Below, piece by piece: positions 1 through 64,000 of a stretch of DNA of 64,000 nt; positions within the stretch are counted from its first letter, which is position 1, and every line of letters begins with the position of its first letter. A program made the translations under genes and the position numbers. This DNA comes from Antitrichia curtipendula. Lineage: Eukaryota; Streptophyta; Bryopsida; Hypnales; Leucodontaceae. The stretch is taken from NCBI GenBank assembly GCA_951230915.1, contig OX579636.1:22875567-22939566 (forward strand). Reading direction: 5' to 3'. The notes beneath the pieces were generated by a model. The model saw nothing but the letters and a program-made list of their open reading frames with translations, ran no database searches and was not told where the DNA came from.

Positions 1-68
1 TGAACGTTGAAATCGATATTGCCGGAGCTTAAGTGCACCAAATTGGAAGGGAAAAAGACGTACCCCAT
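1..68 (-). CDS. 5' end of an unidentified gene (partial)
   Basis: On the minus strand an ATG in a good context (CACCATGG, start at 68) opens a frame that stays open for 22 codons to the window edge. It begins MGYVFFPSNLVHLSSG. The roughly 100 bases upstream are pyrimidine-rich like a plant 5' leader, and a telo-box/TGGGCC motif lies 135 bp upstream. It would be divergent from the helicase gene at 2218. The product is not recognised. The frame is short, so the call rests on start context and promoter motif only. Confidence 0.35.
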   Translation of the reverse strand, partial: MGYVFFPSNLVHLSSGNIDFNV

Positions 69-202
69 GGTGAAAGGCTGGAGGAGAAGGTGGCAGATGC
101 AAGATTGGTGTGCGAGGACGCGGAGAAGGCGCGGAAGAGAGGGATTGAGAGATAAGTTAGCGCGGTAGGTCGTGCAAGAGGCTCCGCCCGCCAAAAGAAC
201 GA

Positions 203-219
203 GCTCTAGGGTTTGGGCC
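203..219 (-). promoter_or_regulatory. Telo-box plus site II-like promoter motif
   Basis: Reads GGCCCAAACCCTAGAGC on the minus strand: a TGGGCC-type site II core next to a telo-box (AAACCCTA). This pair is known from promoters of plant translation and ribosome-biogenesis genes. It lies about 135 bp upstream of the minus-strand ATG at 68. The same 17-mer recurs in opposite orientation upstream of the helicase gene. Confidence 0.5.
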
Positions 220-534
220 TGCTTTAGGGCAAACCACGTCCCGTCCCAGGGTGGGGTCGTCCAGGTCTCGTACCAATCCACATCTCAATTCGAAAGGACG
301 AGATGTCATGCCGAATGGTGGGGCCAGGTGGAGTTTTCATTTTTTGTAGTCCTTTCCTTATTTTGAATATTGAGAATTTAAAATTGGAATTTTATAGTAG
401 AAGCTACTCTGACTTGTCCTATTAGTGTGTGTGACACCCATTTATGAAATTTACAGAGTATAAATTAGAGCAAATTGAAATGATACAATAATATTTCAAT
501 GGTGAGATTGTTTTGGCAAGCAAACTAAACCATG

Positions 535-602
535 GATTTGAAAAATTTGAAAAATTTGAAAAATTTGAAAAATTTGAAAAATTTGAAAAATTTGAAAAAT
601 TT
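535..602. repeat. 9-bp tandem repeat (AAAAATTTG)n
   Basis: About seven uninterrupted copies of a 9-bp unit, AAAAATTTG. It is a simple minisatellite in an AT-rich spacer, with no coding meaning. Confidence 0.9.
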
Positions 603-609
603 CATTCAT

Positions 610-1006
610 AAATGAATCCTACAAGTTATTTTTTTTTCAAGAAGATGCTCTAACTACCCGAAAAACAAGAATGTCCATAACTTTCTCATAACAAATCCAA
701 ATGAAATGAATAAAAGCTTTCCAGATAGACAGAAATATATCCTATGAGAAAAAAAAAATTTAATTCAAATTTTTGCAAAATTTGTTTTTGTTGCCCAAGC
801 TGCCCCCTATTCCCTGTTTTGAGCTTATTTGGTCATAATTGTTGTTCCCAGGCACCGATTGTGAAAAAAATTATATTCCCACAAAGCTTATCAGTTTTTC
901 TATCTTCAGAAAAAGTTTTAAAAAATCACAACAAAAATTCTGCCCGTAGGTACTTGCCCGAAATCCCATTTGTCCCCTGAAGGGACAATAGTCTTTTAGG
1001 GGTTAA
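610..1006. mobile_element. Truncated TTAA-flanked non-autonomous element
   Basis: The right end reads ...CTTTTAGGGGTTAA, as in the 37806-38742 element in the reverse direction. Internal phrases such as the GCCCAAGCTGCCCCCTATT region and the stretch before the terminus also match that family. The other end is missing, so this is a half copy. Confidence 0.6.
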
Positions 1007-1832
1007 ATAAAATGAAATTTTAGGTGATAGTGATTTTGTGCCCTCATTCATAGAATAAATCATTGTAGTTTGAAAGTATCTTGTTGAATGTTTTTAGGCA
1101 AAACAAGAATGGATTACATTATGAAGGCCTTATAAATCATTGTAATTTGAGAGTATCTACTTGAATATTTTTTACGAAACAAAAATAGATTATATTATGA
1201 AGATTCTTCTCCATTTGATTATCAACTATTCATGATTGATGAAGGATTTTCATTAGTGTCATTTTGACCCCTTTTGAAACTAAAGTGTTGAAAAAACCCT
1301 TGAAGGATCTCATTTTTCAATACACACTTTTGAAAAAAAATGTCAAAATTGATATGATAGAAAAAATGTTTCAAAAGAAGTATTAAAAAAATAATTTCAA
1401 ATAAATTATCCCAAAGAATGTTGATAAGAATTTCTCCAAAAGTATTAAAATAATACTTATAACTTTTTTGGACTTTTTGTCTTCCTCCTAGATTCTTTGG
1501 ATTGCCTAATCACTTGTTTAGAGGCTACAAGATTTGAAGCCTTTGTCTCATGATTCACATTAGAAGACTTTAAAATTATTGTGGAATTGGTTATAAATTT
1601 GTGAAGTCAAAAATGTTTGTAAAACATTTTTTCATCACTCTTCTCAATATGAAAATATATTGAATTTCATGACACCTGATTTTTTGAAACTCTAGGGTTG
1701 GAAAAGGTTTAAAAATAAAGTGTAAAATAGTTTCGAAAACAACCCTTTATTGGTTGAATACAGGTTTTAATAGTCTCGTAGATTCTGGGAAAGGACATGG
1801 CCGACCACTGGTCGGTCGGCTAAGTGCTCTTA
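1007..1832. other. Gene-free AT-rich spacer
   Basis: AT-rich sequence with stop codons in all frames. Near its end (about 1799-1820) is a short imperfect palindrome, GCCGACCACTGGTCGGTCGGC, just before the promoter motif of the helicase gene. I see no gene. Confidence 0.6.
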
Positions 1833-1849
1833 GGCCCAAACCCTAGAGC
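1833..1849 (+). promoter_or_regulatory. Telo-box plus site II-like motif upstream of helicase
   Basis: GGCCCAAACCCTAGAGC, identical to the minus-strand motif at 203-219 but oriented toward the helicase gene about 370 bp downstream. TGGGCC/telo-box pairs are typical of plant housekeeping promoters. Confidence 0.5.
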
Positions 1850-2200
1850 CTGTTCATGTAATGGCAGAACTTTCTGCACTCTGCTAAGCTCGAGCTCTTG
1901 AATCAATCTCTCCAGCACCATCTCCGCGTCCTCGCAAGCACAGCATTTCCTCTTGCATCTACTCCCCATGCCCCTCGCCATGGTGCACACTTTTTTCTCT
2001 TCTCATTTGTCGCACTGACGCTCGCAGAAAGTAGATGTCATTTTTTTTCTTTGCCTTGCATTGGTAGAGTTCTATTAATTTTTTCCGTTTTGGTATACGC
2101 AGGAAGTCGCGGTGTACAGGAGCTATTGAAATCTGTAGGGCGTCTTGGATTAGTGGAGTGACTGCTCTTTCGAGCAAAAAGTGATCGGATCGGAATAAGC

Positions 2201-2214
2201 TAGGGTTTAGGGTT
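2201..2214 (+). promoter_or_regulatory. Telo-box in the helicase 5' leader
   Basis: TAGGGTTTAGGGTT sits four bases before the start codon at 2218. Telomere-like repeats in 5' leaders are common in plant genes for translation and RNA metabolism. Confidence 0.45.
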
Positions 2215-2217
2215 GCG

Positions 2218-5200
2218 ATGGCGGACCAGAAGGATTCCACGCCCTCCGTGGAGGCTGAGATGAAGGTTGAGGACACGAAGCCCGAGACGAAAGCTACAGA
2301 GCCTGCTCCACCTGCGAAGAAGTTGTGGAGTGATGAGGACTTCGGAGAGGTTGATTTTAGCGGCCTGAAAATGGCAGAGCCTGACGATATCGTCGATCAG
2401 CCGGAGCACATCAAGAGCGAGACAATTGCGGAGCCGGAGACGATCAAGCAGGTGTGTGGGGAATTCTTTTGACTTTGTGGAGCCGGTCGGTGTCACCTGC
2501 TTGGACTAGTGATGTGTAGAAGATGCACGCCTGAAAGCGAAATTGTGAGCATACTTACTAATATTGAAAATGTTTACTTACAATAATACTTACAAACAAG
2601 AGTGGATTTGTAACGCACCAATTAATGCGTTAATTGGATCCCTTATAAGTTTTATTGGCAGATGATATACAACCGACACAAGTTGTAATGTTGAGGTGGT
2701 GTTGATTGTCAAAATCTATATATACTCGTTGTTTCGCAATTTAAGTAGGTACCACAATTAGGTTCCTCTACCTTTGATTGGATAGGCTGACTTATTCGCT
2801 CTTGCAGATTGTGGCAGATGACACTCCGTATACATCTGCGAAGACGTTCGAAGACTTAAATCTGTCGCCCGAGCTTTTACAAGGGATTTATTCGGAGATG
2901 AAATTCGAGAAACCTAGTAAGATTCAAGCTGCAACGCTGCCTATGATCGTTTCGCCCCCTTATCAGAACCTGATAGCACAAGCTCACAATGGTTCAGGAA
3001 AGACTACTTGCTTTGTCCTTGGCATGTTGAGTCGGGTTGATCCCAAGGTGAAAGCCCCTCAAGCCCTGTGCGTGTGCCCTACGCGAGAGCTCGTTATCCA
3101 GGTACTGATCCGTCTTTATTCTATTCGAAGTTTATTCATAGCAAGAGCTTGCCATATTCGGAATGATTGTTGATATCTCGATTCACAAGTATTTGAAGTC
3201 TGAGAATGACATGATCTACATTTTTTGACTGCGTGTGAAATACAGCTGGTTTGGATCCTACATCGTTTGTTGTCGGATGAATTTACAACCGTGGTCTCTG
3301 CAATTCGAGATGCAGTATGCGCGGACGATTGAACAGGACGCTCCTGAGAAGTAATTTTTGGTGACTCAGAATTTATTTGTTTGTGGGAACAGAATGAGGA
3401 GGTAGTGACGCGGATGGGAAAGTACACGGGAATTACAACGGCATGCACAGCAACAGTTGAAACAAATAGTCATCTGTATCCCTCGAGGCGTGAAAAAATC
3501 GTGGATCAAATTGTCATTGGTACTCCAGGTACCCTAAAGCGTTGGATGACGAAGGACAGAGCTCTTGACACCAGGAATATCAAAATCCTGGTCTTTGATG
3601 AAGCAGACCAAATGCTTGATCAGGTGAGGACACTGATCCTTTTATTAGTACTTCTGTTGCAGTCGGTTTATGGTTTATATTAGTAACAGGTTAGGTCTTT
3701 TTTTCATTGTGAATTGTTCTGTCATTCTGGGCTGATCGGTACGTATCCACTTACTCAGTATTTGTGCTTTGCAGCTTTCTTTTATCGCGTCACATGCATA
3801 TCATGATTTAAGAAACGTTTTGTCGGTTGAATCTGGTGGATCAGCAATTTTTAAGGATATTCTCAATAAAACATCTATAACTGCCGATCACATTTTTACA
3901 GATATTCTGTGTAAAATACTGAAATTGTTTTGGTTTACAGGATGGATTTCAAGATGATTCTATAAGACTTTGGAGAGACATTGTCAAAAGCGGAGGAAAC
4001 TGTCAAGTAAGATTTTGAGCGTAACTCGTAATGGGAAGCAATGTCATAATGCCGTGCTTCGTCATGCTTTTATCATTCTATTCTGTTAACTGTTAGCAAC
4101 CTTATTATATGTTGAACGTGTTATTCTGCTGCAGAATTCAATCATCGCAGAATGGTTCCTTGTATTTTTTTTTCATATTTATCTGTATCTGAAATTGCTC
4201 GTGCTCGATTTTGCAGATACTCTTATTCTCTGCCACTTTCAGTGACAAAGTTAAATCCTTTGCAATGAAGACAATTCCCAAAGCCAATTATATTTTTGTC
4301 GAGAAAGAGCAACTTTCACTTGACGTAATCCGGCAGTACCAAATCGTGTGCCCTGATGCCCGGTCCAAGATCAATGTACTGAAGGACCGCATCTTTCCAG
4401 CTGCTGAGAAACTAGGTCAATCTATCATTTTTGTTCGTACCCGTGGTAGTGCCAGTGAGCTTCACAAGCGCCTAGAAGCAGACGGTCACAAGTGCACGAG
4501 TATACAAGGCGGTCTCAGCCATGAACAGCGTGACCGTGTGATCAAGGAGTTCCGAGCAGGAGAAACAAAGATCTTGATTGCTACTGATGTTCTTGCACGT
4601 GGCTTTGATCAGGCCCAGGTATACCACTTTCTCTTGATAAGATGTGATCTTCAGTTATTTTTTTCTCTTACAAGATTTGCAGAACCGCGCTCTTGCTCCT
4701 AATCCAATTTTGAGTTGATCATCCGTTTTTATCCATGTGCTAGATTTCGTTTTTGGAAAATATCTGCTGCATTACTATAATTTGCGGTTCCATTTATATT
4801 GCAATTCCACCATAAATGTTTTGTTTCAGTTCCACCATATTGGCTCTGTAATTTTATTTTTATTAACTCGTCCATGTTTATGAATCTTCCATTTTTCAAG
4901 TTCTTACTTGCAGCACTTGGTGATCTTATGTGGAAATAATAACACAGCAGTTTTGTTTTTCCAGGTCACTCTGGTTGTCAACTATGACCTTCCTGTTAAG
5001 AATACTACGCACAGGAATGCTTATGCTGAACCTGATTTCGAGACATATTTGCATCGGATAGGTCGAAGTGGACGGTTTGGCCGCAAAGGTTAGATTTTGC
5101 ATACTACCTTGAAGACAGCATTATCATGGACGTGTTCTTCCTCCCTGTTCTGGGATATTCTGTGAATTGGGTTGGAAGGGTACACAGGACGCCTGGTTGA

Positions 5201-5747
5201 GAGGACGATTTGCTCATTGATTTCTTTCGTTTTATGGCTTCTTCTAAGGCAGTTGCTTTTATTCCGTCTGATGCGCATCAGTGTAATGAACTGGTAGAAG
5301 TTGAACGTCTTGGCTTATAGCTGTCTGACGCTGAGAAATGTTTTATCTTGAACAGGTGCTGCGTTTAACTTGCTGGTTACTGAAGAAGACAAAATGAATT
5401 TGCGAAGAATTGAGCAGCATTTTAGCAAAACGATTCCTGAGGTATTGAATTGATTTGTTGCAGAGATTGTAATTTTTCACTTCAACTGCACTTCTCTTGT
5501 GCATGATACTGCTTTCCAGCTTATGGGCGAGTCTATGTTATTTAAAAGTACCAACTGCATTCGTGTTAACGGTTTGGCGTTCCGTGTACAATGCGAACCA
5601 GATGTGTAGCGGGCCTATATTTTTTGTATCGTATGTCTTCCTGTCCAGAATCAGGTGTCTCAACTCTATTATTTTTGCCATGTGCAGGTGGCTTGGGACA
5701 ATGACGATAGTATTGAGAGAGTATTGAAGGATGCTGGCCTGGCTTGA
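2218..5747 (+). CDS. LOS4: DEAD-box ATP-dependent RNA helicase, LOS4/RH38 (DBP5/DDX19) type
   Basis: Complete eight-exon gene encoding 498 residues, close to the roughly 496 of Arabidopsis LOS4. Exons: 2218-2451, 2808-3101, 3393-3623, 3941-4006, 4217-4618, 4965-5088, 5356-5441, 5688-5747, all GT-AG and phase-consistent. An acidic N-terminus (1-90) is followed by a Q motif (TFEDLNL...KIQAATLP), motif I AHNGSGKT (about 137-144), [17 protein letters not shown] (245-248), SAT (280-282), [16 protein letters not shown] and [13 protein letters not shown]. The DBP5 family drives mRNA export at the nuclear pore by remodelling mRNPs; in Arabidopsis LOS4 affects export and cold responses. All catalytic motifs are intact. 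The start follows a telo-box leader, and an acidic '[13 protein letters not shown]' stretch precedes the core. Confidence 0.95.
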
Positions 5748-5899
5748 TTCTGATTTCCATTTGAAAGCTTACGGCACTGGTTAATCACTCTGTTTCTGTA
5801 TGGATCCTTTGTATGAGAGAATAATGGTCTCCAAGCTTAAGGAGTGATGCCACTTGTGCATTGGGGATTCATTGAACGCGTCTAGTTAATTCCACTATC

Positions 5900-6540
5900 T
5901 TCGTTGACGTCCATTGACATGACTGCTGCTGTTCGTGGGCTAGTTCAAATATGCTAGTTTTGGTAGAAGGCGTATTCACTATCTGCGAGCAATGCAGTGT
6001 GCTCGTGAAGACGTTTGAGTGTTGGTATGTGCGAAGGTTAATTTTCCAAATTACCATCGGACTCTTCGTTCTTGGACTAAATCCTTTACGTGGGAAAATG
6101 GTGCCTGGTAGCTTTCAGGAGTAGCGTCCATGTTGGCACTGCTAGAGTGTAGTGTAACGTTATGCAGTTAGAGATTTCCACCTTTAACTGAAGGTCTTGA
6201 TGGTGTACGCATAATATTCTGTGGTGTGCACTAGTTTTTGTAGTGTCACCTGAGAAATTATTCATCCTTGTATAGAGTGAACTTTGTTTCTCCAACTGAG
6301 TGCACCATGTGTCCCAAGGCTTCCACTGTTTCCCATGGGTTCTTCAACATGTATGTAACGCTACTTATAGGCAGGCCGCATTAATTAATAATTCTAAAAT
6401 CCGTTGGTATCCTTGAAATTATGACAGCAAACAGGATTTTGAAAACATGTGACCATGTCCAAATTTGGTTCTCATTCTAATAAGAGGAACCTCTTTTCCT
6501 TAAGGAGTTAACCCTGAAAGGACAGGCCTGTAATCTCTTT
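5900..6540. other. 3' flank of the helicase gene
   Basis: Probable 3' UTR and spacer. Short frames lack conserved motifs. A motif resembling a TTAA-element terminus (GTTAACCCTGAAAGGAC) occurs near 6507, just before the element at 6541. Confidence 0.4.
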
Positions 6541-7477
6541 TTAACCCCTAAACGTCCAAACTGCCTTTTTTGGCAGCATAGCGATTTTGGGCAGCTCATT
6601 GCGTATGGAGTTTTTATTGTTTTTTGCTGAAATTTTCACACAATATGGGGACAAGGTTTATCTTTAAGGCCCAACAATTTTCATAACTTTTGACTTCATT
6701 GTTCAAAAGTTATTGCATGATCTATAATTTTCAATGCTCGACGGGCAGCCCAAAAAAGAATCTAAAAAATCTAAAAAAAAACTTCTTTCAAAAATAAAAA
6801 TTTGAAATTGGCTCTTTAGATTTATATATACTTGGAAAGCTTTTAATCATTCCATTTTGATTTATGAGTTGAAAGTTATGAGGTGCTCTAGTTTGTAGGT
6901 AGTTATGGATTCCCTACTCAAAAACAAATTTTGGAGTCCTTAATTTAACTCAATTTTTAATATTTTTTGAAAAAAGAAGAAGCATATAATGTAAATTGTT
7001 TATTACTATATTATCACCATAGAATTTTTCAATTTTATAATTAAATTCTTAACAATTTAGTATTTTGAATCATTCTCTACTTCTTTCTACTTGCTATACT
7101 TTTTCTATATGTTGTAAAATTCCAAATGATCTAAAATTTTTTAAGCATGTAGCCAACTTGCCTTTAAGAAAGAATCCAAAGAAGCACAATCATTTTGGAG
7201 ATTTTTTCATACAAATGTGACCTTGTGAAGTGCAGCTGCCCGTATTTTTACAGGGCTAAAAAAAATGAGTTTTGTCACTTCAAACGTTAAAATCTTGCAA
7301 TCTATACGGTGAAAAATTCTGAATTTTTTTTCACATATTTCCAAACTAGTTTACTACAAGATCCTACGGTTACTTGGTCCAAAATGTTTTTTTAATCTAA
7401 AATTTGGTGCTTGTATTAGAAATGGCAGTTTTGAACTGTTTTTGGTAAAAACATAGTCTCCGACGTTTAGGGGGTAA
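6541..7477. mobile_element. TTAA-flanked non-autonomous DNA element (~937 bp)
   Basis: Begins TTAACCCCTAAACG and ends CGTTTAGGGGGTAA. Internal landmarks are shared with 61399-62505 and 54594-55525, for example AGCGATTTTGGGCAGCTCA near one end and an AGAAATGGCAGTTTTGAA-type stretch near the other. No coding capacity. TTAA plus a CCC-starting terminus is the signature of piggyBac-type elements; the superfamily is inferred. Confidence 0.7.
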
Positions 7478-9055
7478 ACTTCCAAAGTTCCTCTCTGTGT
7501 ATGCTCCCAGTTTGCAACTATTCATGAATGGATTCTTTTTGGATTTATTGTTCAGATATGTAATCACATGTCTTCTATAAGGTGGAAAAATTTCAGATTC
7601 TTTTGTGAAAATTTGAAATTTCTTTGAATTTTTTTAGTAAAGAGGGAAAAGAAATTCATGTCAAATACATACAAACAAATATCAAGTGTGTTGGCATCCT
7701 CTTTCTCTTGCCAATAAGATCAAAATTGAAAAAAATTGTGTTTGGTAATATTAAGTATGTTTAGTTGCTACTAGTCTCAATTTTGGGTGTACTTACTTTA
7801 GTGTTGGATGTTGTTGAGCCTTTGTCATTCTCCATGTCCTTTGTAGATCTTGCCACATTTATCATGTATAGTAGAACCTCTCTAAAGCAATACTCTCTAA
7901 AATAATAACCTTTTTTAAGGTAAGATCACCTTTACAATAACATGCCAAAGAAGGTAGATTTGTTGAATTGGTAAAGCAAGCCAAGTAAGGTGCCCAACAC
8001 TAGGCACACAAAGCTCTAAAAAATGCATGACAACTTTATATTTTCAAGAGCGCTTGGCCAAATGGTAAGTCTTGTGGGTGGCATGCAATGGAATCAAATG
8101 TCATTTCCAAAGTATCACCCCCACAAACCGTAGTATGTGAACATTTGATGCACTATATTAACGTTATCCACAATGGTTGGGAGGCAAGCTGTTGTATATA
8201 GAGGGAGATTTTGCAATTGAATTTTTGGTGTGTGTCATTTACCATTTCACTGTGGGATAGAGTAGTATCACATGTGCAGGTCACATCTGAAGGCCACACA
8301 AAACACCCCCTTGGTGCGCCTCTCCCACATGCCAGCTGTGGAGATGCCCTAACATCAATTGCTTAGTCTTAACTTGGACTACATACAAACTTCATTAAAA
8401 CAAATGAATCTCCTTTATATAATAACCTCTCTGATGTAATATAGTCATCAATTCCTAGCCCTGGCTGTATTGAGGTTCTATTGTACTTACAGGTAAAAGC
8501 ACACTATGGTTGTCCAATATTGTAATCACGGCAAAATTTCTGCACAAGATGAAAGTTTGAAGTCAATTTTCCTATAGTTTTTGTAGCTTAAAGAATAAAT
8601 AAAAAATGGAACAAAGTCTTATATTTTGCATACATTGATAATTGCATTATACACTGAATGTTTATACTGACACAGATTCATGTTTAGTATTGTTGTATTC
8701 TTTTTGCCTAGTTTGGGGTTTTATTCTTACAATTCAAAGAGTTAAATCCAATGTTCTAATGTTTAGGTACTTAGACTAGGCACTTAATTAGTGTTTTAGG
8801 ACCTATATAAGAGAATATTCTAGCAAATGTGTGATTTTAGTATGAGAGTCAAACTTTAACTTTAAATTATTTATTACTTATTTTAAATATGAGAATCTAT
8901 TAAAAGATCTTTTGATTCAAATGGACTAACATTGAATTTTGCTATAAATGGCATTTTGGCTCCATTTAATATCAATTTGCATACATTTTGTACCAACTTT
9001 GATACACTAAGTACTAATTTGTATTGGATTGTATATTCAACAGGGGGGCGACTAT
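7478..9055. other. Gene-free AT-rich spacer with a TIR-like fragment
   Basis: No sustained coding frame. Around 8262-8351 is a GC-richer block ending AGCTGTGGAGATGCCCTAA, echoed near 11008-11020 (AGCTGTGGGGATGCTCTAG). This is likely the end of another MITE family. A weak tRNA-like stretch near 8047-8100 was not accepted as a gene. Confidence 0.4.
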
Positions 9056-9618
9056 CTCGGGGAGGTCACTTAGCTCTACTACAACAAACCACATGCGAAC
9101 AAGTGGTTTCTAATAAACTATAAATTCAACCTAAAATTTTGAGCATTGTTTAATAATGACTATAGGTTTCTATTGCCAAAATTTCAAACTCAAATAAAAT
9201 ATGAAATGATTTCTAGAAGAGGTTGAAAATGAACTAAAATGGCATGTTTTTCAACTCAAAAAATTATAGAGAACACATTTAGATGACCATTGAATCAATA
9301 TTCAACTCAAAATGAGCTTTCAATAGAGAGTTATTTTTAGGAATTTTTTATTCATTTTTTAGACAATTTTTTTTATATAATATAGGGGTGTGAAAGTTAT
9401 TTTTCAGTTCTATAGTGTATCTTTTTACTTCAAAAATTTGTAACTAATTATCATTAACAAATAAAAATATCAATAATTCAAAACATAAACTTTCAAAGTA
9501 GGAAAATCTATTCATATTTTTTTAATTTTGTTTTATTTAAAATTCAAAAAGTAAATAGGGGGTCCAAAGTTTTGATCGCACGTGGTTTCTAATGGACACT
9601 CTAAGTGACCTCCCCAAG
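9056..9618. mobile_element. Non-autonomous TIR element, 563 bp, 8-bp TSD
   Basis: Starts CTCGGGGAGGTCACTT and ends AAGTGACCTCCCCAAG, giving near-perfect terminal inverted repeats. It is flanked by the direct 8-bp duplication GCGACTAT (9048-9055 and 9619-9626). The inner sequence is AT-rich with no gene. A second family member with its own 8-bp duplication lies at 42771-44013. Eight-base TSDs suggest hAT- or P-like transposition, but the termini lack the usual CAG start of hAT. Confidence 0.85.
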
Positions 9619-10020
9619 GCGACTATAGTGTGTCTCCATGGTGGGGCACCAAGGACATTTGATGCGGGAGTGGGCAAACCCAGGCTGTGAAGCTTGCCCC
9701 ACGACAAGCATAGGGAGGGCTTCAAATTGGTAGGCCATGGCCAAATTAGCCAAGTGCCAGGGCAAATGGTGAGCCTCTTGCATCACTCGCTATGCAATTT
9801 GATTCTCCATTCCCGTGGACTTTGAGGTAATGACTCAAGTTGGCATTCAAATATGTTGAAAAGTTCTTCTACTGAAAGTAATTTTTTTTATACTACAATA
9901 AAAGAAATTAAAATAAAGCATTTTCTACTTCAATAAAGTTTTCTTTATTTGCCTAAAGAAGTCGAAGAAAAAAGATTTTCAACTACACTTGGGTGCTGCA
10001 CGGATTGAAGAATCTCGTTA

Positions 10021-10588
10021 TATCCATATGGGGTGGTAGGATGTAGAACAACCTATGTGGGATAATGTAAATTAGAATGAGTAGGAGCTCTACCGCTCAT
10101 AGGTAAGTCAAAAGTGGGAATTGCGTTTAAAGTAGAAATTCAAACCTCATTTAGGCATAGTAGAATTTATTTTTTCAAAAAAATTTGAACAAAGAAATGT
10201 TGGTAAATAAATATGAATTTCATCTCCAGAAATCCGTCTGAAATTTAGAACCTAAAATAAAAAATTATGGCCAAATTTGAGAGAGGGGTTGGAAGGGAAT
10301 TTTTCTGACATTTTCAAACTTCCTCTCTTGAATTTTGGCCATAACCTTTGATTGGTGGTTCTAAATTTCAAATGGATTTCTGAAGATGAAAGTTATATTC
10401 ATTTATCAACTTTTCTTAGTTCAACTTTTTTTGAAAAAATAAATCCTACTATGTCTAAATGAGGTTTGAATTTCTACTTTAAACACAATTCCTACTTTTG
10501 ACTTAACTATGAGTGGCTGAGCTCCTACTCATTCTAATTTACATTATCCCAAATGGGTTGTTCAACATTCTACCGCCCAATATGAATA
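10021..10588. mobile_element. Foldback element with ~265-bp inverted arms
   Basis: The left arm (about 10021-10285) is repeated in reverse complement at about 10325-10588. Examples are ATGAGTAGGAGCTC against GAGCTCCTACTCAT, and the 'tttaaagtagaaattcaaac' stretch against its complement. The centre is a short unique stretch. No coding frame. Probably a MITE or foldback transposon. Confidence 0.8.
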
Positions 10589-10589
10589 T

Positions 10590-11362
10590 AAAAAGTTTCT
10601 CTACTCAATCAAGTTTTTTAAGGAAATGTGAGATGGCTGTCGGTTACAAATCTCTCAAATAACCTTGGAAGGACGCGGGGGTCCCTGTAGAAATCATCAT
10701 TCCTGAAACCGTGGGAATAATTGGTATTAAAAATACCAAAATAACTCATCTAAAGTCAAAATACTGTAGAAGATCTCCACTTTCCAAAACTAAACTCAAG
10801 GACGTCTGCGTTCTCCTATCTGTCTTAATCAAAAGTATCCTAGTTTTGTAGTTTGATTTTCTATACTACGAAACTACCTGACATTGCATTCTACACTTGG
10901 TGCCCCTTCCTCGGCATGTCCGCAGTGTGGCACATGAAAAGCAGTGTGGCCCCGGTCTCCTATTCCACACACCAAATGAACATTTGGCACCCTTATCCAA
11001 CAAGTCAGCTGTGGGGATGCTCTAGCGAAACAAAACAACTACCGGGGGGAATTGCCCCCTTTAGGGCCTCCTTACATGTATCGATGGGTGGGAGGAGTCA
11101 ACAGGGTCGAAATATAGAAAAAACTTCTATGCTCCTTCGACAGTGTCTAAATACACTGATATCGGTGGAACTTTCTCTCTCCTACTTCCATGCGTGCCGA
11201 TCATCAGTGGCACTGTTATTAGTGGTAGTCACAGCTTATTCAAGGTGCATGTGAACAATGGAGATCTATGTGGTGACGACGTAAGGTTAACTTCTTTTTA
11301 CCGGAATATTCTTAACGTGATATTGATTATTCACCTTCAACATCCACCTCCTGAGATTCATT
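10590..11362. other. Left flank of the large Mutator-like element
   Basis: Mixed sequence without a recognised gene. A frame ending ...VNNGDLCGDD just before a good donor (GTAAGG at 11281) could be an exon of a gene interrupted by the element. It could not be joined in phase with the candidate terminal exon at 25136 in its preferred frame, so it stays unassigned. Confidence 0.3.
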
Positions 11363-11635
11363 CCTGTCCCGCGGATGTGGCTAGTACGTGAGCCTGGAGC
11401 GGGGAGCAGGGAAAAAGAGAGCGGGGAGCAGCAATTGTCGTAAAAAATCCAAAAATTAAGAATTTTAATCCAAAATAGAATTTTTTTGTGAATTAAATTT
11501 TTAAAAATCTAAATTTAGAAAAATTGGGACCTATGACCATGGGTTCAGAAGAGCCTACTACCATCAAAAATTGAAGAAAGTACGTGTGAGAAAGAGGGAG
11601 AACTAAAAATTAAGTTGGGAAATGAGACAATGTGA

Positions 11636-11900
11636 GGAACAAAAAGAAAGACAGAGAATTTGAAAACTAAAAAAAAAATGGAAAAAACAAGAAGCTGGAG
11701 AAGAGGAGGAACAAAGAGCAATAGGGAGAGGAGGTGGCAGAGAGAAGGAGAACTTAAACCAATAAAAAGGGCAAGGGAGAAGAAGAGTGAGAGTGAGGGA
11801 AAAAAGAATATGGAAGATGAGAGAAGGAGAGGAAGAGTTTGAGAGACGGAGGGCTCAAGGAAGAGAGGGAGAAGTTGAGGGAGAAAGACGGAGAATATAA
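11636..11900 (+). repeat. Purine-rich (GA) low-complexity tract
   Basis: About 260 bases of nearly pure A/G on the plus strand, subterminal in the large element. It creates a spurious lysine/arginine/glutamate-rich frame at 11660-11842 that I do not regard as a gene. Confidence 0.8.
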
Positions 11901-12381
11901 AAACCCAATGAGTAAATAAAAGTGGATGAAAAAGAGGGCTACAAGCAATATAGATTAAAAGGAGTTATAGATTCAAGTGTGCTTTAGATGGACTTTAGAA
12001 TCTCAGAAGCAACTTTTGAGAAAGTTTACACGTATCAAATTCATAGGGCCATGTTCACTCTTGCCCAAACATGCATAATTCAAAGTAGGCAATTTACATA
12101 ATATTTTTGAACTTGAGCTTGGAGCTCACCTGCATTTAATGTATTATGACAATAAGTATTTGAATAGCTAGAAATGTTCCAAAATTTGAATGGGTCCATC
12201 TAAATGGTCAATAAAGAGTGCAGCACAGGAGTGGGATATGCATACCATAATTCCTAATCATAGTTAGATTTAGTTACCAACATTTTCCAGAGAACAATCA
12301 AATAGGGTTTAGGCATGATTTCCAAAAGCTAGTAGTGGCCCTTTTAGTCTCACTACCATTTTTGAATGAATTCCATAAGGA

Positions 12382-15300
12382 TTACATTTGGTGAATTTCT
12401 GGAATGCGATAAGCTAGGATACTGCTTTCTAGAATCTGTTTCACTTCATTGAAGCTAAAAGTTGGTGCATGTATGAAAGCATCTCTCTCGGACTTTAGGC
12501 TACCTATAACAGTACAAATAAAATAAAGATGCTTGCAACTTGCCCACCTCCCATGTCTGCCCAAAGACTTTATTGCCATATCTTTGAAGTTCAGCCAAGA
12601 GCATTCAGGGAAAGTGCCAATGGTGATCAAGTACTGTTGAACTTTCGGTGGAGCTCCAGAATCAAGGGTGATAATACACCCATATCCTGGATGAGGAATC
12701 ATCGTCACCTTACGTATCTGACCCTTCAAGGTGAGAGCAGACGCACAGTTGTTGGCCTGTTGAATGTTGGGAGCATTGTTGTTCCTGCGGATGGACTTAC
12801 CTGATCTGATCTTAGGACAATCATCTGCATTAGCTGGAGTGGGAAATGAAGCAAGGCTAAAGGGAAGCTCTACCGTCCCAAAGAGTCTCCTTGGAGAGAT
12901 GACTGCACGCTGTGGTAATTGGAAGCCAGCACTCTCTAAATCAAGGATTTCCTTCTTGGAAAGGTTGGTCCCAATCTTCACTGGCCATATACTTGGGATG
13001 TCCGATTTGGACTGTACCCACTTCCGCTTTGTACCTTTGACACAACGCTCGACGTCATCGTTGCAGAAGAAGAACTCCATTGTCTCCGGCCTCTTCTTGT
13101 GAGCGTTTTGTATGACTCCAGTGTATGTGGGGGCTGTAGTGGATTTGTTGCACTGAACAATCTTGGCCTTGCACTTCTTCTTGGTGATAGCTTGCTGGGC
13201 GAAGCAAGCCTTTGCTGAGGTCTTGGGCAACCTTGCAATGTGCCACTCCGTCTCCTTACAAGCAGTTTCGTATACAACAGTCACATAACTAGTTCTCCCT
13301 ACGTCGGTCGTCATAACTTGGTTGTTGAGTTCTTTGTCCTCTTGCAGCTCAGAAGAGAGTTCTTCCATTACATCGGGAAGACTGCAGCTCGCATGGTTAG
13401 CTCGGCTTGACCTGGTTGCAATTCGTGGACGAGAGAAGTTTACCTTACCGGCCGGTGTGATTCGCCTTCAAAACCGAGAGGAACATCGGCTTTTCGCTTT
13501 TGGGAGCGAAAGACTTCCTTGCCAGCCAAATGAGGGTCACGAGTGCAGAAGAGCTCTGCTCCTGGCAGTTTGGCCATAGCAACGTTTAGCACTTTGGGGT
13601 CACCAGTTCGTTCGGCTGTGCGTTGGGCAGCGCGAAGCTGCAATTCTTCTTTCCCAGGACTAGTACCAGCGCGGTCGCCCTTTAGGTATTGGAAATATCG
13701 GACAATCTGCATGAGTGCCCGGATGAAATCATCGACAGTAGCAGTATACAAATCAGTTCCTCGGTTGCCAGACTGCTGATTCCATTTGTGGTGCATTGAT
13801 TCGGCGAGATTACAAGAGGACATCTCAGCAAGCTCCAATTCGGTGAGATCCTGCCATGACAAAGATACAGACAAAAATCAATGGAAGAAATTAGGAACCA
13901 GAATGCCCCAAAGAGAAGCCAGTGTCATATGCAAAGTGACAAACAATAGCGAACTTACCAATTGCATAAATCCACCCCATTGGCGATAGCGGAAGTGCCA
14001 AAATGCCAACCAAAGCTCTAAACGGCTCAATCCCTCGTCGGATGTGGCCCCGGAGGAGAGCCACCATGCACGAATGGCAAGATATAGAGTTTCGGATTCT
14101 GAAGATGAAGCTGCATTTTTGTACTGCCTACAGAGCTGACGGTGATGGTGTTGGAGGTCGGCATGGATATCGGCCTTCGTATGCTTTTCAAGGGATTGGG
14201 CCCAATGGAATAGGCACGTCCTCTCTTGGTCCTTCATGGGAATCGTGGCATCACCACTACCGTAAATCACCCTAACCGCATTCCAGTTTGCTTGCGTGCT
14301 GTCCGCCATGAAGCCCTTGAACTTTGGTGATGGAACATCGTGCCTTGCCATGACATCATTTATGTTCTTCCAAAGTACCATCTGAGCAATAGCATCCTCT
14401 GACTGCATATCACATACCGCAATTGTCATGACTCGACAATACGCGGAGTCATACACATGGCAAGCCATGGTGGTCCAATGCTTGACTCTTTTGACGTGAT
14501 CAAACATAATCCACGATTTCTCCAAATCTCCTCCAGGCTGCATTCGTTTGACCAAGTGAATGCCAGATCCGGGCCTACCTCGGACATCTTGAAAACATAT
14601 ACCTTGTCTGAGTCGGAGCCTTGTCCCGGAAACTTGTTCTCCTGCACGTAGGCCCAATGGCTACAGCCTCTGAGTGTGGCGATGCCGTCCATGACTCCAA
14701 ATCTTCGAATGTACCTAAACGCAGTGACGTCGTTCTTGATGCTTGGGGAGCTCATGTACTTGCACTTCTCAAGAACAGGGACTAACTCCTCCAGATCGAA
14801 TTTTTGAACTTTCGCCCCTTCTGGATTAATGAGTAACACACCGACGAGTTCCTTACTAGCCTCCATGACAATTGCAGAGTTAGTGGCCTTGGGTGTCCTC
14901 TCGACCTGCTCCTGAATGAGTTGGCGCGTTTTCTCCTTGATCTCTTGATCTTCACCCACCTTTACAGGATGGTCATGAACTCCCAGATGCAGGCAAGCAC
15001 GAGTCATGTTAGCATCTCCGTAGACATAATAGACTCTAGCAACACAAGTTGCAACACAGGTCGGTGGAATTTTACAGATTTTGCAGACAAGTGTCGACCC
15101 AGCAAGTGCGGATTGGCCAGCCGGAATTGTCTTCACAGTGAATCCATCCCATTCCCTCTCATTGACCTCGGAGGTGCGATGAATGCGGGTAGTGTATTCA
15201 CACTTTTGATTGTCACAGCGGAGGTGGCCAATGCACGTAGAAGTGCGAAATGTCAAGCTGACATGACTCTTGATATTTGAAGTAACTGTTTTGGTCCAAG

Positions 15301-16066
15301 CATGACCATCATGATGCTTGTCCATTCCATGCATCATATGGAATGGACCGGTCTTTACTACTGGTGGTAATTCAAAAAGCACATCTCCACTAAATGTAGG
15401 AGGGAGAAACTTGACCCTCTGGACGCAAAGAGTTTCAAAATCAAGTGTTTTGAAAACATTCCTAACTCCTTTAATATCCCGAATTCTCTTCAAGGAATCA
15501 ACAACACTAAGGCACTCCTGAGTAAAGACGAGGGGTGAGGGATGATTCAACGGAGAAAAAGACTTCAAACATGACTCATGAAAAGTGCTATTGACCAATG
15601 GAGAAGGCACGGGAAGTGGTAGTACTGGAGAGTTCCTGTCCTCATCATCACTGAGAATTGTGATGAACTCATCAGCAAGTTCCAACTTCACCCGGGTGGC
15701 CCGGGTGACCTGAACGGTGCTCGTGGATGACGGGTGGGGTGTGACAAACTCCGTGGATGCTTCAGTGATTGATTGACTCAAGCCGTATACTCGATATCTT
15801 CCAGCATTAAGCAACCATTTCTTGGTGGGTCCGTCACAAACTGGAGACTGGACAATAGTGTGAACCAGATCTCCGGATTGTGCATCATAGACCTCTTCAT
15901 CAATGAACATGATTTCCTCACTCATCTGGAACCTGAGGCTCAACCTCAATGAGGTGACATGAGCTACTCCGTCATTGCCTAACGGGAAATATACTGGAAC
16001 CCTTTCACTACTGGAATAGATAATAGCCAACCGAGGATTAGGGTCACAAGTAAAATGAGCAGCCAT
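12382..16066 (-). pseudogene. MULE-type transposase with SWIM zinc finger, frameshifted
   Basis: Exons 16066-13959, 13850-13444 and 13381-12382 (GT-AG, phase-consistent) encode about 1,170 residues. The start MAAHFT at 16066 has an ACCATGG context; an in-frame ATG also exists at 16114. The middle resembles the MULE domain: an Asp in WIMFDHVKRV, then GFMADSTQANWNAV, then TCLFHWAQSL, comparable to the second Asp and C/H motif of MULEs, followed by SSCNLAESMHHKW. The C-terminus has a SWIM-like finger, ECSWLNF...CKHLYFI, with Trp where the CxC signature expects the second Cys (12595-12597). Frame changes near 14569-14576 between KVYVFKMSEVGP and GIHLVKRMQPGG, as if one base were missing. A 41-nt intron would bridge it but is too short for plants. 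It should act in the nucleus on the element ends, if functional. Confidence 0.75.
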
Positions 16067-16114
16067 GGTGAAACGGATAATTGAGAATGTGAAGAGTTCT
16101 ATGAGCATTTCCAT

Positions 16115-16974
16115 GAAACAACAAAAACCATGCTACGGCCTAACATATGGGTCTGTGAACCAGTCACACAATTCAAAAGAATGACGTTTATGAATTTAAT
16201 TTACAGCAAGAATCGCCAAAATGAGATTGTGTCAGACAAGAAAGCTGAGTTTGGTAACACACAACTAATGGAGAGATATTTATGAATAAAGGTTCGTTAT
16301 GTTCATTGCACGTTGCACTTGATATCTGTGAGTAGTATCTATGTACAGGAATTCATAAATGAAGGAAGTACCTAAACCAAAGGGGTAGCCCGCTTAGCAT
16401 TTTAAATATTGGGAAATAATATGATTAGATCAATGTTGCCATTGAAAATCACATATTCGTAGAAGTATATATGATTAATGATTTAATCATTACGAGTAGG
16501 ACTAATACGATAACTTCTTCTATTAAAAGACTTCAGAGGACTGTATCACACTTAATATATTTTAGATTATAGTGCCGAAGTGTATTATGATTTACATTGT
16601 AACTTATGCCCAAGAAAATCAATAATAACATTAAATAAAGATCTGATAATCTTCTATTTAAATTAGTAGAAGTGGGTTTATTTGTACTTAGGTGAAGCAC
16701 ATACTTGTTGTTCTAAAATAGAATATAGTGTAGGTTTAACGAAACTACAAAGCACCTAAAGCATTCATGGATTATTGCCAGTATTTTGTCCATGGCTGCG
16801 GGAGTTAAATTATTCTGTCAGTACTCTATCAAAAGAACTAATGCCATAATAATCATCAATAAATTATCTGACATTTTTGGCGCAGCTGTCCTGTTAGTAA
16901 ACAATATATGATGGGTCTCTTAGGGCTCATTCTCATAATAGTTGAGGCTAGGAGCTTACATTTTTCTAGGGCAA
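16115..16974. other. Leader region of the transposase gene
   Basis: AT-rich, no credible frame. It presumably holds the promoter and 5' leader of the minus-strand transposase gene. Confidence 0.4.
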
Positions 16975-17286
16975 ATGAATGAGTTAGATGAGCCTCTTGT
17001 GTCCAATGAGACCAGGAAGAGGAGGAGACGGTCAAAGTTTAGATATTCTAGCAGGAAAGTATTGCAGCGATCGAGACTGAAGAGGGAATCATCTAAATTT
17101 GTAGAAAATCACTTGGAGTCGGTTACAAAGGTATTATCATTTCAATGTGAGATTGGTGACACTGACCATCATGACGTTGCACAAGGATCAAGCTGTCAAC
17201 GATGCCTTCATAGTATTGAGGAACATGATGGTGACGGAGTGATGCAGAGATGTGGAATATTATTTCTTCCGAGGGACGCAATCTAA
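16975..17286 (+). CDS. Possible small basic protein or exon inside the MULE
   Basis: An ATG-started frame of 103 codons. Its N-terminal half is strongly basic (ETRKRRRRSKFRYSSRK, a nuclear-localisation-like run) and its C-terminal half contains several Cys and His (SSCQRCLHSIEEHDGD). The first part could also be an exon ending at the donor-like AAG|GTATTA near 17130. It lies between the two divergent genes of the element. No family is recognised and expression is unknown. Confidence 0.25.
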   Translation: MNELDEPLVSNETRKRRRRSKFRYSSRKVLQRSRLKRESSKFVENHLESVTKVLSFQCEIGDTDHHDVAQGSSCQRCLHSIEEHDGDGVMQRCGILFLPRDAI

Positions 17287-18060
17287 AGGTTAGTAGCGTA
17301 TCATTCTTGATGAATTGTAAGCTGTAAGGGGATTGAGAAGTTGGCTTACTATGAACAGAGGTTAGAATCAACATCATTCATGTAAATGTCACCACTGAAT
17401 AGTCTATGAACTGATCCTAAAGTACCTCATGAATGAGTTATACAAAATTGATTTCCTCTTTGTCCTTGAGAGCGTCCATGCAATATTCTCCATGAATTCA
17501 TCAGATTAAGCCTAGATTTCAGGGTTTACTCTCCTTGATGTTTTCCAAAGCAAGTGTCTGGCAGATCCATAGATGAATTCCATCTCGGACATAAAGGTCT
17601 TCACAGGGTGTTTTGATATAATATATACTGGATTGCAGCCTTATAATGTTCCGGTAGTCTTCATTGAGTTACGAGGTACGATTTGCTGAGCTTTCCCCAA
17701 GGAGCGACTAAAGATAGTTCTTTGATGATAAGCATTTGTCTATGACTTAGAGGACTGAAAACCCTAATACAGAAAAAGATGTATACAAAGACTAAAGGAA
17801 TAGCAACCACCATAATCAAAATATAGCGAACCCATGGCCCTAATTTGTATCTCTAAGTAATTAACTTCACGAGTTACTGGAAATTACGCATCTTGTGTCA
17901 CCTGATTAGAATGGACGTGGTTAATTTAAAGAACGGAAATGCGCGAGTTCCTTAGCATTCAGATGATCATTGATTTGTTCCTTATACCTTCCAGCCTTTG
18001 AGTGACCCTTTTCCTCCTAACATCCAACCTTTGAGAGATTCCTTGTCTTTTATTTTGCAG

Positions 18061-18525
18061 CCCGTGGATGCGCTCTCTGAGACTTTCGTGACTTTAAGGT
18101 GTGCGGGGGAGAGCGGGAGAGGACGACAGAACCGTGCCTTGGAGACAGGAAGAAATTTGCCGAGTCCGGGAGGCAGCGAGAGCGGCCGTCAATTACGAAT
18201 CGCGGAGGTGTCCAACGTTTCTTTCAGTGAGGGTGGGAGCGCGAGCGACTGTGACGATCTTGTCCCGGAGGTAGGAAAGCAACAGACGAGGGGAGGAGGG
18301 AGCGGGAGCGGAGGACAAAATTTCTGTCTTGAGGCACTGAAGACATTCTCGAGGGCGGGAGCGAGTGGGAGCGGCGGGCAAAGTTTCTGTCTTAAGGCAC
18401 CGAAAACATTCTTGAGGGCGGGAGCAAGCAGGAGCGGCAAACAAAATTGCGGTCTTGAGGCACCGAAGACATTCACAAGGGCAGGAGAGACCAGGAGTGA
18501 CCGAAGGAATCAGATCCAGAAAGAG
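18061..18525 (+). CDS. Possible exon with a three-copy 63-bp coding repeat
   Basis: Bounded by a good acceptor (TTTTATTTTGCAG) and donor (GAG|GTAAGG), 465 nt long and open throughout in one frame. It contains about three tandem 63-bp units encoding 21-residue repeats such as FCLEALKTFSRAGASGSGGQ (about 18300-18490). There is no ATG in the frame, so it would be an internal exon or a repeat that happens to stay open. The antisense strand is also open over the repeats. It might be a 5' exon of the downstream gene; unproven. Confidence 0.3.
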
Positions 18526-18635
18526 GTAAGGAATCATTAAACTAAATAACGCCTCCAAAGTAAGTCAGGGTTTGATCTTCGCTGGCTTCATCTCAAGGAA
18601 GACCTGAACTCCGCAGACGTTCCTGTCTTCATTTG

Positions 18636-18930
18636 GGTGAGCCGCTTCTCACGTCCTGGTGTCGTTGGGGCTTAGCTTCGGTCCCGAGGTCTTGTGTCAC
18701 ATGCCCACGGACGTTCACTGAGGCAAGGTGAAGCATGCTGTCCGCTTCCCCAGTAGGTTGAGTCTCCAGCTTCCTCGTGTGGGGGTGAGCCGCTTCTCAC
18801 GTTTTGGTGCCGCTAGGACCTAGCCTCGCTCCCGAGGTCTCCTTTCACTCACTCGTGGAGGTTCGCTGAGGCAAGGAGAATCACGCTGTCCACATTCCCG
18901 ATAGGTTGAGTCTCCAGCTTTGTCAAATGG
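18636..18930. repeat. Tandem duplication of a ~146-bp unit
   Basis: Two diverged copies in direct orientation. Each starts GGTGAGCCGCTTCTCACG, passes CCCGAGGTCT, and ends GTAGGTTGAGTCTCCAGCTT-like (second copy ATAGGTTGAGTCTCCAGC). Non-coding, moderately GC-rich, inside the large element. Confidence 0.8.
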
Positions 18931-19157
18931 TTTTCTGATTTTTCCATGATCGATAGAAGTCGAGAACGAGAGAACGGCGGGCCTGTCTTCAAAGCTCTGA
19001 GGACGACCTTGGGCCGACAGCCACTGAAAATTGATCGGCTGAAGGGCATTTTCAGTGAATTGATTTGATTGGTCCGGTTATTGTCTTACTAGCGCACTGT
19101 GCGTATTCAATCAGTAAAGCTTCCGAGTTGTTCCTCGAATCCAGTGACTGCATGTAG

Positions 19158-19600
19158 GTGGCTTCGGCGCCGAGGGGCTCTATAGATTACGTCAGGACGT
19201 GAGCTGGGGCAGCCACAACCTTATCAGTTTCTCAGCCGAAAATTGCAAGACCCTACTGCTGATGACGTCCTTCTGTCCCTCTGGTGTAGCCTCGCCGCCG
19301 AGGGACCACCACAGGATTTGCGGGATGCCATGCGCGGCAGCAGCTTTGTCATTTGGTTCCTTTTTTTTTTATCGCCGTGAGCTCGTGATCGGTTTCGGAA
19401 AATCTTCTTCGTTAGCCACGCTCTGCCATCATGAGCGTATGGATTACTTGCCTTGTCTGGACTTTTGCAGATTGGGGGAGGTGACATCCGAGAATCTCAA
19501 GAGTGAGTCTTCGTCTTTCTGCTTTTCAAAGTCTCAAATCTTGCCGTTGCTGTCCTCCGGAGATTTCACCAGGGCAGCCTCGGCACCGAGGTGTCCCAGA
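19158..19600. repeat. Dispersed GC palindromes (CCTCGGCGCCGAGG type)
   Basis: Three versions of one short palindrome occur at about 19160 (CTTCGGCGCCGAGGGG), 19290 (GCCTCGCCGCCGAGGGA) and 19577 (GCCTCGGCACCGAGG). Each could form a small hairpin or be a binding site in the leader of the ParB-like gene. The stretch has an open frame from 19199, but it starts at GTG and lacks conserved features. Confidence 0.5.
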
Positions 19601-20152
19601 GGATCTGCAACGCCGTTGTGCGCAGCTACCCCTCAGACTGAGAATCGTGTACTATCTACTGTATGGGTCTTGTATGTTCCCGTGGTAGAAAAGAGGTCAG
19701 ACAGTGTTTGGTGTAATTAGAAATTCTCCTTAATCTCGATATCGGCCATTAGAGTAAGCATTGAATTCAATCTCAGTGTTCATTCTGGGGACAGAAACAC
19801 AGAGACTGGATTTCCAGCTCTTCATCATGCACAGCCTTCATGAATGTGCAATCCCAGCGGTGACAAGTTTGCATCGTAGCTAAATCTTAGTGGTGAAAGA
19901 TCTGAGCTGTCGTAACCAATTTCTAATTATTCATGATGAACAGACTATTGATTTCATATTTGTGAACTTTTCATTCTACAAATGCATGATATTCTTTATT
20001 ATTTAAATGTCTGTTGCTCCAGTTCGCTTTCTCAATGTGCGCACATATTTTCTTGAATCTAGGAATGTACATTCGCGGTGAAAGCTGTATGGTCCGTATA
20101 CTCTAGGTGCAAGTTTATAATAATCTAATTACTCAGATTTGTCGGGCAAATT

Positions 20153-23100
20153 ATGGCTCAAGTAGGGGACACTCTGCTACATCCCGAGCCTTGTGGAGAG
20201 GGAACCTCCGAGCCACGGACGGCCATCGATATCAGTGAGGATGAGGCAGAGGAAGCCCTACTCAAGCTTAATGAAGACGAGTTGCGTAACCAACAGAAGT
20301 CAAACAGCATCCATTGCATTGAGGAAATGAGGTTATCGCCCAAGGAGGCCTCGAGGTTCGAGATACCGCTATGTCGGATGGTGTACATGCCATTAGTCCG
20401 CCCAACGCTTGCCCAGGACATCAAGAGGTTGGAGGCCGAGTTTACCCATGGATATAGGCCGGGAGCATCCGTGTTCTATGTATCCACAACCAATGAGAAC
20501 GGGGAGGAGAGGCTTGTGACGGATGTGGACACTAGTAGTTGGGGACCTCAGTGGACCTCAGTTAACGATGCATTCGAGGCCAAATTGTCCCTAGACCCTC
20601 ACTTCATGTTTTTATGTGGTCGAATGTTCTTCATTTGTGATGGAAACCATCGTTTCAAGGCATGGACAGGATACATTGACCGGCTTCATCGGAATGAACG
20701 GGAGTGGCATTATTGCGTGGATAGCATTTGCCTCGACACGAAGGGTAAGGTGGCCCTCCTAATGAACGCCATGCACGACATCAATAAGTAAGATTTCTCA
20801 CTACATTTTTTTGGATTTTCTATTTTTTTCTACAAGTACTTGTTTCTTACTGTCATTTGGTATCTTCAGGTCCAATGAGCACTCCCATGTGAAGACGAGC
20901 ATGGTGCACACACTATACCGTGTGAAGTCTGTCGGGTGCATGCCCCTCGAAAGCCTCAAGTCTTGGCTCATTGAGGAAGAATACAGGAGGTGTGTAAAGA
21001 GCCCCCACATTGAGAAGACATGGTATCCTCTGACAATCGATGTCTTTGTTGCGCTCCTCTTCAGGGTAATAATCCTACTGACTCTTTGTGTTAGTCAAAT
21101 TTCTTAATTTCATAGACATCCATGCTTATGCTAGTCACTCATTTTCAATTGCAGCAAGAGATTGGGGAGGCCTCAGATGATGCGGCAAGAAGGTATTATG
21201 ATGAGACACCGATGGAGGTCAGGACCGACGCCGGCGTTACTACGGCCATGAGGGCTGCAGCAAGAATCAAACATCAATCGTTCAAGGGCCAGTTCTTCAA
21301 GTACCTGTCAATTGCCAATCCGAAGTTCGGTGACAAGTTCCTTGAAGAGGTTCGTTTTTCTCTTGAGACTCCTCTTTGGGACCTTCTTCTTATTTCATAT
21401 TAATGTATTAACATCCCTTGTACATTTCGCAGATCACGAAGCGCTGGAGCAATAACGAAAAGCCAGAGATGACACTAGAGAAGCTTCAGCTCATTGCAAC
21501 GGCTTGTGCAGGTCCAGAGTTTAAAGTTCGGTGGCTTCAAAATTGGAATTCAAGCATCCACTCCCGTGAGGCAGTCCATTTCCCTCCTAAGGGATTTACT
21601 GAGAAGGACTTCGAAGGTTGGCTAAACAAGGCTTCATTTTGGGCAAGGGTGAGTACTCGAGATTTATAATAATCACATAGTTGAATTCATTATCAACTTT
21701 GATATTTGTTGACTCTATAAAGTTCGTGTTAGTGTTTGTTGTACTCTTCGTTTACTTCATTTCATATTTATACATGGTATTGATGAAGTTGACATTAATC
21801 ACCTAAACCCTGGCCATTGAGCTTTTCAACGTGTTTCATTTATCTTATATCCTACAGCTTGAGGACGGTGCTGTTGATCTGTTCTCGAAGAGCGTCAAGG
21901 ACGATAGCTTGGCGATAAACATGGATGTCGCTCAGAAGCCCAGGTCCATCTCCCAGTACATCCAGGCTTGGCATAATCAGATATGGGAGCATGGATTTGT
22001 TGGCTTCTTCAATGGCAAGGAGTCCTATACGAAGACGAAGGCATTCGTAAACCAGAAGCAAACAGACCTTGCTGTGAAGCGAGCCGTATATAGGTATAAT
22101 CTGAGTTCATAATCTGTTTATTATTTCATTGTTTCATTGGTATTGATGATTGTTACATAACTCTTCTTTTGCTTTGTCTTCCTTCATCAGGTACTTCAAG
22201 AGGGAGCTCCTCCCACTTGGTGCCATTGAAGAGCCCCACCTTCCGCAATACTTGACTACATGGACAAACAAGAACTCCGTTCTTTGCATGTACAATGCTT
22301 GGCATGCTCGGTTTTGGTCCCTTGCGCATCTCAGGGCGTGTTGCTGGTACATTGAATGCGGGAAGTCCTTCTGCCCAGTTGAAGAAGAGGACGCGAAGAA
22401 GGCTTCTGATGAAGCTGATAATGTTGCTCCCGGCCAAGATGATGTGCAAGAGGAGGAGGTGCAAGAGGTGGACATCTCTACGCTACCCGAGAAGGAGAGG
22501 AACAAGATTCTCAACCAGAGGACCAAGGATGCAAAGAAGGCCAAGGCTAAGGCTGATAGGGAGGCCCAGAAGGTCAAGGACAAGGCAGCGAGGGATGCAC
22601 AACGGAATGCAGAAAGAGATGCCAAGAGAGTTGGGCGATCAAGGAAGTCAAAGGCAGGTGATGCTTCTATTCCAGTGCTTGTGTTCCCAGAGGCTTCCAT
22701 TGGGTCCATGTCACAGAATCCTCGCAAGCGGGATTCTTCCTTTATCGAGCTCTCAGCTTCAAGATTGCAGCAGTGTACATCACCTGCCTTCCAAGATTGC
22801 TCGGGGGGGACTTTGCATTTGGATGAGCTTTTCCTCTCATCATCTCTAGATGCCGTTGCATCGTATTATGAGCAACACAATTCTTTTCCGAAGGAATGGA
22901 TGGATTTGCAAGCCTTTCTTGAGAAGGTATTCCCCTGCTCTTGTTTTCCATTGCATTCTGATGTCATTGTTGTTCACATGAAGTGAGTGTCATTCTAAAT
23001 TTTTTTTGACATGTGCAGCACAAATCTGACAAGGCCCGAGCCTTGAGAGGTGTTCAAGCCGTTTCCGGACTTCTCGATCTTATGGTGGTGGATATTCTTG

Positions 23101-24454
23101 AAGGTCTACCGGTTCCAACAGTGAACTCTCCTGGCTCATCCATTCCGGAGTGGAACAAGCTTCCAGATCGATTTGTAGAGACAGTTTTCGAAAGTGCCTG
23201 TGAACTGGTTCACGACAACGGGGTGCTCCTATTGTTTCATCCAGATCATCTTCAGATCAAGGCTGATATTTGTGGCTGCCTAAAGCCTTACCACTTCTCA
23301 CTCTTCAAGGAATTCATGGGAGTGATTCGCTTACCTCTGACTAGCGCCAGGAACGCTTCAATGATTGTGAGTCCATCATGCATGTTCAATTCACTCTTGT
23401 CCTAAGCACTCGCTTCACTGACTTCTCTTGTACTAATGCCATTTGTATTTTCATTTGTTTGTAGACTTTGAGATTCTGCATTCAACTTTTTGTGAGGAGC
23501 TTCCCCGAGGTACCAGCCTCCACCTTCTCCATTACGCCTGTGCCAGAGCTCGATTCTATCGGTATCAACGTCGCGGCTGATGATGTTCTCTTCAACTTGG
23601 TAACAAAGGACACACAGTGACACAGCTGATGAGAGGCACTACTCCTTGGAGAGGAGGTAGGGAGAAGGACCCTATACTTCTCCAAACGCTGATTAAGTCT
23701 ACCACGCAGTTTGGTGACATAGTGCTTGATTGCACTGCGTCCACTGGTAAGGGCTTCCTGCTGAATCTCTTTATGAAGGTGTTATGATTTCTTGTTCATT
23801 CACATTTCCTTACTTGTTCTTGGATTCAATACAGGAGCTTCTGTCCACACTTGTCGAAAGGCTGGTCGGCATTTCGTGGTCATGGAGGTGGATCAACCGA
23901 TCTTCAAGGAAATTCTGGAGACCTTCATCGTGGTCTCTGTCCCTGAGGTCTCCAAGAAGCAACGTCTTGATGCTGGAGAGGCCTCTGAGGTCTTAGTGGA
24001 TGAAGAGATTGCGGAGTCGACCATTGTTCCACGCCATAGATTCTGTAAGTAAGTTTTTATCATGCTTTGAATATGGAGGTTTAAATAAGTTAGTATTGCT
24101 ATGAATTTATTTTCACTCTTTCCTATACTAATCTCTTCATTGACTTGTTGTATAATCAGCTCGAGCTTGAGGAGTCCAACTCCTACTTTCGCCTTGCAAT
24201 CAGGACTGCTTCATAGCCCTGAGAAGTCATTTACCCTACCTGTCTATGCTGATGCAATGGCACGTGCTTCTCTACAAAGTAGACCCACTTTTGCACCTCA
24301 ACCTGGACTTGGAGTAGATCGCAGGGTCCTAAAGTATCTTGACATAGATGCTGCTGTTGATACTTTGTTTCCATCAGATTGTTCAGATTCAGAATCTAGT
24401 TGTAGATCTGGTGATATCTATGGAGACTGTAGTGGTGATAGTATATCTTCTTAG
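20153..24454 (+). CDS. ParB/sulfiredoxin-like domain fused to a DNA amino-methyltransferase-like domain (frameshifted)
   Basis: Ten exons: 20153-20787, 20870-21065, 21155-21349, 21433-21648, 21858-22093, 22191-22926, 23019-23366, 23465-23746, 23835-24048, 24160-24454; about 1,118 residues. Residues 75-200 look like a ParB/sulfiredoxin fold: a LVRPTLAQDIKRLEAEF stretch, then FFICDGNHRFKAW (DGNHRF at 163-168), like the DGxHR core. A Lys/Glu/Ala-rich charged linker follows (about 575-645). The C-terminal part resembles beta-order amino-methyltransferases: a motif IV position (LDLMVVDILEGLP), a 'LVHDNGVLLLF' strand, TPWRGGREKDPILLQTLI, then SAM-binding motif I (GDIVLDCTASTG) and a KAGRHFVVMEVD strand. 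The catalytic D-P-P-Y is replaced by D-I-L-E. In exon 8 the frame shifts near 23595-23600 (one base missing within FNLGNKGH), giving a TGA at 23618. Likely nuclear; function unknown. Confidence 0.7.
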
Positions 24455-24856
24455 ACTTTTTGCAGTTCCACTGCCTGTGGGGTTTCTACCTTTTGTATTT
24501 CCATTTATGTTTTGCAATGAGACTAAAAGGGCCACTGCCTTTGATTTCTATGGTCTTGTCTTTGTTACGTAGACTACACATTTTCTTGACTGCAATTCTT
24601 CTGCTACATTTATTTGTTTCGTACGACGTTACCCTAAACCATTGCGTGGCCACAACTTGTGGAATAGCATGTCATTTCTTATATTACTAAGTAGTGTTGC
24701 CGGCATAAATTTATCCTTTTCTTATCGCAGTTTATGTGGACCTCCTCTACAGAACTTTGTATTTTCTTTCGCTTTCGTGTTCTAGATCGTCATTCCTCAT
24801 CCACGGTTGTAGGTTAACTTTCCTACTACCCCCCTTCAGACCCTATTTTCATTATC

Positions 24857-24968
24857 ACGGTAATAGATGCTACTTCCAATATTTTGTAGAAGTGCATACA
24901 ATTATTACCGACGGTAATAGATGCTACATGTAGTATTTTGTAGAAGTGCATACATTTATTACCCACAG
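24857..24968. repeat. Two-copy 56-bp tandem repeat near the right MULE end
   Basis: Two direct copies of a 56-bp unit (GGTAATAGATGCTAC ... TTTTGTAGAAGTGCATACA), followed by a partial third start. It is subterminal in the large element; such repeats are often transposase-binding regions. Confidence 0.75.
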
Positions 24969-25135
24969 TAATAGGTCTGCCTCTTTAGGTTTGTCAAAAT
25001 TTTAAAACAACTAAAAGATGAAATCCCTGCTCCCCGCTCCCCGCTCACGTACTAGCTTTTCCCCCTGTCCCGCCCTGCCTCCTCCCCTCTGCCCTGCTCC
25101 CGCTTCCCTCCGGAACCTCATCTGATTCCTTCCAG

Positions 25136-25302
25136 ACCTGGCTCGTATTGCTCAAGATTTTGAAGAATCACGAATGCACATTAGGTCAGCTGTGCGGGAG
25201 TGCCGTGCTACTCATACCCTGAGCCAAACTGAGGAGGAGAAGACTTTAAACGGTGGTTCACAATCCGGCAATATTGATGAACCTGAAAACGTTTTTGAGT
25301 GA
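25136..25302 (+). CDS. Possible terminal exon just right of the MULE
   Basis: After an acceptor (TTCCTTCCAG) a frame of 55 codons, DLARIAQDFEESRMHIRSAV onward, runs to TGA. It is charged and helix-like, as in a C-terminal exon. A second frame is also open for about 28 codons, so the choice is uncertain. No upstream exon was found; the large element sits about 70 bp away and may have separated it from its gene. No family recognised. Confidence 0.3.
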
Positions 25303-26058
25303 TCCGGAGAAACCGTGTTGTCTTGGGCCAAAAATCCGTGACTGCAATAGCCAGTCAGAGAGATCGATGACTGTATGAGAATGGTCGGACTAACTTCATT
25401 ACTTCCAACTTATACAAGGAATGTCCCGAATGCTGCTCGCCACCGGATCCCAGTCATCAAGCTGCGAGAATTGGATCGGAAGCTCCGTGAAAGTTGGGTC
25501 TCGGGAAAGCACCAATCTACTACTGCGAGATTACTCAAAAGCTTGATTTTGTTGGTTACGAGGATCTGAAGCTAAATCTTGGGGATCCTCCGTCAAAGCT
25601 GGATCTGAAGCTCAATCATGTCACGGTGATGACACATCAAGCTTTCTTTGTGGTCTTCACAGGTTGTCGAAGTTGAGTTTCATTTCACCTTGGACACAAA
25701 GTTGGACTCACAATATTGTATTCACACATTTTTGGATGAAGCAGGCGTTTGGCGAATGTTTAGTGTCCGAATGATGTGAAGCATTAGTTTAGTGTCCGAA
25801 TTTTTTTGAAGCATTGAACTTAAAATTTCAGCAGATGCGTACTTGGATACCATGCTCAAGACAGAAAAGCTCACAGCAGGCATTTGCCTACTTGGATTCC
25901 TGCTTGACCCACATGGATGGCCAAAGGCACTCAGTCTCTCTTTGTGAAATGGAACAAATTTTGGATAAATCTGTTTGGAATTACTTTCTGAGTCCACGGC
26001 AGCTTGAGCTTGCTCACAGAAGATTGAACAAGGTATCAGTCATGCTTGACTTCAATGT
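25303..26058 (+). other. Possible exon remnants, unassigned
   Basis: Two stretches look more coding-like than the surroundings: about 25430-25560 (VIKLRELDRKLRESW) and about 25840-26030, where KLTAGICLLGFLLDPHGW in one frame and KSVWNYFLSPRQLELAHRR in another abut. The frame changes suggest a decayed gene. No family recognised. Confidence 0.25.
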
Positions 26059-28052
26059 ACTGTACAGTGGGCCACAGTTCATTTACGAATTTTTTGCATT
26101 CCCAGTGAAAGAAGTTCCATTGCTGCCAACTTTGACACCCTCCCGAGGGTTGAAAATTTGTTTTTTTGCCTTGAATTTTTTTTACAAGTTCATCTCTATG
26201 TTAATAACATATGTGCAAAATTTCATGGCCAGAAGATTTACAGAAAAAAAGATATTCAAAGTCTACCAACATGTGTAGTTGCGAGAAAAATTTCACTACT
26301 ACCAACTTTGCCACCCTCCCAAGGATTGAGAATTTTTTTTTTTGCCATGAATTTTTTTACATGATATCATGTCTATGTTGATAATATGTGTACCAAATTT
26401 CAAAACCAAAAGATTTACACAAAAAGAGGAATTCGAAATCTACCAACATGTAGTTTTAAGGGACAATTTCACTACTGCCAACTTTGCCACCCTCCCAAGG
26501 ATTGAAAAAAACTTTTTTTGACATGAAATTTATTGTCATGGAAGCATCTCCATGTTGATAATATGTGTGCCAAATCTCAAGTTCAAAAGACTCACACAAA
26601 AAAAGATATTTGAAATCTACCAACATAGGGAGTTGGAAGAGTGATTTTTTCAGCCCTTGTTATTGTGTCATTTTGTGGGTTAAAGTTTGACACGGATGTA
26701 AAAAATCATTCTCACAACTACACCTCTTGGTAGATTTCAAATATCCTTTTCTTGGTATAAGTTTTGGACTTGAAATTTGTCACACATATCACCAACTTAG
26801 AGATGATCTCATGACAGAAATTTCATGGTAAATAAACAATTTTCAGCCCTTGGGAGGGTGACAAAGTTAGCAATAGTGAAATTGTTTTTCCAACTCCCTA
26901 TGTTGGTAGATTTCAAATATCTTTTTTTGTGTGAGTCTTTTGAACTTGAGATTTGGCACACATATTATCAACATGGAGATGCTTCCATGACAATAAATTT
27001 CATGCCAAAAAAAGTTTTNNNNNNNNNNNNNNNNNNNNNNNNNNNNNNNNNNNNNNNNNNNNNNNNNNNNNNNNNNNNNNNNNNNNNNNNNNNNNNNNNN
27101 NNNNNNNNNNNNNNNNNNNNNNNNNNNNNNNNNNNNNNNNNNNNNNNNNNNNNNNNNNNNNNNNNNNNNNNNNNNNNNNNNNNNNNNNNNNNNNNNNNNN
27201 NNNNNNNNNNNNNNNNNNAGAGTGATTTTTTCAGCCCTTGTTATAGTGTCATTTTGTGGGTTAAAGTTTGACACGGATGTAAAAAATCATTCTCACAACT
27301 ACACCTCTTGGTAGATTTCAAATATCCTTTTCTTGGTATAAGTTTTGGACTTGAAATTTGTCACACATATCACCAACTTAGAGATGATCTCATGACAGAA
27401 ATTTCATGGTAAATAAACAACTTTTCAGCCCTTGGGAGGGTGACAAAGTTAGCAATAGTGAAATTGTTTTTCCAACTCCCTATGTTGGTAGATTTCAAAT
27501 ATCTTTTTTTGTGTGAGTCTTTTGAACTTGAGATTTGGCACACATATTATCAACATGGAGATGCTTCCATGACAATAAATTTCATGCCAAAAAAAGTTTT
27601 TTTCAATCCTTGGGAGGGTGGCAAAGTTGGCAGTAGTGAAATTGTCCCTTAAAACTACATGTTGGTAGATTTCGAATTCCTCTTTTTGTGTAAATCTTTT
27701 GGTTTTGAAATTTGGTACACATATTATCAACATAGACATGATATCATGTAAAAAAATTCATGGCAAAAAAAAAAATTCTCAATCCTTGGGAGGGTGGCAA
27801 AGTTGGTAGTAGTGAAATTTTTCTCGCAACTACACATGTTGGTAGACTTTGAATATCTTTTTTTCTGTAAATCTTCTGGCCATGAAATTTTGCACATATG
27901 TTATTAACATAGAGATGAACTTGTAAAAAAAAATTCAAGGCAAAAAAACAAATTTTCAACCCTCGGGAGGGTGTCAAAGTTGGCAGCAATGGAACTTCTT
28001 TCACTGGGAATGCAAAAAATTCGTAAATGAACTGTAGCCCACTGTACTGTAG
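26059..28052. mobile_element. Large foldback element with ~580-bp arms of ~173-bp repeats, containing an assembly gap
   Basis: The left arm (about 26059-26636) reappears in reverse complement at about 27473-28052. Each arm holds diverged tandem units of about 173 bp with the phrase CCAACTTTGCCACCCTCCCA (about 26124, 26297, 26473). The centre, about 250 bp, is present twice on either side of the N run. No gene; the frames over it are repeat translations. The outer edge motif is CTGTACAGTGGGC. Confidence 0.8.
27019..27218. other. Assembly gap (200 N)
   Basis: Exactly 200 N, a conventional size for an unknown gap. The about 380 bases before it (26637-27018) are repeated almost identically after it (27219-27602), so the two contig ends may really overlap. 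Confidence 0.99.
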
Positions 28053-28468
28053 ATCCCCTCTTGCAATCTGGATTGCCCCAAAGGAAAAAGTCCAAAAGAA
28101 ACGAAACATGAGAGAAATGGAACCCAAAAAACTTGTTCAACAACAGCTTTTAAAATTTTTTTTTTTGAGAAAGTGCTAAGATGGCGATCACTTAAAATTT
28201 GGTGAAGCATTGTATTTTCACATTCATCCATCTTTTGGACCAGAAAATACTTTTCAATTAGATTCATGCACTTTTTCATCCAAATTTGGCAACTTCATCC
28301 ACATTTTTTCTGGCAAAAAGTAGAAATTTATTTTGAAATGGTGCAATTTGGCCAGAAAAAAAAAGGACTGTTCAATAGTAACTTAGTAAATCGCAGACAA
28401 GTAAACCAGACGTAGCGACTGTCTTGCATCGAATGCATCCCAAGGCATGAGCAACGAGCGTCGTCCGT

Positions 28469-28530
28469 CTCTCGTCGTCCCCGCTAACGGCGTCCCCTCT
28501 CACGTCGTCCCGCTAACGGCGTCCCCCTCT
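28469..28530. repeat. GC-rich tandem duplication in the AP2-like gene's leader
   Basis: The unit CGTCGTCC(CC)GCTAACGGCG is present twice, about 32 bp apart, within a C-rich stretch upstream of the gene starting at 28792. It is probably promoter or 5' leader. Confidence 0.6.
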
Positions 28531-28791
28531 CGTCATCGGCCGACTGCTTTCCCCGCCCCCTGCCCTCCGAGTGCCCTCCCAGTGCCCTCCCGCTTCTGCA
28601 GCCTTCATAAAACCATGATCGCCCTTTGTTGTCTTCGCCACAGCGATCAGCTTGTTCTCGTCCTTTCCTTTCGCCTGTAATTTCCGCTTCTACAAATTCT
28701 TGGCCTTCATCAGATTAGCATTTTTTTTCATTTGGCGCCATCGTTCCGGGGAGTGTTGAAAGGCTTCAATCGGTCTACAATTGAGAGCGCA

Positions 28792-30515
28792 ATGGCCATT
28801 GGGGAGGTTTCGCTTAGAGGCGTCAAGCGCCGGAAATCCTCCGGGACATATTATTTTGAGGCGCGATTCTCTGGTCACGGGAAGTTTTACTGCACCAAGA
28901 TCAAGTCGCGCGAAGAAGGCGCACTCTGTTACGACATTTTGCAGCGTTATTTGGAGGTGGTCGGAGAGAAGCGCAAGCTGAATTATCAGGAGTATTCGAG
29001 GACTTTGCCGTTTGAGCCTTTGCGGAGCGACTTTGATTTCCGGTTGCATAAAGAAGAGGCGATGGAGATCATCTTGAAGCAAGCGCAAGCGGCTGCGAAG
29101 AATCTCCCTGAGAGTCTGGTACGTCGTTGTTATTGCCTGGTCGATTAATCCCCTCCATGTGAGCAAATTTTGCGTGGTTTAGGATTTCCCTGAGAATCTC
29201 CCTGAGAGTCTGGTACGTCATTTCTTCGCATAAATTCTTGCAGTGGAATATGATATTATTCCCTAAACGATTGGCGTATTAGCTCATTTATCAGTGTCAT
29301 TTTCAGCTCCCTTGACGTTTGACATTTATGAGAATTTTTTTTGTGTACTTAATAGCATAGATCTGGAATGACCAAATCATTTTTGGTTATATCATCTCTC
29401 AAACGTACCTGGTACTGAAGCTTCAGAGTTTGAAATTTAGGTCTTTTGCAGTGGAATATCATAATAGTCTGTTTTGGATATTTTGGTCTCATTCATGTAC
29501 GTAGTTACGTCATGCCTCATGTTCCGCTTTGCTGCTGCAGAAAATTCTGTAAAGAACGTATTAAGAACCTCTCATGGTGTATCGCAGAGACGTTCTATAC
29601 CAGTTGTGGGTAGCCCTAGTCCAAGTAATCGAAGCTCGTCGCATCAAAATGTTCATGACAAATCATTGGTGGACAAGCAAGCCTTGCCTGGTGTTTGCAC
29701 AAATCAGTTGAACTTGCAGAAGCTATCCGAGCTCAGTCATCGTTGCAATATGTCATATACTTCTAAAGTTATTGAAAGGGGAAATTTGGAAGGAATTGTG
29801 GCAGGTACGTAGTCTACCTATTAACCAGTAGACATCTACACTACTTTGGATGTTCAATTGAAGATCTAGTAAGGATCGTTTGTCCAATCGTATCCTCTTG
29901 ATTTGACTATTTTTTTATATTTGACGAATGCCTTGTGAGGAACGGACAGATCAAGTCATCGATTTTACCTGTTCTCAAATTAACCTCTTGCTTTCATCTT
30001 GTGCAGATATTAATGAGAACTCGGGTATCATCTATCCTCCAGAATCTTGCCCTGACGGTTTCACTTACTTCATGGCTCTCAAACAACTCATGACCATAGA
30101 TGAAAAGATTCCTTGGATATTCGAAATGGCTGAGCAAGGATACAAGTCACAGCACTCTAAATGTTTGGAGCTGCGAAAGTTATTAGAAGGTAGGTATCAA
30201 TCAGTTATTTTAATTGTTGTGATTTCTATGGAAAAGTGAACCTGTAGAGATATCGTCATTATTTACTATGTAAGCTGAGTTTGTACACCAGAGTTCAGTA
30301 TCCTCTCTGTTCCCTAGTTACGTCATATGAATGATTTGGTGTTTCATTGTGAGTAACACTGTGGTGTTTGATATTCAGATCATAACTTTAAGGTCATTGC
30401 TGAAAGTTTGATGGACGATGGAAGTGAAATGTCGTGCCGAGAAAGGGCAAATGAAGACGAAAGACTTCCACGGTTGCATGAGGATTGTCCAGATATGAAG
30501 ATCCAGATTGGCTGA
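28792..30515 (+). CDS. Divergent AP2/ERF-like domain protein
   Basis: Five exons: 28792-29118, 29183-29212 (30-nt microexon), about 29555-29804, 30007-30189, 30379-30515; about 308 residues. The start ATG (MAIGEVSLRGVKRR) is in frame with a longer non-ATG extension. Residues 7-65 resemble an AP2 fold: RGVKRRK, YYFEARFSG strand, then EEGALCYDILQRYLEVVG and KLNY, matching the RGV...E-R...A-A-YD...G...LNF pattern of plant AP2 domains. The usual WLGTF strand is altered (FYCTKIKS), so DNA binding is not assured. The rest is Ser-rich with no known domain. The third exon's acceptor (AAAG at 29551-29554) is chosen to keep phase; GCAG at 29540 would give an early stop. Probable nuclear regulator; moderate confidence. 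Confidence 0.6.
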
Positions 30516-31062
30516 ATTCCCCGCGAGTGATATCTACCGGCAGGCCTTACGTGCAACTTTGAAACCGAGAAACGCCAATTTCACTTCATTCTCCACCGAG
30601 GATGCAGCAGTTTTGTCATCACGCGGAGTGCTGGTTATCCTCCATTGCACGCAAATGCTTCTCTTTTCCTTCCCTCTCCATCATCTGCGGTGTGAAATTC
30701 CCAAATGTGAGTCCCAGTTGTACATATAAAGATGGAAGTATGAGTTGTAATATATAGGCTGGAGGTGGATTGCATAGAGCCCATCTATAGTTTCCTTTTG
30801 ATAGTGATCGCGCCAGGCCGGGGCAATGTCCAGCCGCCATATTTCTTCCCGATGGTGGCTGAGGGAGGAAAAATGCCGGTCGAGTTGTGCAATCACGTTC
30901 CGCCAGGTGTCAAGTCAAGAAAAAACAGTTGCTAGCTAGTTGGGACTGTGCAGCGGGGCACCGGCTTGGGTGGGGCGCTTCACCAAACCGGAGTGCCAGG
31001 ATGGCTTTTCACCCGGCTGCCTGGCATGGCGCAGCGCCCGGCCTGGCGAGCCGGGTGGAGAT
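30516..31062. other. 3' flank and a GC-rich MITE-like block
   Basis: 3' flank of the AP2-like gene. From about 30886 a GC-rich block (...GGCGCTTCACC...GGCGAGCCGGG) ends GGAGATGCCCTAAA, like the MITE end near 8340. I see no gene. Confidence 0.4.
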
Positions 31063-31985
31063 GCCCTAAAGGACCGTGCCCTTTTCTGTGAAGATCATTA
31101 AAAATTGCCATTTCTGGGAGGTTTAGTAAGAAGGGAGTTTATGTTGTTTTTGGGAAATTCAACCATAGAATCTTGCCCTAGACTAGCGTATTTATGGGAA
31201 AAAAATCAACTCATTCTACATGGAGAGGAGTGTAATTACAATATCTAAAGTGAAAAAATAAGTTTTTTCCATGTTGTCCAAAAAATTTAGAAGCCTTTGA
31301 CCACTCTCATAACAAAAGAATTGTTCTACCTAAAGTTGCACTTTTATTTTTTCATGTAGGAGATCAAGTTAAGTATGTGTGGGAGAACTTTCAAATCAAT
31401 TGGAACTGCACAACATATGGGAAAAATCAATAAGTAAAAAGAAGTAGAAAATGATTCAAAACACTAAATTGTTAAGAATTGAATTATTGAAATGAAATTG
31501 TAATCCCAACAATTATAATGTTGCCATGAACAATCTACTTCCTTAGATTTATTTATTGTCCAAATTATTGAAAATTGAGTAAGATAAAGGATTTCAAAGT
31601 TTATTTTAGAGTACAAAATCCATAATTGCCTGCAAATAGAAACTCCTCATAACTTTTATGTCATTGATTGAAATTGAATGATTCAAAGCTTCTCACCTAA
31701 GAAAATAAAATAAAGAACCAATTCTAAAATTTATTTAAAAAAAACATAAAACTTAAAGAAATAATTGGGCTACACGGACGGGTACTCCTCTCCAAAATTT
31801 CAAAAATTCATGCATAACTTCTTCATCAAATGTCAAAATGAAGAAAATTTTAGATGCCCACATAGATATTTGAATTCCACACCTTCAACAAAAGTTTCAA
31901 AAAATCGCACAAAGTAGTTTAACCATAGGTATATGCCCAAAGTTCAACCTATCCCTTGAAAGGACAATGGTCCTTTAGGGATTAA
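31063..31985. mobile_element. TTAA-type non-autonomous element
   Basis: Left terminus CCCTAAAGGACCGTGCCC (flanking TTAA lost), right terminus GGTCCTTTAGGGATTAA. Internal phrases are shared with 34779-35738, for example CCATAGAATCTTGCCCTAGAC. Length about 920 bp, no coding frame. Confidence 0.7.
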
Positions 31986-33337
31986 TTATAAGAATGTCAA
32001 AAGATAGCCATGGGCTCCAATGTTAACTCTTAAAAGTTTTGGCCATTTTGAAGGTGTTTTGGATCTCTTAAATTGTACGTTATGAAAGGACGAAGTTCAA
32101 AGCGTTGAGTTAGTTTTAGGCCAAAGTAACTCTAAGATCTTGTAGAAAGTCAAGTCCTTATCAGTACAAAGTTTGGTTTCAATCCAAGTCATAGATTGGA
32201 AGATTATAACAAAAATGTAAAGGATACTACAAGGAAACCAATATTTTGGAGTAGTTGAAATTGTGCTTTGACATGCTCTTTTGGACACATAACATTTTAA
32301 AAGTTGGCATCCTACGCTCATTCTCAAGGTAACTAAATTTCACATACATAGAAACAAGTCTTGTATTTTTAGGGTAATAAATGAGTGAGAAAATGGTCTT
32401 GCAATGGTGACCACTTCATTGTTGAATTTTGAAAATTATGAGAGAAATAGAAGGTTTTCACAAATCTAGGGCCAAAATTTAAGACTATAGCTCCAAGACC
32501 ACCCATGGTTTGATTTTTTTTGTAAATTCAATAGTGATTCTTCTTCTAAATTTGAAAATGCCACTACATAGCTAACTTGTTTCTCTTTCACATGAGCCAA
32601 AGTTCAAATGAGCCAAAGCTCAAATGAGCCAAAGCTCAAATGAGCCAAAGTTCAAGTGACTCTTCACATTCCTAAGTTCATAAATGACCATTTTAAAAAT
32701 CAATCAGCCAATTTTGGGGTGCTGAAATATTTAAGGATTAAAGGGTGTATTAGGCATATATTTGCAATAGATGTGTTTTCAACTTAGGTGACAATTTAAG
32801 TGCAGCGGCCGGCACTTCATTTAGAAATTTATAACGTTTTGGTCTACTATGTTTTATTGCACGTTAAAGAAATTGTTAGAATTGAAGGGATTTGTTCATA
32901 AATGATGATCAAATGTTGCCAAATCCATGAGATAGTTGTCTAAAAATATAGTGATAATTTGAACAATGGAACAATAATGCACAAACAAAATCAATTCTTC
33001 CTCTGTTTGTCCACAAGCAATATTACCATGTTTGTGCATAGAAACCAAAGCAAAAAAAAACTACTTGTGAATGGTTAAATAATTGTTGAACTTAGAGAAA
33101 ACTAAATGGTTTTTAACATGGTATTTTGTATGCAACCTTTTTGATGACACACGTTGAATTAGGTCAGATCATATTTTCTTGATTTACTGTTATACAAGAT
33201 TTTTTTTCCATTAAAACAAGATAATTGTGCAGCTCTTTCACCACTTTAGGCTTTTAGTTGTCAAAAGACTCAGAACTCAATATTTTTGCATTAAAAAAAA
33301 GACTCAATTGAGTTAGGCTATTAAAATCTAAGGAAAT
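31986..33337. other. Gene-free AT-rich spacer
   Basis: No sustained frame. Holds only the 17-bp minisatellite listed separately. Confidence 0.5.
32591..32657. repeat. 17-bp tandem repeat, four copies
   Basis: The unit ATGAGCCAAAGCTCAA is repeated four times with single-base variation. Confidence 0.9.
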
Positions 33338-33655
33338 TTTCATGGCACCCTTGAAGTTTGCAATATTTACATAGATATAGATACCTTGTTTTTTCAGAAA
33401 TCACACAAATATCTTTGGACCAAAATTTTCAAACATATGTTTAGTTGTGCATGTTACTTGACTTCTTCCTTTGTTTGCATGTTGCTTCTTTTTTGTTTCT
33501 TTACATTCCCTTCTTCAACATTAATCATGAAGGAAGTACAAGCACAACCAATAAATGCCTAAAAAGGATGATCCAAGAATATTTGTGTAATTTCTGATAA
33601 ACCAGGGATATTTATGCAAATATAACAAACTTGAGGGATATTCATGAAACTTCCC
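33336..33655. mobile_element. ~320-bp foldback MITE
   Basis: One end reads GGAAATTTTCATGGCACCC...TTGAAGTTTGCAATATT; the other is its approximate complement (AATATAACAAACTTGAGGGATATTCATGAAACTTCC). The same family recurs at 36372-36699. Confidence 0.75.
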
Positions 33656-34295
33656 CTAAAATTTAAGTAGCCACTTTTTCATGATAAATCTCAATAAATG
33701 CTGGAATTGAATTATACTATTGCTTTGTGGAATAGCTTTATTCTTTGCATGTGCTAAGTATGAGTTGAGTTTCAATTAGATGTACGGTCAGTTCATTACA
33801 AATACTCAAAGTTAAGATTTTAGATTCTAAAATGTTCATGGTTGAACTGATTGACAAAAATCAACATCATGTAGGCTTTCCATTACTTGAATTCTCCAAG
33901 ACTGTTCATGTGCTTCACACATGAGAAGAAACCCAAACTTTTTTATAACAGATTTTTTTGGACATCTACTTGTTTTTATGTTACAAATGAAGTTCAAACT
34001 AATATCTTGACGTTATGTTTGATGTCTTTATTAACATAAAAATAAGTAGACATCCAAAAAAAATCTATTATAAAAAATATTGGTCTCTTCTAGTGACTTG
34101 GAGTATGCAAAGGATGGGAATAAGCTTACTTTCTCAAGAGCAAGCTAATGGTGAGGCCAAGCAGGCCCAAAACCTCAGTTTGAAAGAGATGAAGAGTAAC
34201 TTGTATTTTCAGAAAATTGGGAGACAATCACTTTTTCAAGTTTTCATTTACTATTTAGCTAAAGATAACCTCTCCACCATTCTAGGATAGGAGGT

Positions 34296-34782
34296 TTAAC
34301 CCCTGAGCAGTGAGCACCCCAGCAACAGGATCCTATTGTTGGGGACCACCACTTTATCTTGATTTTTTCTTGATTTGTATGATGAAAGCAAAAGTGGGTG
34401 GTCTCCATCAACAGAGAAAGTAGCCCTTTTTCAAATCCTATAGTCACAATTTTTGGATGTAATTTTCCAAGCTTTGGTGGCCAATAAACCCCCTATTTTT
34501 CCTTAACCCTAAAACAACTATGGGCGCCCAAGAGTTAACCCCTGAGCTCCCCAGTGCCTAAAATGGGGCGCTCAGGTTTGAAAAAACTTCACTTTTGAAT
34601 TTTATCCTCTTCTTAATGATGAAGTCAAAGGATTTGTACTTTTTCAGGTACCTTTAGGCATGTGTCTACTACCACTCAAAAAAAATTCAAGCTATTTGAC
34701 TCTACTTAGGTAATAATTTTATTGGACTAAGTACACAATGGTATGGATTTTGGTGAAAAAACTCTGGGCGCTTAGGGGTTAA
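34296..34782. mobile_element. Short TTAA-flanked elements, back to back
   Basis: TTAACCCCTGAGC starts occur at 34296 and 34535 and a GGGCGCTTAGGGGTTAA end at 34782. This gives either one 487-bp unit or two of about 243 and 248 bp sharing a TTAA at 34535. The ends resemble but differ from the 930-bp family. Confidence 0.55.
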
Positions 34783-35738
34783 CCCCTAAAGGCCCAAGCC
34801 CTTTTTTTGTGAAAGTCACCCAAAACTGCCACTTTGGGGGGATTGATTACAAAAGTAAGGAAATTTGTTTTTTTTGGAAATCCAACCATAGGATCTTGCC
34901 CTAGACTGTGGAAGGTACTTGTATGAAAAAAATCAGCTCATTCTAATTGTACAAGAGTGAGATATTGACATCTAAAGTGAAAAAAAAAGTTTTTTTCCTT
35001 GCTGCCCAAAAATTTCAAAAGCCTTTGACAGCTCTTAAATCAAAAAAATTGTTCTACGCAAAACTGAGGTTTTAAATTACCATGTAGAAGACCAAGTTAG
35101 GTATGTGTGGGAGAATTTTCAAATCAATTGGAGATGTGAATCACACTTTGTAAAATCTTGTAATGCCATGAGGCCATGAAACTTGCATATATACAACGCA
35201 AATTTAGAGGATTTACGTAAAATTCAAAAATCTGAATTACTTTGATCCAAATGGTGAAAACCAAGAAATCTTAGTGTACTACAACTTTTATTTTAAAAAG
35301 CCAAAAAAAGTAAACATAAAGAGCACAAATAAGCAAAGCAACAAACTTTACAAGGGGCAAAAAAAATGGGAGTTTGGAAGTCCCATACCTACCCGCAAAC
35401 TAAAACTTCTCATAACTTTAAGCTCATCAATCAGAATTGAATGATTCAAAGCTTCCCACATATTTAAAAATATAAAGAACCGATTTCAAATTTTAATTTC
35501 AGAAAAGCGCAACTTTTTTTTTTTTTTTTGCTGCCGAATCTCCCCTATTTTTCAATTATTCATGCATAACTTCTTCAATAGATGTCATAATGAAGAAAAA
35601 ATTAGATTCCCACGTAGATCTTTGAATTCCTCATCTTCAATAAATGTTTTAGAAAATCACATAAAATAGTTTAGTTGTAGGTACATGACCAAAACCCCAC
35701 TTGGCCCCCGAGGGACCAGTTGGGCTTTTAGGGGTTAA
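34779..35738. mobile_element. TTAA-flanked non-autonomous element (~960 bp)
   Basis: Starts TTAACCCCTAAAGGCCC and ends GGGCTTTTAGGGGTTAA. It shares its left TTAA with the preceding element. No gene inside. Confidence 0.75.
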
Positions 35739-36371
35739 GGATGGCAGTTTGTGAACTCTCAAAACTGGAAGTTTTAAACAAACCAGAAAAGTGAACCCTT
35801 AAAAGTCAAAGAATCTATTTCTAAGTAAAGCAGTAACTCAGTCACCTGGTTTTTACAAACTGCCAGTTTGAACCGCAGGTTTTGACTTGTGTGGGCCGGC
35901 CTTTGAGAGATTGCTAGGACAGGAACCACCTGGTGACTGCGAGAACCGGTTCTGGCCCACGCATTACACGTGACCCAACCAGGAAACGATTATTGCATGG
36001 GACTGGTCAGAATTATATTGAGGATGCTTGAGAAGGTACCAGAATTTGATAAGCAAGCTACTGCAGTGCTATAAGGATAGAGCCGCAAATATACAAAAAG
36101 TAAATAAATAGAAATTGAAAGATAATATATGGAAAACTCAAGTAACAATTATTAAGACCATTTACATTTGTATTGATGCACTTTCATTGTAAGCACTTGC
36201 CCCAAACTCACTTGCTTACTGGATTCTCAATCCAAGATATCGTGCAAAATCTATACATATTTTACACTCTATAGAGTACTTATGTGCTAAGTTGAACTAA
36301 TCTTGGATAATACAAAGAAAAATGTGGACTGTACAGGAGGCATGAATTGCATGATGATTTGGATTTTTTTT
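35739..36371. other. Gene-free spacer
   Basis: A GC-richer stretch (about 35870-36000: GGGCCGGCC..., CGCATTACACGTGACC) and AT-rich remainder. No gene or clear element boundary seen. Confidence 0.4.
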
Positions 36372-36699
36372 AAAGGAAAATTTCATGGATACCCCTGAAG
36401 TATGCAATATTTCATATATACCTCTCATTTTTCAAAAGTTTCATAAATACCCTTGGGCCAAAAATTTTAGGCATGTGTTTTGCTATGCAAGTCACTTCCT
36501 TCTCCCTTTGTATGTACATTACTTCTTTCTTGTTATGAGTACGCATAAAAGAAGAAGGGAAGTGGCATGCACAACAACACAACAAAAAAAATGCCTAATT
36601 TTTTTGGTTCACTGGTATTTGTGATATTTTTGAAAAAGCATGGGTATCTATGAAAATATTGCAAACTTCAGGGTTATCCATGATTTTTTTTTTTTTTCC
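36372..36699. mobile_element. ~328-bp foldback MITE, same family as 33336-33655
   Basis: Starts AAGGAAAATTTCATGGATACC and ends with the inverted form GGGTTATCCATGATTTTTTT. The middle includes a CTTCCTTCTCCCTTTGTATG-like segment shared with the first copy. Confidence 0.75.
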
Positions 36700-37805
36700 A
36701 ATGTCATCATTTTTGTGCACATCCTCTAATACTAAAACCTTCAATCATAGATTCTTTTTTTGAAGAGATATTTAATTACAATTTCAAGTGGACACATACT
36801 AACACAAATCCCAATTTATTTTTGCCTTAAGAGTTGCCATTTTTTAATTTTTAGAAATAGGTAAATGTGATTTTGGTACGAGACTTGAGAGAGCCTCCTT
36901 TTACTGATTTGAAAACCGGCATGTGCAAAGAGAAACGACAATGTTGGTTATCCTAAAACAGGTGTAAGAGCATCATTCTTCACTTGTCAATGAACTTTAA
37001 ACAAAGGCCTAGGACAAGGTTTTGCTGATTATTTGGGTTGTTTTTTCAGTCCACTTAAGGTAGTAGCATCCATAAGCGTTAGTGTTCCCATGGCCGTCAC
37101 TTGACAGTGGCTAGGGCTAATTAATAAAAATACAAATGGTTGTGGGTGATGGTATGATGGTTATGGGTGATGAGGTGATGGTTGTGGGTGACTAGATTGA
37201 CGGTTTTGAGTACCCATCTCACTATTTAAGAACTAACAAGCCTTGTTTTTAGCATCTCTTACACAAGGTTCCTACAATTTCAGTAATTTGAACTTTGAAA
37301 ATCTCTCACCACTACATAGCATTTCAAAACCCTAATTAAGCAACTTGAATATTTTTAAACCTTATTTCTAATCTATTCTAAAATTTTTGTCCCTTTCCAC
37401 TTAGTCTAACCACTCCATTTTCCTTATTCTCATGCTTATGGATGTTGCTACCTTATCTTGTATTAAACCATGCATTTTAACAAAGACAATGCTCAGCTTT
37501 TTTTCCTAGGTTTTTCAAATTTGTTTGTTGTGGTTGTCATTCGACTGACGGTGCTACTTTTGTGTTGTGTTGTGTTTATAGGGTGTGTTTTGGATAGGGG
37601 TGCTTTGAGCTTTGTGGATAGACAGAAAATGAACATTGTAACAGTGTATTGGGCTAATTTCGGAAAAAACACCAATTTTTGAGACTGCTGAATTTTTCAT
37701 TTTTGAGAAATTTTTGATGATTTAGACTGAATGTGATGATGATTTCTTCAAAACCTAACATCTGAATATTGAAAGTCTTGAAATAATCATCAAGAAACTC
37801 ACTTT
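36700..37805. other. Gene-free spacer with a short minisatellite
   Basis: About three copies of a 20-21-bp unit (ATGGTTGTGGGTGATGGT) lie at 37137-37192. The frame at 37470-37682 has a hydrophobic translation but no conserved features and no supporting splice or promoter context. Confidence 0.5.
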
Positions 37806-38742
37806 TTAACCCCTAAAGGACCATTGTCCATTCGGGGGACAAATAGGATTTCAAGCAGGTACCTACAGTCTCAATTTTTGTCCTGATTTTTTGAAACTTT
37901 TTTAGAAGATAGGAAAACACATTAGCTTTTCGGGAGTATAACTTTTGTTCCAATCAATGCCCCAAAGCAAAAGTTATGCCCAAATAAGTTTAAAATAGGG
38001 GGGTCCGGGCAGCAAACAAAATTTTCTACAAAACCTTGAAATAATTTTTAATTTTTTTTTCTTGTAGATTATGTTTTTGTCTACATTTGAAGCTTTGATT
38101 CATTCAATTTGGACTAGTTATGAGAAAGTTATGGACAATCTTGTTTTTTGGGCACTTCAAGCATCCTCCTGAAAAAATAACTTATAAACTTCATTTTTGA
38201 ATGCAAATTTAACATTTTTGCAAAAAAAACTATTGGAATGGGTGAAGATTGCTTGCTAGAACAATCTCACCATTGGGATTATTGTGATTCAATTCCATTG
38301 CAAGGTTATCAACAATGTAAAATTTTGTTCAATCTCAAACCTTCTTCTATTTAATGTTTTTTCTAAGAATGAAAATTAGGTATTTTTAGTTTTTTTTTTT
38401 TTTCAAAGATTCTCAAGTCTCAACTCAATTCCCCACCATAAAAAAATAAACCTCAAAACTCCATAGTGCAAAAGTTTTAAGTTAAAAAAGTTCAAAGTCA
38501 AATAATCTAGTTGTGCAAGGTGCAGAAAAGCTTGTTTTTTACACTTTAAACGCTTATATCTTGCAATCTATGGAGTCAAAGCTTTTAGTTTTGAATGACA
38601 CATTCTTATACAAGTCTAGTACAAGATCCTACGGTCAGATATGCAAAAAGGCCAATTTTCAAACTTTTTTACTCTTTGCCATAGAAGTGGTAGTTTGGAG
38701 TGTCTTTTGACAAAATAAAGGGCTTGGTCCTTTAGGGGTTAA
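37806..38742. mobile_element. TTAA-flanked non-autonomous element (937 bp), best-preserved copy
   Basis: Starts TTAACCCCTAAAGGACC at 37806 and ends GGTCCTTTAGGGGTTAA at 38742, perfectly inverted termini flanked by TTAA. No coding frame. Just downstream, another GGGGTTAA at 38811-38817 marks a small related fragment. Confidence 0.8.
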
Positions 38743-38817
38743 TCACCAAGAGATTCTCATAAATGCAAACTTCAATATCCCTAAAATCCGTTTTGGGAAT
38801 TTTTTTTTAGGGGTTAA

Positions 38818-39195
38818 GCCTTGAAGGGCCCTTGGGCTCTAGAGATACAGTGTTAGATGGTAGCAATTAACATCCAAAAGTTTGAATTAGCTGGAAATTA
38901 AGTGCTACAATCATACATATTGGAGGATTTAGAGGGTTGTATGATGGTGGGTGCATATTTTTTTTGGAAAGCCCTCAAAGCAGCTCAAACATGTCAGAAC
39001 ACAACCGTACATACGGCCGCAAAGGGTTTTTTTGTGATATTCAAGGGTTAACAAATATTGTGTTCCCTATGCTTGTTGTTGAAGTATGGAGCATATTAGA
39101 GAGCAAGATGCCTTTCCATCCATCTATGTACTTGCAATATTTCACGACCATTTCCTGTCTGCCTTTGTCGTGAAGGTCAAGGGGAGATGCTGCAA
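38818..39195. other. Gene-free spacer
   Basis: Short frames only (38937-39173 plus, 39041-39322 minus), starting partly at non-ATG codons and lacking conserved features. Confidence 0.4.
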
Positions 39196-39597
39196 GGGCA
39201 TCCCCAATCCATCCGTTGGAGGAGCCCTGAGAAGTGTGCTTGACCGTGTTTGACTCTAAGTGAGTTGCAAAGCAAAGGCATTTCCCCAGTATAGCAGCCA
39301 CAATGCAAGCAAGTTTTGACACTCATTAACCACATTTTTTAAATAGTTTATGTCTTTTTTAAGTGCTTATATGAGGAGGTTCATGTCAAAAATATCTGAA
39401 ATTATGTCAGAGTCAAAAAATCAGACCGTTGTCAGGACTCTAAATAGTGAAAATATGCAAGGGCTTTGGCATGGGGAGCCCTGAAAAATGCAGTTGCAAG
39501 TACTTGCTGCATTGGAACCTTCATTTCACTCAAGCTGGGTATAACACTCTCTACAAAGTTTTGCCTGCCTGTGTTACGGCTGCATTGGGGATGCTAT
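39196..39597. mobile_element. ~400-bp MITE with GGGCATCCCCAAT termini
   Basis: The left end GGGCATCCCCAAT (39196-39208) and right end ATTGGGGATGCT (39584-39595) are inverted. No coding content. No clear target duplication was found. Confidence 0.5.
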
Positions 39598-39609
39598 AAG
39601 TATCATTTG

Positions 39610-39759
39610 CCCCAGGCACATGCACCCTAACGAGAGAATATAGGGGCACTTTTGGGGGACCCAAGGTTCCTTACGTGAGAGAGCCCTCTCTCACGTAAGG
39701 GACCTTGGGTCTCCAAAAAGTGCCCCTATATTCTCTCGTTAGGGTGCATGTGCCTGGGG
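39610..39759. repeat. 150-bp near-perfect hairpin (~70-bp arms)
   Basis: The left arm, CCCCAGGCACATGCACCC onward, is mirrored by the right arm, ...GGGTGCATGTGCCTGGGG. There are only a few mismatches and a loop of a few bases around 39683. An RNA copy in either direction would be a long perfect stem. It may be a MITE hairpin or a small-RNA precursor. Confidence 0.9.
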
Positions 39760-40678
39760 TAATTGAGTTGTAAGTATCATTGAGTTGTTCGTAAGGAGTC
39801 GCACTTCCATGACGACTTGAATGCAGCGAAGGTGAGTGCGTCAGTGGGGTCACCACGGACTTCTCGCCTACAACATAAAAAAAACCCACACCCAGGGGAG
39901 GGGCAAATATCTATCTCTTCATGTCGTCACCTGTGATCGAATAAGCTGCGTGTGGCGTGATCTCCGCAGCTTCGAAACGTGACTGAAATTTGCCCCTCAC
40001 CACGGACATCTTGCCCAGGTACATGCGTTCCACCAATACCATTCCACACCCTTCGAATCTCCTACTAACTTAGTTAGTATATATACTTCGCACATGGTCT
40101 CCGATCGAACACTGTGAAATTTTGATCTGATCGCTACCCACAAGCGCACGCAGCAGATTTGAAGTACACTAATCGACTCGGTCTTCGGACGCATACTGCA
40201 GAAGTAGCTACTGGTAGGGCTTCAACCTTTTCCTTGCTGAGCAGCCACAAACGTTTTGCATTGTAGTCTAATGTTGGCTCCATTGATGCTCGCTTGTGGG
40301 TATCGACGAGTCCGGGGCAGTCGCGACTAGCTACTTACTAGTTCCTGGATGCAGTGCCTCGTTTTGATATTTATAGAAGCGCGCGGTTTTATTGTTGTAT
40401 GTTAATAGATTGACACCCGTCGGTAGGTAGTTTGAATGTTTACCATAAGTTGCCGCTTGTTCTTTGTCTTCGTGTTACGAGGTGGAAGCTATTTATACCG
40501 CCGCAGATCGTTCGTACTATCAGTGAAATATTTCAAATATTGTAGACCTATATAACGGTCACTGTAAGTTAATGGCTGTTGAACGCAAGAGTGGTTGATA
40601 CCTGACTGACATGTGTGGGAAGTTGTTGTTGTGATATCGGACTTGTAGAGATTGGCGGTCTGTTCGGAGGAGTACCGG
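39760..40678. other. Upstream region of the phospholipase gene
   Basis: Probable promoter and 5' leader of the gene at 40679. No other gene is seen. Confidence 0.4.
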
Positions 40679-42508
40679 ATGGCGACCATGGCTGCAAACG
40701 CAGTGCAATGCGCTCAGGCCATTGTCTGTGTTCCACGTGCTAGAATGCAAGGGGTTCACGTCGCGTTGCCTGGGATGCCGTCCCGTGCATTTGCAATGAA
40801 ACAGGAGCTTCAGGGTCAAGCGCTCAAGATTAATGTGAACACCGATATCTCGAGAGCTGGAACCCGAGCTGGGAAGGTGGTGGTGTGCCGAAGCGTGGGA
40901 GAGGAGATGGAGGTGTCCTCCAACGTGATCGAGCAAGAGACGTTGATCTCGTCCACCCTGGCATCGCGGTGGCGGGAGATCCAAGGCGCGAACGACTGGG
41001 AAGGGCTGCTGGACCCTTTAGATATGGATCTGCGCATGGAGCTCATTCGGTACGAGGAGTTTGCACAATCCTGCTACGACACATTTGACAGCCAGCCGCA
41101 TTCCAAGTACATGGGCTCCTCGCTCTTCAACAAGGACAAGATGTTTGAGAAGGTGGGCTTACCCGACACGGGCTACGAAATCACGGACTACTTAATTATT
41201 CGCCACGACGAGCGTGGACAGCCTCATCCTCCGCAACGAAGCCGAGGACGCCTGGAGCCGCGATTCCAACTGGATCGGCTACATCGCCGTTTACACGGAC
41301 GAGGAGAAGATCAGAAAGATGGGGCGGCGTGACATCGTGCTCGCATGGCGCGGCACCGCTACGAAGCTGGAGTGGGCTGCCAACCTCGCCCGGAAGCTCG
41401 TCCCGTGCAGTCTGGATGTTCGCACGCAGGAAGGGAAGGCGTGGAACATGAAGGTGATGCTGGAACAGGGGTTCCTCAACCTCTACACCACAAGGAACAC
41501 GCAAACGATGTATAATCAGGACAGCGTGCGCGACCAGGTTCTTACAGAGATCAAACGGTTGATCAAGAAATACGACAAGGAGCGTCTCAGTATCACCATC
41601 ACAGGTCACAGCCTGGGTGGCGCATTGTCCGTCTTGTCGGCTTACGACATAGCGGTGTCCGGTGTGAATCGACACGGTGAGGACGTGGAAATCAAGGATT
41701 TTGAGGAGAAAAAAACAGAGTCAACTAATAATTCGAGTCCTGGCGCAACAAAGGGCACCAACATCATCCCTGTCACTGCATTTACCTTCGCCGGCCCCCG
41801 CGCCGGCAACAATCCCTTCGCAGGTATTAATAGCACCCTGACTTCCGGCATGCATGATTTCAAGCCCTAATTTTGAACTGGAGCTTTTATTTATTTATAT
41901 ATCCAGGATGGATGCGAGTTATTCAAGGGGCAGGGATTCACGTGTGTTGCTTTGATTTACTGTGTGCAGATATTGTGCGGGAGTTGGGCGTGAAGGTGTT
42001 GCGGGTGACGAATAAGCAAGACATGGTGCCCAAAGTACCCAGCTTGTTATTCAACGAGGAGTTCACCGTCTTCAACAACATCCTCGACAAGTTTCCATTC
42101 ACGTACTCTCATGTTGGAGCTGAGATTGAAATAGATCACGATCTGTCTCCGGAGTTCAAAGCACGGGGCAGCCTTCTGAACGCGCACAACATGGAAGCGT
42201 ACGTGCACTTGCTCACAGGGTACCACGGTCTTGGAAAACCATGGAAACCGGTGGTAGAGCGCGACATCGCTCTCATCAACAAAGCCTCGGAATTCGTCTG
42301 CCCTAAACGCACCGGCATTCCTGGCAACTGGTGGCAGCTGAAGAACAAAGGCCTCAAACGGAACAGCGAGGGCAAATGGGTGCAAATGGAGCGCGACTAC
42401 GAAGACGTGCCAGACCACATCCTGCAGGCGAGACAGACCAAAAGCCTGGAGGAAAGCTCCTACAATGGTAACGCCATTACTTTCAACAGTAATGCTGTGC
42501 AAAGTTAA
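40679..42508 (+). pseudogene. Class I phospholipase A1 (Lipase_3, DAD1/DGL-like), 4-bp frameshift
   Basis: Two exons, 40679-41823 and 41970-42508, would encode about 559 residues. The first 80 residues are rich in Ala, Arg and Val with few acids, like a chloroplast transit peptide. Family hallmarks follow: YEEFAQSCYDTFD, DAWSRDSNWIGYIAVYTDE, DIVLAWRGT, the lipase box GHSLGGAL (catalytic Ser), FAGPRAGN, VTNKQDMVPKVP (Asp) and HVGAEIEID (His), with a PLA1-type C-terminus (YHGLGKPW, NWWQLKNKG). This family cleaves sn-1 acyl chains of plastid lipids and can feed oxylipin synthesis. At 41195-41198 four extra bases (ATTA) shift the frame between EITDYL and FATTSVDSLIL. Both sides match the family in their own frame, so this is a recent break or sequence error. 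Intron 41824-41969 joins phase 1 (GAT, Asp). Confidence 0.88.
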
Positions 42509-42770
42509 GCTAAGCTAAGCTAGCGCAAGAGAGTTTAGCATTTGCAGGGCTAATTATATTTGTGAATAACTTACGGGTATTAATGATTCCTTCAGGCTTC
42601 TTTCTGTACCTCACATGATGTTACGCCTGCCTGCCACTACAAATCATTCCTAATATATAATTAGACAGTTTTGTAATGTAATTTAGATCAGATACGTGAC
42701 GTGTGTGTTGTTCAGTCCGGAGAGCTTTAAGCTTACTAAATATCTATACAGCAATGTGTGTAGTACAGCC

Positions 42771-44013
42771 CTCGGGGAGGTCACTTCCCCTTATGTTTTG
42801 TAACCACGTGCGTTAACCACCTATTTGTTTGGAGGCTATTTACTTAGTAATCATGATTTTAAAGGACCCTTTTAGTAGAAAAAAAGCTACTTGGTCTTAA
42901 TTTTAAGCACCCTATAGGTAATTATAAATGAAAATCTAACTTAATTTTTGGCATGCTATAGTATTTATAAACTTTATGAATTTTGTTTTGTTTGATAATG
43001 AAGGATTTTTGGGTGAATGTTGGGCATAAAAATATGCAACATATATTAAAAATTAGGATCAAACTTAACCCTTAACTTTATGAACGACCAGAATGTGGTC
43101 AATTTGTTTTTTGAAGTGCTTTTTCTATTATTAAAAATATTTACATGAAGTTGTACTTGAAGTGATGCTTTGAAGAATCAAGTTGGCCATCTTTATATGC
43201 GGTTAGATTTACATAATAAGCTATTTTTTTGTTATTTTTAAATCCCAAAGCATAGGTGGTTGGATGCTTGAACAAAAAAGTCAATAGATTAGGGGGATTT
43301 GGCCAATGTAAGCGTAGCATATGAAAGGATAAGTCTAGCTTGTAAATGGTGTTTTGACCTTTGAAATGCACATTTTGATTCAATTTTCACTCTTTTACTA
43401 AATAAAAATTTCACATTATGTCTTTTGGGCTATCCTTTAATTTCATCAATTGTTTTTTATCATTGGAATTCTCATCGCTTTATTATCTAATTGACATTTC
43501 ATATTACACTCACTAAATTATTTAATTTGAAAATGTTGGTGTATCAAGGTCATAAACTTATGTTTTATAGGCCCAAAAATAATAAAATTTGTTATTATAA
43601 ACTCCCAACTTGTAAACATTCCAATTTATAACAAGTTGACAATTTTCTACAATGTTTCACATTATTTGAAGGCAATTAAAGTAGAAATTTTTAATGATAA
43701 CTATGCCAACAATCAAATCTTTATTTAAATCTCATCATATATATTTCATTCATCCTTTAGAAAGACTAAGGATTATACTCATCCTAAAATTAATTTTTTT
43801 TCTTTTATGATTTTATTCACACTAATTTATATCTACTTTTTTTTAAATCAAAAGATTTTTCAATACCCTATTTTATATAGAATGATGTTTCAAGAATTAA
43901 ATCCAGGCTAAAATAAATCTACATCATTTATAAATTTTTGCTCCAATGAATAAAATTCACCCTATAGTTTAACTCACGTGGTTTTCTACTTTTCGCAAAG
44001 TGACCTCCCCGAG
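42771..44013. mobile_element. Non-autonomous TIR element, 1,243 bp, 8-bp TSD
   Basis: Perfect 16-bp termini (CTCGGGGAGGTCACTT and its complement) flanked by an exact 8-bp duplication GTACAGCC (42763-42770, 44014-44021). The subterminal CACGTGGTTTTCTA-like stretches match the 563-bp copy at 9056-9618. No gene inside. It lies about 260 bp beyond the phospholipase stop. Confidence 0.9.
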
Positions 44014-44021
44014 GTACAGCC

Positions 44022-45196
44022 AGTGTTTTATCCAGTTCCTTGCTTTGTGTGCCAACATCATCATACAATGCATACATGAACACTTTTCTTGATATTCTCA
44101 AGGGAATGTGTAGCTGATTTATGGGTAAGCTAGTCGTGGACAAATTGCCTGTTTATTTGCCGCATACGTCTGAACTCTTACTAGTCCCTCTTATGAAGTC
44201 AAGTCATAATTGACTTCAGAAAAATGGTAGAAAGAGCTTATTTTGTACATGCTAGTTACATACACATGGTAGTTGACATGAAGCTAGGACGCGGATTTAA
44301 AACCATGTCACGTAGACAAAAAAAAATATCAACAATTTGGTTTTTTTACTTTTTAGGCCAAAAATTTCAAATGCAACATTGAATAGACCTGCTTGTTGGT
44401 CTTGTCCTCTGACCAAATCTCACCCCAAAACAACAACCATGATGCTAGCAACTTTAGCAAAGAGAATTACACTAATTTATCTGTTGGTGTGTCATACGCA
44501 CTTGTTATGAATCTGATATTGTGCGAATGCAAATCATGCTAATTTCCATACAAGACAAGTCAGATGTTACTGAAGTTACTTCCACTAACTAAGTAGTCTG
44601 CAAGGACACAAAAACATTTCAGTGATGTAAGAAAATAAATTGCTTTCATTATATGCCGAAGTTAATGACATCGCACTACTGTTGCTACTGCGCTATTTGA
44701 TGTATGGGATTCAGTCGCATTATCATAATGATATTTATTAGATTTTAATTGAGAGACTCACTGTAGAAAACATTGTGGAATATTTCCAGCAAATTTATTG
44801 AATCTCATCCTATTCTGTTGCGCTTCATCACTATTTCTTGGCACAAGAAATGGAGTCTTAGGTGCCAAGCTAGGTGCATTCTCCATGCAAATTTTCTCTA
44901 CTCATCCCTTGATGAATTGGATTTTAACAATAGACTTTGAGGAGACCATGTCCCCAATTTCAAGGAATTTCAACCAAAAATTTCACTCAACTTGCTGAAT
45001 TTAATTTCACCATATTGCGACTCACCCTAATGTTACATTTACTACGATTCTCTGTTCCTCACTTCACTGAGCAACCCCACATGCCTTGAGTGTGCAAGCA
45101 GACTTTCTAGTACCATTCATGTTTGTTCTCCTCTACCTAGAAGTTCCGCTTGTATTGAGTATGTGCTGACATTCTCTCTCTTTGGTGATGGAACAG
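44022..45196. other. Gene-free spacer
   Basis: The frame at 44798-44998 has no recognised motif. No other gene seen. Confidence 0.4.
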
Positions 45197-45298
45197 ATCG
45201 TGGAGGATTGTGATGAACGGTTGTCAAGTGACACTGTAGACCAGTTTTTAGCTAAAATAGAGGAAATTTTACCGCCAGTTCTAGAGCCCGAATCGTAG
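45197..45298 (+). CDS. Possible orphan terminal exon
   Basis: After an acceptor-like GGTGATGGAACAG, a 33-codon frame (IVEDCDERLSSDTVDQFLAK, IEEILPPVLEPES) runs to TAG. Its acidic, helix-like composition is unlike the flanking AT-rich spacer. No upstream exons were identified, so it may be the last exon of a lost or distant gene. Confidence 0.35.
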   Translation: MVEDCDERLSSDTVDQFLAKIEEILPPVLEPES

Positions 45299-47177
45299 CA
45301 GGTTCAGGTATTGCAAGTTCTAAAATACATGATTGCTCTCTTTGGAAGGAACATCAAAGAGAAACACTTGTGGACAACAACCTGAAACCACTGGTGCAAT
45401 TAAACAAGGAATTGATCTGACATGCTATAATTGTAGCTGTACATGCTTATATTAGTTCTTTCAATTGCCAGCGACATTATGTGGTCTTGTTGATTGGATT
45501 CGGTTGATTTGAGACATCACTGTGCTTGTATGTATTCAGAGTCGTCCACGATACGTTTTGATCTATATACGCAAGCCTTATTGTGGAAGTATCTCTTGGT
45601 CAATTTGGGGCTTTACCTTCTCAATTGTAGCTGTTTGCGGCATCTCTTTAAAACTAGGGTTGGCCTTCTTCCCTACCTTCGAGTTTCTGTATGCATCTCG
45701 TTTTGTAAGTATAGTTGGGGACAAAAAGATTCATTCCTTGTTGAGAAACCATAATCAATTCCTAACCAAATTCAAAACTAATTACATATTCTAAAAGTTG
45801 TAGAAGAGAGACAAACAATGTTAAATTTTGAGGCATATCAAACAAAAAGAACTACTAGTAAAAAAATTAAGAAACAATAAATTACAATCATAGTTAGAAG
45901 GCTCTTGAAGTTGCTTTAAATCCACCACCAAGCTACCACCTCAATTTATCACTAGTCTATTCTCAATTTTGGATGCTTGCTTGATTTGAAGCACTTTCAA
46001 GTTCTAAAGAGCAATCTAAATATTGGTGGATGTTGATGAGCATGGCACATTTCTTGGGAGATGTAGGTGCAAAATTGTGTTTGGTATAGGTTAAAGGGAT
46101 ATTAGAGCAATAATCTACACCTCAATTTTTAATACATTTTGTCTCCCTCTTTAAACATCTAGAATATGTAGTTAGTTTTAAATTTGGTAAATAATTGACT
46201 TTGGAAGAAAGGTCCAAGTGAGGAATGGATCTTTTTGTCCTCGACTCTATTAGTAGATTATGGTAGCTCTGAAGAGACGCTTCCATTATGTATGCATTGT
46301 ATGTGTAGTCAGGTCTATACTTCAATTATTTCACTTCAATTGGATTGCGCTAATTTAGAACGTAAGAATATACATGTTAATGATTGATATCTTAGAGGTC
46401 CAATGTACATGGATTTATGATTCACTGGAGACAAGCTTTTGTAAATTGTCTCCTAGAAATGAGATTTAGCTGGAAAGTGAAACTTGTTTTGATTGATGAA
46501 GACTATTATTCACCATGATTGAATGAAAAAGATGTAATCATTGCTTTTGATGGTAGCCGAATCACTAGCTAATGTGACGGATGATAGATAGATAGGCTCA
46601 ACAAGGAAGTGAGAAAGCAGAGCTCCTGCCTCATGAAAATCTAAGTTAAAAATTGTGAGAATGCTGAATCCAGGTTTAAAATGTTAGAATGCCAAAGTAA
46701 CAAGAGCAAAGAGCGTGACCAAAACTCTATAGGGCTAAGAGTCAACGGCCCAAAATTCTTGGCTAGTACATTTGACGGATTATCCTTAAAATCAAACCTA
46801 GGAGATCATTGTCTCCATCAATTAACTCCTGAGTGTCCAAATGACTAAAAGTGGCAGCTTTCACATCTATACAAATTGAAATAAATCATTTAGAGAGCTC
46901 CAAGGACGCCCACAAAATGTATCAATAGAAAGCAGGAGTCATGTCCTACATTTTGAACAATAGAATATGTTTTGGAAGTCACAATAATTGAATATTAACT
47001 TCCAAAGTGGACTTTTTATTTGAGTTTGGGCAAGTCCGGGTTTTTGTTAAAGCTTGAAGGTGTTTACATACAACGTAAACAGCTCCACAAGGGCAAAACA
47101 TAAACTTGGAAAGGCTTGTTTTAGAAAGCATAAACTGTCCAACGTGAGGGAAAAGTGCTAGAAGCAAGAGAAATTAC
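45299..47177. other. Gene-free stretch beyond the deaminase exons
   Basis: I searched this stretch for the missing C-terminal exons of the adenosine deaminase and found none. Frames at 45494-45794 (plus) and 46122-46325 and 46979-47167 (minus) have no conserved motifs. Confidence 0.45.
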
Positions 47178-49117
47178 CTTGAAGCCCAAGCACGTTCCAA
47201 CGAGCTATTTTGTCACTGCAACCTATAGACATTGTGGGGTCTCCACTGCCAGGCTTCCTCCTCGCCACTCCTGGTGCCTGGATATTGCCATGTACTTCTA
47301 AGCTCTTGACATTCTCTGAGTCCATGGTGGAACCTGCAAATATCAAGCACACAAAATTGAGGCACTTGACTGGTGATGTAAGCAGAATTCTCTGCTCAAC
47401 AAACTTGACGTCATCGAATCAGACTCTCTCCCCTTGGTTTTAGAGACACTACAGCAAATGTATGTAAAACAAATCAGATTGGCAGGATAGAGGCCATACC
47501 ATCAGTCCAGCTTAACAACCTGGCTTCCTGCTCTGCAAGTTGAGCCTCTTTGCCAACAACGCTAACATCTATTCGAGCAAGCTTTGCACCAATCTGTTTC
47601 ACTGCACATGTGCAATTATCAAGTCTGGAATAAGCACCCCTGACAGAATGACCATCAGAGAATCAACAAAAAGAGCCATCGCATGGCGGGATATTTGCAT
47701 TACTGAATTCAATCAGGGACCATAAGCAGATTCCAGCAGAGGGTCAAGAAGACGCATCAGTAACATCCATCACAACATCAGTTACAGCTCCAACCAATAT
47801 TAATATGCAAAATTTCTCATCAGTTCAGATCTTCAAAAATTGATGAGTAAATACGAACACTACCTTGTTGCATTCCTCGCTTTCGCTCACTTTGTCCTTC
47901 CACGGCAATTATGAGCGAATCCACAGCTTTCACTGAGCTTTCAGAAGCTCCTGCCGAAATATGAGGAACGATACATGCATCTCCACCTGTGGACACAAGT
48001 CATGTAAGACGGCATTGATGCAACACGTCCAATGTCAAGTATGCTCATCAATGTACAAAACCACACTACTCATTATAGAAAGCACTGCATAAGTATTGAC
48101 AAAGAGCAGGAATCAACGAGATTGATGACCTAAAGGATCAGATAATTACATGGCGGTTGGCTGATGTATAGATGAATCTCCAGTCCCGGCCGTAGCTGGC
48201 ATCGGCGACCTCTATCTCCACTGTCCTCTTTCCATTCAAAAATCGCAAGTGGTCGACGTCCCTTATAGACCTTTGCCATTTCGTCGGAACTGCCACTTTG
48301 ACAAAGACACCCAACTTCTGCGTAAAAGAATCTGCATTAACACGGCCTCGAATCAGAATACATGAAGCTGGAAAAATACTGAAAAAACAGAACGGCGGGT
48401 ACAAAGGCTATGTTAAGCAGAGATGAAGTAACCAATAATTGCACTGAAAACTTCAGCTTGACATTCATGTTCCATCCTCAACCCAATGTTTGAGTGATAT
48501 CTTGTTTGGAAGATACTGAGAATGCGCCAACAAATGATATAATATGCGCCTCCTAATTCAAAGTATTGAAGTCACAGAAAGCAATTGAAAGCGAGCGACT
48601 ACGGAACTTAGCAAACTAGCAGGTTTTTTTTTTTAATTCATTTCGGGGTCAAATCATGCGAGTGATAGATTGTTGGAAAGCTATAAACGATGCGCATCTA
48701 AAATGCCATTACTCATGTCTTAAATTTCAGTATTAAAATCGCAGCAACTGATTGAAGCTCGCTGGTTTCAAATGATTGAAGTTCAAGTAATTCCCAGCGT
48801 TTACATTTCTGGATTCATCTCAATCAAGAGAAGGAGATGAGGCAACATTGCAAGCAGTAAAATGAAATCGAAACACATAATTCATGGAACCAGTTACAAA
48901 TTCAAGGCCTAGTTGCAGACCGTAAACCCTAAACCCTGAACCCCCTAACTCCACCATCTGCATACCTGAGTAGGGCCCTTCGTGCAATGACTTCCGCATG
49001 AGCGTCGTTCACGACGTCGCCATCCACGCTCATCCTGGAACGGCCAATGCACTTGGTCCCCGTCCCGAGTGCCACCACCCTCGCGTCTTCGTTGTTCTTC
49101 AGGACAAATCCCGCCAT
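47178..49117 (-). CDS. TAD1: tRNA-specific adenosine deaminase 1 (ADAT1/TAD1), 3' end not found
   Basis: Five phase-consistent exons: 49117-48966, 48331-48150, 47986-47864, 47601-47500, 47333-47178. The A_deamin hallmarks are all present: [15 protein letters not shown] (HAE, residues 40-42, zinc His and proton-shuttling Glu), [14 protein letters not shown] across an exon junction (zinc Cys about 112) and [18 protein letters not shown] (zinc Cys). TAD1 deaminates A37 to inosine in tRNA-Ala in the nucleus. About 238 residues are accounted for; the family normally continues another 100 or more after [14 protein letters not shown]. The last exon ends at a good donor (GTAATT), yet no continuation was recognised in the next 1.9 kb, so the 3' exons are distant, lost or unrecognised. 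Telo-box repeats lie in intron 1 (48923-48937). Confidence 0.85.
48923..48937 (-). promoter_or_regulatory. Telo-box repeat in TAD1 intron 1
   Basis: AAACCCTAAACCCTG on the plus strand, just after the first donor of the deaminase gene. Telo-boxes in leaders and first introns are common in plant RNA-metabolism genes. Confidence 0.4.
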
Positions 49118-50539
49118 AACAGTTCTCTCGCGCCCCTGCGGCTTTCCCTGCTCGGGTGACAGATTCTAACTCTAGGACTCATGATGAAAAATATAACATT
49201 ATACCCCTAATAATTCAGAAACCATGTATGACAGAATTTTGCGAAAAAAGATGTCGGATCTGTTTGAAACAGGGCAAACGGGATTGGCTCAACTAGCTGG
49301 CCTCAGAGAACATGGCATTATGGTGGGTGCCAGTAGTATTTTGAGTTGAGTTGACAGTTGGTCATGTGTATGAGCATCATCTAAGTTTCAAAGGTCCATC
49401 GTTCTCACCTGGTAGTTACGACAGATTTGAGCCTTGAAACAACAGATTCTAAAGGGCAATATACAGCAATACAGCAGATACTGCATTATTCCAGTACAAG
49501 AGGGCAAAGAGTCTGTCCATCAATACAACCACTCTCATTTGTGTTCCACAAAAATCATCCTGTCGCTATCTCTATCAAAGGTTTGCTTTTCTCATAAATC
49601 TAGAAACAAAACCTAGAAACAAAGTCTAGTCCGAAACAAAACAGAACACTGCTCTAGACGCCAAATAGACCAACGCCTGTTGGCATGAGGTCATCGTTGG
49701 AAGAGTCGGAAAAGCCACTCTCAGACTCTAACACCATGAAATCCTCCGCAGCCTACAAAATCAAAATAAAACAGTAGTTAGACTCAATAATAGCAAGACA
49801 TATTGAAAATGACTCTTTTGAACTAGAATTAACAGTTACTTGAGGCATGTCAACATTCATTTTCTCCTTCTTGGAGAACTCCAGAAGTTCCAATTTAACT
49901 TGCCCCATGACAGCAACATGCCGGAAAGTCTGGCATCCAAATATCACCAAAACATTCAATTAGTAAATTTATTATTTCATTATTAGAACATTATTAATCA
50001 ATTCAATGGAAATAAAGAATTTTGCTAAATAAAAAGAACATACCTTGGTGAAGTCATTCAACAAGAGTGCAGGGTACAAACTCATCGCAGTCTCTCTCGC
50101 TACTTCAGAGGAAACGGAAGAGAATGGATGGCAATATCCATTCCTTGCACCCCTCAAACTCGCACACGCCGCAAACTCCCGGACCGCAGCTAGCGTGTTT
50201 ACTGGGTCTCTGAAGAAGACCATGGCCTCAGTAATCATGGGACTAGGCTTTGTTCGACCCACGTAATCAACCTGGAAGCCCTCCACAACCTCCATCAAAA
50301 TGTCTTGAAAGGCTTTTAAGGCCTCTGCCAATAGAGCTTCACGCTTCCATTTGCCAGTATCTGTTTGGGAGACTGACTCTTGCACCAACATGATAGCCTT
50401 CACGAATGTTCCAAACGGAATACTTTGCTTGATCCAAGGGCTGGCTGAAGAGTGACCCAAAGAATGCAGCTTGGTCGCTGATGCAATCGCTTTACTGTAA
50501 AAAGTAATAAGGGATTAATGTTATATCCAAAAGTAATAA

Positions 50540-51230
50540 CAAAACAAGTACTAACAAGTACTAGCACTGCAACTTCTGAGTAACTGCAAAGTAAGGCAAC
50601 AGTGCTTCAGTTACTAACAGGTACTAGCATTGCATTGTACTAAGCTTCAATTACTAATAGGTATTAGCATTGCGGTGTACTAACAAATATTAGCAAGTAC
50701 TTGGCACCTGCTGGAGTATTACTAACAGGTACTAGCAGATACTTAGCACTGCAATAATTCTGCTCTGGTCACGGAATGCAATTCAATTTAATTAAGGCTA
50801 TGGCTCCAAAAGAAGTCTCTAAATTGGGAAAAGCGATGTGGGACTGTGGGCGACCGCAGCCCCGAACTTCCATCCTCGTCGTTCATCCTTTCGGCGCTTT
50901 GCAATTTATGGCGAGTGCAGCTAGTTAACTACTGCTAGTGACTATTGCAAATTTAAGTAACTGCAGCACTGCAACTTCTGAGTAAAGGCAGCAGTGCTTC
51001 ACTTACGAACAGGTACTTAGCACCTGCTGTAGTATTACTAACACCTGCCTGAGTAACTGCAAAGTAAGGCAGCAGTGCTTCACTTATTAACAGGTACTTA
51101 GCACCTGCTGTAGTGTTACTAACAGGTACTTAGCACTGCAGCTAGTAACATTTGCAACTGCAAGTTTATTACTGCTAGTAACTTTTGCAACTTCTAGTAA
51201 CTGCAGCATTGCAAAATAAAACATAAAAAT
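50540..51230. repeat. Intron built of degenerate short repeats
   Basis: Intron 2 of the unidentified gene is made of variants of AACAGGTACTTAGCACCTGC, TAGTATTACTAACAGG and CTGCAAAGTAAGGCAGCAGTG. There are many copies with irregular spacing. No coding content. Confidence 0.7.
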
Positions 51231-51301
51231 CATAAATAGAAATGTAAGAAATTTATACCTGAACTCCCTCACAAATTTTCGATTCATGTTCATTCCCAGA
51301 T

Positions 51302-51612
51302 CAGGGTTGTCCTCGTCACGTCCTGTCCGTCCGTCAGGATGTCCGGACGGACGTCAGGATTCAACCCCAGCGTTCGTCAGGATCCAAAAAAAAAAAATTT
51401 GTATGGACGGTCTGTCCGTCCTATAGACGGCTGGTCCGTCCCTATGGACGGTCCGTCCGTCTAGGTCGACGGACAGGCCGTCCTCGAAAAAAAAAAAAAA
51501 AAAAAAAAATTTTGATCCTGACACAATTTTGACGCGTCAGGACGCGTCCGGACTGACGCCGATGGACATCCGGACGTGAAAACCCCACTTTTCGTCCGGA
51601 TAGACAACCCTG
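51302..51612. mobile_element. hAT-type MITE, 311 bp, in an exon
   Basis: Termini CAGGGTTGTCC and GACAACCCTG with an exact 8-bp target duplication TCCCAGAT (51294-51301, 51613-51620), the hallmark of hAT elements. The interior is rich in GTCCGTCC/GGACGG palindromic repeats and a poly-A run. No gene. Confidence 0.9.
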
Positions 51613-52321
51613 TCCCAGATGGGATTGCATGACTACCGTAAAATCCTCCTCCAGTACTTTGAATGCTTCATAGACTACACTTGGGTAACTTCCAACACTT
51701 AACCCAGACTGAAGGACCTTCAGCTGATCTTACACATCCTTCATGAACGATGTCAAGAGGGAGCCCTTCCAAGGCCGGGAACCCTCTAAATCCGCAAGTA
51801 CACAATCCCTATCTCCAATCATAGGATCAGTGAGCTTCCTCTGACTCTGGGAGATGCAATAAACCTCGTTGTTGTCATCAGCTATAGGAAGATGCTCAAC
51901 ATCTTCCTTCTCTCCAGTCGCCATGTTGAGCACCCAATCTCCAACTCTCTTCCTCTTCAAGCTGTCAATTCAATTCAATGAACATGTCAATTAATACTAA
52001 TAAATATTAGATAAATATTCATACAATTAAACATATAATATGCCCATATTCATACAATTAAGCATAGTAAGAGCCTTACATCACCCGCTCGTAGGCAGGA
52101 TCATGAATCGCGTAAGGTAAATCCAACGGCGACAGGTGAACATCACCGCCCATGCTCAGCTCGTGCTCGTACTCCTGCTCCTGCTCCTCTCTTGCTCCCC
52201 TCCATCATGCCTCCACACCAAGTGGCACCTCCTGACATCAAGGATGAGGTACTGGGGACATAGTTTCAGACATAGTTAGAAACAAACAAGATAGTTGACT
52301 GGCTTCCTCTAACAAACAAGC

Positions 52322-52600
52322 CAGGGTTGTCCCCGTCACGTCCTGTCTGTCCGTCAGGATGTCTGGACAGACGTCAGGATTCAACCTCGGCGTCCGTCAG
52401 GATGAAATCTGGACGAGAATCGTTGACAGAGGATGAAAACTATGGAAATGGATGAAAGTTCATCCTGGACGGCCGCGCTGGACGGCCGACCTTCCGTCGA
52501 CGGCCGACCTGGACGGCCGACCTTTCGTCGACGGCCGACCTGGACGGCCGACCTTTAGTCGACGGCCGAGCTAGACGGGCGACGGACGGGCAACCTTTAA
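52322..52600. mobile_element. Truncated hAT MITE relative with ~32-bp GC-rich tandem repeats
   Basis: Begins CAGGGTTGTCCCCGTCACG like the MITE at 51302 and matches it for about 65 bp, then diverges. It is followed by three to four tandem units around GGACGGCCGACCT and CGTCGACGG (about 52465-52590). No right terminus was found. Confidence 0.65.
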
Positions 52601-52604
52601 AATG

Positions 52605-53170
52605 AACCCCTAAACGTTTTTGACTATGTTTTCACAAAAAACGCTCCCAAACTGCCATTTCTAGTACAAGTACCAAATTTTGGAAGAAAAACATTTTTGG
52701 ACACATGTAACCATAGGATTCTTGTAGTAAACTAGTTTGAGAAGATGTGGAAAAAATTTCAGAAATTTCCACCGTGTAGATTGCAAGATATTAGCATTTG
52801 AAGTGACAAAAACCCTTTTTTTGTCCCTGCGAAAAACCGGGCAGCTGCACTTCACATGGTCACATTTGTATGAAAAAATGTCCAAAATGGTGGTAACTCT
52901 TTGGATTTATTCTTCAAAGCAAGTTAGCTACATGCTTGAAAAATTTCAGATCATTTGGAATTGTACAACATATAAGAAAAAAATAGTAAGTAGAAAGAAG
53001 TAGAAAATGATTCAAAACACTAAATTGTTAAGGATTTCATGATGGAATTGAAAAATGCCAATCCAAACAATTATAATGTTGTAATAAACAATCTACACCT
53101 TCTGTTCATATTTTTTTCCAAAAATATTGAAAATTGAGTTAAATAAAGGACTTCAAAGTTTATTTTAGAG
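52605..53170. mobile_element. TTAA-type element, truncated
   Basis: Begins ACCCCTAAACGTTTTTGAC (TTAA decayed) and matches the right-hand half of the family, including AACTGCCATTTCTAGTAC. It ends without a matching terminus near 53170. Confidence 0.6.
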
Positions 53171-53678
53171 TAGAGATTCTATTATGTTAAAAAGAAGTAT
53201 TAGAAAAGGTGATGAGAAGCTAGTGCAAAGAAGAAGTTAGAACATTGGAAAGCAAGCCCCCAACACATACATTAACAAATGAAACCATAGCAAGGGTACC
53301 TCAAGGATGTAAAACACCACTAATTAGGATTCATGATATTACTTGACTTTCTTGCATGGCACAAAATATTAGATAAGTGATATATTCAATAATACTCTTT
53401 AATGCAAAGATTGTTCCTTCCATTAAGTAAGAGTGAAGGTGGTATCATGAAAAGCCTCATACCATGTTTTGAATATTTGCAAACATACAACAACCAACTG
53501 ACTTTCAACACTTGCATGATTATTAGGAAAATCAATTAGATGATTTCTATTAGAATTTCAAAAACTATACAAGACAGTAATCATGGCAATAACAAATATC
53601 TTTTATAATGTGGAATTCAATCTACTTAAGGAGTATTTGAATATGTGAATGGAGAAAGAACCTTAGAAAAGTTTGCTC
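53171..53678. other. Gene-free spacer
   Basis: AT-rich, no frame or element boundary recognised. Confidence 0.4.
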
Positions 53679-53915
53679 CAAACATCTCCAAGGCATCATT
53701 TCTTTACATAGTATTTGCAAAAACACTACCAAAGAAATGGACTTCTTCTCATCCTATCAAACATCTCCAAGGCATCATTTCTTTACATAGTATTTGCAAA
53801 TACACTACCAAAGAAATGGACTTCTTCTCATCCTATCAAACATCTCCAAGGCATCATTTCTTTACATAGTATTTGCAAATACACTACCAAAGAAATGGAC
53901 TTCTTTTCATCCTAT
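53679..53915. repeat. 79-bp tandem repeat, three copies
   Basis: Near-identical units start at 53679, 53758 and 53837 (CAAACATCTCCAAGGCATC...). Because 79 is not a multiple of three, each copy reads in a different frame, so the overlapping frames here are repeat artefacts. Confidence 0.95.
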
Positions 53916-54593
53916 CTGGCATTACAATTTATCAATTGCCATCATCTTGACTTTACAAGAATTTCTTTCAGGTGTATTTGGCGTTTGTGACATGTATCAA
54001 AGCTGCCTGGTATGGTCCCATTGACTTATAGTAGTCCAAAGCTATTAAGTCTTGCTATAGGTTGATATTTGGGCCATTGCTATGCCTTATATGATACTAC
54101 TAGTGATGCATTATCTTGCAAATTGTCCAAATTGAATGAAGTTTTGTACACTTTGGTTTGGATTGAAGGTCAATTTCACCTCACATATGTATTTAATAGT
54201 GATAGCCTTTAGGCACTCTTGGAGTCATTGGTACATCATTATTGTTTATACTCACATTTTGGCACATTTTGATATGATATGGTCTTGGTAAAATGTGTTT
54301 ATGTGCACCATATATATTCAAGAGAATTGTTATGATTCAATGACTCAATACTCTTAAATAATAAATATATATTAAGAGAGAACAACACACAAATCTTAGC
54401 TATAATCACAATCCATTTTATAAAATCATGTAAGTAAGACTCAATGGATTGCAATAAATTATTTATATAATGCAAAATTCAGCCATATACTATGCATTAA
54501 AACTTCTTGCAAACCTCTATTGAAATTTGTCCATGGCCTTAATTTTCAAATAATAACTTCAATTTTGTAAAGCACTCTAGGCACGAATTATAA
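53916..54593. other. Gene-free spacer
   Basis: AT-rich, no frame or element boundary recognised. Confidence 0.4.
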
Positions 54594-55525
54594 TTAACCC
54601 CTAAAGTTCTTTGACTAAGTTCTCACCAAAAATGCTCTAAAACTGCCATTTCTAGAGCAAGTACCAAATTTTTGAAAAATATCATTTTTAGACATATGTA
54701 ACCGTAGGATCTTATAGTACTCTGGTTTGGGAATGTGTGGAAAAAATTTCAAAAATTTTCATTGTGTAGATTGGAAGATATTAGCGTTTGAAGTGGCAAA
54801 AGTCCTTTTTTTGGCCCTGCAAAAAACCGGGCAGCTGCACTTCACAAGGTCAGATTATTATGAAAAAAATTCTAAAATGAATGTGCCTCTTTTGGATTCA
54901 TTTTTCAGAGCAAGTTGGCTACATGCTTGAAAGTTTTCAGATTATTTGGAATTGTACAACATGTAGGAAAAAATAGTAAGTAGAGAGAAGTAGAAAATGG
55001 TGCAAAACACTAAATTGTTAAAAATTTAATTATGGAATTGAAAAATGCCAATCCCAATGGTTGCAATGTTGTGATAAACAATCTACATCCTATGATTTTA
55101 TTTTTTTGAAAAATATTAAAAATTGAGTGAAATAAACAACTTCAAAGTTCATTTTAGAGTAGACAATCCATAACTGCCCGCAAACTGAAAATCCTTGTAA
55201 TGTTTGACTCATTGATCAAAATGGAACGATTAAAAGCTTTCCACATATGTATAAATCTAGTAAACCAATTTCAAATTTTTATTTTTGAAAAAAGTGATTT
55301 TTTCTGATCTGCCCGAACTGCCCGGTTACAAAAAAAAGTAACATATTAGGCCATAACTTTTGACTTGTATTTCCAAATGTCATGAAATTTGTTGCATATG
55401 AAAGATATTCCTCGTCCCCACCTTTTATAAAAATTTCAGCCCAAAATATGAAAATCTCCAGTCACACGTACCTGCCCAAAATTTCTATGTTGCCAAAAAA
55501 CGCATGTTGGTCCTTTAGGGATTAA
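54594..55525. mobile_element. TTAA-flanked non-autonomous element (~932 bp)
   Basis: Starts TTAACCCCTAAAG and ends GGTCCTTTAGGGATTAA. It is the reverse orientation of the 6541-7477 type, with GGGCAGCTGCACTTCACA inside. No gene. Confidence 0.75.
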
Positions 55526-55888
55526 ATAATTTCAAAAGTGCCCTTTGCTTTTTTGCAATGCTTGAAATCTTATGGGGTCACTTTACATCTATCACAAACC
55601 ACTCCATTTTGATGATCACCTTCAAGACAAATAAATTTGCCTTCAAGACTTGTCAAGAAGTTGAGAGGGACAATTTGACCAACATATAGGGTTCCAAATT
55701 AGGGCAATTATACTAAGAATTTTTTGGTAATGAAGGTAAATATCCCAAATTCTTTTGTAATTAAATAATTTAAATAAAAACATCCATTCAAATTGAATTT
55801 GACCAAATGATATAGCTTCTCCACTCTTTTTGGCAAGGCCACCAAGCTTGAACAACTTCTTAAACAATTCTAGAGTGGTCAAGGAAGA

Positions 55889-58800
55889 TCAGTTCCTGAC
55901 TTCTTTTGGCAAGGCCACCAATCTTGAAAACTCATTCATATTGAGAATGGTTAACGAAGATAAGTTTCCTATTTTTTTTGGTAAGGCCGCCAACCTTAAA
56001 GATGCATTTGATTCTAGAAGATCAAGGATGACAAGATCACCACTCCGGTTGGCAAGGCCACCAAGCTTGAACATTCACTCAAATCTAGAGTGGTCAAAGA
56101 AGACAAATTCTCTACTTCTTTTGGCAAGGCCACCAAGCTTGAACACCCTCTCAATTCTAAAGTAATCAAGGAAGACAAGTTCCCTACTTCTTTTGGCAAG
56201 GTTTCCAACCTTGAACAATATCCCAAATAGAAAGCGGTCAAGGAAGATAAATTTCCTACTTTTTTTGGTAAGGTTGCCAAGCTTAAACACCCACTCAACT
56301 TAAGAGTGGTCAAGGAAGACAAATTCCCCACTTCTTTTGGCAAGGTTGCCAAGCTTAAACACCCACTCAACTTAAAAGTGATCAAGGAAGACAAGTTCCC
56401 CACTTCCTTTGGCAAAGTTGCCAAACTTGAACATCCGCTCAAATCTAGAGTAGTCAAGGAAGATAAACTGCCTACTTCTTTTGGCAAGGCCACCAATCTT
56501 AAACAACCTTGTAAATTAAGAGTGGTTGAGGCCGGCAAGTACCCCACTTTCACTAATAAGGTTCCTAAGTTTGGATACTTTTCCAAATGGCAAGTAATTA
56601 AGGAAGACAAGTTTTTAACTTCCATTGGCAAGGCCGCCAAGTTTGAACACCCAATCAAATCTAAAGTGGTCAAGGAAGACAAGTTTCCTACTTCTTTTGG
56701 TAAATCTACCAAGCTTAAACACCCTCTCAATTCTAGAGTGATTAAAGAATATAAATTTCCCACTTCCTTTCACTATAAGAAACCCGTGTTTTTTGAAATG
56801 TCACAAAAAACGTTAGATTATGTTTTTATGACATCACGCGTGTTTTCGTAGATGTCACCTAAAATTCGTTATAATTGACGGGCAAAAAACATGACCATGT
56901 TTTCAAAAAACGGGCCTAATTTGTACTTGTTATACTTTGACATCATAGAAAACGTGGTCTTTTAAAGTTCAGAAAACATGACATGTGGATGCCACGATGG
57001 CGACATGTCATCATTTTCCATCCGGGCAGTGCCACGTGGGACAATTTTTCATCCGGGCCCTTAATGACGTGGGCAGTGACGTGGCCACGGGAAAATCTGA
57101 CGTGGTTTGCCTAGTCAGCATATTTTTATTTTGTTTGAAAATTTTTATGTTGTTTTTTGAATCGTCAATTTAGACGTTTTTTGAGACATCAATTGGTGCA
57201 TACCCTATCCATCAGGCAAGATCAACAAAAAAATAATTAGTTAAAATAAATTATAAAATAAAATAAACAAAAAAGAATGTTGAATTCACCAAGAATTAAA
57301 GAAAACTTACCATCTACCATCAAGAGAATTTTTGATGGCCAAATGAAAGAATTACTTCATTAAAAGTTAATAAAAATGAAGGATAAGGACATTGTATTTA
57401 TATCCATTCTCTGCCCATGGAAAGACAAACAATATGGGATAAGTAGAATATGGTTATTTCACTTGTTTACATGTTGATGTTGTTTTTGACGTGTATATGT
57501 TCTTTTAAACATAGAGATGTTGTTTCAGACATCTCGACGTTTTTGTTGACATTTCACTTTGAACACAATTTTTTTTTGATATATCCCATATCAATTGTCT
57601 CTCTTCCACCTCCCCACCTGTATAAAGACTTTATGTTTTCATCCATGGAACACATCCATTTTCATCCATCCATTTTTCTTTTTTTTGGAAAGCATGCCAC
57701 ATCATTGCCTTTTTCCTAAATTTTTTATATAAGGTCAATATTTTTCCATTGACCTTAGTAATTTTTAGTAATTTATCCATAATGAAAGTGGACTTCATGC
57801 TGACGTGGCAGTCTATGTTTTTTGAGATGTCACAACAAAACATGAGCTTGTTTTTTTAAACATTGTTAAAAACATCTCTGTCTATGGTGACATCTACTTG
57901 TTTTCCAACTTAGTCGCACATGTTTTTTGCAACATCAAATCAAATTCACTCTTTTGCACCCGTTCACTGCTTAACGCGTGACATCTCAGCAAACATGGCA
58001 TGTTACAGTCCAACGCCAGCAAAAACAGGGTTTTCTTATAGTGTTTGGCAAGACCACCAAGCTTGAACAATATCCTAAACAAAGAGTAGTCAAGGAAGAT
58101 ATGTTCCCCACTTTTTTTGGCAAGGCCACCAACTTTGAACAATATCCCAAATAGAGAATGGTCAAAGAAGATAAGTTCCCCACTTCCTTTGGCAAAGCCT
58201 TCAAACTTGAACAAGACCCCAAATAGAGAGTAGTCAAGGAAGATAAGTTCCCTACCTCTGGGGGTAAGGCCGCCAAGCTTGGACAATACCCCAAATAGAG
58301 AGCGGTTAAGGAATGTAATTTCTCCATTTCCTTTGGCAAGACTTCCAACTTTGAACATCCACTCAACTTAAAGGTGGTCAAGGAAGACAAGTTCCCCACT
58401 TCCTTTGGCAATGCTGCCAATCTTGAACACCCGTTCAAATTGAGAGTAACCAAGGAAGACAAATTTCCTACTTCCTTTGGTAAGTCCGTCAATCTTAAAC
58501 AATTTTCTAAATTAAGAGTGGTTGAGGCTGACAAGTATCCCACTTCTGCTAGCAGGGTCAAAAAATTTGAACACTTTTCTAAATGGAGAGTGGTCAAGGA
58601 AGACAAGCTTCGCACTTCCTTTGGCAAGGCCTTCAAGCTTGAACAGTCAATTAAATCTAAAGTGGTCAAAGAGGACAAGTTTCCCACTTCTTTTGGCAAG
58701 CTTGCTAAGCTTGCACACCCTCTCATTTCTAAAGTGATTAAAGAAGACAAATTTCCCACTTCCTTTGGCAAAATTTTCAAGTTTGAACAATACCCTAAAT

Positions 58801-60690
58801 GAAGAGTAGTTAAAGAAGACAAATTCCCTACTTCTTTGGACAAGGCTACCAACCTTGAACAATACCCCAAATAGAGAGTGGTCAAGGAAGACAAGTTCCC
58901 TACTTCTTTTGGCAAGGTTGCCAACCTTGAACAATATCCCAAATAGAGAGTGGTCAAGGAAGACAAGTTCCCTACTTCTTTTGGCAAGGTTGCCAACCTT
59001 GAACAATATCCCAAATAGAGAGCGGTCAAGGAAGACAAGTTCCCCACTTCTTTTGGCAAAGTCGCCAAGCTTGAACAAATACTCAAATCTAGAGTGGTTA
59101 AGGAAGATAAATTCCCCACTTCATTTGGCAAGGCCATTAAGCTTGAACACCCTTTCAATTCCAGAGTAGTTAAAGAAAATAGGTTCCCTACTTCCTTTGG
59201 CAGGGTTGTTAAGCGTGAACAATAACTTAGATTTAGTCGCAACAAGGTATTGCTTGATGCAAAAGAATTTGGTGATTGTATGAGGAAATCAAGCCCTACT
59301 AGATCAAGAATCTTTAGTGATGCACGTGTACCACAAAAATTTGATACCTTGGTGCGCAAAGTCGCTAAAGATTTTGATGAAAGTGTATATGGCAATCTAA
59401 TTGAATATTGAGAGTTTTCTATAAGAATTGTCTCCAATTGAGAACAATGTGAAGCTACTTCCAGTATGAAATCCAAATTGTTAGCAAGCGCTTCAAAATT
59501 GCCCAAAGTATTAACCAAAATCAATAAATGAAGTTTTTTGAAATCAAAACTTTGGTCATGTTTCAACAAAGGCATATGATACTTCATAACCCCTTGCAAA
59601 GAAATTTCTTCAAGAACTTCAGCATTCTGCATTCAAAGAAACAATAGTTAGTTATAATATAATACAACTTGAAGCAAAGGCTTCAAATAAGGATTATTTT
59701 GCCTAAAATATTTCAAAACTCCTAATTCTTAAATTAATATGGGGTTGGATATTCACTAATCGCATTCAAATAAATATATGAAAAAATTCAATTTTACTAA
59801 TGCCAATCACACTAATAGATAAAAATACCTTGTTTGAAAAGCCACTTTCAGGTATCGTAGATGCTTTCCAAATTCTTGTATCATTGGCAATCATTCGGCC
59901 CATGTCACGCAGTTGGTCATGCATCTCTAGAATGTCACCATCTCCACTGACCTTCAACAATGACATGTCGATCAATCTTTCGAATTCACCCATTGGAAGG
60001 ATGCCATCTTTGGACCACAAGGGCAAGATCCTTGTTTTTGATATGCCATATGGATATACATCTCGACAAAAAAAACATGCCATGTCCAAAAACATCCTCT
60101 TTTCAATACCATCATTCAATCCGTCAAAGCTTATTTTCAAGGTATTCCAAATCTCTTCATCACCATCCAAATTCTTTCCTCTTGCCATCCTTTGTAGTGC
60201 TCGTTCCCAACTTCGCAACCTCTCTCTATTGCGGAGAAATGCACCCATTACTTTCAAACTCAAAGGCAAGCCATTGCAAGCTTCCACAATATGTTTACGC
60301 AATGCCACAAAGTCCGGTGATATAGAAGCAACACCCCAACAAAGGTGAGAGGTGAAAAGTGTTGTTGCTGCCTGTTCACGCAACAATTCAACATCCAACC
60401 TTCCCTCAATGCCCACAAATGATTTTACAGTATTCCATTGGCGTGTTGTGATAATTATTGTGGTACCTTTGCTAGCTTGAATGGTGCCAAGGGGTACAAT
60501 ATCATGCAATAGAGTTTCTTTGCTGATATCATCCAATATTAAAATAATCTTCTTTCTAATGAAGATTTCCTTCATCATCTCTTGAGCATCTTCCAAATTC
60601 TTGGGTTTCATATGATCAATTCCTAGTTTTGGTAAGACCTTGCACAATATTTCATTGAATTATTTGATTCTTTTGCACAAACATGGAGAC
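55889..60690 (-). pseudogene. NBS-LRR resistance-type gene, split by a CACTA element
   Basis: NB-ARC exon (to 59829), intron 59828-59627, LRR exon from 59626. The NB-ARC part has kinase-2 IILILDDI, RNBS-B TTIIITTRQW, GLPL (CNGLPLSLKVMG), RNBS-D FLDMACFF (TNL-like) and MHD (EMHDQLRDMGR). The P-loop and any TIR domain are missing. Upstream of 60647 there is an in-frame TAA, then a VYKDL-like stretch in another frame. The LRR part is about 27 highly regular 24-residue repeats (LPKEVGNLSSLTTL core): about 17 before and 10 after a 1,273-bp CACTA insert (56771-58043). The frame stops 16 codons into the insert; removing it and one TTT restores the reading frame. A further frameshift occurs near 56014. 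Such proteins sense pathogen effectors; this copy appears non-functional. Confidence 0.88.
56771..58043. mobile_element. CACTA-type non-autonomous element, 1,273 bp, inside the LRR exon
   Basis: Starts CACTATAAGAAACCCGTG and ends GGGTTTTCTTATAGTG, flanked by the 3-bp duplication TTT (56768-56770, 58044-58046), as in CACTA transposons. The inside has no transposase; it is AT-rich with ATGTCA/ACGTGG-like phrases. It interrupts a CTTTGGCAAG motif that recurs in every LRR unit. Confidence 0.92.
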
Positions 60691-61398
60691 TTTTCAAGTC
60701 TTTATATACCCATTGTAAAACTGCTCGCTTATGATGCGGCTCTTGAGAATTCATTGCTCCAAGGCCATTCTATAAGTTGAAAAAACAAATGGATATAGTT
60801 GCCACTTTGGAAAGAGTAAGATAGATATATTTATTGGAAGAGCTCAAGCTGGAAGCGAGAATAGGGATGCAAATCAAAGAATAGTGTTTGCAATTTCGTA
60901 CCTCATTTTAATACATGCAATCACATGAACGACCAAACAAGCTACTTTTATAATCATGCATCTATTTTATAGAACGTTTCAAGACGCTTGACTTTCAATT
61001 GGGATTTCCTTTTCTAAAGCATTGCCATTCGATATAGAAGACTTCAAAAGGGTCATTGCAACTATTGTGCGCAGTCTCCAATGTCTTTCTAAACTTTAAG
61101 TATTCTTGTCTAAAATATTTTGTCTCTATTCATAAGAGTGTATATTCTTATGTTCTTACAAAATTTATAGTTCATTCATATTAAGTCTAAAAATTGTATT
61201 TGTTTTTTTTTAAAACATAGCTAAAATTCTTAATGATTAATGTTCTGAAACCAATTGAAGAAAGAGCCAGCATTTTAAGAGTGTAGAATTTACTTTGGAT
61301 CACAAAGACTTTGGCGCTATAAATTTTTTACTTGTATCCAATTGATTAAAAAATTTATCTTTACTATTTGTATTTGTATGTAGAAAGCAATCAAGTTC
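60691..61398. other. Upstream of the NBS-LRR pseudogene
   Basis: Degenerate remains of the N-terminal part up to about 60770 (possible VYKDLKSL in a shifted frame). Beyond that no TIR or coiled-coil domain is recognisable. Confidence 0.4.
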
Positions 61399-62505
61399 CA
61401 AGTCCCCTAAAGGACCAAATGGCATTTTTTTGGCAATATAGCGATTTTGGGCAGCTCACTACAAATGGAAATTTTATTTTTTTTCTTTGAAAATTTCACA
61501 TAACATGTGCCTAAGGAGTAGCTTTAAGGCCAAACAATTTTCAAAACTTTAGACTACATGGTTAAAAAGTTATTGGATGATATATCATTTTCAACAGTCG
61601 GCAGGTAGCTCAATTTTTTTTTTGAAAAATCACTTTTTAAAAAAACAAAAATTTGAAATTGGTTCTTTCACTACAAGGGAGTAGTGTCAATTCGGACATT
61701 TTTTTGTCAACTTTTTGTCAATTTGGACATTATTTTGTCAATTTTTTGTCACTTCGGACATTTTTTTGATAGAATTATGTCAATTAGGACATTTTAGTCA
61801 ATTAGGACGTGTCAATTTGGACATTGTTTTCTTGTAGTGTTTAGATTTATAGATATGCGTAAAGCTTTGAATTATTCAATTTTTATGTATGAGATAAATT
61901 TTAAGGTGTTCTAGTTTGCGGGCAGTTATGGATTCCCTATTCTAAAATAAACTTAGAAGTCCTTTACTTAATTCAATATTTACTATTTTTTGGAAAAAAT
62001 AAAAGCGTAAAATGTATATTGTTTACTGCAACATTACAACTGTTGGAATTAACATTTTTTTATTCCATAATTAAATTCTTAACAATTTCGTGTTTTGAAT
62101 CATTCTCTACTTCTTTCTGTAACCTATTTTTTTCCTATATGTTGTACAATTCAAAATAATCTGAATTTTTTCAAGCATGTAGCCAAATTGCTTTGAAGAC
62201 TAAATCCAAGGAGTAACCACAATTTTGGACATCTTTCATGTAAATGTGACCTTGTGAAGTGCAACTGTCTGGTTTTTAATAGGGTCAAAAAAAGATTTTT
62301 TGCCAATTCAAATGATAATATCTTGCAATCTACTAGGTGGAAAATTCTGAAATTTTTTCTACATATTTTCAAACAAGTTCACTACGAGATGCTATGGTTA
62401 CATGTGTCCAAAAATGTTTTTTTTCTGAAATTTGATACTTGTACTAGAAATGGCAATTTTGAAGTGCTCTTGGTGAAAACATAGTCTCCAACCTTTAGGG
62501 GTTAA
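61399..62505. mobile_element. TTAA-type element with a nested MITE
   Basis: Left terminus CCCCTAAAGGACC (flanking TTAA decayed), right terminus CCTTTAGGGGTTAA. Collinear with 6541-7477 except for a 171-bp insert at 61669-61839, leaving about 930 bp. Confidence 0.75.
61669..61839. mobile_element. 171-bp CACTA MITE nested in a TTAA element
   Basis: Starts CACTACAAGGG and ends TTCTTGTAGTG, flanked by TTT (61666-61668, 61840-61842). The interior repeats a GTCAATTNGGACATTTT unit several times. The uninterrupted sequence CTCTTTAGATTTATA at 6810-6830 shows the empty site. Confidence 0.92.
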
Positions 62506-62669
62506 AGACTAAACCTAAACTTGATTTTTTATTTTATTCCATTTTTATTTATTTCTAAAGTGACTCTAAAAATTGGTTGTGGTAACTAACTCTAAACATT
62601 TTCATAATATTCTTATTAATTTGGTACAATATCTATGATTCAAATTTTGATAACTTACAACATATTTTG

Positions 62670-63060
62670 TTAACCCCTAAAGGACCAAGCTGCGTTTTTT
62701 GGCAATATAGCGATTTTGGGCAGCTTACTACGGGTGGAGTTTTTATTTTTTATTTTTGAAAATTTTACACAAAATGTGTCCAAGGAGTAGCTTTAAGGCC
62801 CAACAATTTTTGTAACTTTTGACTACATAGTTAAAAAGTTATAGCATGATATGTGGTTTTCTTTGAACTTTGGGCAGCCTGGGCAGTTCAAAAAATTTCT
62901 TTAAAAATGACTTTTAGAAAAAATAAAAATTTGAACTTGGTTCTTTAGATTTATATACACATGGAAAACTTTGAATCATTCAATTTCAATATATGAGTCA
63001 AAAGTTATGAGGATTTTAAGTTTGCGGATAGTCATGGTTTTTAAAGACTTTTGTTTTTGC
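62670..63060. mobile_element. TTAA-type element, truncated
   Basis: Starts TTAACCCCTAAAGGACC and continues AGCGATTTTGGGCAGC as in 61399. The match ends near 63045. Confidence 0.65.
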
Positions 63061-63082
63061 TATGGCAACGGCACATGGCACA

Positions 63083-63410
63083 CTAAGGTAGGAGGTCCAT
63101 AAATGGACCATCTAAGGGCTAGAATTGAATTTGGGGAAGTGAAACATCTTGAAATATTTTTCAGTAAATTTTCTTTGAAAGACAATTCACCCAATTTGTT
63201 TCATATTTTTTGGGGCTTTTTTGGAATTAGTTATAAATGTTGAAGTTGAAATGGCAGAGGGCTCTAAAATGGCGCACCTCCTAAAATATACACTCTCTAT
63301 ACATTGCTGACATTGCTGAAGGCTATAAAAAAGAAATTTGTATAATTAATGTACATTTAAGGAGGTCGTCCATTTTAGAGCACAAGCACTTTTAGAATCC
63401 CCTACCTTAG
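63083..63410. mobile_element. ~328-bp MITE-like element
   Basis: Ends CTAAGGTAGG and CCTACCTTAG are inverted. Inside, GGAGGTCC...GGACC-type and ATGGCGCACCTCC phrases also form inverted pairs. No gene. Target duplication not clear. Confidence 0.5.
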
Positions 63411-64000
63411 CAGATTATTATGGAAGTAGAATAGGAGATCTAGATATAATCATACTCACTAATCATACTACTAAAATCATAATTCTCTCCGTGTTATCAC
63501 AAATGCTACCATTAATAATGGGGGCTCATGCTTGCTATGCTACGCATTCATTGTATCACGTATTAATATTTTCAATCATGTATACATAAAAATAATATTT
63601 TCACAAAATATTATATTACAGAAGTAGAGTAGTGGTTTGCAATCACCTCTGTAATATCACTTTTACAAGCTTTTATGATTTCAAAATTGTATTGCTACTA
63701 CCAAATGATTTGAGAAATTTATTCAATTGAAGCGATTTTGGATTTCATAACAATTAAGTTGTTCATGAAGTTTTTGAAATTTACAAGTTTTTCTTTTCAA
63801 TTCACCAAGTTTTTGGGTTGCCATTGTTCGTAACATTTGAGTCAACTTTTGAATGCATTTGTGTATCTTTTACAGTATTCACCATTGCATATATTTCATT
63901 CATCATTCAATAAATTTCTATTGTACATTTTAACATATGTTTACTTATAAACAAAATTTTACAAAGATTTTCGTAATTTTTATTGAAATTTTTGTTCTAC
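63411..64000. other. Gene-free AT-rich end of window
   Basis: No frame, element boundary or RNA gene recognised. Confidence 0.4.

What the first reader, a model, noticed from the sequence alone, without database searches (positions are those of the whole stretch)
11373..25063. 13.7-kb Mutator-like element carrying a ParB/methyltransferase-like gene
The two ends are inverted repeats aligned without gaps over about 42 bases, with a 10-bp direct repeat CCTGTCCCGC immediately outside. Inside, a MULE-type SWIM-finger transposase and a ParB-like/methyltransferase-like gene are transcribed outward from a shared middle. Known Mutator elements carry accessory genes (for example mudrB) or captured host fragments, but a chromosome-partition/DNA-modification type fusion as second gene would be new as far as I know. 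A possible role is binding or marking element DNA.
Basis: partly seen in the sequence, partly recalled or inferred. Interest (0 to 1): 0.95.

Follow-up and report, generated by a model that had tools for sequence, protein, structure and literature searches.

The report
Two-gene Mutator-like transposon with ParB-methyltransferase-like partner
A genome that is likely a plant's holds dozens of close copies and many more distant relatives of a large DNA element, likely of the Mutator type of jumping genes, that carries beside its transposase gene a second gene resembling bacterial DNA-methylating and, more weakly, DNA-partition proteins, whose product is predicted to act on the element's own DNA.

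Summary
Window 11373-25063 is one copy of a recurring transposon: inverted ends (31 of 33 core bases), an exact 10-bp target duplication, a transposase gene with DDE and SWIM motifs, and a ParB-/methyltransferase-like gene, transcribed outward. In the same 400-Mb genome 40 of 42 close transposase hits (window included) have the second gene downstream on the opposite strand, 30 of 40 left ends have a right end, and 11 of 12 other copies with both ends found show a 10-bp duplication in the same register. Divergent copies keep the plan where tested. Both genes show purifying selection (dN/dS 0.12-0.20). Two corrections: ParB-methyltransferase accessory genes are already reported in algal transposons (Sola1 of Ectocarpus), so the Mutator-type carrier and plant-like host are what is added; and the catalytic DPPY motif is absent in all 39 copies read (D[IVM]PEG in 35), so DNA methylation is doubtful and a DNA-binding accessory role likelier. 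The window copy is broken: two frameshifts in the transposase, one in the second gene.

The parts
11363..11372 (.). left copy of the 10-bp target-site duplication CCTGTCCCGC
11373..11412 (+). left terminal inverted repeat (outer GGATGTG, core GCTAGTACGTGAGC...)
12334..12352 (-). 19-nt motif TGAGACTAAAAGGGCCACT just after the transposase stop codon; identical to the one after the second gene
12382..13850 (-). transposase exon 2: candidate third catalytic residue (CNLAE), SWIM-like finger (second Cys reads Trp in this copy); frameshift near 13440
13851..13958 (-). transposase intron (GT-AG), at the same place as in relative L001
13959..16066 (-). transposase exon 1 (start codon inferred): N-terminal Cys/His cluster, candidate first two catalytic Asp (MFDHVK, GFMADS); frameshift between about 14582 and 14567
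16133..20152 (.). central region between the two genes; tandem repeats at 18287-18487 and 18635-18920; of its last 1.5 kb only the last ~200 bp match in about half of 30 copies (14-18, window included), the rest in 5-13
20153..20787 (+). second gene, exon 1: ParB-like domain with DGNHR motif
20870..22926 (+). second gene, exons 2-6 (20870-21065, 21155-21349, 21433-21648, 21858-22093, 22191-22926); Lys/Glu-rich stretch in exon 6
   Evidence: predicted from GT-AG and open frame, no RNA evidence
23019..23366 (+). second gene, exon 7: methyltransferase-like motif IV region (VVDILEGLP here; VVDIPEGLP in most close copies)
23835..24454 (+). second gene, last exons (23835-24048, 24160-24454), stop at 24454
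24518..24536 (+). 19-nt motif TGAGACTAAAAGGGCCACT just after the second gene's stop codon
25024..25063 (-). right terminal inverted repeat (outer GGGAAAA)
25064..25073 (.). right copy of the 10-bp target-site duplication

Best explanation
This is one copy of a 13-14-kb DNA transposon, likely of the Mutator superfamily, whose copies carry two outward-transcribed genes: a transposase with DDE-like and SWIM motifs that is predicted to move the element, and a ParB-/methyltransferase-like gene whose protein is predicted to bind the element's own DNA and likely helps it evade silencing or assemble for transposition. Shown: the recurring unit, its ends, the 10-bp target duplications, the co-inheritance of both genes in the close family and purifying selection on both. 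Inferred: the transposase cuts at the inverted ends, and the second protein recognises element DNA (possibly the 19-nt motif after both genes). An accessory role by binding, comparable to anti-silencing VANC of Arabidopsis VANDAL elements, seems likeliest to me; an ordinary adenine or cytosine methylase is less likely because the catalytic tetrapeptide is replaced. The window copy is not intact: both reading frames are broken, so any movement of it would need proteins made by other copies. The stated confidence covers the element plus a DNA-binding accessory role of either kind, so it overlaps with the cofactor rival.
For: Unit: 42 close transposase hits (87% or more identical, window included); 40 have the ParB exon downstream on the opposite strand (35 at 5.1-7.3 kb, 5 at 20-26 kb), 39 the methyltransferase exon, 33 a left end, 30 all three. 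30 of 40 left ends pair with a right end. 11 of 12 other copies with both ends found have a 10-bp duplication 7 nt outside the core on both sides. Divergent families: 49 of 108 transposase hits of 70-78% identity have a methyltransferase exon downstream in the divergent arrangement within 40 kb (random mean 0.92, max 6); in one family 18 of 30 methyltransferase exons have a divergent transposase within 20 kb; 2 of 2 copies of that family have related ends and 10-bp duplications. Transposase: an intact relative in a foreign contig, 62% identical over the core, same intron, CxC...CxH SWIM. Second gene: N6_N4_Mtase 1.6e-5, phrog_67 1e-5; DGNHR in 11 of 11 aligned members. Selection, dN/dS as ratio of sums: ParB exon 0.15, methyltransferase exon 0.20, transposase exon 0.12.
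Against: No Pfam family hits the window transposase, neither by ORF nor read across its frameshifts (with about 24 residues in the wrong frame); the intact relative gives only Transposase_mut at E 0.043, next to an unrelated family at 0.066. The ParB label is sub-threshold: ParB-like phrog_1033 E 0.12 in 2 of 11 members, DUF1015 E 0.04 in 4 of 11 (its kinship to ParB is recalled, from no call), with unrelated families at similar E-values; solved structures gave two unrelated chains at E 0.82 and 1, and the one structure model obtained was unusable (pLDDT 36). No function of the second protein was tested. 59 of 108 divergent transposase hits had no methyltransferase hit in capped lists. One of 12 copies lacks a target duplication, one of 13 lacked a right end in the stretch fetched. 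dN/dS below 1 is expected for any gene needed in the source copies and does not tell the role; the 14 youngest ParB pairs (dS < 0.1) give 0.33.
Confidence: 0.6

Rival explanations
1. The second protein is an active DNA methyltransferase that marks the element's own DNA with N6-methyladenine or N4-methylcytosine, as proposed for the Ectocarpus Sola1 protein.
For: Methyltransferase motif I region found by profiles, purifying selection on exon 7 (dN/dS 0.20), conservation of D[IVM]PEG between families whose exon 7 is only about 34-46% identical, published precedent (PMC12477816, passages).
Against: The canonical catalytic (D/N/S)PP(Y/F/W) is absent in 30 of 30 close copies (window included) and in 9 of 9 divergent copies where the motif could be read, of 10 fetched.
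Confidence: 0.22
2. The second protein is a structural cofactor of transposition, for example an end-bridging or integration factor as suggested for mudrB, with no role in silencing.
For: Co-inheritance and the 19-nt motif shared by both gene ends; mudrB described as apparently required for integration (PMC6446971, passages).
Against: No biochemical data; 5 of 45 close ParB hits lie without a transposase hit and 2 of 42 transposases without the ParB gene, which does not discriminate.
Confidence: 0.28
3. The second gene is a captured passenger, as in Pack-MULEs, carried without function.
For: Mutator elements are known to capture host genes (PMC6446971, passages).
Against: Present in 40 of 42 close copies and in divergent families, with dN/dS 0.15-0.20.
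Confidence: 0.04
4. Two neighbouring unrelated elements or host genes lie by chance between similar ends.
For: None after the genome search.
Against: Pairing, distances and orientation recur in dozens of places.
Confidence: 0.01

Closest known systems
Sola1-1_Ec32 of Ectocarpus (PMC12477816; passages seen)
   Same: Large DNA transposon with an accessory protein on the strand opposite to the transposase, combining a ParB-like and a DNA methyltransferase domain; 1104 aa there, 1108 aa in my gene model here.
   Different: Different transposase superfamily (Sola1), brown algal host; the passage predicts N4mC or N6mA activity, while here the catalytic motif is D[IVM]PEG.
[quoted passage not shown] Petroll 2025; both known here only through the citation in PMC12477816)
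   Same: ParB-methyltransferase-type proteins said to lie in transposons.
   Different: Original papers not seen (the Petroll paper is not held; Iyer was not looked up by id), so the transposon superfamilies involved are unknown to me; one could be Mutator.
MuDR of maize (mudrA, mudrB) and VANDAL/Hiun of Arabidopsis (vanB, vanC) (PMC6446971; passages seen)
   Same: Mutator-type transposase plus accessory gene; target duplications of 8-11 bp.
   Different: In the passages seen mudrB has unknown function and vanC is anti-silencing; the word methyltransferase does not occur in that paper. In MuDR, from recall, the genes run inward from the ends; here they run outward from the middle.

Membership tests
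Mutator superfamily (MULE) | target-site duplication of 8-11 bp | tested here: met
   10 bp in the window and in 11 of 12 other copies with both ends found; 2 of 2 copies of one divergent family; in another family only a 9-of-10 match by eye in 1 of 2 copies
Mutator superfamily (MULE) | terminal inverted repeats flanking the transposase gene | tested here: met
   core GCTAGTACGTGAGC found at both ends in 12 of 13 other copies, one left core with a mismatch; about 40 nt, short for MULEs, which are described as commonly hundreds of bp
Mutator superfamily (MULE) | DDE catalytic triad | tested here: inconclusive
   candidate D, D and E residues are identical in the window and L001; the assignment is mine, no structure available
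Mutator superfamily (MULE) | SWIM zinc finger CxC...CxH | tested here: met
   present in L001 (CSC...CKH); single positions lost in the window copy (CSW...CKH) and in L115 (CTC...YKH)
Mutator superfamily (MULE) | match to a Mutator transposase profile | tested here: inconclusive
   no hit for the window protein; Transposase_mut E 0.043 for L001, 13.1 bits against a cut-off of 21
ParB/sulfiredoxin-like domain | conserved (D/E)G(N/H)HR motif (recalled) | tested here: met
   DGNHR invariant in 11 of 11 aligned members, exact in 26 of 30 close copies
ParB/sulfiredoxin-like domain | significant match to a ParB profile or structure | tested here: inconclusive
   only sub-threshold hits, unrelated families as good; no relevant solved structure
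N6-adenine/N4-cytosine DNA methyltransferase (beta-type order) | SAM-binding motif I region after the catalytic region | tested here: met
   N6_N4_Mtase 1.6e-5 (25.4 bits, cut-off 26.7), phrog_67 1e-5, CcrM model 1.7e-4, far below that model's cut-off
N6-adenine/N4-cytosine DNA methyltransferase (beta-type order) | catalytic motif IV (D/N/S)PP(Y/F/W) (recalled) | tested here: not met
   absent in 30 of 30 close copies and 9 of 9 readable divergent copies; D[IVM]PEG in 26 and 9 of these
ParB-methyltransferase transposon accessory proteins (Sola1 type) | sequence homology to the Ectocarpus protein | not testable with these tools
   protein sequence not available; protein database searches failed

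The most novel reading that the evidence does not exclude
A ParB-methyltransferase cassette is a portable self-recognition module that has joined unrelated transposon superfamilies (Sola1 in brown algae, Mutator here); in this lineage it has a new, conserved D[IVM]PEG active-site or pseudo-active-site class, recognises the element's own DNA, and has ridden a large two-gene Mutator expansion: at least 150 recognisable second-gene loci and, going by the loose candidate counts, perhaps about a thousand in one 400-Mb genome.
Probability: 0.35. Interest if true: 0.8.

Novelty: new variant of a known kind. Interest (0 to 1): 0.62.

Why it matters
If right, a bacterial-type DNA-binding and methyltransferase-like protein has become a standing partner of a Mutator-type transposase in a plant-like genome, after being reported with other transposons in algae. 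That points to one accessory module solving the same problem, likely escape from silencing or self-recognition, for unrelated elements, and it gives many natural variants in which the changed catalytic motif and the 19-nt motif can be tested.

Tried and rejected
Considered and dropped: chance ends; passenger capture; a 26-nt intron in the second gene, replaced by a frameshift because 10 of 10 divergent copies and 22 of 30 close copies read through in one frame, the window being one of the 8 that do not (a first count gave 0 of 30 because my spacing was wrong, corrected). A third gene in the central 4 kb was not supported: along the 1.5 kb before the second gene only 5-18 of 30 copies (window included) match. 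Viral contigs gave no relatives of either protein; bacterial and archaeal genome contigs one relative of the transposase; plasmids none; phages only distant methyltransferases (best E 3e-5) and no ParB relative (one unrelated hit at E 3). A single-sequence structure model of ParB exon 1 was useless. An empty site was not sought.

Limits of the counts: each genome protein search scored only the best 150 of 1067-1414 loose candidates, so pairing among divergent copies is a lower bound; 149 of the 150 rows entered; one search allowed up to 60 kb for ParB, 70 kb for the methyltransferase exon and 40 kb for the left end; random controls used rough contig lengths. ParB and methyltransferase dN/dS used the 30 best of 150 hits, 371 and 399 of 435 pairs (pairs of unequal length or dS 0.02 or less dropped); the transposase value rests on 7 copies (6 fetched plus the window) of 42. 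End checks used 13 of 39 other left ends. The divergent copies aligned or read were 10 of 105 for each exon.
Full report
What was checked. All of this is in the sequence. The ends match 33 of 42 bases, 31 of 33 in the core; the 10-bp repeat is exact at 11363-11372 and 25064-25073 and is the only shared 10-mer of the 100-nt flanks. A second inverted pair, TGAGACTAAAAGGGCCACT, 19 of 19 identical, lies just after the stop codon of each gene (12334-12352 minus, 24518-24536 plus). It is the longest exact inverted match with arms over 5 kb apart in the element; among 100 first-order random sequences the longest was 17.

Genes. The transposase runs on the minus strand in two exons (16066-13959, 13850-12382). 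Compared with L001 it has two frameshifts, and the second cysteine of its SWIM finger reads Trp. L001 is a 4.1-kb contig filed under a desert-crust cyanobacterial bin but carrying a relative open in both exons, with an intron at the same place (62% identity over the core); I take it for eukaryotic contamination. The second gene (20153-24454) was modelled from GT-AG signals and open frames: exon 1 is the ParB-like part, exon 7 onward the methyltransferase-like part. What the model first treated as a 26-nt intron is a frameshift: divergent copies (10 of 10) and close copies (22 of 30) read through. So the window copy is broken in both genes.

The genome. The window lies in contig C4 of a 400-Mb assembly. 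Its gene content looks like that of a land plant, perhaps a bryophyte; this is my reading by eye of the open frames (an NLR gene with leucine-rich repeats, a lipase, an AP2-type gene), not a database result. The left end recurs at 40 scored places with 84-100% identity, the right end at 40. The best 150 of 1266 loose candidates for ParB exon 1 all pass E 0.001: 45 close (75-100%) and 105 at 45-57%. The transposase core behaves alike (150 of 1414; 42 at 87-100%, 108 at 70-78%), and the methyltransferase exon too (150 of 1067).

Do the two genes travel together? In the close family 40 of 42 transposase hits have the ParB exon downstream on the other strand, 35 at 5.1-7.3 kb and 5 at 20-26 kb, perhaps with nested insertions; 39 have the methyltransferase exon; 33 a left end (28 of these at 2.8 kb); 30 all three. 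Two transposase hits lack the second gene; 5 of 45 close ParB hits lack a transposase hit, 4 of these still with a left end. In divergent copies 49 of 108 transposase hits have a methyltransferase exon in the divergent arrangement within 40 kb (random mean 0.92, max 6), and in one family 18 of 30 methyltransferase exons have a divergent transposase within 20 kb.

Are they mobile elements? In 13 other close copies the left core is present in 13 (one with a mismatch) and the right core in 12. Eleven of those 12 have a 10-bp duplication, each of a different sequence, exactly seven bases outside both cores; C1:49789951 has none. In a divergent family two of two copies end in related repeats (GCTAGCGCGTGAGC left, GCTGGTATGTGAGC right) with 10-bp duplications. 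In a third family the borders were found by comparing two copies; one copy shows, by eye, a 9-of-10 duplication, the other none in the stretch examined.

Selection. Pairwise dN/dS as ratio of sums is 0.15 for ParB exon 1 in 30 copies (median 0.16), 0.20 for the methyltransferase exon (median 0.19), both, and 0.12 for the transposase exon in 7 copies. The 14 youngest ParB pairs give 0.33 and the 31 youngest methyltransferase pairs 0.22. Both genes therefore look kept by selection in the copies that spread; this does not by itself give the function of the second one.

What the second protein is. The C-terminal part matches N6/N4 DNA methyltransferases (Pfam 1.6e-5 for the cut piece, 1.3 bits under the curated cut-off; phrog_67 1e-5; CcrM model 1.7e-4). 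Motif I reads DCTASTG or close to it where found (19 of 30 close copies in the simple pattern, 10 of 10 divergent loci). Motif IV, DPPY in active enzymes of this type (recalled), reads D[IVM]PEG in 26 of 30 close copies, with a departure in four (the window is one), and in 9 of 9 divergent copies where it could be read; the tenth could not. It is conserved, so it probably matters, but it is not the known catalytic form. The N-terminal part has an invariant DGNHR that resembles the ParB signature (recalled); profile support is sub-threshold and shared with unrelated families.

The 19-nt motif. It is present on the left in 8 of 8 close loci examined, window included (one with a mismatch), and on the right in 11 of 13 others. 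In one divergent family the right end of one of two copies has it with one mismatch, 782 nt from the border, and the left end of both copies has its 12-nt core; in another family the left ends have it with 3-4 mismatches and the right ends no match within 5 mismatches. A transposase- or accessory-binding site, or a 3'-end signal, would fit; which one is open.

Compared with the known. Mutator elements with accessory genes are known (mudrB, mutB, vanB, vanC; PMC6446971, passages). [quoted passage not shown] I did not see the cited originals. So the kind is known; the Mutator-type carrier, the plant-like host and the changed catalytic motif are what this case adds, as far as my paper searches go.

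Mechanism, with steps marked. Shown: unit, ends, duplications, pairing in the close family, selection. Inferred: the transposase recognises the inverted ends and makes 10-bp staggered cuts at the target. Inferred and less sure: the second protein binds element DNA through its ParB-like part and uses the methyltransferase-like part for binding or for a changed reaction, to hold off silencing or to help assemble the transposition complex. I put about 0.45 on an anti-silencing or self-recognition role by binding, 0.28 on a pure transposition cofactor, 0.22 on genuine DNA methylation, and little on a passenger.

Noticed in passing
window 18287-18487 and 18635-18920: Tandem repeats (63-nt x 3.2; 148-nt x 1.9) in the centre of the element, in a region poorly shared with other copies.
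   Followed up: partly
window 24856-24974: 54-nt tandem repeat (2.2 copies) containing ACGGTAATAG just inside the right end; most other right ends match only from query position 41-48 on.
   Followed up: no
L001 1-4101: Contig filed under a cyanobacterial metagenome bin carries an intron-containing Mutator-like transposase; likely eukaryotic contamination of the bin.
   Followed up: partly
G000:C2:45601126-45615254: Two ParB-methyltransferase copies with equal scores lie head to head (ParB exons about 8 kb apart, opposite strands), as if inverted-duplicated.
   Followed up: no
window 56014-60659: NLR-type disease-resistance-like gene region with long leucine-rich repeat arrays on the minus strand, by eye.
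   Followed up: no
window about 26.9-27.2 kb: Run of N (gap or withheld stretch), seen as X in the translations.
   Followed up: no
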